Virus record (IMG/VR): IMGVR_UViG_3300037961_005073
Coordinates: 1-33,154 of that record
Source of the DNA: a virus
Strand: one strand, 5' to 3'
DNA length: 33,154 nucleotides
Below the pieces are notes generated by a model. The model was not told the DNA's origin. It did not search any database and worked only from the letters and a program-made list of their open reading frames with translations. Position 1 is the stretch's first letter. Every line of letters begins with the position of its first letter. Below, one piece after another: positions 1 through 33,154 of this stretch. The position numbers were made by a program, and so were the translations under genes.

Positions 1-732
1 CTGAATAGGGACATTGAGTAGATTAGCATCAATTCGCTCTGCAATTTTCTCCTCAGCCATTTCAAGCGTGATGTATAATACGTTCTTCCCTCCCAAGAGT
101 GCGGAAGATGCAACATGGCACATAAACAAACTCTTGCCGACACCAGTGCCAGCGAGAGCAATGTTAAGCGTTTTATTCGGGAGGCCGCCTTTCGTAATCT
201 TGTTGAAATACTCAAGGTCGAACGGGATGAGGTCTTCTTTTTTATGGTACGCTTCGTATCTTTGCTCATAATCAATCAGGTAATCATGACCGATGTTTGT
301 ATCAAAAGAAACTGCCAGAGCATCTGACAGAATAGATGGAATCGCATCACGATTCTTTTTATCATCCTGCCCATCAGCGATGGAAATTGATTCCATCAAG
401 GCAAGATAAATTGCACGGTCTCGACACCACTTTTCAGTAGAATCCAATAACCATTGGGGATCTACTGGAGAGTCATTAAAAGAATTGCAGATATCTCTCG
501 TATCTTTAACTTCACTCTCGTTTAGATCTGTCCTATTTTCAACCTCAATATTTAATGCTTCGGATGTAATGGCAGAGCCATACTTCACAATGAAACGAGT
601 AATCTCCTCAAAGATTACTTTTTCAGATCTACTATCAAAATAATCAGGTTCGATAAATGGGATGACCTTACGAGAATACTCTTCATTGTGAATAAGATTT
701 CTAAGAATTGTAGTCTCGATTCGTTCCATCAT
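1..732 (-). CDS. 41: gp41 replicative DNA helicase, N-terminal part (cut by window edge)
   Basis: This is the 5' end of the T4 gp41-type hexameric DnaB-family helicase, which unwinds the lagging-strand template at the phage fork. The first 244 codons are present and the frame is open to the window edge. Residues 1-110 form the helical N-terminal domain. The RecA-like core follows, with Walker A AGTGVGKS at residues 194-201 and, just after it, the strand ending in TLEM that is typical of DnaB helicases. The chosen ATG shares ATGA with the stop of the upstream oxygenase gene; a second ATG follows at once. The Walker B and later motifs lie outside the window. Position after gp43 and uvsX is the usual cyanophage order. 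Confidence 0.93.
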   Translation of the reverse strand, partial: MMERIETTILRNLIHNEEYSRKVIPFIEPDYFDSRSEKVIFEEITRFIVKYGSAITSEALNIEVENRTDLNESEVKDTRDICNSFNDSPVDPQWLLDSTEKWCRDRAIYLALMESISIADGQDDKKNRDAIPSILSDALAVSFDTNIGHDYLIDYEQRYEAYHKKEDLIPFDLEYFNKITKGGLPNKTLNIALAGTGVGKSLFMCHVASSALLGGKNVLYITLEMAEEKIAERIDANLLNVPIQ

Positions 733-1277
733 TTATAATGTAAATAAGTGCTTAGTAGATATTTTGTTCCACTAATAGGTGGATTGCCTTTATGTGGGAA
801 CATCCATAGTGGAGGAAAGATAACCAGAGTTCCTTTCTTTGGTTTAATAATCAAATCATCAAACTCTGTCTCACCACCTTCATCAACATCATTCAAATAC
901 CAGAAGAAAGATAAAAATCTTCTGGCAGTTTGATAGTTCTGGACATCAACATGAGTATCAAAACGATCCTCACCTCCAGTATTATACCTCTTTATGCGAA
1001 ATTCTTCAAATGCATGAGAGTCTGGAAATACATCTCTATGAACATGTTTATAATATCCATTTCTGTGCTTAAAGACAGTTTGAATAAGTTTATTATGAAT
1101 ATCCTCTTTTTCTTCTCTATTTTTAGTTAAATTTAATTGAGTAAAATTAGGTGTCCCATTGTTATTGAGAGTTTCATGTTTTTCTGGGTTTGACTCAAAA
1201 AAAGAAATTAAATCATCACAAACTTTATTTGAAATAGAATTTGGTATTACTGAAATAAGATCATTTAAATTAACCAT
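729..1277 (-). CDS. 2-oxoglutarate/Fe(II)-dependent oxygenase (prolyl-4-hydroxylase type)
   Basis: A 182-aa protein with the double-stranded beta-helix oxygenase signature. Numbered from the ATG at 1277, the iron ligands are H109 and D111 (FDTHVD) and H162 (MFPHKG), with K172 placed to bind the 2-oxoglutarate carboxylate. Residues FLSFFWYLND and GGETEF between them are typical of P4H-like proteins. The family hydroxylates protein side chains or small molecules; the substrate here is unknown. An in-frame start 30 bases upstream would sit deep inside the uvsX C-terminal frame, so I prefer 1277, which overlaps the uvsX-frame stop (1270-1272) by a few bases. Cyanophages commonly carry several such oxygenases. 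It may modify a phage or host protein, but nothing in the sequence shows which. Confidence 0.85.
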   Translation of the reverse strand: MVNLNDLISVIPNSISNKVCDDLISFFESNPEKHETLNNNGTPNFTQLNLTKNREEKEDIHNKLIQTVFKHRNGYYKHVHRDVFPDSHAFEEFRIKRYNTGGEDRFDTHVDVQNYQTARRFLSFFWYLNDVDEGGETEFDDLIIKPKKGTLVIFPPLWMFPHKGNPPISGTKYLLSTYLHYK

Positions 1278-2156
1278 AACTAAATTCTTTATTTGCGATT
1301 TCGTCAAGCTTCTCCATTACTTCTGGAGTAAAATATGTTTCAGGATCTTTCAAAATTGCCTTAGCATAGACTTTCTTAGTCTCACCATCAACAGTCATTT
1401 CATAACGACCTGCCACATTTTTCCAGAGACCACCAATCTCTCCCAGTTCAAGAAGACCATAATATTCTTGCTGAGATAGATGATTGTAGAAGCAGCATAC
1501 TTGAGTCCACTGCCTCCACCCATTTCTTTTGTAGGGACATAAGCACCAATGACATCGTAAGTGTGATTTGTAACGATCATGGGAATGTTAGCTTGACCCA
1601 ACTTGAGAGTGAGCATACGGAACGCACCTTTGACCAGTTGGGATTTAGTCATGTCCCGAACCTGTTTGTCATTAAGTGCGTCAGTAATCTCCTTCTCTGT
1701 GGAAAGCATCCCCAAAGAGTCTAGCACAAACATACAAGGTTTGCGATCCTCTTCGGATTTCTTAAGGTATATATCAACTGCCTTCAGTGCTTTAGTTCTA
1801 AACTCCTCAATTGTAACAACATTTACAACAACCAGACGATCTAAGTCAATACCGCGACTTGCGATAAGAGTCTTGTTAACAGCAGCTTCAGTGTCAAAAT
1901 ATAGACAATACCCATCAGGATTAGCATCAAGAAAATTCTTGACGACCGCAAGGCTGAAAAAAGTTTTTCCAGTGCTAGACTCGCCAGCAATGGCAGTAAT
2001 CTTATTCCCAGATACACCACCAAATATAGACCCTGAAACAAGTCCGTTAAAAATGTACGAACCCGTGTCCACATATTGTTCTGTTTCGTCGATGTCTGCG
2101 GCGAGTTTTGTGTAGTCATCTCCGATCTCTTTTACAATCTCTTTTAAAAAATCCAT
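1270..2156 (-). pseudogene. uvsX: uvsX RecA-like recombinase, frameshifted by an internal deletion
   Basis: UvsX is the T4 RecA homologue that carries out strand exchange with UvsY. Residues 1-230 (from ATG 2156) read well: Walker A GESSTGKT at 59-66, the MFVLDS Walker B strand near 142-147, and the [11 protein letters not shown] segment at 213-223. After YLSK the frame runs into unrelated residues and stops at 1395. The genuine UvsX C-terminus ([11 protein letters not shown]... to KEFSYG, 66 residues) is instead in another frame from about 1473 to the stop at 1270-1272. About 40-50 residues normally lying between these parts are absent, so this is a deletion plus frame change, not a single-base slip. 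It could be a real lesion or an assembly or population artefact. The start shares TAATG with the upstream ORF. Confidence 0.85.
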
Positions 2157-2323
2157 TACAATACAAATCCAAATTGTTGTGCAGCAAGTTCTTTATAATC
2201 TTCAGGATTAGTCTTACGAAGATCTTTAATATTATTTAATTTTTGATAGAGAGCAATGTCTCCACCAAGACGAAGAGCACTCACAATTGTGTCAAGCTCT
2301 TTATCATTAATAGGTAATTCCAT
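2156..2323 (-). CDS. 55-aa protein of unknown function between gp43 and uvsX
   Basis: A 55-residue, charged, mostly helical protein without signal peptide or membrane segment. I do not recognise a family. The chosen ATG at 2323 overlaps the gp43 stop by one base (TAATG), and its own stop overlaps the uvsX start in the same way, so the three genes are probably translationally coupled. A longer frame reaching to 2368 would need a non-ATG start inside gp43 and is unlikely. Tight coupling between polymerase and recombinase genes suggests a small accessory replication or recombination factor, but this is inference from position only. Confidence 0.7.
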
Positions 2324-4818
2324 TAGGAAAAGAATAGTTCTAGGTTTACAGTTTTTTCTACATTCCAACCAATCGCATCAAGGATTGCCTTCAATGGTTC
2401 AAGAAATGACTTTTCAAATTGTAGGTCATAATCAATATACTTGTCAATACCAAGCTCTTTAGGAAAATCTTGAATAAAAGAAATCACATTCTCATGGATA
2501 ATATTTGGTTTCTTTAAATAGCAAAACTTGATCTTCTCACCATTTTGAATAAGAGAATACTTATGAGTAAGTTTCTTTTCTTTGATATAGTGATTAAACA
2601 ACAATGCTCCACGACAGTGAATCGGAGTTCCTTTAGTATAGATGTCAGAAGTAGATTTATACTTTTGAACATCAGAAACTGAACGTGGAAAAGATACTTG
2701 TTCTGGAGGAAGAGTTTTAAATTCCTTCCTAGACTTTTCAATAAAGTCAATCATATCATCTTCAGTTCCAGTCATCAAAATTTTAAATGCATCCTTAAGC
2801 ATCTTACGGCATGGAGCTGGTGTAGATGACTTCACAGACTCAATGCCCATAACTTTCAGTTTAGGATCTGTATATTGAACACCCTCACTATTCCACACAT
2901 TCAAAATATATCGCTTCTTCGCAGTCCAAATACCACGATCAGCAATATTCTCACGTTTCATTTGCATTTTTTGTTCATATGCCGAAACGTAATCCGCAAG
3001 GTTCTGATAAGATTGTTCGATGAATGGTTCCAACTTATCTTGACAGATCTTATCAAGTAACGAAACAACTGCTGTTTTATCGTCAGACTTACTACTAAGA
3101 AATTTAGTAACAAGAGGTCCCATATTAAGGTAGATTGAATCAGTGTCAGATGCGATGACATAATCCTCGCCTTCGGTTTGCAAAATCTTATTTAGATATG
3201 CATTCACTTTACCCTCAATCCAACGGATAGAGACTTGACCAGAAAGCGTAATCGCTTCCGCATTGGCCAGTTTGTAATAACGGAAATACTGATTACCGAT
3301 AGCACCATAAGCAGAGTTGAGTGAAATCTTCTTAGCCATCTGGATATTGTTGCAACGTGCAATCTCCTTCTCCAGTGCCTTAGTAGGAGTCTTCTCATAC
3401 TCTTGCTTTGCTTGTAGCATCCTCTTCTTAAAGATGACACGATCGCCATACATCTTCTCCATCAATTCAGGAAGAAATCCTTTTGTGTCTTTACGGAACA
3501 TAGCTCCGTTCGCACAAACAGCATAATCCTTATACATTTCAAAGGTTACTTCTTCATTAAGTATCTTATCAACTGTGACCGTTGGGTGTCGTTCATCAAG
3601 TAATGTCTCTGGGGAAATATTATATTGCATAATAAGATGAGGATACAGACTATTAAGGTCAAAACTGACCACCCAATCATACTTTCCCGGAATCGGTTCC
3701 TTGACATATGCGCCTGCATATTTTTCGTTTTTATCAGAACGAATCTTGGGAGGAATAACGATGTCTCGTTTCTTAAGGTAGTTGTAGATGATATTATCCC
3801 ACATGCGAACCTGATAGAACACATCAGCATAGTTAACCTTGGCATCATATGCCATGGTCAGTGCCAGTTCAATCAGTTTCATCTTGTCTTCCAAACGGTC
3901 AACAAGTTCTACGTCAACAATGTTATATTCGATAAACTTCTGCCACCCTTTAGTATAGAAATCTTTAAAGGTGTCAAACTCAGAGTGGTCCAGCTTTTTC
4001 TGTCCCAGTTCCACTTCAGCTATGTAGTCAAGGCGATATGATTCCTGTGCTTTGTATGTAAACTTTTTATATAAGTCAAGATAATCAAGTTGAGTTACAC
4101 CACCAACATCGAAAGTAGTATGTTTACGTCCCTTGATATATGCCTCTCCTTCACTAACAAGGCCCCATGGGGAAAAACGTTTCATCAGTTTCTCACCCAA
4201 TACACGATTGAGTCGTTTGCAGATATATGGAATATCATACAGTTGAATGTTCCAACCAGTAATCACATCAGGAACATCAACCATCCAATAGTTGATAAAG
4301 TTACTGAGAAGTTCATACTCACTATGACAATTATAATAAGTTACATTGTCTTGCTTATTGGCAAAAGGTTTAACTCCCCAAGTTGTAATCTTTTTTGTAG
4401 TATAGTCTTGAATTGTAATAGCAAGAATTTCTTCAGAACAAGATTCAACATCAGGGAAACCTTGCTCTGAAGCTACCTCAATATCAAGGGTTACAAGTTT
4501 AATTTTACTAATATCAAACTTAATTTCATCCTCAGGATATTTCTCAGAAATATATTGATAGATGTATCGATCATTTCCATAGATCTCAAACCCATCTACT
4601 TCATCATACTTTTTGTAGAACTCACGACAATCCCGAACCGTGCCAGGATGCACTTCATCTACGGGTTCTCCATTTAATGTTCGATACTTGGTTTGCTTTT
4701 TAGATTTTACAAATAGTGTAGGGAAGAATTCATCCCTATGTTCATATCGTTTACCATTTTCAACTCCCCGAACGAGGAACTGATTACCAATCAACTGAAC
4801 ATTAGTGTAGAAACGCAT
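2323..4818 (-). CDS. 43: gp43 DNA polymerase (family B)
   Basis: The phage replicative polymerase with 3'-5' proofreading. It has 831 residues, somewhat shorter than T4 gp43 (898). The exonuclease motifs are present: D112 and E114 (LDIEVAS), N190 and D195 in TGWNIQLYD, and Y298/D302 in EYNIVDVE. Polymerase motif A is DLNSLYPH with D387, motif B is KKISLNSAYG near 496-505, and motif C is SDTDS with D558 and D560. All catalytic residues are there, so it should be active and proofreading. The ATG overlaps the stop of the preceding Sm-like gene by one base (TAATG). The clamp (gp45) and clamp loader (gp44/gp62) that it needs are encoded upstream in the same window. Confidence 0.98.
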   Translation of the reverse strand: MRFYTNVQLIGNQFLVRGVENGKRYEHRDEFFPTLFVKSKKQTKYRTLNGEPVDEVHPGTVRDCREFYKKYDEVDGFEIYGNDRYIYQYISEKYPEDEIKFDISKIKLVTLDIEVASEQGFPDVESCSEEILAITIQDYTTKKITTWGVKPFANKQDNVTYYNCHSEYELLSNFINYWMVDVPDVITGWNIQLYDIPYICKRLNRVLGEKLMKRFSPWGLVSEGEAYIKGRKHTTFDVGGVTQLDYLDLYKKFTYKAQESYRLDYIAEVELGQKKLDHSEFDTFKDFYTKGWQKFIEYNIVDVELVDRLEDKMKLIELALTMAYDAKVNYADVFYQVRMWDNIIYNYLKKRDIVIPPKIRSDKNEKYAGAYVKEPIPGKYDWVVSFDLNSLYPHLIMQYNISPETLLDERHPTVTVDKILNEEVTFEMYKDYAVCANGAMFRKDTKGFLPELMEKMYGDRVIFKKRMLQAKQEYEKTPTKALEKEIARCNNIQMAKKISLNSAYGAIGNQYFRYYKLANAEAITLSGQVSIRWIEGKVNAYLNKILQTEGEDYVIASDTDSIYLNMGPLVTKFLSSKSDDKTAVVSLLDKICQDKLEPFIEQSYQNLADYVSAYEQKMQMKRENIADRGIWTAKKRYILNVWNSEGVQYTDPKLKVMGIESVKSSTPAPCRKMLKDAFKILMTGTEDDMIDFIEKSRKEFKTLPPEQVSFPRSVSDVQKYKSTSDIYTKGTPIHCRGALLFNHYIKEKKLTHKYSLIQNGEKIKFCYLKKPNIIHENVISFIQDFPKELGIDKYIDYDLQFEKSFLEPLKAILDAIGWNVEKTVNLELFFS

Positions 4819-5075
4819 TACTTAATAAGGTCTTGATATTTTATGAGTAGAATTGAAGTTGGGTCTGCAAGAGTCAGGATCTTGTCAGAACTCATCATAA
4901 AAGTATTTTCTCTAGTATAGTTTGAGAGAAATGGTTCCAAAGTTTTATCTTTGGTAACAACATATGGTTCCACTAACTTACAATCAGGTTCACCAATATC
5001 TGCTCCAACTTCCTCAATCTGACTGATCAGAATCTGATTGTTCATCAACACTAAAACTTTGATTGTCTTTTCCAT
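4818..5075 (-). CDS. Sm-like small protein, copy D (upstream of gp43)
   Basis: An 85-aa protein. It shares with three other proteins of this window (at 5014-5376, 8512-8799 and 19661-20053) an N-terminal strand, then ..ILIS.IEE.., then a P-Y-V-V segment and a C-terminal hydrophobic strand. This copy is the most diverged: NNQ replaces the GE(D/E) turn and the PW motif is missing. The pattern resembles an Sm/LSm-type beta-barrel, the fold of Hfq-like RNA-binding rings; that is inference. Its start lies 62 bases inside the preceding paralogue, an unusually long overlap, and its stop is joined to the gp43 ATG as TAATG. A role in RNA handling near the polymerase is possible but unproven. Confidence 0.72.
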   Translation of the reverse strand: MEKTIKVLVLMNNQILISQIEEVGADIGEPDCKLVEPYVVTKDKTLEPFLSNYTRENTFMMSSDKILTLADPTSILLIKYQDLIK

Positions 5076-5376
5076 AATCGATTACGTCTTTGATATACAT
5101 TTCTTTTAGATTGGCATTTGGTTCAACCATAGTTACAAGCCAATCTGAGGGAATTGGAATTTTTTCTTCGGCCGTGAGAGGCATCCAAGGATAAAGTGAA
5201 ACATCAATCCCTAGATTATCATCAGCATCCATAGTCGGTTTAATCAATTTAACCACACAAGGTTTTGTGAGGTAATAACCAACTACACGAAGATCTTCAC
5301 CTTCACCAACTGCCATTTCACTGACATCACTGATGATATCTTCACCAGATTTTAAAAGTGCAAGTTTGATTGTCAT
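5014..5376 (-). CDS. Sm-like small protein, copy A
   Basis: A 120-aa protein opening with a strand and the turn KSGEDIISDV, followed by a KPCVV segment, a YPWMPL motif and a strand ending TMVEP. The same sequence of elements occurs in the proteins at 8512-8799 and 19661-20053. The C-terminal 20 residues are acidic and Ser/Gln-rich (VDEQSDSDQSD), like the tails of single-stranded-DNA or RNA-binding proteins; this tail is the part overlapping the next gene. The ATG has a strong ribosome site (GGAGG) and follows a terminator and an extended -10 element, so this gene probably opens the gp43-uvsX-gp41 operon. Fold assignment to Sm-like is inferred. Confidence 0.78.
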   Translation of the reverse strand: MTIKLALLKSGEDIISDVSEMAVGEGEDLRVVGYYLTKPCVVKLIKPTMDADDNLGIDVSLYPWMPLTAEEKIPIPSDWLVTMVEPNANLKEMYIKDVIDYGKDNQSFSVDEQSDSDQSD

Positions 5377-5397
5377 AGTACTCTTTGTCCTCCATAC

Positions 5398-5406
5398 ATT
5401 TTAGCA
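5398..5406 (-). promoter_or_regulatory. extended -10 promoter element for the Sm-like/gp43 operon
   Basis: The minus strand reads TGCTAAAAT, matching the extended -10 pattern TGnTAnAAT of sigma70-type promoters. It lies directly after the T-run of the terminator at 5408-5450 and is followed by ATGTA and TGGAGGAC before the ATG at 5376. No good -35 is visible, which is usual for extended -10 promoters. Its place between a terminator and a new operon supports it. Confidence 0.45.
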
Positions 5407-5407
5407 A

Positions 5408-5450
5408 TAAAAAAGAGGGGCGTCAACTGGATTTTGCCAGTTACCCCTCC
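5408..5450 (-). terminator. rho-independent terminator
   Basis: Read on the minus strand, GAGGGG and AACTGG pair with CCAGTT and CCCCTC across a small asymmetric internal loop, closed by a CAAAAT loop and followed by a T-run (TTTTTTATT). It ends the transcript carrying the micro-ORFs and insulates the gp43 operon. Confidence 0.8.
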
Positions 5451-5488
5451 GTCTGCGACGACGATATTCAGTTTTATTTATTCAATAC

Positions 5489-5590
5489 TCAATAAGGAAG
5501 AAATAATTCCTCTTTTTCCGTTTTTGGTGTTAGTTTGTATGCTCCGATTGCTGATGCCGTGAGAACTGAGAAGAGTGCGAATAGTGCCAT
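5489..5590 (-). CDS. 33-aa micro-ORF with one hydrophobic segment, behind a late promoter
   Basis: The predicted 33-residue peptide starts MALFALFSVLTASAIGAY and ends in a charged KEELFLPY tail. The first 17 residues are a hydrophobic helix fit for a membrane anchor or an uncleaved signal. The ATG is 22 bases downstream of a perfect late motif TATAAATA and the ORF is closed by a terminator, so a complete transcription unit surrounds it. There is no clear Shine-Dalgarno sequence. It is too short to recognise a family. Holin-like, membrane-regulator or photosystem-related roles can be imagined but none is supported. Confidence 0.5.
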   Translation of the reverse strand: MALFALFSVLTASAIGAYKLTPKTEKEELFLPY

Positions 5591-5612
5591 TATGGTGTTG
5601 TAAAATCGTAGG

Positions 5613-5620
5613 TATTTATA
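5613..5620 (-). promoter_or_regulatory. late promoter TATAAATA (33-aa micro-ORF)
   Basis: The minus strand has an exact match to the T4 late promoter box TATAAATA, recognised by gp55-type sigma factors. It is 22 bases upstream of the ATG at 5590, and a gp55 gene is present in this window. Confidence 0.75.
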
Positions 5621-5632
5621 CTGGGGGGACTA

Positions 5633-5716
5633 TTAGGGGAATGCGCTCCCAAGGGTGCTATTGAAAAAAAGAGTCATTGCGGTGCCAATAGTAAGAGTGG
5701 CGGCTGTGAGATTCAT
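5633..5716 (-). CDS. 27-aa micro-ORF with strong ribosome binding site
   Basis: A 27-residue Thr/Ala/Leu-rich hydrophobic peptide (starts MNLTAATLTIGTAMTLFF, ends GSAFP) that could form a single transmembrane helix. The ATG has GGAGG seven bases upstream, the best ribosome site in this region; an in-frame ATG also exists seven codons further up. It follows the hsp20 terminator and a TATATAAT element. No family is recognised. The good ribosome site and hydrophobic pattern argue for expression, the tiny size against certainty. Confidence 0.45.
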   Translation of the reverse strand: MNLTAATLTIGTAMTLFFNSTLGSAFP

Positions 5717-5738
5717 AAGTCGTCCTCCATGGTACATA

Positions 5739-5749
5739 ATTATATAGCA
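5739..5749 (-). promoter_or_regulatory. possible promoter element TGCTATATAAT
   Basis: The minus strand shows TGCTATATAAT immediately after the hsp20 terminator and before ATGTACC and the GGAGG of the 27-aa ORF. It resembles a -10 region but has no recognisable -35. The same TTGCTA...ATGTA...TGGAGGAC arrangement recurs near 5383-5406. Confidence 0.35.
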
Positions 5750-5778
5750 AAAAGTGTATCATAGTGATACACTTTTGT
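5748..5778 (-). terminator. rho-independent terminator after hsp20
   Basis: A perfect inverted repeat, AAAAGTGTATCA and its complement with a three-base loop (5750-5761 and 5765-5776). Because the arms end in A and T runs it could act on both strands; on the minus strand it follows the hsp20 stop by about 30 bases and ends in TTTTT. Confidence 0.8.
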
Positions 5779-5807
5779 ATCAACGGCAGCAAAAATCGGT
5801 CAGCAAA

Positions 5808-6242
5808 TCAGAACCAATCCACTCTTTTATGATGATCTGGAACAATTCTACCGAGTGTGATACTCAGCAACCCATCCTCAAAGCTAACTGATCTAACTTC
5901 CGTCTCGTCACTGAGGGTCCATGATCTAGTGAAAGATCTTTGAGCCACTCCTCTATGGACGTATTCTGTTCCAGTTTCTCCATCTTCTCGTTGTCCTTCG
6001 ACAAAGAGTTTTCCGTCTTGTGTGTAGACATTTACTTGTTTCTTTTTAAATCCAGCAAGTGCTAGTTCCAGTCTAGACTCTACGTTACTGACTGTCACTA
6101 GGTTGTATGGCGGATACGAAGCAGTTGTTTCGTGAAGGTCAAACACCCTGCTAAGGTATTCCTCCATACCAATACTGTTCCTATTTATCTTATCAAGCAA
6201 CTTTGGTAAATCGGCTGCATGAAACTTCTGTAGGTTTCCCAT
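5808..6242 (-). CDS. hsp20: Hsp20-type small heat shock protein
   Basis: A 144-aa protein with an alpha-crystallin domain at about residues 45-135: a beta-sandwich with LELALAGFKKKQVNVYTQDGKL early, then FTRSWTLSD and the closing strand GLLSITLGR. Small heat shock proteins are ATP-independent holdases. Cyanophages nearly always carry one; it may protect or help fold phage structural proteins. It has its own late promoter (6301-6308), the ribosome site AAGGAG, a terminator directly in front and another behind. It is therefore a monocistronic late unit set inside replication genes, which fits a function in virion assembly. Assignment is firm; clients are unknown. Confidence 0.93.
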   Translation of the reverse strand: MGNLQKFHAADLPKLLDKINRNSIGMEEYLSRVFDLHETTASYPPYNLVTVSNVESRLELALAGFKKKQVNVYTQDGKLFVEGQREDGETGTEYVHRGVAQRSFTRSWTLSDETEVRSVSFEDGLLSITLGRIVPDHHKRVDWF

Positions 6243-6300
6243 TTGTACTTCTCCTTAAAAAGCGAGATTTGATTGTGTGGACCCCGAAGGCATCCGTACA

Positions 6301-6308
6301 TATTTATA
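6301..6308 (-). promoter_or_regulatory. late promoter TATAAATA of hsp20
   Basis: An exact TATAAATA on the minus strand, 58 bases upstream of the hsp20 ATG and just past the terminator at 6319-6352. This is the T4-type late box. Confidence 0.78.
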
Positions 6309-6318
6309 ACACAAACAT

Positions 6319-6352
6319 AAAAAAAGAGGTATGGGGTAAACCACACCTCTTG
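6319..6352 (-). terminator. rho-independent terminator after regA
   Basis: On the minus strand GAGGTGTGG pairs with CCATACCTC (one wobble pair) around a short TTTA-containing loop, followed by seven T. It closes the long replication operon after regA. Confidence 0.85.
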
Positions 6353-6398
6353 TAAGTTCCGACTTTTGAAGCGACCGCACGAAAGATCGCAAAATTAT

Positions 6399-6839
6399 TT
6401 ATGTAGAACTTTCAGAAGATTTACCTTTCTTACCGATATTATACTTCTGCTCCAGAACCCAGTCCGACTTATCCTTGTATGCCAGAACTTTAATCTGATT
6501 TAGAGGAGCAATATCCAAAACACTATCTTCATTAACCACAGTGATTAGGCCCCAATCAGAAAGAAGACGTGCAATGCGGTTACGTCTCTGAACATCATTA
6601 ATGGTCAGGTTAGCATGTTTACCGTCAAGGGCAAACAATTCCTTAAAGTGAACAATAAAGTAACGTCCCTGCTTATGAAGAATATGACAGGATTGATACA
6701 GTTTCTTTTCCTTGCGAGATGCAACACCGATTCTGGTCAGCGTTTCACGGACTTTTAAAAAGTCATCTGGTTCATTGAGGAGCACCTCAACCATTTGGTC
6801 CTGAGACCACTGTACCGTGGGTTCTACCGTAGTACTCAT
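6399..6839 (-). CDS. regA: RegA translational repressor
   Basis: RegA binds ribosome-initiation regions of early phage mRNAs and represses their translation; T4 RegA also represses its own message and those of clamp-loader genes. The segment from residue 16 (MVEVLLNEPDDFLKVRETL, then YQSCHILHKQGRYFIVHFKEL, and the WGLI segment) matches T4 RegA closely. The protein is 146 aa against 122 in T4 because of a 15-residue N-terminal extension and a Ser/Lys-rich tail. The ATG at 6839 has GGAGG at good spacing inside the end of gp62 and overlaps its stop as ATGA. An internal ATG at 6794 (with AGGA upstream) would give the T4-like N-terminus. It is the last gene before a terminator. Confidence 0.95.
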   Translation of the reverse strand: MSTTVEPTVQWSQDQMVEVLLNEPDDFLKVRETLTRIGVASRKEKKLYQSCHILHKQGRYFIVHFKELFALDGKHANLTINDVQRRNRIARLLSDWGLITVVNEDSVLDIAPLNQIKVLAYKDKSDWVLEQKYNIGKKGKSSESST

Positions 6840-7204
6840 TTCATTCCTCCAGTATCAAGTCGTTGTTTAATAAAGTTGATTTGTTCTTGTGTCAGGATTT
6901 TCAAAGCTTGAGATGCTTTTTCATTACTATAACCATAGTATTGTTTAATACATTCTAAGTCTGTGACCTTATCCTTACGGAGCCAGGGAGAAAATCTCTT
7001 CTTTTTCCTCAAACTATTTAGATAAAATGAATATTGCATATCTTTATCTAAGTGATGATACTTATTCATTTCATTTGCAAACATAATACAATCAAGATGC
7101 CCAGATAAACATCGATTGATAATATATGGTGGATAGTTTTTCGTGTGTTCTGAAAGATCTTCCTTATTAAAGTTGATCGAATTTAACCAGTCTTTGAGTT
7201 CCAT
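6836..7204 (-). CDS. 62: gp62 sliding-clamp loader small subunit
   Basis: One copy of gp62 joins four gp44 subunits to load the gp45 clamp. The 122-aa protein is clearly shorter than T4 gp62 (187), as usual in cyanophages. Characteristic stretches are YPPYIINRCLSGH near 24-36, FANEMN near 42-47, KKKRFSPWLRKDK near 66-78 and YYGYSNEKASQAL near 89-101. It starts in a TAATG overlap with the preceding gene and ends in an ATGA overlap with regA, the T4 order 44-62-regA with extra genes inserted between 44 and 62. Identification rests on these stretches and gene order. Confidence 0.88.
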   Translation of the reverse strand: MELKDWLNSINFNKEDLSEHTKNYPPYIINRCLSGHLDCIMFANEMNKYHHLDKDMQYSFYLNSLRKKKRFSPWLRKDKVTDLECIKQYYGYSNEKASQALKILTQEQINFIKQRLDTGGMK

Positions 7205-8319
7205 TATCTAATAATTTGAATATCATCATCTTCTGTCCAGAGTTCAACCTTGGTCCTGAACCTACCTTCTTGCTTGAGTTTCTCATATCGCTTGGTTGCT
7301 TTCTTCTTCCACCAAGCAATAATGTTCTCCAGATAGAACTTGTCCCAGTTAGGGCCACGAACCAACTCATCCTGCTCTTCCATAATCACCTCACGGACAT
7401 TTGAATATCCGTAATCAGAAATATAAAATCTCTTCTTCTGAGTAAGTCCAAATGCCATATTGATGACACCATTAAACTCTTTCAACTTGTCCTGATCCTG
7501 CAGAGAGTTCTTGATGATGGAAATCATCTTAGTCTGCCGTTTCATCTTCTTAGAGGACGCTCTGCTGTCCGTCAGAGGCGTATTGTTGTTCAATAGAGTA
7601 AATCGGTCATGGAGACGGTGAAAGACCTCCTCATGAAGCAGAGGAAGGAACTTGCTCTCCGTAAGACCTTTGTATCTCATAAAGGGTTTGAGACCGTCAT
7701 ACTGGGATGCAGACGTTGTAGATCCATAAAGAGAGGTAGTCTCAAACAAAGCAATATCTTTCTCAAAGACTTCATTCAAAGTCTCACGGGCAAAGTGAGA
7801 ACAGCACAAAAGTGCCAACAGTTTGCCACCAAGATAGTTGTATCCAAATGGTTGTGAAGGGACAATCACAAATCCCATCGCAGCATGACGATTGAATACA
7901 GAAAGATTAGGTGCCTTACCCAACCACAGATTTCTAGGCTTTGAATTAATTGTAGGAGAACCAAAGCGAATGAATCCAAGACACCGTTGAGTGTTCTTTT
8001 CAAAGATCATCCACCTAAGCTCTCTACCAGGGATATTACTTTCGTTGTTGTGAGAAGAAACTGCTCTCAACAAATTACCATAATGTTCTTGTGGTACTGA
8101 TTGCTGAAAGCGAGCACCAACAAACCTAATATCAAACTCCATCTCATTAGGATGAATATCTTCATTGAAGAACTCATCCTGGAGTGGAGTAAGTTGATTT
8201 GTCTGAGAGATGACTTCTTTTTTTACATAACGAAGGTAATCCTCAATGGAGGAAAAGTTCTTAAAATAATCAATAAATTCATTTGCTGCCCATACAGCAT
8301 CATCTTCAGATACTATCAT
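7204..8319 (-). CDS. possible DUF4338/DruA-like protein
   Basis: A 371-aa protein from the ATG at 8319; a longer frame to 8370 would add 17 residues overlapping the preceding gene. The middle has a distinctive series: a hydrophobic strand with LGFIRFGSP, an R-N-LWLG turn, an N-R-H-AAMGFVIVPSQPFG segment, GGKLLALL, then FETTSLYGS, SQYDG and the basic RYKGLT. The same order (G-x-I-x-F, R-x-x-x-I/LG, N-R-x-x-I-L-P, L-ETF-like, GT/GS-x-Y, G-x-T-x-G/S) is how I remember DUF4338, the family including DruA of the Druantia defence system. The C-terminal 130 residues are Lys/Arg-rich and may bind nucleic acid. It lies between clamp-loader genes. The homology is a remote guess; otherwise it is a conserved phage protein of unknown role. 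Confidence 0.6.
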   Translation of the reverse strand: MIVSEDDAVWAANEFIDYFKNFSSIEDYLRYVKKEVISQTNQLTPLQDEFFNEDIHPNEMEFDIRFVGARFQQSVPQEHYGNLLRAVSSHNNESNIPGRELRWMIFEKNTQRCLGFIRFGSPTINSKPRNLWLGKAPNLSVFNRHAAMGFVIVPSQPFGYNYLGGKLLALLCCSHFARETLNEVFEKDIALFETTSLYGSTTSASQYDGLKPFMRYKGLTESKFLPLLHEEVFHRLHDRFTLLNNNTPLTDSRASSKKMKRQTKMISIIKNSLQDQDKLKEFNGVINMAFGLTQKKRFYISDYGYSNVREVIMEEQDELVRGPNWDKFYLENIIAWWKKKATKRYEKLKQEGRFRTKVELWTEDDDIQIIR

Positions 8320-8515
8320 TAGAAAGATAATCAGGTCGGTTATAATCACTTTTATGGAGTAAAACTCCATCAACTTTATCTAGCAGATCTAGCACACTTC
8401 CATGCATTAGACGATATCCATATCCAACATATAGTTGTCCAAAGAATACTGTAAGTGCCATAAATGCCCAGAAGTAATAATATGTTCTGGATTTCTTTTG
8501 TCTTGGGTATTTCAT
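8306..8515 (-). CDS. small membrane protein of unknown function (69 aa)
   Basis: A 69-residue protein with a basic N-terminus (KYPRQKKSR), one hydrophobic helix at about residues 11-32 (YYYFWAFMALTVFFGQLYVGYG) and a hydrophilic C-terminal half. By the positive-inside rule the N-terminus should be cytoplasmic. The start overlaps the stop of the Sm-like gene upstream as ATGA; the next gene overlaps its end. No family is recognised. A single-helix membrane protein amid clamp-loader genes might tether replication to the membrane or act on the host envelope early, but nothing more can be said. Confidence 0.7.
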   Translation of the reverse strand: MKYPRQKKSRTYYYFWAFMALTVFFGQLYVGYGYRLMHGSVLDLLDKVDGVLLHKSDYNRPDYLSNDSI

Positions 8516-8799
8516 AGTACTAATTTCTTGCTAGGGGTTTTTAAAACAGAAAACATTTCCTGATATTGATCTTCAATTTCTTCTTGAGTCTCAGCCATAT
8601 AGACAATATATTTCTTAGTAACCTCTAGTGATTCGCCCTTCCCTTTCAGAAGAGGAGACCATGGGGCAAAACCCATTTGACCATTGCCAGCAGGGACAGC
8701 AACAATAGGGTTACAGAAAACAATAGAGTCTTCTTTTTCTTCAATCACGTCTGCAACGACATCTTCGCCAGACCACATACGAATTAGTTTAACGTTCAT
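8512..8799 (-). CDS. Sm-like small protein, copy B
   Basis: A 95-aa protein and the clearest member of the four-copy family in this window. It begins with strand VKLIRM, the turn SGEDVVADV, a second strand ending CNPIVAV, then FAPWSPL and a strand YIVYMAE followed by an acidic helix. The Gly and the NP segment sit where the Sm1 motif of Sm/Hfq proteins has its conserved Gly and Asn. I recall a published crystal structure of an Sm-like protein of putative cyanophage origin that may belong here. The gene overlaps both neighbours by ATGA. A ring-forming RNA-binding function is inferred, not shown. Confidence 0.78.
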   Translation of the reverse strand: MNVKLIRMWSGEDVVADVIEEKEDSIVFCNPIVAVPAGNGQMGFAPWSPLLKGKGESLEVTKKYIVYMAETQEEIEDQYQEMFSVLKTPSKKLVL

Positions 8800-9008
8800 T
8801 TTTTTCCTTTTAAAAGATAATTACCAGAAAATTCTTCAACATGCAAATACTCAGGTTCTAGTGGCCATCCACTATCTTTGAGTCTTTCATATCTATCTCT
8901 ATATTCATTCATCAAATTAGAACATACCTCATGCTCAAGTCCTTCATGAATAAGTTCTTTCTTAAATCTAATACTATAAAGACCTGTTGAACTATCATAG
9001 ATTGTCAT
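8796..9008 (-). CDS. 70-aa protein of unknown function downstream of gp44
   Basis: A 70-residue soluble protein with a beta-hairpin-like N-terminus (IYDSSTGLYSIRF), a charged helix (residues about 22-46) and a C-terminal ending in GNYLLKGKK. No motif or family is recognised. It overlaps gp44 and the following Sm-like gene as ATGA at both ends, so it is almost certainly translated with them. Location suggests a replication-linked accessory role. Confidence 0.7.
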   Translation of the reverse strand: MTIYDSSTGLYSIRFKKELIHEGLEHEVCSNLMNEYRDRYERLKDSGWPLEPEYLHVEEFSGNYLLKGKK

Positions 9009-9952
9009 TTGAACTCACACTCCACCATAATTTCGGTTAGACACGCAAGCATATTTATCTCTTGATCCGCAACAAATGCCATTTGATACTGATACTTAGC
9101 AAGAGTAAGCACAGCAGCAGGAATACTATTCGGAACCATGGAATCATAACAAGCATCGTAAATACGACGCAATAGAACAGAAGTATCGTTATCCAGGTTA
9201 TTGACAACCCATTTACGTACTTCAGGAAAGTCTTTCTCCTTAAGTTTTTTAACCAAGTCATTTACTTTTACATCACTAAAGGTTGCAAGAATACCTGTAT
9301 CAATCTTACCAGAAGATGAGTAACGTTGGCACTCATTAAGAACACGTCTCCAGTCTGGGAAGTGCTTATTGATTAGTTCTACCAGGACCTTGTTATCATA
9401 TTCAACACCTTCTGTATCCAAGATTTCTTGGATGCGTTTGAAGAATGCTGCTGCAAGTTGGGGTTTGCTTTTGGAATTGGTGGAAAAATCAATACAGGCG
9501 CATCGGGAGTGGAGGGGCTCGATGATTTTGTTTTTGAAGTTGCAGGTGAAGATAAATCTGCAGTTGCCAGAAAACTCCTCAGTAAACGCCCTAAGTAGGA
9601 GTTGTACGTCGTTTGTTGTGTTATCAGCCTCATCGATGATGATGACTTTGTGTTTACCAGTTGCTTGAAGTGATACGGTCGAAGCGAAATTTTTTGCAGT
9701 ATTTCTGACCGTATCAAGGAAGCGTCCCTCATCGGATCCATTGATGACATAAACATCTACTCCAAGTTGATTACAAAGTGCTTTTGCTACTGTAGTCTTT
9801 CCACACCCTGCAGGTCCAGCAAGAAGTAGATTCGGCACTTCACCTTTATCTAGGAAGTCTTGGAAGGTCTTCTTAATATTTGTTGGTAAAATGCATTCTT
9901 CAATTGTTTTGGGTCGATATTTTTCAACCCAAAGAAATTCATCACGACTCAT
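9005..9952 (-). CDS. 44: gp44 sliding-clamp loader large subunit (AAA+)
   Basis: gp44 is the ATPase of the clamp loader that opens gp45 and places it on primer-template DNA. The 315-aa protein has FLWVEKYRPKTIEECILP at the N-terminus, Walker A AGPAGCGKT at 45-53, Walker B IIIDEAD at 104-110, sensor 1 around TCN at 136-138, and the arginine-finger SRC at 149-151 of clamp-loader ATPases. T4 gp44 has 319 residues. The ATG at 9952 is preferred over an upstream in-frame TTG at 9964 that would overlap the previous gene. The stop is joined to the next start by ATGA. Confidence 0.97.
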   Translation of the reverse strand: MSRDEFLWVEKYRPKTIEECILPTNIKKTFQDFLDKGEVPNLLLAGPAGCGKTTVAKALCNQLGVDVYVINGSDEGRFLDTVRNTAKNFASTVSLQATGKHKVIIIDEADNTTNDVQLLLRAFTEEFSGNCRFIFTCNFKNKIIEPLHSRCACIDFSTNSKSKPQLAAAFFKRIQEILDTEGVEYDNKVLVELINKHFPDWRRVLNECQRYSSSGKIDTGILATFSDVKVNDLVKKLKEKDFPEVRKWVVNNLDNDTSVLLRRIYDACYDSMVPNSIPAAVLTLAKYQYQMAFVADQEINMLACLTEIMVECEFK

Positions 9953-9954
9953 AA

Positions 9955-10482
9955 TTATACCCAATCAGGTTTTCGTTCAGGGATACGAAGATAATTATCG
10001 CACACCCAAGGTTTAGATGCAATGTACATCTTGTATTTTTCAAAGATGGATATTGAAGTATCCAACTTAAATTCATCAGGCCCTGCAAAGACAAATGATT
10101 TAGGACCCTTACCAGAGCGTCCTTGCGGGTCCGCTGTGGGCAGTATCTCTTTTGCTGCCATAAGGGTATGGTAACAGGTATGAACCTTGCCGTAGCGCAT
10201 CTTATACTCTTCACACAGGGCGATGCCATGATGCAGCAACCACTGCCAGTTACCTACAAAATCATTTGCCCAGATAGTACATGGGTGATTACGAAAAGCA
10301 CCCTTCAAAGTAGCATAGGGAGTACCATCTGCTCTAGGAAGGGTGCCGAATCCATGACCCCACTTGAGAGAGCATACGATGGCAAGCATCTGACAGGTCT
10401 CTAGGGGCATTTTGACGATGTGTTTGTCAGGAAGCACTTGTGCGGACTTCCAAGGGTCAGGGTCAGTAACAAAGATGTTCAT
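9955..10482 (-). CDS. conserved phage protein of unknown function (175 aa)
   Basis: A 175-aa protein starting MNIFVTDPDPWKSAQVLPDK and continuing with HIVKMPLETCQML. Phage proteins with this N-terminus (strand, DP, D-K-H, KM-x-x-E-x-x-Q-x-L) are frequent in large tailed phages and are sometimes labelled pyrimidine-dimer glycosylase, but the resemblance to T4 DenV is not convincing. Further His, Cys and Trp residues (KWGHGFG, FRNHPCTIWA, WLLHHG, KVHTCYHTL) could bind a metal. It lies directly between an unknown gene and gp44, with no gap upstream. A DNA repair or nucleotide-related enzyme is a possibility only. Confidence 0.75.
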   Translation of the reverse strand: MNIFVTDPDPWKSAQVLPDKHIVKMPLETCQMLAIVCSLKWGHGFGTLPRADGTPYATLKGAFRNHPCTIWANDFVGNWQWLLHHGIALCEEYKMRYGKVHTCYHTLMAAKEILPTADPQGRSGKGPKSFVFAGPDEFKLDTSISIFEKYKMYIASKPWVCDNYLRIPERKPDWV

Positions 10483-10935
10483 TCAGAGAAACTGCATCAA
10501 GTATTCTACACCCCATTTTAGTGTCTCAGGAGGGATATCGTCAATGTTTTCCTCCAATGTTTTCATACCCTTAACAATCCTAGGGAGACCGCAGGCCTGT
10601 GCTGTTGCTTTGGAGATTTCCATAAACTCAGCATATGCTTCATCATCACCAAACTTTACCCCGCGAATATATAAATCCCTTGCTTCATGCATGAGTTTTT
10701 CTGTTTCTGGCGCAAAAGTGATAGTTTCTTCTTTCAGAGGAATTCTCATGCGTTTGATGCATCCCATGCTAAATTTCATAGCACGCCGAGTATCCTCAAT
10801 TGAGAGTTTATATGAAGCATCATCTCTGTGTGCGTACTGAATAATTCCATTCGTACATTCCATCACACGAAGAACAGCGATTTTATCCAGTTCTTCCTCA
10901 GGAAGATTGCTATAGATTTGTTTCCAATCTTTCAT
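10483..10935 (-). CDS. 150-aa protein of unknown function
   Basis: A soluble, mostly helical 150-aa protein. The middle is charged (EDTRRAMKFSMGCIKRMR near 47-64) and the C-terminal half has an alternating acidic helix pattern. No catalytic motif or membrane segment is visible and I recognise no family. The ATG overlaps the stop of the membrane-protein gene upstream (ATGA), and its own stop abuts the next start. Its place between clamp and clamp-loader genes suggests an accessory role in replication. Confidence 0.75.
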   Translation of the reverse strand: MKDWKQIYSNLPEEELDKIAVLRVMECTNGIIQYAHRDDASYKLSIEDTRRAMKFSMGCIKRMRIPLKEETITFAPETEKLMHEARDLYIRGVKFGDDEAYAEFMEISKATAQACGLPRIVKGMKTLEENIDDIPPETLKWGVEYLMQFL

Positions 10936-11144
10936 GATAATAGTTTACTGAAACTGATAGCTAGAAGAAATCCTAGCATAATGACAATATCCCAAGACTT
11001 TGTTTTAGCAAAATATGGGATTGAAATAGTGTCAGCAATGACATTCATTACGACACCAGCAATAACATTAACGTGCAAAACAACGAAGTAGGCAGCGATA
11101 ACTGTAATACTACCTACAATCCTCATTCTAGTGAGTGTTTTCAT
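10932..11144 (-). CDS. small two-helix membrane protein (70 aa)
   Basis: A 70-residue protein of which most is hydrophobic: helix 1 at about residues 9-36 (VGSITVIAAYFVVLHVNVIA and on) and helix 2 at about 52-68 (DIVIMLGFLLAISFSKL), joined by a short loop with YFAKTKSW. It overlaps gp45 and the next gene by ATGA at both ends, so it is coupled to clamp synthesis. No family is recognised. Membrane proteins in phage early operons can anchor replication complexes or alter the host membrane; no data here decide. Confidence 0.75.
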   Translation of the reverse strand: MKTLTRMRIVGSITVIAAYFVVLHVNVIAGVVMNVIADTISIPYFAKTKSWDIVIMLGFLLAISFSKLLS

Positions 11145-11809
11145 CCAACAAAGGTAGAATCGGGTTCTAGAGCAATGTAGTAAGTGAGATCATGATTCTT
11201 ACTAGTAAAGCGAGAAAGCAGTTTCTGAGATACTACAACTTCATATGTACCAGGTAGAACTTTGATGTTCTCTACCTTGAAGTTGAAAGAAAACTCAGCA
11301 TCAGTCTCACCAACAACAATTGCAAAGTCATTGGAAGTGTCGTTCTTCTTATCACGGACGACTAGTTTGACAACACCATTCTCACCAACAGCAGACAGAT
11401 CAGGCAATTGATAGACAGCAGATGCTTTCAGCAGTTTCTCTAGTTGATCAGTACTGAGCTGAAAGCAAACATCTTCACTAGGAAGTTCAATTGCTTTCTC
11501 AGGAGGGGTCACAATGACATTAGGATCTGAGAAGAAGTAGTTAGAACGCATTGCACCCTCACGGATAACAACATAACCACTATTAGTAAAATCAAGTTCA
11601 GGACTTTGATGAAGGCTCAAACCATTAAGAAATTGGTTCAAATCGTAAATACCAAAATCCCGAGAGAACTCTTCAGTAACAGTTGCTTCTGCAAGGATAT
11701 TCTTCATTACACTAATAGTGCGAAGTTTGCTACCCTCTTTGAACAGAATAGATTGATTGATGGAAGAGAAGTTCTTCAGGACAGAAATAGTTTTATCAGA
11801 AAGTTTCAT
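11141..11809 (-). CDS. 45: gp45 sliding clamp
   Basis: gp45 is the trimeric ring that holds gp43 on DNA and, in T4, also activates late transcription together with gp55 and gp33. The N-terminus from 11809 (MKLSDKTISVLKNFSSINQS) matches the T4 protein start, and later stretches agree: GIYDLNQFLNGLSL, ENIKVLPGTYEVVV near the end, and the closing YYIALEPDST (T4: YVVALEADST). Length is 222 against 228 in T4. An ATG at 11827, overlapping the previous stop as TGATG, would add six residues; I prefer 11809 by homology. gp55 is in the same operon, so clamp-dependent late transcription is likely conserved. Confidence 0.95.
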   Translation of the reverse strand: MKLSDKTISVLKNFSSINQSILFKEGSKLRTISVMKNILAEATVTEEFSRDFGIYDLNQFLNGLSLHQSPELDFTNSGYVVIREGAMRSNYFFSDPNVIVTPPEKAIELPSEDVCFQLSTDQLEKLLKASAVYQLPDLSAVGENGVVKLVVRDKKNDTSNDFAIVVGETDAEFSFNFKVENIKVLPGTYEVVVSQKLLSRFTSKNHDLTYYIALEPDSTFVG

Positions 11810-11826
11810 AGGGTTACGGATTTTCA

Positions 11827-12381
11827 TCACTGAGGGTAGGTTTCACGTTGTGCATTTTTGTCGTTGAAATGCATCAGAAGAACAGCATAGTGCAGAATCT
11901 TCATAATGTCACGACGTGCAGTGCCTTTCTTATCATAGCGAGAGGCATACTTGAGGATATTACTGCGGCAGAAAGATTCTCCATCACCACAAGCTTCAAT
12001 CAAATCAAGCGTTTGAATTTTATCATCACCAGCAGAGTAGTGCTGATTATATGTTGCAGAAATGTAATCTGTCAATTCTTTGAGAATGCGATCCTCACTA
12101 TACTTAAATCGATTACGGTCTTTGTCAGTAGTCATATTAGAGTTGAAAGTAATTGTATCCGATCCAGTGGGAATAGTAATCTTAAAATTTTGTGATATGG
12201 TATCTTGACCCGTAAGCGAATTGTCAATCAAACCAATTCCATCATCTTCCCAATATTCTTGATTAATTATTCCATTCACAGAATAACCATCAAGTTTTAT
12301 ATCTATCTTATCTTCCGAATAATGTGTGGAGTTTTTCGTCATGTTCAATTCATCAAATAATAAAGACCAGGAGTTAATCAT
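11827..12381 (-). CDS. DUF3310-containing protein
   Basis: A 184-aa protein whose C-terminal third (about 112-172) fits DUF3310: HY at 114-115, a DLIEACG helix, the N-x-x-KY-x-x-RYDKKG segment at 141-153, and a D-x-x-K-x-x-HY helix. DUF3310 occurs in many phages and is sometimes labelled a nucleotide kinase, though its biochemical role is not established to my knowledge. The N-terminal 110 residues are beta-rich and unrecognised. The ATG at 12381 is six bases after the CobS-like stop; an internal ATG at residue 14 is an alternative. Confidence 0.78.
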   Translation of the reverse strand: MINSWSLLFDELNMTKNSTHYSEDKIDIKLDGYSVNGIINQEYWEDDGIGLIDNSLTGQDTISQNFKITIPTGSDTITFNSNMTTDKDRNRFKYSEDRILKELTDYISATYNQHYSAGDDKIQTLDLIEACGDGESFCRSNILKYASRYDKKGTARRDIMKILHYAVLLMHFNDKNAQRETYPQ

Positions 12382-12387
12382 ATTCTA

Positions 12388-13572
12388 TCAAGAGAAGTTG
12401 TGATCGTCAAGACACTGCTTCTGTTGATCTTCGGAAGGCATCACGAAGTCAACATCAACCTTGTCATAGAGTTCAAGGAATGCCTGCTTAGTCTCATCAT
12501 CAAAACGATTCACACAAACCTGAATTGCTTTTGCCTTGTCTCCGAAGATGCTGTATGCCTTCACAATGTGGACCAGACGACGGGTGCTGATGATCTCCTC
12601 AATACCACCATCATAAAAAGTCTTGCGGATGATATCAGCCCAATCAGCAAGACGCTTACAGAAATCTGCATCATCACAGATCTTACCAAGAATCTTTTGT
12701 TCGGTTGCAGTTGTGGGGTACTCCTGCTCAAAGGTCACAGGGAATCGTTCAAGGAATGCTTCGTTGAGCACGTTAGTTCCAATGAACCGTCCGTCGTCGG
12801 AACCTTTACCTTTAGTATTTGCGGTTGCGAATACTTGGAAACCTTCTGCGGGCGCAACCCATTTGCCAATCTTCTTGAGGAAAACTCCCTTTCCTTCAAG
12901 AATAGATTGAAGACAGAGGATTTTGTTGCTTGCGAGGTCGATCTCGTCAAGGAGCAGCACAGCACCCCGTTGCAGGGCTTCAATGACGGGTCCGTTGTGC
13001 CAAACGGTTTCTCCACCAACAAGACGGAAACCGCCAATAAGATCATCTTCATCAGTCTCTACAGTGATGTTGACTCGGATGAGTTCCCGACCGAGTTGGG
13101 CGCACGCTTGCTCAACAGAGAACGTTTTACCATTGCCCGAAAGACCCGTGATGAACGTAGGGTAAAATAGACGGGATTGAATAATTTTCTTAATATCACC
13201 AAAGTTGCCAAACTTGACGAAGGAATCATCTTTTTGAGGAATAAGGTTTTGTTCGATTGCAGGCAGTGCTGCAGGTCCATTATAAGTCGTTTCCAGTTCT
13301 TCCACAGTCTCCTTTGTTACTTCCAGATTCCACTTACCGCGACCAACTTTGAAGTCAGTCAGTTTGTTGGTGATAGTCTGATAGTTAAGATCATTCATGT
13401 TGCAGAAAGCCTTGATCTCAGCGGAAGTCACAGACTCACCGTAAGAATCGCGGAGACATTCGATGATGCTTTCTTTGGAGAGACCCATTGGTTGGTTTGT
13501 TTGAACTGAAGTTATTATAGAACAGAATGGGGCAGAGTCAGGGACAGAGTATTCACTTCTCGGATTGTCCAT
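12388..13572 (-). CDS. cobS: CobS-like (MoxR-type) AAA+ ATPase
   Basis: Cyanophages carry this gene under the name cobS, after a subunit of cobaltochelatase. The AAA+ core has Walker A GLSGNGKT at 143-150, Walker B LLLDEID at 206-212, sensor 1 N252 and an arginine-rich sensor 2 region (ISTRRLVHIV). The N-terminal 100 residues hold an all-helical domain. MoxR/CobS ATPases work with VWA-domain partners to remodel other proteins, and a VWA gene lies directly upstream here. No CobN subunit is in the window. The ATG at 13572 overlaps the upstream 48-aa ORF by 20 bases. An internal ATG at 13488 (MGLSKESII, 366 aa) is plausible and has a TATAAT hexamer at 13514-13519 in front. Confidence 0.92.
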   Translation of the reverse strand: MDNPRSEYSVPDSAPFCSIITSVQTNQPMGLSKESIIECLRDSYGESVTSAEIKAFCNMNDLNYQTITNKLTDFKVGRGKWNLEVTKETVEELETTYNGPAALPAIEQNLIPQKDDSFVKFGNFGDIKKIIQSRLFYPTFITGLSGNGKTFSVEQACAQLGRELIRVNITVETDEDDLIGGFRLVGGETVWHNGPVIEALQRGAVLLLDEIDLASNKILCLQSILEGKGVFLKKIGKWVAPAEGFQVFATANTKGKGSDDGRFIGTNVLNEAFLERFPVTFEQEYPTTATEQKILGKICDDADFCKRLADWADIIRKTFYDGGIEEIISTRRLVHIVKAYSIFGDKAKAIQVCVNRFDDETKQAFLELYDKVDVDFVMPSEDQQKQCLDDHNFS

Positions 13573-13699
13573 ACTTGTATCGCATGGCTTGAAGTAAATA
13601 TGCCTGACCTAAAGACCTAGGACCCTCCTGAAGGATTTTAATTACCTTAGGGTCCTTTTCCGATGCGATGGCAATTTCTTTCCAGTTTTCTTTTGTCAT
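13553..13699 (-). CDS. 48-aa ORF between the VWA and CobS-like genes
   Basis: A 48-residue ORF starting MTKENWKEIAIASEKDPKV and ending MRYKYGQSEK, predicted to be one or two amphipathic helices. Its ATG is joined to the stop of the VWA gene as ATGA and its end overlaps the CobS-like start by 20 bases, so it sits as a coupled bridge between the two partner genes. It has no recognisable domain. It could be an adaptor of the AAA+/VWA pair. Without it there would be over 120 untranslated bases, unusual for this genome. Confidence 0.6.
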   Translation of the reverse strand: MTKENWKEIAIASEKDPKVIKILQEGPRSLGQAYLLQAMRYKYGQSEK

Positions 13700-15846
13700 G
13701 CCACTAGAGAGATAAATTCGCCAAGAACTTTCTTATTTAGTTTCTTAGTTTTCAAACTCTTGACAAATGCAGATTTAATTTTTGCCTTTGTTGCACCATC
13801 ATCAACATCAAACTCAGCATCTTGAGCAAGTGCTGTCGAAGAAAGTCCAAAGTATGCATCATAACCAGATGACTTGATACAGAAAGTTTTCGATTTTTTC
13901 CAATCATTCTGAACCATATCCCTCTCTTTATAATGAGTGCAATGCATACGAATAAATGAGTTTGCATCGCGAGAAGAAATGACACGAATACCAATAAAGT
14001 TTACTTGAGGAAAATTATCCTTCAGATTATTCAAAAGAATATCAGTAAATTCGTGCCAAAGATATCCAACCCTATAAGTTGTTCCCAACTTACGGTCCCT
14101 AATAAATGTCGTGTCGGGGGGGAGACGGCGAACGCCAATGTAAGGCTCTTTATGAGGATTATCAGGTTTAATTTCAACATGGCGAGCAAGATGGTTTGCC
14201 TCACCATCAGTCAAAATAATACACTGAACTTTTTGAAGTTTATTTTCCTTTTGGAACTTAGGAAGAATTTGGTGAAGTGCTATCAGAGTCTCATTTAGCG
14301 GAGTTCCAGAAAGAGACAACTGATCAGCAATAGTATAACCAGTTCCCCAACTAGAAGAATAATATTTTGCAATTCGCCAAATATTAATCATCTGCTCTTC
14401 CAATTCTCGAACAGAAGTCTTACTGGTAAGGATGTTCATCAAGGTAAATTCATCACTGACCCTCAAAAGACCTTCTTTCTTTTCATAGTGAGGCCTAAGA
14501 TTTGCCGGTATGTACCGTTCTTTATCATAATCATAAGTAGAACGATTCCATTCACAAGTAAAAGCATATACATCAAATGGAATATTTGATTTTTTACAAA
14601 ACCAAATCAAATTATAAAGTTGCTTGACAGTATCCAAAAGAACATTAGACATTGAACCTGACCAGTCAAGAATAAACACAAGACCATGATTCTTTCCATC
14701 AGGAATCACAGAAACTTTTTTGAACAAGTCTTCATTGTACTTATAAGTATGCAGTTTAGAAGTATCCAGAACACCTGTACGGGCAGTAGTGGCACGGGCA
14801 TAAGAGTCTGCTGCTTTCTTACACTCAAACTCCTTAACCAGATAATTGACCTCTTTCTGAGCAGAACGTTTGAACTTCACAAACTCTTGATCTGCTGTCT
14901 GAAAAATATTATGCTCAAATCTTTCTTCTTGATATTTAAAGTTCTTAGTAATGGCACGATGAACATCACTATTCTTGGCTATTACTGTTTCAAGATTAAG
15001 TTTAGGAAGTTCAAGATAAGTATTATCAATACCAATCATAGAAGCAAGTTCCTTGAGTTTTTCTTCAAGTTTAGATACGGTACTAACTTCTGGTTCATCA
15101 TCAGAAGAGCCAGTATCGCTGGGTTGTTCTTTTGATTGCTTGGGTTCAGATTGAGATTGTTCAGATTGCTCACCACCACCTTCAGAAGTTTGAGATTCTA
15201 CCTGGGGTTGTTGTTGCTGAGCATCAGATCCACCACCTTGCTGTTGAGCAGGCATCTCAATATCATCAACCTTTTCTTCCTTTTCTTTCTTACAGAACTT
15301 GTAAAGTTCTTCTGCAGCAACCGCAACATCACCAAAAGTCTCACACTCAGAAATCATGTCAATAATTTCCTGCTCTTCCTCAGTAAATTGAATATCAATA
15401 TAGTTTCCAATCTTGAACCAAAGATTTGCACGATCGGCAAGATTCATTTTAGAAACATCTTCTCCTTCCAAAGAGAAAAAATCTTCTTCAGCAAGTTCTT
15501 TATACCCACCATAGAAAGACTTTGCAAGTCCCATATACTTGCGCTTCATTAGTTTTTCAATACGTGCATCCTCAACAATGTTGATGTAGGTGTGAGGAAC
15601 GCTCTTTGGAGGATCTTCATTGGGAGTGAACAACGCATGTCCAACCTCATGGCCAACCAACATGTCATACACAACATTACTTGCCTCATCCCATTGAGGC
15701 AAAGTCAGAACGCGAGTTTGAACATTAAATTGAGCAGTTTCAACACAACGATGCTCAACAACCAAATCCTCAGTAGCAAGCAATTTGGCAAGTTGGGATT
15801 TGATTTCTTGTTTGACTGCCATGTGGTTTGTTTCGTATGTGGCCAT
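13696..15846 (-). CDS. HEXXH metallopeptidase-like protein with C-terminal VWA domain (CobT-like)
   Basis: A 716-aa protein with three parts. Residues 1-180 contain HEVGH at 66-70 and, downstream, NIVEDAR at 89-95, arranged like the HEXXH-plus-Glu zinc site of gluzincin peptidases. Residues about 190-255 are a low-complexity Gln/Ser/Glu-rich linker. The rest holds a von Willebrand A domain with the metal site DWSGS (D394, S396, S398), a later T, and D-G-E in ILTDGEAN. CobT and MoxR-associated VWA proteins share this C-terminal arrangement and are clients or adaptors of the AAA+ partner, here the CobS-like ATPase. Protease activity is inferred from the motif. An internal ATG at 15822 is possible. 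Confidence 0.88.
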   Translation of the reverse strand: MATYETNHMAVKQEIKSQLAKLLATEDLVVEHRCVETAQFNVQTRVLTLPQWDEASNVVYDMLVGHEVGHALFTPNEDPPKSVPHTYINIVEDARIEKLMKRKYMGLAKSFYGGYKELAEEDFFSLEGEDVSKMNLADRANLWFKIGNYIDIQFTEEEQEIIDMISECETFGDVAVAAEELYKFCKKEKEEKVDDIEMPAQQQGGGSDAQQQQPQVESQTSEGGGEQSEQSQSEPKQSKEQPSDTGSSDDEPEVSTVSKLEEKLKELASMIGIDNTYLELPKLNLETVIAKNSDVHRAITKNFKYQEERFEHNIFQTADQEFVKFKRSAQKEVNYLVKEFECKKAADSYARATTARTGVLDTSKLHTYKYNEDLFKKVSVIPDGKNHGLVFILDWSGSMSNVLLDTVKQLYNLIWFCKKSNIPFDVYAFTCEWNRSTYDYDKERYIPANLRPHYEKKEGLLRVSDEFTLMNILTSKTSVRELEEQMINIWRIAKYYSSSWGTGYTIADQLSLSGTPLNETLIALHQILPKFQKENKLQKVQCIILTDGEANHLARHVEIKPDNPHKEPYIGVRRLPPDTTFIRDRKLGTTYRVGYLWHEFTDILLNNLKDNFPQVNFIGIRVISSRDANSFIRMHCTHYKERDMVQNDWKKSKTFCIKSSGYDAYFGLSSTALAQDAEFDVDDGATKAKIKSAFVKSLKTKKLNKKVLGEFISLVA

Positions 15847-15991
15847 AATACGACGAAAGGTCGCCCTGAGGACGACCCATGTGACGCTTTTTGAACTGAC
15901 GGAGTGCTTCTCGCCGTGCTCGCATTGCTTGTGGTTTTAGTTTTCGTTTTTTTTCTTTCTTAGAATGGTGCTTCCAATTTGGGACTTGCAT
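15770..15991 (-). CDS. 73-aa strongly basic ORF overlapping the VWA gene
   Basis: A 73-residue ORF from the ATG at 15991, 14 bases after the gp46 stop. The first half is extremely rich in Lys, Arg and His (NWKHHSKKEKKRKLKPQAMR and ALRQFKKRHMGRP), like ribosomal or nucleic-acid-binding proteins. The last 25 codons overlap the start of the VWA gene in another frame. A gap of about 160 bases would otherwise remain after gp46. No family is recognised and no clear ribosome site is seen, so it may be shorter or not expressed. Confidence 0.5.
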   Translation of the reverse strand: MQVPNWKHHSKKEKKRKLKPQAMRARREALRQFKKRHMGRPQGDLSSYYGHIRNKPHGSQTRNQIPTCQIACY

Positions 15992-16005
15992 TGCTCTTTG
16001 ATGGT

Positions 16006-17718
16006 TCAAGCCACCATATGGGAAAATCCTTTTACTTTCTCAAATTTTATGACACTATCGAATCTGTCATCCATACCAGTTTTGTGGGATATAACAAAAA
16101 TATTAGCATCTTTAACAACATACTTGATAATTTTAAGAAACTCTTCTGTTCCCAATCCATCAAGTGAACTATCAAAGACCTCATCCATAATGAGTAGATT
16201 TGTATTGACAGAGTTCTTCATTCTTGCTACCTCTCTCCAAGTAAACAAGAGTGCTAGATCAATCCTCATCTTTTCTCCTTCACTGAAAGAAGAGTATGAA
16301 AAATTATCATGAATAGGGGACTGGACGGTTTCGTTGAATTCCTCATCAAGTGTGAAGTTAATGTAAAAGTCCATCATTTGAAGATAACGATTGACTTGCT
16401 GATTTATCAGCGGTAGATACTTCTTAATGATTTTGGATTTGACTCCACCGTCTTTAAGCAGACTATACGAAAAATCGTAGTAGTTAATTGTGTCCTTACG
16501 TTGAGCGAGTTCGTCGTATGTAGTTTTTAGGTTTTCGTTAAAAGAAGCTAACTTTTCATGTTCAATATTTCTATTTGCAAGTTGTTCGGTAGTTCTTTGA
16601 ATTTCCGATTCCAAATCTCTGATTTGTCGTTGACATCCAGAGATCTGAGTATTGTTCTTAGAAATGCCATGAGTTAAAGAAGTAATCTCCTTACTTAAGG
16701 ATAAAAATTGACGCTCTCGCTCTTCCTCCTTATTAATTGCCTCCTCCAGTTCTTTATAACCAGATTGCAACTCCTTTGCTTTATTTTGAGCGTCGTTAAT
16801 TTTATTTATCCTAAAGTCTTCTTCAATAGACTGTGTGCAGGTGGGGCAGACCGTATTCTCTGTGAAAAATTTATGTTCCTTAGTAATAGTTGATACTTTG
16901 TTAGAAATCTTACCCTTGAGATTACCAAGTGTGCGAAGTTTTTCAGTGGCACCAGTATATGAATTCAATACTTTATTAAAATCGTCAATCTCTTCTACAA
17001 TTTTAATATTCTCATGCATCAGATCATTCTCTTCATTTAGAAGATCTTGAATCTTGGTTTCTTTTTGTTTGATATTTTCCTTTCCACGACTTTCAAGCTC
17101 ATCCATAAAGTTCTCTTGCATTTGAACTTTATCAATCAAAGATTCTTTCTTAAGAGTCAGAACTTTAATCTCATCTTTTATGGAACGAATCTTTTCTTTC
17201 ATCAAACTATTCATTGAAGAGAAGATACGAATATCAAGAAGATCTTCAATAACATCACGACGATTAGCAGCAGACAATTGCATAAAAGGAACAAATGTGC
17301 TGCTACCCAGAATCACAATCTGAGTAAAGGACTTATAGTTCATCTTCAGAACATTTTGCTCAAACCATTTTTGCTGGTCAATAGCAGAAGCTGATTGATC
17401 TAAAGAAGATTCATTTCTCCAAATTTGAAATACTGTAGGTTTAATTCCTCTGACAATTTTCCACTTAATTTTTCCTATGGAAAATTCAACTTCAACAACA
17501 CAATCTTTTTCATTTACACTATTGATAAGTTGTGGTTTATTAATCTTACGAAAAGGTTTCCCAAAAAGAGCAAACGTGAGGGCATCAAGAACTGTACTTT
17601 TACCAGCACCATTTGAACCTACAATCAGATTGGTTTTATTTTCAACAAAATTAATTTCAGTAAATTGATTTCCAGTAGAAAGAAAATTTTTCCAACGAAC
17701 TTTTTCAAATAAAATCAT
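16006..17718 (-). CDS. 46: gp46 recombination endonuclease subunit (Rad50/SbcC-like)
   Basis: gp46 is the SMC-type ATPase that, with the gp47 nuclease, resects DNA ends for recombination-dependent replication. Walker A GSNGAGKS is at about 36-43 counted from the upstream in-frame codon, the zinc hook CPTC near 293-296 between two coiled-coil arms, the ABC signature SFSEGEK near the C-terminus, and Walker B LLIMDEVFDSSLDG beyond it. The 570-aa length is close to T4 gp46 (560). The ATG at 17718 is chosen over a TTG two codons earlier. It overlaps the end of the preceding DUF3110-like gene by 14 bases. Confidence 0.96.
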   Translation of the reverse strand: MILFEKVRWKNFLSTGNQFTEINFVENKTNLIVGSNGAGKSTVLDALTFALFGKPFRKINKPQLINSVNEKDCVVEVEFSIGKIKWKIVRGIKPTVFQIWRNESSLDQSASAIDQQKWFEQNVLKMNYKSFTQIVILGSSTFVPFMQLSAANRRDVIEDLLDIRIFSSMNSLMKEKIRSIKDEIKVLTLKKESLIDKVQMQENFMDELESRGKENIKQKETKIQDLLNEENDLMHENIKIVEEIDDFNKVLNSYTGATEKLRTLGNLKGKISNKVSTITKEHKFFTENTVCPTCTQSIEEDFRINKINDAQNKAKELQSGYKELEEAINKEEERERQFLSLSKEITSLTHGISKNNTQISGCQRQIRDLESEIQRTTEQLANRNIEHEKLASFNENLKTTYDELAQRKDTINYYDFSYSLLKDGGVKSKIIKKYLPLINQQVNRYLQMMDFYINFTLDEEFNETVQSPIHDNFSYSSFSEGEKMRIDLALLFTWREVARMKNSVNTNLLIMDEVFDSSLDGLGTEEFLKIIKYVVKDANIFVISHKTGMDDRFDSVIKFEKVKGFSHMVA

Positions 17719-17977
17719 GTTCAATTTCAGGTGGAATTACAATGTCATTTTTTGTGATTATGGTATACAAATACCCATGAAGTTCACAAGCTTTTATCAT
17801 AATATCATCATCAATCTCAAGAATATGCATATCGTCACATCCAGATTCTTCTAGCATCATGGCATATCTTGTTGCATCATCTTCTTCTTCAAACAAATAA
17901 AGAATTTGTTCACCCTCACTATTAGATACTGAATATGCACCGTCAGTCTCTTTACCGTCTAAAGTAAGAATAAACAT
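17705..17977 (-). CDS. DUF3110-like protein between gp47 and gp46
   Basis: A 90-aa acidic protein. Its layout, a short N-terminal strand MFILTLDGKETDGAYSV, the segment YLFEEEDDATRYAMMLEE, and a later stretch with I-x-x-C-x-x-x-GY followed by P, resembles DUF3110, a small domain common in cyanobacteria (pattern FE-x-EEDA-x-RYA-x-LLE). No catalytic residues are evident. The gene separates the two subunits of the 46/47 nuclease and overlaps gp46 by 14 bases. If the match is right it may be of host origin and modulate the nuclease, but both are inferences. Confidence 0.7.
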   Translation of the reverse strand: MFILTLDGKETDGAYSVSNSEGEQILYLFEEEDDATRYAMMLEESGCDDMHILEIDDDIMIKACELHGYLYTIITKNDIVIPPEIEHDFI

Positions 17978-17978
17978 A

Positions 17979-19019
17979 TTAGATTAACTCGCACGCTTCT
18001 TGGTATACCTCTTGCATCATTTTTTGAATGATAGATTTGTCAAGAGATATTTCCGCTTCTTCAATATATCTATTCAGGATTGAAAGAGTATCTTCCGATT
18101 CAAATGGTTGAAAATCTTCTGATTCTTGAATTTGAAAATTCTCTACAATTTTAAGTTCATGGATGTTAGAAGCATACAACTTATCAATAAACTTCTCAAA
18201 CTTTTTGATGTCAGTTTTTTTACGAACAATGACTCTGACAATTTTATTTTCATACTCTCTGGAGTCAAAAGTCTGATAATCAGTATCTTCGTAGTAGATA
18301 TTATAGAATAGCCTATATGGATTATCTACTGGAGTATGTTCAAGAGTCTCTGTATTAAAGATGGTGAATCCTCTCCGATCACCAACATCCGACCAGAACA
18401 TTTCGTATGGATTTCCCAAGTAGAAGATCCGTCCATCATCCGATCGAGTGTGGTAGTGACCGCTGAAGACCTTGGTGAACTTTGAATATAACTCGCTCGT
18501 ATGACCATGATCCATGATGATCTGCTTATTAACTCTAAATCCTTGGAGCTCAAGGTGCCCCATCGCGCAGTGGCAATCTGAATTTTGAATAAATCTGAAA
18601 GTATTTTCCTCATTTTCATTATTGATCCAGGGAATGAATAGTATATCTAGTCCACCAATCGTAACTTCTGATGCAGCATCATAAACATATACATTATCAT
18701 ACTCCCGAAGAAGAAGGTCTACTGCATTTACCTTATTAGTATTCTTATAGTATGCAGTATGATTACCCACAATAGTATGGACTGTGATACCCATATCTTT
18801 TAGGCGATCATAATAGTTATCCTTTGCCCATGCGAGTGCAGAGAAGTCAATACCCTTTCGACTATCAAAAGTATCTCCCATATCAATCACAGTGGTGATG
18901 CCTTCTTTCTCAAGGTATGGGAAGAAAACATTATTGTAGAACTCTAAGAAATAGTCATGAAAAATCTTAGAGTTCTTACGACACCCAAAGTGTTGATCAG
19001 TAATGATTGCGACTTTCAT
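17979..19019 (-). CDS. 47: gp47 recombination nuclease subunit (Mre11/SbcD-like)
   Basis: The metallophosphoesterase partner of gp46. Numbered from the ATG at 19019: motif I D8 and H10 (ITDQHFG), motif II in VIDMGDTFDSR with D46/D49, motif III GNH at 85-87, then CAMGHLEL and FSGHYHTR for the remaining metal ligands. All ligands are present, so the 346-aa protein should be an active nuclease. T4 gp47 is 339 aa. The ATG overlaps the gp55 stop as TGATG; a TTG one codon earlier is ignored. Confidence 0.96.
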   Translation of the reverse strand: MKVAIITDQHFGCRKNSKIFHDYFLEFYNNVFFPYLEKEGITTVIDMGDTFDSRKGIDFSALAWAKDNYYDRLKDMGITVHTIVGNHTAYYKNTNKVNAVDLLLREYDNVYVYDAASEVTIGGLDILFIPWINNENEENTFRFIQNSDCHCAMGHLELQGFRVNKQIIMDHGHTSELYSKFTKVFSGHYHTRSDDGRIFYLGNPYEMFWSDVGDRRGFTIFNTETLEHTPVDNPYRLFYNIYYEDTDYQTFDSREYENKIVRVIVRKKTDIKKFEKFIDKLYASNIHELKIVENFQIQESEDFQPFESEDTLSILNRYIEEAEISLDKSIIQKMMQEVYQEACELI

Positions 19020-19558
19020 CAATTACGAAGTTTGGAATGCACGGCATCTTTGATGCTATTATAGTCGGAATAGTTTGATCCGTCAAGAGTATTGCTGTCA
19101 TTGAATACCTCAGAATATCCTGTCTTCTCAAGAATTTTATTTTTAATTTCTAATTGACGCTTCTCTTTTTGGATCCTGCGGAGAAACGCATAATGAATGA
19201 TCTGCGTAAAGTAAGCAAAAGGATTTTGGGATTTCTCAGGATTAAAATTATGAATGTACTGAACGCAATTTTCGATTCCATCAGAGATCATGTCCTCCTT
19301 AAACATGTAGTTCACAAAGTTGGGCTTGAAGGACAAGTGATTTGCGATCTTCAAGAAACACTCACCAATATAGCGTGGAATTGGTGGTTTTGTATCCCAT
19401 CTTGAAGCTCTATCATCTTTTGTAGGTTCTCTACCATATTTTTTAATAAACGCAATCTCAACTTCTTCGCGATACTTAGTTATAGCCGCAAGGAATTCTT
19501 TATTGTTGACATAATGCTCGGACCTTTTTCTTTTGGCCATAACTGCTGTTGAAATCAT
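19019..19558 (-). CDS. 55: gp55 late-transcription sigma factor
   Basis: gp55 is the minimal sigma factor that directs host RNA polymerase to TATAAATA late promoters. The 179-aa protein (T4: 185) shares YVNNKEF near the N-terminus, the region-2-like segment FKEDMISDGIENCVQYIHNF and NPFAYFTQIIHYAFLRRIQKEK with T4 gp55. The start at 19558 gives a six-residue leader before a second ATG at 19540; either may be used and no strong ribosome site is seen for the first. A host-type promoter and palindromes lie directly upstream, and numerous late boxes elsewhere in the window are its likely targets. Confidence 0.95.
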   Translation of the reverse strand: MISTAVMAKRKRSEHYVNNKEFLAAITKYREEVEIAFIKKYGREPTKDDRASRWDTKPPIPRYIGECFLKIANHLSFKPNFVNYMFKEDMISDGIENCVQYIHNFNPEKSQNPFAYFTQIIHYAFLRRIQKEKRQLEIKNKILEKTGYSEVFNDSNTLDGSNYSDYNSIKDAVHSKLRN

Positions 19559-19577
19559 AAGTTATTATCATAATTAT

Positions 19578-19605
19578 GTATAGATTATACCATTTAAATC
19601 TATAC
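19578..19605 (-). promoter_or_regulatory. operator-like inverted repeat over the gp55 promoter
   Basis: Perfect 9-base arms GTATAGATT and AATCTATAC separated by 10 bases. The repeat spans the -10 hexamer and most of the spacer of the promoter, a usual place for a repressor site. No repressor is identified. Confidence 0.5.
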
Positions 19606-19612
19606 TTGACAA
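19584..19612 (-). promoter_or_regulatory. sigma70-type promoter upstream of gp55
   Basis: The minus strand has TTGTCA, exactly 17 bases, then TATAAT, close to the host housekeeping consensus and the best such promoter in the window. The -35 lies inside the odd palindrome TACTTGACAAGTA (19603-19615). It would start transcription about 20 bases above the gp55 ATG and probably drives the early operon down to the regA terminator. Confidence 0.75.
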
Positions 19613-19660
19613 GTACTCAACTTCTTAGTAGAATGACTCTGTTAGGGTTGAAGAGAAAGT

Positions 19661-20053
19661 TTAGCTACTCTTAAATATCTTCTCTAAGATTTCTTTAGCA
19701 TCATTGACATTAGAAATATATCCCATTTTTCTATCTAATTTAGACTGATTGTTTTTTTCTTTATCAGTTTGTCTAGTAAAATTTTGATGTAACATAATCA
19801 TTTCAAGATCTGATGACTCATTCATAATTAATATGTCATTGATGTTAACTACGAACATATCATCAGTTGTTGTTTTTAACCAAGGTTCTATAGAGTAACC
19901 AACAACACCTGCTCTATTTTTAATTTGAGAAACAACAATGGGATTTGACACTATAATCATAGTATCATGTTCTTCTTCAGAAGCAGCTATTTTTGCAAAT
20001 ATCTCTTCACCATTTTTTAGTTTTATTGTTGCATAAAAATCATCTTCTATCAT
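19661..20053 (-). CDS. Sm-like small protein, copy C
   Basis: A 130-aa member of the four-copy family. It shows IKLKNGEEIFAKI, a strand ending SNPIVV, the EPW motif, and strands DMFVVNINDILIMNE, like the proteins at 8512-8799 and 5014-5376. It then continues with about 40 residues of charged helical tail (QTDKEKNNQSKLDRK and on) absent from the others. The ATG lies 14 bases inside the end of uvsW. It sits before the gp55 promoter without a terminator between. The Sm-like, RNA-binding interpretation is inference. Confidence 0.75.
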   Translation of the reverse strand: MIEDDFYATIKLKNGEEIFAKIAASEEEHDTMIIVSNPIVVSQIKNRAGVVGYSIEPWLKTTTDDMFVVNINDILIMNESSDLEMIMLHQNFTRQTDKEKNNQSKLDRKMGYISNVNDAKEILEKIFKSS

Positions 20054-21527
20054 TTGATTTTAACTGTATAGTGACTATTTCATAATTAAACTTTTCTTCA
20101 TTGTAGATTTTAATACGTTCTATAAAATGATTTAAAGTATAATTTCGTCTTGATTTAGTTGAACAATCGTCAGAAATGTCATAGAGGACTGCTTTAGTTT
20201 TATCTTTTCCTTTTCTAAGTACTCTTCCAATTGATTGTAAATTTCTAACTCTTGACTTACTGGGTGAAGCAAAGATAACGTTATGGAGCTTCTTAATATT
20301 AATACCTGTAGAAAAAGTTCCATAAGAGGCAACAATGATTGCGTTGTTTTCTCTTTCTGTAATTTCTCTAACTAATTCTCTTTCTTCAGCATCTACTCCG
20401 CCATGTACAAAAAATACTTTATGGTCATCTCGCTTGTTATTATTTATCTTTTCATAGAGTATTGCTCCATGTGCTTCGACACGACTAAAAAGAACAAGTG
20501 TGTTACCTTTAAGATCTAATGTAAGATTTGTAATAAATTTGTTTCTTTGTTCGTGTGAAATAAGATATTCAATCTCATCATTATATGTTTCAAATGTTTG
20601 TGGTGCATGTTTGAGAACAAGACACTGAATATCAAGTTGTGACAAGTGTCCCTGCCTCATCAACTCATCAGTTCTTGTCACTTTATATGATGGTCCAAAG
20701 AGGCCCTCAAGTACCCACTTATGAGTTTGTGTCCCATCTAATGTTCCAGTAAAACCAAATCTGTACTTAGCATGATGAAGTTTAGTCATAATCTGAATTA
20801 ATGATTTAGACTTGAATAAATGTGCTTCATCACCTATAATTACACCATAGTCTTCAAAAAAAGAACGTTCTAGTTTATATACAGACTGCCAAGTAGTGAT
20901 AGTCACTGGAGCATTATTACTTTTTTCACGACCAGAATATATACGATGACAATATGACTCAGCGTCCCAACCATAATCAAGAAAATCTTTATACATCTGT
21001 TCTACAAGAGATGTCGTCGGAACAACTAAGAGAATTTTTTGTCCTTTGTCAACGTAGTATCTTACGAGAGAATAGATCATCAACGATTTGCCAGAAGCAG
21101 TGGGAGATATCAATAGTTTTCTATTATGCTTTAGGGCACCATATACTCCCTCAATTTGATACTTCCTGGGAGTATGGGCACAAATGGAATGCATATAATC
21201 CTTGACACCCTCCATAGAGATTAAATCATTCTCTTCATAAGGAGTGCCATAAAACTTATTATCTTCAAACTTATAAGTATATCCGTATTGCTTACAGAAA
21301 TTGACAATCTTATCTAACAAGCCAACATAAATTTGCTTGGAACGCATATCGTAGAGATGAATCTCTCCGTTCCAGTTTCTACCACGGTACTGTGGCATAA
21401 ATTTTGCATTAGGAACCTCAAACTTAAAGTGATCTCTAAGTTCGTATTCAATATGAGGTTCAGTATTAATCTTTAAAAATACTTCGTTGGATTTTGATAT
21501 AACAAGATTTGCACTAGTGTCAATCAC
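20040..21527 (-). CDS. uvsW: UvsW RNA-DNA/DNA helicase
   Basis: UvsW is an SF2 helicase that unwinds R-loops and branched recombination intermediates, and in T4 it switches replication from origin- to recombination-dependent mode. Motif I is PTASGKS at 142-148, motif II DEAH at 233-236, motif III TGTLDG follows, and motif VI is QSIGRVLRKG near the end. The 495-aa length is close to T4 UvsW. The first usable in-frame start is a GTG at 21527; the overlapping ATG is out of frame. A late-type box AATAAATA lies 21 bases upstream, in line with the late expression of T4 uvsW. Confidence 0.95.
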   Translation of the reverse strand: MIDTSANLVISKSNEVFLKINTEPHIEYELRDHFKFEVPNAKFMPQYRGRNWNGEIHLYDMRSKQIYVGLLDKIVNFCKQYGYTYKFEDNKFYGTPYEENDLISMEGVKDYMHSICAHTPRKYQIEGVYGALKHNRKLLISPTASGKSLMIYSLVRYYVDKGQKILLVVPTTSLVEQMYKDFLDYGWDAESYCHRIYSGREKSNNAPVTITTWQSVYKLERSFFEDYGVIIGDEAHLFKSKSLIQIMTKLHHAKYRFGFTGTLDGTQTHKWVLEGLFGPSYKVTRTDELMRQGHLSQLDIQCLVLKHAPQTFETYNDEIEYLISHEQRNKFITNLTLDLKGNTLVLFSRVEAHGAILYEKINNNKRDDHKVFFVHGGVDAEERELVREITERENNAIIVASYGTFSTGINIKKLHNVIFASPSKSRVRNLQSIGRVLRKGKDKTKAVLYDISDDCSTKSRRNYTLNHFIERIKIYNEEKFNYEIVTIQLKSNDRR

Positions 21528-21548
21528 ATAGATCCATTCATCTACGAA

Positions 21549-21556
21549 TATTTATT
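21549..21556 (-). promoter_or_regulatory. late-type promoter AATAAATA (uvsW)
   Basis: A one-base variant of TATAAATA, 21 bases above the uvsW GTG and overlapping the stop of the preceding gene. T4 uvsW is also late-expressed, which supports it. Confidence 0.5.
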
Positions 21557-21737
21557 ACATATTAGTAAACCTATGTTCAAGAACAATTCTATAGAAATGA
21601 TCTCGCATAGCAAGTAAATCTTCCTGCTCTACAGGATCTCCACCAGACCATTTTTCACATGCCTGAGTAAGTCCCGTATGAATAACACGGACTGCTTCTA
21701 TTGGTAGTTCTAAATGATAATAATCTTGTTCTTCCAT
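21555..21737 (-). CDS. 60-aa protein, paralogue of its upstream neighbour
   Basis: A 60-residue acidic helical protein. It aligns with the 65-aa protein just upstream: a D/E-rich start, L-x-I-E near 10-14, W-x-G in the middle, (V/M)EQE-x-L, and a closing YR-x-(V/I)LEH-(R/K)F. The pair clearly comes from a tandem duplication, now strongly diverged. A GAGG ribosome site precedes the ATG. No known domain is recognised. It lies between uvsY and uvsW, so a link to recombination is possible. Confidence 0.72.
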   Translation of the reverse strand: MEEQDYYHLELPIEAVRVIHTGLTQACEKWSGGDPVEQEDLLAMRDHFYRIVLEHRFTNM

Positions 21738-21759
21738 AGATTAATTTACCTCTATGTAT

Positions 21760-21957
21760 TTACTGTGTGGAGTCAAATTTGTGTTCTAATATTAATCGGT
21801 ACAACCAATTTTTTAAGTAAGCCAAATGTTCTTGCTCCATTGGATGTCTTGCTGGGTATCCCTCCCAGGTTTCTATTCTTTTACACACACATTGATACAA
21901 AAGATGAATGTCTTCTATATCTAAATCTAAATTATATGATGGTGTGTTTTCGTCCAT
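21760..21957 (-). CDS. 65-aa protein, paralogue of its downstream neighbour
   Basis: A 65-residue protein with the same skeleton as the 60-aa protein that follows: IED, W-E-GYP, MEQEHL and YRLILEHKF. It has three extra residues between the W-x-G and EQE parts and two Cys (CVC) absent from the other copy. The ATG overlaps the uvsY stop by one base, showing coupling to uvsY. Function unknown; the two may form a heterodimer, which is speculation. Confidence 0.72.
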   Translation of the reverse strand: MDENTPSYNLDLDIEDIHLLYQCVCKRIETWEGYPARHPMEQEHLAYLKNWLYRLILEHKFDSTQ

Positions 21958-22391
21958 TACCCTAAACCTGAATTGAACCTCATAAATTCAATTGCATTTT
22001 TAATTTGATATGTTCGATTTGAAATTTGTTTCAAAATGCTTTCGATATAAACTAACATTGTATCATAATAATCAATTTTTAAACATACACTAGAAAGTTT
22101 TTCGTCAGCATCAAGATACTTTTGCATTGTATCCTTGTCTCTAATTTTCTTAGGAAAGGGGTTATCTATGTAAACATCTGGATCAGCCTTTCCACTAAAA
22201 TACTCATAACGTTCGTGGCGAATATTTTTTCTTTGCTGCTCTGCTTTTTTTCTTAAAAGAAATATGGTATTATAAGTTTCAAAATACTTTGCATGGAGAC
22301 CGGGAATATTTGTAGATTCTGTATGGAGATTATCCATGTCAATTTTTGAATCTTTTTCCCACATCTCTTGAAGTTTATCAAGATCGATCAT
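21957..22391 (-). CDS. uvsY: UvsY recombination mediator
   Basis: UvsY loads the UvsX recombinase onto single-stranded DNA covered with gp32. The 144-aa protein (T4: 137) has the family pattern: an N-terminal LQEMWEKDSKID, a helix with LLRKKAEQQ, R-x-Y-EYFSGKA, the NPFPKKI segment, and a C-terminal YDTMLVYIESILKQISNRTYQIKNAIEF helix pair. The ATG overlaps the gp3-like stop as ATGA. UvsY is intact although the uvsX of this window is not. Confidence 0.93.
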   Translation of the reverse strand: MIDLDKLQEMWEKDSKIDMDNLHTESTNIPGLHAKYFETYNTIFLLRKKAEQQRKNIRHERYEYFSGKADPDVYIDNPFPKKIRDKDTMQKYLDADEKLSSVCLKIDYYDTMLVYIESILKQISNRTYQIKNAIEFMRFNSGLG

Positions 22392-22939
22392 AAATCTTTT
22401 CCACTCATATCTTGTATATTGTAGATAGTATACTTGAAACTTACATCTGCTGTAAAGTACTGAATATCCGTATCAGTAGCATCAAAATTTACTGTAGACA
22501 GCGAATATGGAAATACCTCTTTAAAATTTACTTGAAATTTTGAAATCAAGTTGCTATTTAATATCTGTAATGTAGCATCAGAGTATATGTTTTGTCTATC
22601 CTTTACATATCGACCTTTTATTGTTGATTGTGCTTCTAGGTCTCTAAATTGTTTAACATCTTCTGGATATCCAAGACCTCTTATCCAGTTTTGAATTTCC
22701 ATATAATTTCCAAGATCCTCATCAACAAGGAATCTTAAGTTCAAATCTCCAAATTGAATTTTATCACCAGGAACGTCTATATCTTTAAAATAAGTGGGTT
22801 GAATTGCAATCCCCAAAGTAATATCTGGAATGTTAGCTTGATTGCAAAAAAATGCAACCTTTGGACTTCTGTCCAAAACAAACTTAAATCCTGTTGGAGA
22901 TAAAAAATTTCTATTGCTTATAGCAGATGATCTTGCCAT
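22388..22939 (-). CDS. 3: gp3-like tail tube terminator/tail completion protein
   Basis: A 183-aa protein; T4 gp3, which caps the tail tube and stabilises the sheath, has 176. The sequence has the pattern of tail-tube-fold proteins: F-x-FVLDRSPKVAFFCNQANIP, a loop with DIDVPGDKIQFGDLNLRFLVDED, and a helix NYMEIQNWIRGLG. Position between gp23 and uvsY is where cyanophages carry gene 3. gp54 or another tube-fold protein is an alternative, less likely from length and order. Ending in ATGA with uvsY it links a structural gene with recombination genes. Confidence 0.72.
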   Translation of the reverse strand: MARSSAISNRNFLSPTGFKFVLDRSPKVAFFCNQANIPDITLGIAIQPTYFKDIDVPGDKIQFGDLNLRFLVDEDLGNYMEIQNWIRGLGYPEDVKQFRDLEAQSTIKGRYVKDRQNIYSDATLQILNSNLISKFQVNFKEVFPYSLSTVNFDATDTDIQYFTADVSFKYTIYNIQDMSGKDL

Positions 22940-22950
22940 CGTTTTTTAAG

Positions 22951-22957
22951 TATTTAG
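22951..22957 (-). promoter_or_regulatory. possible late-type box CTAAATA (gp3-like gene)
   Basis: CTAAATA occurs 11 bases above the ATG of the gp3-like gene and overlaps the stop codon of the gene before. The same heptamer precedes gp18 and gp19. The short distance leaves almost no leader, so this one is weak. Confidence 0.3.
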
Positions 22958-23310
22958 TCAAAACTAGTTGATTTTAATGAATCCATAAAAGATTCTCTCA
23001 TTTTTTTAAATCTTGCCATGTCATCAAGTCTCTCAAGTGGATGACATCTATAACAATCTCTATATATTTCTTCTCCACGTAACCATCCAATGGGTGGAAG
23101 TGGATGTGGTACTTTTCTTATTACTGGGTTTACTTGAGAAGTTGTTGTTCTGAAGTTCATTGCTCCATTCTCTGACCACCAGTCATGCTTTACCCAAGGA
23201 ACCCATACTCTATATTCAACATATTCTAATTGAGATGGAGGAATTACCGGAAGAGGTAATGCGAATTCCATTGGTGGACTGTGTGTATAAACGGGTGGGA
23301 TATATTCCAT
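22954..23310 (-). CDS. 118-aa protein of unknown function after gp23
   Basis: A 118-residue protein with a Pro-rich, aromatic N-terminal half (many PP, WVPWVK, WW) and a C-terminal helix rich in Arg, Lys and Met. It contains CYRC near residue 89, a single C-x-x-C pair. I recognise no family. It begins about 20 bases after the strong gp23 terminator and lacks a clear ribosome site or promoter, so its expression may depend on read-through. Position suggests a head or neck protein. Confidence 0.68.
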   Translation of the reverse strand: MEYIPPVYTHSPPMEFALPLPVIPPSQLEYVEYRVWVPWVKHDWWSENGAMNFRTTTSQVNPVIRKVPHPLPPIGWLRGEEIYRDCYRCHPLERLDDMARFKKMRESFMDSLKSTSFD

Positions 23311-23328
23311 GTTTATTCAATCCAAAGG

Positions 23329-23356
23329 AAAAAAAAGGGAGACCCGAAGGTCTCCC
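23329..23356 (-). terminator. rho-independent terminator after gp23
   Basis: A perfect 8-bp GC-rich stem GGGAGACC/GGTCTCCC with a stable TTCG loop, followed on the minus strand by eight T. It lies 24 bases after the gp23 stop, and is the strongest terminator in the window, as expected for the most abundant late transcript. Confidence 0.95.
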
Positions 23357-23380
23357 GTAGAAGTATGTGAACCAAATAGA

Positions 23381-24775
23381 TCACATGAGGTTCTTAACTT
23401 GAACTCTTCTGTAGTAACGGTTTGCGTTGAGTTTGAGATCTCCGCTAACAGCGTCTGAACCACCAGTCGCAGCGAATGGGTTGGCAACAAGACCGTAGCG
23501 GGTCTTAAAGCCGATCTTAGGCTGGAAGGTGTTCTCGCCAACGGCACGAACCATCTGGAGAGGTACGTATGGGCAATAGAACAGACCTGCGTCATAAGGT
23601 GAAGAACCCTTATAACCAACAACGTAGTACTGTTGAGCACCAGAGTTTGCAGAATAAGGATCGATGTATACACGATACTTACCTTGGAGAACACCAGCGA
23701 AGGTGTTACCAGTGTCATCAACGTTAAGGTTAGCGTTGAGTGCTGGGGTGTAATCGAGAACACCAGCCATGGTCAGTGCAGAAGCAACGTCTGCAGAGCA
23801 CATGATGATGTTGCCCTTTCCTCTACGAGTGCGCTGTGCAATTGCGTTAGCGTCACGCTCGATTTGGAATAGAAGACCCTTGAACTTCTCAACAGACCAG
23901 CGACCGTTGGAGTCAACGTCGAGGTCGAAGACGCCAGCGTTAGCAACGTTAGTTGCAGCACCTTGCTCAGCAGTCTTATAGATGGTTCTGATGACTTCGC
24001 GGTTGATTTCAGCAAGAATTTCGCTAGAAAGAATGTTAGCGAGTTCTGCTTCAGCATTCAGACCGTGAATTGCCTTCAGATCCTGTGCAAGCTCAAGGCT
24101 GTATTCTGCCTTCAGTGCTCTGGACTTAGCAGTTACGGTGACCTTCTCGATCGAGAATGCCATCTGGTTGAAGTTACCATTGCCATCACCCAGATCTTCT
24201 GCCAGGTTGGTGGCCATGCCTTGACCAACACTGTATTTCTCAGAACTAATTCCAGTACCACCAGGAATTGGGTTGAGAAGACCAGGGTTGGATCCTTGCT
24301 GGGTGCCAGTGCTACCCATACCAACACCGAACTCAGTACCAGTACCGTTACCGGCGGTAGAGGTGCCAGAGAATGCGGTATCTGCTTCGTCGAATAGTGC
24401 TTCCGTACCACCCTGTGAGGTGTAACGGGAGCGCATTGCGAAGATGAGTCCAGTAGGACCAGACATTGGTTGGACGCCTGCGAGGTCATATGCGACCAGG
24501 TTAGGCATTGAACGACGGATCAGGGAGATCAATACTGGGTCGAAACCTGCAGTATTAGCACCACCTGAACCAGAGAATCCACCTGCACCAGATGAGTTAG
24601 CAGGTGCTTCGGTCAGGAATGAACCTGACTCGGAGAAAGCAGTTTGCTCTCTTTGAAATTTTTCTTGGTTTTCTAGCAGGACAGCGGTTACAGCTCTACG
24701 ATGCGAATCTTTGATTGCGTCACCGTGGTCAAGAAGAGGTGCCCACTTTTCCTGCAATTGCTCTGATTGGAACAT
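23381..24775 (-). CDS. 23: gp23 major capsid protein
   Basis: The HK97-fold protein forming the head hexamers. The 464-aa precursor is shorter than T4 gp23 (521), as in other cyanophages. Typical stretches are the N-terminal WAPLLDHGDAI, PNLVAYDLAGVQPMSGPTGLIFAMRSRY around residue 95-120, the KSRALKAEYSLELAQDLKAIHGLNAEAELANILS segment, and the C-terminal RTRYG-like KTRYGLVANPF. In T4 the protease gp21 removes the first 65 residues; a Gly-rich, low-complexity stretch (SSGAGGFSGSGG) near residue 60-71 marks about the same place here. It has an AAGGTAA ribosome site and ends in a strong terminator. Confidence 0.97.
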   Translation of the reverse strand: MFQSEQLQEKWAPLLDHGDAIKDSHRRAVTAVLLENQEKFQREQTAFSESGSFLTEAPANSSGAGGFSGSGGANTAGFDPVLISLIRRSMPNLVAYDLAGVQPMSGPTGLIFAMRSRYTSQGGTEALFDEADTAFSGTSTAGNGTGTEFGVGMGSTGTQQGSNPGLLNPIPGGTGISSEKYSVGQGMATNLAEDLGDGNGNFNQMAFSIEKVTVTAKSRALKAEYSLELAQDLKAIHGLNAEAELANILSSEILAEINREVIRTIYKTAEQGAATNVANAGVFDLDVDSNGRWSVEKFKGLLFQIERDANAIAQRTRRGKGNIIMCSADVASALTMAGVLDYTPALNANLNVDDTGNTFAGVLQGKYRVYIDPYSANSGAQQYYVVGYKGSSPYDAGLFYCPYVPLQMVRAVGENTFQPKIGFKTRYGLVANPFAATGGSDAVSGDLKLNANRYYRRVQVKNLM

Positions 24776-24808
24776 TTGCGGTTACCTTTAAAGTGTATGT
24801 TTTTGTGT

Positions 24809-24828
24809 TTGAATTATATTAAATTCAA
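24809..24828 (-). promoter_or_regulatory. inverted repeat with TATAAT in the gp22-gp23 gap
   Basis: Arms TTGAATT and AATTCAA with a six-base AT spacer, containing TATAAT on the minus strand, about 35 bases above the gp23 ATG. It may be a promoter or a regulatory site, but no good -35 is seen and AT-rich DNA makes such repeats easily by chance. Confidence 0.3.
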
Positions 24829-25980
24829 TTATTTGCTAAATTTTGAAAGCGTATTCAGATAGTGTGCCATTGATCCAGAAATATCTGCACCAGTGTCTAC
24901 ACCCTCGGAAAGAGTTTCGGACTTAGCAGATGAAGCTGCTGATTTGGTAGAGAAATACGATTCTCTCAGCATCTCCAGTTTTTCACGATATTTTTCTTCA
25001 CTTTCAAACTCAACACTTTCAGCAAGTGAAGCAAGCTTATCTTTCTGGGTGGACGCAAGTCCTTCAGAAACTTGATCAAAGATTCCTTCCGCAACCGACT
25101 CTGCGAGTCTGGAGTTTAGGGAAACGTTTTTCTCGATCTGCTCGTTGAGTTTTGTCTCCATTTCATCAAGTTTTTCTACCATGCTCTCAAGCACATCATA
25201 TTTGTCTTCAGGGATTGTTACATAATGTTCTTCAAAAAGACCCTTCATTCCAGAAAGGAATGATTCGGTCATTTCAGTTTTAAGACCTGCTTCAACAGCA
25301 AGTTGGTTTTCAGTAAACCACTCTTCAGAAACGTATTCGAGATATGCATCAACACGCTCACCTAGAGCAGTCTTGATTTCTTCTACCTCTTCTACGAGTT
25401 TCTCTTCGTAGTTTGCTTTGATTTCTTCCTTGATAGCAGAAACCTTAGAAGCAATTGCTGCTTCGAAGATAGTTTTTGCTTTTTCTTGGAATTCTTCGGA
25501 GAGTTCCTCTCCTTGAAGAAGTGCATTTACATCTTCTTCAAGATCTAGTTCGGTGTATTCGGGAGCTTCTGCTACTACTTCTTCTTCAGCAGTTTCTTCT
25601 TCAGAAACCACTTCTTCTTCGGTAGTTTCTGCTTCAGCAACTACTTCCTCTTCGGTAGCTTCGTCTTCTGCAATTACTTCTTCGTCAGAAAGATCTTCTT
25701 CTTCCTTTACGCCTTTCATTGCATCAGCTTTACCTGCACCCTTATTAACTACATCACTTACTTGCTTAAGTGAACCGCCTGGAGTGCTCAGCTTTGCTGA
25801 ATCATCATCGGGCTTGTAGTTGTCTGGAGTAGGACCACCAAGATCCTCAACGCTTGCTAACTGGGTGCCAGGATCTGCCAGTTTTGGCATAGGATCACCA
25901 GCTTTTGCTCCAGCATTAACAGCGGTGCGGGATTGCTTTGTGCCTGCTTCCATTTCGTGTAAATCGTTACCACTAGACAT
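24829..25980 (-). CDS. 22: gp22 prohead scaffold (core) protein
   Basis: gp22 forms the inner scaffold of the prohead and is degraded by gp21 during maturation. The 383-aa protein is longer than T4 gp22 (269) and very acidic. It starts with a polar, Pro/Gly-rich part (1-90), then a Glu-rich tandem repeat (100-143), then long helices with coiled-coil character (about 145-345), and ends in a Ser-rich tail. Identification rests on position between gp21 and gp23 and on composition; the helices with L-x-x-x-E heptads fit. A late box TATAAATA and a GGAG ribosome site precede the ATG. Confidence 0.92.
   Translation of the reverse strand: MSSGNDLHEMEAGTKQSRTAVNAGAKAGDPMPKLADPGTQLASVEDLGGPTPDNYKPDDDSAKLSTPGGSLKQVSDVVNKGAGKADAMKGVKEEEDLSDEEVIAEDEATEEEVVAEAETTEEEVVSEEETAEEEVVAEAPEYTELDLEEDVNALLQGEELSEEFQEKAKTIFEAAIASKVSAIKEEIKANYEEKLVEEVEEIKTALGERVDAYLEYVSEEWFTENQLAVEAGLKTEMTESFLSGMKGLFEEHYVTIPEDKYDVLESMVEKLDEMETKLNEQIEKNVSLNSRLAESVAEGIFDQVSEGLASTQKDKLASLAESVEFESEEKYREKLEMLRESYFSTKSAASSAKSETLSEGVDTGADISGSMAHYLNTLSKFSK
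25552..25683 (-). repeat. 33-base in-frame tandem repeat in gp22 (4 copies)
   Basis: Residues 100-143 of gp22 consist of four 11-residue units of the form EEVVAEAETTE (copies: EEVIAEDEATE, EEVVAEAETTE, EEVVSEEETAE, EEVVAEAPEYT). The DNA period is 33 bases. Such repeats expand and contract easily, which may explain the length excess over T4 gp22. Confidence 0.85.
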
Positions 25981-26017
25981 TGGACTCTCCGGATTAATCT
26001 CTATTTTAATCTATATT

Positions 26018-26025
26018 TATTTATA
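26018..26025 (-). promoter_or_regulatory. late promoter TATAAATA (gp22)
   Basis: Exact TATAAATA on the minus strand, 37 bases above the gp22 ATG in the short gp21-gp22 gap. It would drive gp22 and gp23. Confidence 0.75.
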
Positions 26026-26028
26026 AAT

Positions 26029-26679
26029 TTATAAATTTGCTAGAAAATCATTAAATAGGTTAAGTTTATGTTCTTCTAGCACTTTTTGATCAACTAAAGT
26101 GTTAATTGTTTGTTTTGTTTTCTCTGCGTATCTTTCGCGAAGGATGCTACCTTCCCAAACCCACTCTTTTCCTTCCATGATACCTTCAACAAATGCATCG
26201 GGTGCGGAAGGATCAGCGACGATATCAGCAGCAGTTGCTAACATAAAATCATCACCAACCACATTGAAACCTTCACGGGTTGGTTTTAATGAACCAATAC
26301 CACGAGAAGAAACGCCAAGTTTTACACCTTCACTAATAAGAGATTCTGCAATCTTACCCATTGGGGTGTTTAGAATCTTTGCCTTACCAATAAAGTTAGA
26401 ACCACTCTCTTTTAAAGAGACAATTTTGTGCGAAACTCGATCTAAATTGACAGTAGGACCATCTGGATGACCAAGTTCTCCAAGTGCTCTTCCAGTAACA
26501 ACGTTGGATTCATTGTATCTTCCAACTTCACGACGAAGAGTTTCCATAGGATACATGCGACCATTGCGGTTCTTAATGTTTCCTTGGAGAAATACCCCTT
26601 CAATATAAAGTGATTTTTTTCCGTTTTTTTCTTCAGTAATAAAACTTACTGATTCGATTTCTTCTCTAATAAGTTTCAT
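26029..26679 (-). CDS. 21: gp21 prohead protease
   Basis: The serine protease that matures the head by cleaving gp22, gp67, gp23 and itself. The 216-aa protein (T4: 212) shows the family's catalytic pattern: H71 in GELGHPD, S124/S125 in GVSSRGIG, and an Asp in the ADIVADPSAP segment (D152 or D156). GNIKNRNGRMYP near 33-44 is also conserved. The start is eight bases after the upstream gene. All active-site residues are present, so it should be functional. Confidence 0.96.
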   Translation of the reverse strand: MKLIREEIESVSFITEEKNGKKSLYIEGVFLQGNIKNRNGRMYPMETLRREVGRYNESNVVTGRALGELGHPDGPTVNLDRVSHKIVSLKESGSNFIGKAKILNTPMGKIAESLISEGVKLGVSSRGIGSLKPTREGFNVVGDDFMLATAADIVADPSAPDAFVEGIMEGKEWVWEGSILRERYAEKTKQTINTLVDQKVLEEHKLNLFNDFLANL

Positions 26680-26686
26680 GATTGAA

Positions 26687-26953
26687 TTACGTTATGGGGT
26701 TGTTGTTTACATCATGACGTTGATAAGTTCCAATCCCTACTGGGCTATTACTTTCATCATACCTTTGATAAGAAGCAGGAGTTCTTGTTCCTATCCCAGC
26801 AGGACTATTGTAAGTGTAGGCAATATAGTCAACATTAAAATCTTTACAAGTTACCGTTGACCAACCAGTTGTTCCACCAAGATATGAAGTTGATGCAGAT
26901 CCTGGTTGAGGACTAACTTGGTTATTATTCTCATCGTGACGAATATAAGTCAT
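26687..26953 (-). CDS. 88-aa repetitive protein between gp67 and gp21
   Basis: An 88-residue Asn/Gly/Tyr-rich protein. The motif Y-x-R-(H/Y)-D-x-x-N-x-(P/Q)-(V/I) occurs three times (residues 3-13, 62-72, 77-87), and SP(A/V)GIGT twice (50-56, 70-76), so the C-terminal half is built of repeats. There is one Cys and no membrane segment. T4 has the core protein gp68 at this place, but the sequence and composition differ. It looks more like a small beta-structured virion or fibre-like piece. Function unknown. Confidence 0.7.
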   Translation of the reverse strand: MTYIRHDENNNQVSPQPGSASTSYLGGTTGWSTVTCKDFNVDYIAYTYNSPAGIGTRTPASYQRYDESNSPVGIGTYQRHDVNNNPIT

Positions 26954-26975
26954 TATTGGTATAATGAATAATAGT

Positions 26976-26983
26976 TATTTATT
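26976..26983 (-). promoter_or_regulatory. late-type promoter AATAAATA (88-aa gene and gp21)
   Basis: A one-base variant of the late box, 22 bases above the ATG at 26953 in the gap after gp67. Confidence 0.45.
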
Positions 26984-26986
26984 AAA

Positions 26987-27151
26987 TCACTCTTCTTCTT
27001 GAGATTCATTATCAGAGAACATAGTAGATGCTACATTTGGTCTAGCAGCATCGACTTTTTCTGCAGATTTAGCAAAAAGAACGTCTTTAATTTTATCGCT
27101 GATATTTGACGGAGATTCATCCGCAATAATCATATCCAGTAGATCATCCAT
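26987..27151 (-). CDS. 67: gp67-like prohead core protein (54 aa)
   Basis: A 54-residue acidic protein that starts MDDLLDMIIADESPSN and ends in SDNESQEEE. In T4, gene 67 lies directly after gene 20 and encodes an 80-aa acidic core protein that gp21 cleaves to internal peptides. Position, size and acidity agree, and the segment KIKDVLFAKSAEKVDA is helical. The start ATG lies 27 bases below a perfect late box. Sequence identity to T4 cannot be judged by eye, so the name rests mainly on synteny. Confidence 0.72.
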   Translation of the reverse strand: MDDLLDMIIADESPSNISDKIKDVLFAKSAEKVDAARPNVASTMFSDNESQEEE

Positions 27152-27178
27152 TCTTTAGATTCAATAAAGATACGCTAA

Positions 27179-27186
27179 TATTTATA
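27179..27186 (-). promoter_or_regulatory. late promoter TATAAATA (gp67)
   Basis: Exact late box overlapping the gp20 stop codon, 27 bases above the gp67-like ATG. Confidence 0.72.
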
Positions 27187-28852
27187 TCTCTCCACCGGAA
27201 GGAATTTCCGGTGCTTCTGTTGCAGATGCATCAATTTCGGGTTCCATAACTGGAGCACCCAAATCTTCACCTCCACCAGAAATTGGTTGGCCAGTTGCAG
27301 GATCAACTTCCATTTGAGATGGGTCTGGAATTATTCCATTCTCAATTTCTTTTTTAATAAGCGCATCTTGCTCAATAATTTCAACATCAGTTTGACGGAG
27401 GATTTTTCTTCTTACATAATCTTGAGAATAATACTTACCAATATATGGTTCTGCTGTTTGAAGCATTGCCAATCTTTCGTTCAACAACTCTGATTCTTTG
27501 AGTTCTGAGAAATGATTATCATAAAGGAAGTCATATTGAATGTGCTCACTCATGACCTCCCAATCTTCTGGAGTAATAATATTTTTGAGAATGAGTTGAG
27601 TTTTAAGCATGTCATTAAACATGTTAGAAAATCTCTTTCTCAATCTAGAAACAAACTTAGTGAACTTAAGTTCGTCTCTCAGGATCTCAGAAGATCTCCC
27701 CAAGTTAAACCCACCTTCTCCATCCATTCTCGATGGTGGGACGTTAAGTGAACGATAGAGTTTCTTTTTAAAATACTCAATATCAGTGATTTCGCCCAAG
27801 TTTTGTCCGCCAGGCAGAGTGGAGATTTCGGTTCCTCTTCCGCCCTCACGCCTGGGAAGCCAGAAATCCTCAAGCATTGACATGTGTTTTTTGTCATCAC
27901 GAATTTCTCCTGTATTTGCATCATAAACAAGTTTGTTACGATAACGCATCATAACGTCACGTAGATATTGTTCTGCTTTTACTTTTGGTAAATTGCCAAC
28001 ATCAATATAGAAAATTCTACGTTCTGGTGCTCTACTTAAACGATAGATGACCAGAGAGTCCTCAATCATACGAAGTTGATTAAGAGACTTAATTGCTTTG
28101 TGTAGATATGAAAGGGTATTTCCTTTATTTCTATCTACAAGACCAGATGTGCAATAGGTAATTGCATCCTTTGCAATTTTAATTCCTTGACTAGGCCCAG
28201 TTGAATTTAAACTTCCAGTTGGATACTGCGACTTTGGATTATAGAGATAATACTCTTCAAGTTCTGGAAAGTCATAATCCATAGGATTATCACTAGAAAA
28301 TCTTCTACTCAGATTAATTCTATTATTATCCTCTTGACCTTTTTTCTTTTGGCGAACAAGACGCATTTTCATTGCGTCAATGTAGCGAAGATCTTGAATG
28401 CCTTCTTGTGGATTTTTTAAATCAATGACTTTATGATAATAAAGTCTCCCATCAATATACCAATTTCTATAGATTTCGTGAGCTTTTTTATCAAAATCTA
28501 ATAAACTAAGAATATGCTTGAATTCTTGTCTGATTTTTTTCTTAATACCATCACTGGCATTAAGATTTGATAGTTCAATTTCTACTGGACTATCATTAGA
28601 ATCCGAAACAATTGCTTCATTTACAATATCCTCGATGGCACTATCAACTTCTGGATGAAGTGCCATCTCACGATATCTTTTAATAAGTTCAAACTCAGTT
28701 CTATATACTCCCTCAATATCAACATAAGAGCCAAAAAAACCACTACTCATATAGTGGTCAACCCCGTCCTCATTATTAGGAGCGACGGGGGAAACAGCAC
28801 TTGGAGATAGTGGTTCGGTGTCCTCTATTGAGAACCCAAATAACTTTGCCAT
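27182..28852 (-). CDS. 20: gp20 portal protein
   Basis: The portal forms the dodecameric ring at the head vertex through which gp17 packs DNA, and gene 20 is the common marker of cyanomyoviruses. The 556-aa protein (T4: 524) has the characteristic stretches YRTEFELIKRYREMALHPEVDSAIEDIVNEAI near 50-80, RLYYHKVIDLKNPQEGI, SYLHKAIKSLNQLRMIEDSLVIYRLSRAPERRIFYIDVGNLPK, and PSRMDGEGGFNLGRSSEILRDELKF. The C-terminal 40 residues are Pro/Glu/Gly-rich. A GATAAATA box precedes it. Confidence 0.98.
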   Translation of the reverse strand: MAKLFGFSIEDTEPLSPSAVSPVAPNNEDGVDHYMSSGFFGSYVDIEGVYRTEFELIKRYREMALHPEVDSAIEDIVNEAIVSDSNDSPVEIELSNLNASDGIKKKIRQEFKHILSLLDFDKKAHEIYRNWYIDGRLYYHKVIDLKNPQEGIQDLRYIDAMKMRLVRQKKKGQEDNNRINLSRRFSSDNPMDYDFPELEEYYLYNPKSQYPTGSLNSTGPSQGIKIAKDAITYCTSGLVDRNKGNTLSYLHKAIKSLNQLRMIEDSLVIYRLSRAPERRIFYIDVGNLPKVKAEQYLRDVMMRYRNKLVYDANTGEIRDDKKHMSMLEDFWLPRREGGRGTEISTLPGGQNLGEITDIEYFKKKLYRSLNVPPSRMDGEGGFNLGRSSEILRDELKFTKFVSRLRKRFSNMFNDMLKTQLILKNIITPEDWEVMSEHIQYDFLYDNHFSELKESELLNERLAMLQTAEPYIGKYYSQDYVRRKILRQTDVEIIEQDALIKKEIENGIIPDPSQMEVDPATGQPISGGGEDLGAPVMEPEIDASATEAPEIPSGGEI

Positions 28853-28877
28853 GATTTATATTAGTTGATCTTTATCT

Positions 28878-28885
28878 TATTTATC
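28878..28885 (-). promoter_or_regulatory. late-type promoter GATAAATA (gp20)
   Basis: A one-base variant of TATAAATA overlapping the gp19 stop, 25 bases above the gp20 ATG. Confidence 0.45.
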
Positions 28886-29477
28886 ACCCGTTAGGAGTTC
28901 CAGCTGAGACGATGTTAAACGACTGTACTTGGAATTCTACGGTAAATTCTTCAATGGCATCTGAAGAATCATATGAAAGATCAATTGCAGAAACGCTAGT
29001 TGGGAAAATATCAACAAACTCATATTCTGCAAGAACAGAATTTGCATTGCCATCATTACTAGTGCTTGAAGGTGTAGCACCTCTTCCCAATTGGAATACC
29101 TTAGCATTAACCATGTATGCATCAGGACTAGTTGCGCCAATGTTACTATCTAACTTAGCGATCAATTCGGACCATTGTTCAAAGGCCTTTCTTAATGCAA
29201 ATCCTTCATCATTGATAACTGTTACTGTCCAGGTATCAATTGTTCTGTCTCCAGCAACTTTAAATGTTCTTCCTCTAAAAGGAACATCAATTGAGCCTAT
29301 ATTTTGTGCTGGTAAATTAGCCGCCTTACACATATATCTAAAGTTGTCAGCATCCCACCCAGTGACTCCAGCAGGTAGAGTTGCCATCTCTACCTCAAAC
29401 AAATTGGGGCGTGCGCCGCCCCCAGCAAGTGCTGATTTAAATTGAGAAATAGTTTTGTTTTCTCTTGAAGTTGCCAT
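28884..29477 (-). CDS. 19: gp19 tail tube protein
   Basis: gp19 hexamers stack to form the inner tail tube. The 197-aa protein (T4: 163) has RPNLFEVEMATLP near the N-terminus, KAANLPAQNIGSIDVPFRGRTFKVAGDRTIDTWTVTVINDEGFALRKAFEQW in the middle, and a C-terminal strand set ending in FTVEFQVQSF, the classical tube-fold pattern. The ATG has an AAGGAGG ribosome site nine bases upstream, the strongest in the structural block, fitting the large amounts needed. Confidence 0.97.
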   Translation of the reverse strand: MATSRENKTISQFKSALAGGGARPNLFEVEMATLPAGVTGWDADNFRYMCKAANLPAQNIGSIDVPFRGRTFKVAGDRTIDTWTVTVINDEGFALRKAFEQWSELIAKLDSNIGATSPDAYMVNAKVFQLGRGATPSSTSNDGNANSVLAEYEFVDIFPTSVSAIDLSYDSSDAIEEFTVEFQVQSFNIVSAGTPNG

Positions 29478-29496
29478 TGTTAAATCCTCCTTTTGT

Positions 29497-29503
29497 TATT
29501 TAG
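29497..29503 (-). promoter_or_regulatory. late-type box CTAAATA (gp19)
   Basis: CTAAATA 19 bases above the gp19 ATG, in the short gp18-gp19 gap. The same heptamer is found above gp18. Confidence 0.5.
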
Positions 29504-29512
29504 ATATTATTA

Positions 29513-31717
29513 TCAAACTCTACCTGCTACTTCTTCAAAACTAATACCTGTGCGCGTTGCAACAAAGGTAAGAGTTACATAGTTGATAGACTTGGCAGGT
29601 TTCAGGAAGATATCAGCCCTGAATTCATTGTTATCAATAACATCTGGGGTATTGTTTGTGGTATCGCAAACAACCAAGAATCCAAAGAGACCTCTCTTCG
29701 ATTGAACATCGCGAAGATATGGTTCGACGATGTTTCTGAAGTTTGCTCTTGTCAACTCATCATTAAGCTCAAAGAGTTGTGCTTCTGCTGCTTTTTGAAG
29801 TGCCTGTTCAATTGTAAGGAACAGACGGCGAACATTAATTCTATCGAATGCAGAAGCATAACCCAATGCAGTTTTGTCACCAAAGAGAAGTGTTCCAATT
29901 CCAGGTTGAGTAACAATAGAGTTAATTCTCTTTGGATATAGTTGGTCTCTTTGAGCCTTATTTGGATTATATGCAAGTTTGATTGCATTGTTAATAATGC
30001 CGCGCTGCTGACCTGCTGGCGAGAACCAAGGATAAGCAACAAGGTTTGTTCTACACATCAATCCAGCAACATCAGCATTTGTTGGAATATAGACAAACTT
30101 GTTATTAAATCTGTCATAGGTATATTTGTATCCACTATCAAATACGGCATAAGACGAAGAGGACAGTGAACTAAAGTACTTAATTAGATTTGTAGTTTGT
30201 GTAGTTGTATTTGTAACTCCTACTAGATCTGCTTTGTGTGGTCCAATTGTTGCAACACAATCTTTTCTCAATTCTGCAATAGAAATAAGATAATTTGCTT
30301 TTGCTTGAGAATCAAATGAATCGCTACAAGCAGGACCCATGATTAGGTAATCTACCTGAATCTCATCTTTATTGTCAAATAATCCATAGGATGTTATCAG
30401 ATCACCCAATTCTGCCTTCATTCCACCAGCAGCGGAATAGTCAACACCACCTTTTAATTCATAGGTGTTATTTCCAATGGCATTATAAGTTACATCCTGA
30501 GCAGCTGATCCCCAAGCACCATCAGAAGTTGAAACGGGAGTAAAGGACGCTGATGCAACACCAGTATATGTGGTGAATCCAGTTGCTCTTGGAGTAGTTC
30601 CGTGATACGCATCGGCATTTTGACCAGGGTTTCCTCCAGCATATATCTGAGTGGAGAAATCTGCAATGTACTGCTTGTAGAAGGTCTTTTGTGGAGAATT
30701 TACAGAAGAAACTGCATCAAGTGCCTTTGATAGGCCTACATGCTTCTCAATAATTGTTCCTTGATTTCCTGTAACCGTTCCCAAATCATCAACGACAACA
30801 ACGTGCATTGCATCATTGTAACCATTTCTATCAGTTACATACTGATTAGTTGTTGGTTTTGGTGCAATAGACTTCCAATATAGGGTTGAATTTGTTAACC
30901 CGAGAGTCTGTTGATCATACCAGTCAACCGCAGTTACTACTGTTTCAGATCCTTCAACTGTTCCCGATGAATTAATGAAACTTATGGTGTCTGTTGGCGA
31001 AACTGCTGCAAAATTTGTTCCTTCAGAATAGGAAATTTTTGTTTCTGTGCCAGCAGTTGAAACTCTTGATGTAATTTTAACATCAATTGTGCTGTTTCCG
31101 TTTGTCGTATCGGTGGTAACACCAGTGATAATTCCTTTAAGGTAACCACTAAATACGGAAGTTGTTCCTGCTCCAGGAAGGGTGATGCTAGTAAGACTTA
31201 CCGTAACACCATAACCTACTGTTGCGCCAACACCAGCAAGACTTGTAGTTGTAATACCAATGGTTTGGTCTGCAATGTCGTCGATTGTACAAACTTTCAA
31301 TCCGTTGCCCCAGCTTCCTGGGTTCTTTGCAGCGTATGTGAAGTTTGTTGCCTCTGAATGCTCATTCAGATAATCGTCATAGTTAAGTAGTTGGAGAGAA
31401 TCTGTAGAAGCTGCTCCAACACCAGCGTTAGCGTTGTTTAGCGTGTCTCCAGAGGTTCTTACTACTTTTAGGACTCCTCCATAAGAAAGGAATGAAGCAG
31501 CACTCATCCAATATTCGTATTGAGCATCGGTTGTTTTTGGTTTTCCAAAAACGTTGATCAGATCTTGCTCTGTAGTGATGTCAATTGGATGGTCTACAGG
31601 TCCGATTGGGAATGGTCCAGCAATCGCACCTATGTTATCCAGTACATTATCAGCTCTTCCTACAGTTAAATCAACCTCCCTGACGAGTACGCCTGGAGAT
31701 AATTGAGGAGTAGCCAT
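29513..31717 (-). CDS. 18: gp18 contractile tail sheath protein
   Basis: gp18 surrounds the tube and contracts at infection. The 734-aa protein (T4: 659) opens with LSPGVLVREVDLT, the strand donated between sheath subunits. It continues with NVFGKP and SYGGVLKVVR and ends with the C-terminal core: NPNKAQRDQLYPKRINSIVTQPGIGTLLFGDKT, AFDRINVRRLFLTIEQALQKAA and FVATRTGISFEEVAG. The large middle part is a variable surface domain with Thr/Ser-rich strands. AAGGAG precedes the ATG. Confidence 0.97.
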   Translation of the reverse strand: MATPQLSPGVLVREVDLTVGRADNVLDNIGAIAGPFPIGPVDHPIDITTEQDLINVFGKPKTTDAQYEYWMSAASFLSYGGVLKVVRTSGDTLNNANAGVGAASTDSLQLLNYDDYLNEHSEATNFTYAAKNPGSWGNGLKVCTIDDIADQTIGITTTSLAGVGATVGYGVTVSLTSITLPGAGTTSVFSGYLKGIITGVTTDTTNGNSTIDVKITSRVSTAGTETKISYSEGTNFAAVSPTDTISFINSSGTVEGSETVVTAVDWYDQQTLGLTNSTLYWKSIAPKPTTNQYVTDRNGYNDAMHVVVVDDLGTVTGNQGTIIEKHVGLSKALDAVSSVNSPQKTFYKQYIADFSTQIYAGGNPGQNADAYHGTTPRATGFTTYTGVASASFTPVSTSDGAWGSAAQDVTYNAIGNNTYELKGGVDYSAAGGMKAELGDLITSYGLFDNKDEIQVDYLIMGPACSDSFDSQAKANYLISIAELRKDCVATIGPHKADLVGVTNTTTQTTNLIKYFSSLSSSSYAVFDSGYKYTYDRFNNKFVYIPTNADVAGLMCRTNLVAYPWFSPAGQQRGIINNAIKLAYNPNKAQRDQLYPKRINSIVTQPGIGTLLFGDKTALGYASAFDRINVRRLFLTIEQALQKAAEAQLFELNDELTRANFRNIVEPYLRDVQSKRGLFGFLVVCDTTNNTPDVIDNNEFRADIFLKPAKSINYVTLTFVATRTGISFEEVAGRV

Positions 31718-31750
31718 GTTTTTCTCCTTGGTCTCAGTTTATCTACGAAT

Positions 31751-31757
31751 TATTTAG
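31751..31757 (-). promoter_or_regulatory. late-type box CTAAATA (gp18)
   Basis: CTAAATA 33 bases above the gp18 ATG in the 80-base gap after the zinc-ribbon gene. Confidence 0.5.
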
Positions 31758-31796
31758 AATTTTGACCATTTTCAGTGGGGAAACGTGGAGTGAACT

Positions 31797-32036
31797 CTAC
31801 CAATCTGGGTATTCCCATATATTAGACGTACCTTTACTATTCCTTACTCGGTTGATCGTACATTCCTTACATTCATATGAATAGGATGATGCGACTGGTC
31901 CCCTATTTTTTCTAGTTCTATAAAATCCATCAATAAGATTTTTTTCTTGCCCACAAACTCTACAGATTCTATCTTGTAAAAGTAAATGTCCTAACTTTAT
32001 CTGCTTATCTAATTCCACTATGAAAGATACTCCCAC
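31797..32036 (-). CDS. small zinc-ribbon protein after gp17
   Basis: A protein of up to 79 residues with two C-x-x-C pairs (CRVC at 25-28 and CKEC at 56-59) and F-Y between them. The pattern C-x2-C-G-x-x-K-x(5)-FY...Y-x2-C-x2-C is that of the treble-clef half found in front of many phage HNH endonucleases, but no HNH catalytic part follows. No ATG start is available: a GTG at 32036 (overlapping gp17 by 19 bases) or a GTG at 32018, with GGGAG upstream, must be used. It may be a stand-alone DNA-binding ribbon or the remnant of a homing endonuclease. Confidence 0.65.
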   Translation of the reverse strand: MGVSFIVELDKQIKLGHLLLQDRICRVCGQEKNLIDGFYRTRKNRGPVASSYSYECKECTINRVRNSKGTSNIWEYPDW

Positions 32037-33154
32037 ATAAAAGATCTATCTCCATATTCATCTGTATTATACCATCGGTCTCCATCCGAATCTACAAAAC
32101 TAGCATCACCTAGTCCATCATCCATAAACCCAAATGGAGCCATGTCTTGTTCTATCTGATTTTTTTGCTCTTCATATAATTTTTTACGGACATCTTGGTC
32201 AGTCAACTCTTTAAAATAATCCATCTGGACTAACCAAGCATAGATTACTAGACACATTGCTAAGTCGTCATTGCAACCTTCCTCTGCCTCAAAAGAATTT
32301 CTTTTTGAAATAAATGTAGTCAATTCTGAGATAATTTCATAGTCGGTAAAAATTAATTTATCCTCTTCAATAAGAGTTTTGAGATTAAGTGATCCGACTT
32401 TTTTAACAGTCTTTGACATCTTGACACCAAGTTGGGTCTTCTTGCCAGAGAATCCTTGTCCAACAATTTGTCCTGCTCTACCTCTCATAGAACACATTAA
32501 CAAGTTTTGATACTCCAAGTCATACTGAAGAATACTTGCAACTTGATCTCCAATATCATTTACTTCACATAGTATAAATGCTTTATTATAATTTTTTGCT
32601 ACTTCATGTATAATGTTTGGAAATAGCATTGGCTTTATTTCATTATTTCTATACTTTGCAACAACTTTATGTGGAAAGGATGTAATATCAACAACGACAA
32701 AAGCAGAGTAGTCTTCACCAACTCCTCTAGCAACATCGACTGTAATTACATAATCATGATCTTCTTTCGATACTTCATATACATCTAATCCCGCATTTCT
32801 AGTTCTAGGATTATCATATATCATTGTACGAAGTTTGCTTGGAGCAATCAGTGTATCAACCGATCCTAAAAATTCACACTCAAACTCAACTTTGAACTGT
32901 GCTTCGGACGTGTTGGCAATAGTTTGTTCTTTCCACTTCGCATCTCTACCTGGAACTTCAGACCAGTGAACATCGGTTGGGATATATTCATTTTTACCCT
33001 TTTCTGCATCATGCCACATACGGTAGAAGTGATTCATACCATGTGGGGTGGATACGATAATTACTTTGGTGTTTTTACCAGAAGTAATAGTAGGATAAAC
33101 AGATGCAAAGAACGAGTCAGCAACGTGATTTGGGACAAACGCGAACTCGTCGAG
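32018..33154 (-). CDS. 17: gp17 terminase large subunit, C-terminal part (cut by window edge)
   Basis: gp17 is the packaging motor ATPase and headful nuclease. The last 378 residues are present and the frame is open at the window edge. They start with the Walker B/catalytic segment LDEFAFVPN, then the coupling motif STPHG, which together end the ATPase domain. The RNase H-fold nuclease domain follows, with an acidic metal site beginning VITVDVARGVGEDYSAFVVVDI and closing at GCNDDLAMCLVIYAW. Walker A lies outside the window. The nuclease acids are in place. The tail is acidic and Asp/Gly-rich. Confidence 0.97.
   Translation of the reverse strand, partial: LDEFAFVPNHVADSFFASVYPTITSGKNTKVIIVSTPHGMNHFYRMWHDAEKGKNEYIPTDVHWSEVPGRDAKWKEQTIANTSEAQFKVEFECEFLGSVDTLIAPSKLRTMIYDNPRTRNAGLDVYEVSKEDHDYVITVDVARGVGEDYSAFVVVDITSFPHKVVAKYRNNEIKPMLFPNIIHEVAKNYNKAFILCEVNDIGDQVASILQYDLEYQNLLMCSMRGRAGQIVGQGFSGKKTQLGVKMSKTVKKVGSLNLKTLIEEDKLIFTDYEIISELTTFISKRNSFEAEEGCNDDLAMCLVIYAWLVQMDYFKELTDQDVRKKLYEEQKNQIEQDMAPFGFMDDGLGDASFVDSDGDRWYNTDEYGDRSFMWEYLS

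Follow-up and report, generated by a model that had tools for sequence, protein, structure and literature searches.

The DNA analysed here (the window) is the 33,154-nucleotide stretch of IMGVR_UViG_3300037961_005073, in which the cassette occupies positions 12388–15991 with all four of its open reading frames (ORFs) on the minus strand. Read 5′ to 3′ on that strand, the ORFs encode products of 73, 716, 48 and 394 amino acids (aa), and each of the four matched a phage protein family (phrog_3309, phrog_459, phrog_869 and phrog_249, respectively). The 3′ part of the 73-aa ORF covers the start of the 716-aa gene (77 bp overlap), the 716-aa and 48-aa ORFs meet in a true ATGA overlap, and the 48-aa and 394-aa ORFs overlap by 20 bp. 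An internal methionine of the 716-aa protein, Met9 (15822), is the start in many homologues. The ORFs and overlaps of the original prediction are real and correctly placed, and the HEXXH, downstream and VWA motifs that it named are present. The features are listed in Table 1. The pair of large genes as such is not new. It belongs to the conserved core of T4-like cyanophages, with 463 phage records, and is already known as a cyanophage core pair (PMC8651126), and a jumbo-phage MoxR plus metallopeptidase–vWA pair of the same architecture was described by Iyer et al. 2021 (PMC7824862), who proposed a role in virion assembly; the novelty of the cassette had therefore been overstated. Some authors name the 716-aa protein CobT; Liu et al. 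2021 gave the cyanophage pair the name CobST and regarded the “peptidase” label as a mistake.

Table 1. Coordinates of the cassette, its motifs and its flanking genes in the window.
Feature	Position	Strand	Remarks
gp45-type sliding clamp, downstream neighbour	11141..11830	-	phrog_223, E=3.5e-89
394-aa CobS/MoxR-type AAA+ ATPase	12388..13572	-	phrog_249; T4-GC 150
Walker B VLLLDE, residues 205-210	12943..12960	-	sequence and alignment
Walker A GLSGNGKT, residues 143-150	13123..13146	-	aligned to CobS/NorQ/midasin P-loops
48-aa companion	13553..13699	-	phrog_869; optional
716-aa zincin-VWA protein	13696..15846	-	phrog_459 “peptidase”; T4-GC 146 in cyanophages
VWA MIDAS motif DWSGS, residues 394-398	14653..14667	-	T515 and D547 also invariant
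Gln/Ser/Glu-rich linker between putative zincin and VWA halves, residues 196-248	15103..15261	-	low confidence, pLDDT < 50
N-terminal zincin-like domain, ~residues 10-195	15262..15819	-	AF2 and PDB matches
Downstream motif NIVEDARIE, residues 89-97	15556..15582	-	in predicted helix 85-103; N89, E92, D93 and R95 invariant
HEXXH motif HEVGH, residues 66-70 (H66, E67, H70)	15637..15651	-	in predicted helix 57-73
73-aa basic companion	15770..15991	-	ATG at 15991, stop ends 15770; phrog_3309 matches residues 1-36; optional
gp46-type (SbcC-like) recombination nuclease subunit, upstream neighbour	16006..17724	-	phrog_77, E=1.6e-189

Conservation of the His and Glu residues among homologues had been named as a check on the proposed zinc site. 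Across 126 aligned relatives, H66, E67, H70, N89, E92, D93 and R95 were invariant, a statement that covers complete relatives down to ~26–30% identity (three contig-edge fragments lack the N-terminus). The HEXXH was likewise invariant in 121 of 121 relatives selected without regard to it, and in a 52-sequence alignment reaching 26% identity the same seven residues were among the 32 of 716 that did not vary. Since these ligand-type residues are invariant in the relatives, the motifs are not due to chance. From the alignment, E92 or D93 is the candidate third metal ligand; the ICP2 homologue has V at position 92 and D at 93. When residues 10–198 were modelled alone (AF2), the mean pLDDT was 93.0 and the pTM 0.88, and the HEXXH was placed in a helix after a set of strands. 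The structural matches of the domain in the PDB were mostly zincins (ArdC, selecase, abylysin, M61, BlaR1, PprI, ZMPSTE24 and Wss1), each of them weak: the top matches, ArdC, selecase, abylysin and M61, all had E≥0.16, and no PDB match reached E<0.001. Structure prediction, to which the original prediction had looked for a peptidase, returned a confident fold, together with zincin matches that were weak. In Pfam, no zincin family covered the domain, with chance-level matches to single members only, and a sequence search of solved structures with the domain profile gave nothing meaningful. The motif also extends to other elements: among 18 CobT-like proteins sampled across phages, plasmids and one Pseudovibrio element, 15 have the HEXXH at residues ~61–105, in most cases followed by (I/V/L)ED....E. 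It is lost in the Nican01 and BUCTxx99 homologues, indicating that the pair works without it in some phages. Considering the invariant residues, the confident predicted fold and the zincin-dominated, though individually weak, structure matches, we favour a zincin-type peptidase domain fused to the VWA adaptor, as first proposed, over the view that the label is a mistake.

The rest of the pair conforms to the MoxR–VWA type that had been predicted. The complete MIDAS set (D394, S396, S398, T515 and D547) is invariant in the 126 relatives, and the VWA half matched NorD VWA structures; the VWA_CoxE model, run on the virus record itself, gave no match. The ATPase matched PF07728 (AAA_5; E=5.6e-17), its solved relatives are CobS, NorQ, CbbQ and midasin, and its gene lies ≤3 kb downstream of the zincin-VWA gene in 96 of 105 testable loci. 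NorQ–NorD, CbbQ–CbbO and RavA–ViaA likewise combine a MoxR-type ATPase with a VWA partner, and the ATPase described here matches NorQ and CbbQ; the phage pair differs from them in the putative zincin domain that is fused on and conserved. The NorD, CbbO and ViaA partners are not known to have such a domain. The two tiny genes, taken earlier for integral parts of the cassette, are real but optional, and they are often missing: a gene of the 48-aa type was found in 25 of 103 testable loci (starting ≤10 nt from the peptidase stop in 22 of the 25) and one of the 73-aa type in 38 of 99.

CobS–CobT likewise pairs an AAA_5 ATPase with a protein that has both a CobT-like N-domain and a VWA domain, and Liu et al. 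2021 and many surveys of auxiliary metabolic genes hold that phage CobST acts with host CobN as a cobalt chelatase that boosts cobalamin or pseudocobalamin. In favour of this explanation, the phage proteins are homologous to CobS and, by way of relatives on mobile elements, to CobT. The direct profile comparison of the cyanophage protein with CobT was weak (probability 25%, VWA part only), and mobile-element intermediates link the two with profile probabilities of 99.4% and 100%, the E-values in all cases being those of single pairwise comparisons. CobN was over the cut-off in 31 of 41 Cyanobiaceae and CobT in 0 of 41; since cyanobacterial hosts encode CobN, the phage pair may borrow it. However, the proteins of the window fail the CobS and CobT models, in that the ATPase scored 62.6 bits against TIGR01650 (CobS), below the equivalog cut-off of 558.55, and the 716-aa protein did not match TIGR01651 (CobT) and scored 9.9 bits against PF06213, below the cut-off of 26.1. 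In the AAA+ tree, which is tentative because of long branches, the ATPase of the window lies in a clade (97/96) apart from the true CobS clade (100/99). Moreover, the protease motif kept in the phage protein is missing from true CobT. None of 25 true chromosomal alphaproteobacterial CobT proteins had a HEXXH in the corresponding domain, and in the profile alignment HEVAH faces SMALR, with the VED..IE motif reading VEQARVE in CobT. The original prediction had noted that no CobN was visible, and complete searches of the 68.5-kb record and of eight further phage records found none (0/9). E. coli elements carry related pairs, although the E. coli control yielded no CobN. Even cellular CobST need not mean chelatase, because CobN was not found in 20 of the 41 alphaproteobacterial genomes with CobT. 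A separate sample of small alphaproteobacterial genomes, taken with SAR11 hosts in mind, had a GC content of 39–51% where the sequence was readable and was not evidently SAR11. The absence of CobN from the phage records, the absence of the HEXXH from true CobT and the CobT-bearing genomes without CobN sustain the earlier suggestion that CobS does not mean cobalamin; the B12 label of cyanophage cobS is probably wrong, and we consider an auxiliary chelatase very improbable.

Several systems outside the cyanophages resemble the pair in architecture. In the jumbo-phage group 2.2 pair (Iyer et al. 2021, PMC7824862), a MoxR-type ATPase likewise adjoins a vWA protein with an N-terminal metallopeptidase, a likeness taken from the published description of the proteins (ASV44729 and ASV44728). 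In Chloroflexota loci, bacterial DUF2201 (PF13203) proteins combine a HEXXH domain with a VWA-like one and are encoded next to an AAA ATPase, and their HEXXH and downstream motif align in register with the phage protein; however, the pairwise profile match is weak (~7–26% probability) and the ATPases form a distant branch. The 716-aa protein itself did not match PF13203 or PF09967. DUF2201 was considered as the closest cellular cousin and set aside, the match being weak and none of 120 Pseudomonadota genomes having a protein over the cut-off. Related pairs were also found on the E. coli phage-plasmid Cyrano and on IncC plasmids. In the MOBH operon, the VWA proteins of IncC, Vibrio and Pseudovibrio keep HEAAH or HEAGH and ED.RIE, and a CobS-like ATPase is part of that operon, but DUF3150 and recombination genes lie inside the operon and sequence identity is low. 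A query with the Ochrobactrum-phage protein found no further viral relatives. Most matches to the zincin-VWA query in the genome collection resemble phage contigs that ended up in metagenome bins, and they were therefore counted as relatives and not as bacterial genes.

In unrelated elements, the pair is found within replication/recombination modules. The order gp46–pair–gp45–gp44 is shared by cyanophages, a pelagiphage and an Ochrobactrum phage; DNA polymerase III alpha is encoded near the pair in Cyrano, RHEph10, BUCTxx99, Nican01, V1VFA-S and an Acinetobacter plasmid, and primase, helicase or DNA polymerase in ICP2 and T5S1. On MOBH plasmids and in Pseudovibrio, (ssb)–RecT/Bet–exonuclease–DUF3150 operons include the MoxR ATPase and the VWA protein. 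Since replication genes take up a large share of a phage genome and synteny within Kyanoviridae counts as one observation, the neighbourhood evidence is weak when taken alone. The late promoter TATAAATA was not enriched in the ~600 bp upstream of the pair (2 of 120 loci, against ~3 expected from its overall frequency) and was present between the two genes in 1 of 90 loci; in the window, it stands before the scaffold gene (26018–26025). The position in the replication module and the lack of late-promoter enrichment upstream point indirectly to possible expression of the cassette in early infection. These data bear on the proposal of Iyer et al. 2021 that such a pair is a maturation chaperone-protease, the MoxR–vWA proteins aiding head or tail assembly and the metallopeptidase trimming structural proteins. 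That work has the architecture in common with ours and cites a MoxR–vWA pair needed for tail assembly of an archaeal virus, and hsp20 and other assembly helpers are among the cyanophage core genes. A virion role nevertheless appears decidedly unlikely, given that the pair belongs to the replication module and not the structural one, that TATAAATA is not enriched upstream, and that related pairs occur on conjugative plasmids, which make no virions; in contrast to the published role of the jumbo-phage pair, the evidence here points to a DNA module.

Occurrence on both phages and conjugative plasmids would also suit a counter-defence or host-takeover protease that destroys host defence or nucleoid proteins, as plasmid ArdC-type zincins counter restriction. 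The antirestriction protein ArdC of plasmid R388 is among the top, though weak, PDB matches, and the plasmid copies adjoin RecT, exonuclease and ssb genes that handle incoming DNA. However, almost all cyanophages carry the pair, it varies slowly for a gene in an arms race, and a search of defence-related families found no match for the proteins of the window, so we hold this role to be unlikely.

The architecture, the conservation, the fold prediction, the absence of the motif from CobT, the absence of CobN and the neighbourhood are instead best explained if the pair is a zincin-VWA/AAA+ machine that acts on DNA-associated proteins, a reading to which we give about an even chance. The VWA half would use its MIDAS metal site to dock on the AAA+ ring, in the manner of NorD on NorQ. 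In this putative complex, the AAA+ motor would then pull on or unfold a client protein, and cleavage would fall to the tethered HEXXH domain, which would bind zinc. Because the pair is embedded in a replication/recombination module, its likely clients are proteins on DNA, either from the host (nucleoid or defence proteins) or from the phage (replication/recombination complexes in need of remodelling). Such a machine would not be a cobalt chelatase, and true CobT would be a relative without the HEXXH. A broader proposal, which we put forward as a tentative and somewhat doubtful one, is that phages and conjugative plasmids share a general machine for unfolding and cutting proteins on DNA in the course of replication or recombination, as a functional counterpart in prokaryotes of AAA+-assisted DNA–protein-crosslink proteases, with CobST as a derived branch that lost the protease site.

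Ocean virus surveys class phage cobS, one of the core genes of T4-like cyanophages, among the auxiliary metabolic genes for B12. If the reading as a general machine is true, the cyanophage “cobS” of these surveys would be unrelated to B12. The same question touches the unexplained operons of major resistance plasmids (IncC) and the CobST genes of bacteria without CobN, and the conserved protease site, which is absent from true CobT, makes the role of the pair directly testable.

The 68.5-kb virus record containing the window carries its genes on the - strand in a T4-like order. Genes for the terminase, tail sheath, portal and scaffold are followed by those for a UvsW-like helicase, a gp55-type sigma factor, gp47 (assigned from position and length) and gp46, then by the cassette, a DUF3310 protein gene, and the genes for the gp45 clamp, gp44 clamp loader and DNA polymerase. 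The cassette comprises ORFs of 73, 716, 48 and 394 aa, and the overlaps between them described in the original prediction were borne out in the sequence. The 716-aa protein matched phrog_459 ("peptidase", E=3.1e-264) and the 394-aa ATPase matched phrog_249 ("porphyrin biosynthesis", E=3.8e-137). A tblastn search detected the former in 463 phage records, almost entirely from T4-like cyanophages, and the latter in 660, which include distant matches in staphylococcal, vibrio and other phages. This pair, published in outline together with its architecture, forms the core of the cassette: in viral contigs, the ATPase gene lay at most 3 kb downstream of the 716-aa-type gene in 96 of 105 testable loci, and the 73-aa-type (38 of 99 loci) and 48-aa-type (25 of 103) genes were optional. 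Where present, the 48-aa ORF began no more than 10 nt from the stop codon of the peptidase gene in 22 of 25 cases, suggesting translational coupling. Late promoters were not enriched upstream of either pair gene, and a role in virion maturation (PMC7824862) is distinctly unlikely.

Coordinates of features in the window and in loci of relatives (L numbers)
Feature	Location	Remark
389-aa ORF	window 7204-8373	lies between the genes for the clamp loader and for DNA polymerase; matches phrog_19197 (E=3.3e-162), a family of unknown function
ATPase gene	window 12388-13572	alternative start codons possible (Met29)
Cassette	window 12388-15991	- strand
Scaffold gene	window 24829-25980	
T4-type late promoter TATAAATA	window 26018-26025	just upstream of scaffold gene
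Three further copies of TATAAATA	window 5613, 6301, 27179	
CobS-like AAA+ ATPase with DUF7192 protein (PF23822)	L085:1657-3799; L086:4737-6712	mycobacterial and staphylococcal phages
Nican01 CobT-like protein	L205:3974-6055	SEISK replaces HEXXH
BUCTxx99 CobT-like protein	L091:4992-6977	SEISK replaces HEXXH
Citrobacter plasmid gene	L209:7410-10575	IS911-type element separates zincin half from VWA half

The architecture of the pair is conserved. Alignment of 52 sequences of the 716-aa protein, down to 26% identity, revealed 32 invariant residues, including H66, E67, H70, N89, E92, D93 and R95 and the VWA residues D394, S396, S398, T515 and D547; these were likewise invariant in 126 sequences. 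Without HEXXH-based selection, 121 sequences had the motif, and the three lacking it were fragments cut at contig edges. AlphaFold2 gave a pLDDT of 79.9 for the full protein and 93.0 (pTM 0.88) for the zincin-like domain alone, with H66/E67/H70 on a single helix and E92/D93 on the helix that follows. The best Foldseek matches of the domain were ArdC, selecase, abylysin and an M61 peptidase, followed by BlaR1, PprI, ZMPSTE24 and Wss1; all are HEXXH metalloproteases, but none was individually significant. The VWA half matched, among other VWA domains, that of NorD in NorQD complexes.

Family tests indicate that the pair is not a cobalt chelatase: the window ATPase scored 62.6 bits on the CobS model (cut-off, 558.55), and the CobT model did not match the window protein. 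True CobS formed a single clade (100/99) in the ATPase tree, and the window ATPase lay outside it, in a group (97/96) with the ATPases of pelagiphage and Ochrobactrum phage; long branches leave the deeper order unsure. The peptidase label has been called a mistake (PMC8651126). HEXXH was absent from the domain in 25 alphaproteobacterial CobT proteins, most of which have HDxxxH further along, and the VED..IE motif reads VEQARVE in them; the sole regex match, HEPAH in an N-terminally extended frame (locus L178), was not assigned to the domain. HEXXH was kept in 15 of 18 CobT-like proteins of phages, plasmids and a Pseudovibrio element, the others being Nican01, BUCTxx99 and a Moellerella plasmid protein N-terminally incomplete as annotated. 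Profile alignment linked cyanophage to mobile-element CobT-like proteins (99.4%) and the latter to CobT (100%), HEVAH facing SMALR of CobT. These comparisons indicate that PMC8651126 is correct on homology to CobT but probably wrong about the protease site. The loss in Nican01 and BUCTxx99 resembles that of true CobT.

No CobN was found in the nine phage records searched. Among 41 cyanobacterial hosts, 31 had CobN over the cut-off and none had CobT, so the cyanophage pair may borrow host CobN. Such borrowing cannot be its general function, because the E. coli control contained no CobN, yet E. coli elements, namely the phage-plasmid Cyrano and IncC plasmids, encode related pairs; cobalt chelation with host CobN is very improbable. 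In 58 alphaproteobacterial genomes, CobT was present in 41 and any CobN match in 22; comparing the two lists, which include incomplete genomes, 20 of the 41 lacked a CobN match, as did the CobT-bearing Caulobacter vibrioides control. Chromosomal CobST may have a CobN-independent role. Some CobT-bearing genomes without a CobN match (set G001-G061) measure 3-4 Mb.

Related pairs adjoin DNA replication or recombination genes in four separate settings: T4-like gp46/47-gp45/44; DNA polymerase III alpha accompanied by primase, helicase or ligase; DNA polymerase with primase/helicase in Zobellviridae; and, on MOBH plasmids and the Pseudovibrio element, RecT/Bet, exonuclease, DUF3150 and, in most cases, ssb. 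The setting is less clear in Gordonia phages and CRP-810. On MOBH plasmids (L089, L208, L209 and L210, IncC included) and in Pseudovibrio (L188), the RecT/Bet, exonuclease and DUF3150 genes recur as an operon with those for a MoxR-type ATPase and a VWA protein, usually with ssb, in an order that varies among plasmid groups. A counter-defence role is unlikely. In the best-supported reading, the AAA+ ring would dock the VWA/MIDAS half of the zinc-peptidase adaptor, and the docked machine would remodel or cut a client protein, probably on DNA; we infer zinc binding, cleavage, complex and client alike. Ahead of its AAA+ core, the window ATPase carries an N-terminal extension (residues about 28-110) for which no Pfam family scored above the cut-off; it might be a domain that binds a client or DNA. 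The CobS-like ATPase with DUF7192, in place of the zincin-VWA protein, is another ATPase-partner pair.

This analysis adds a test that discriminates between the two published readings, in that mobile elements keep the protease site and true CobT lacks it, and in that the pair is found where there is no CobN; it also adds that related pairs recur in a recombination-operon setting.
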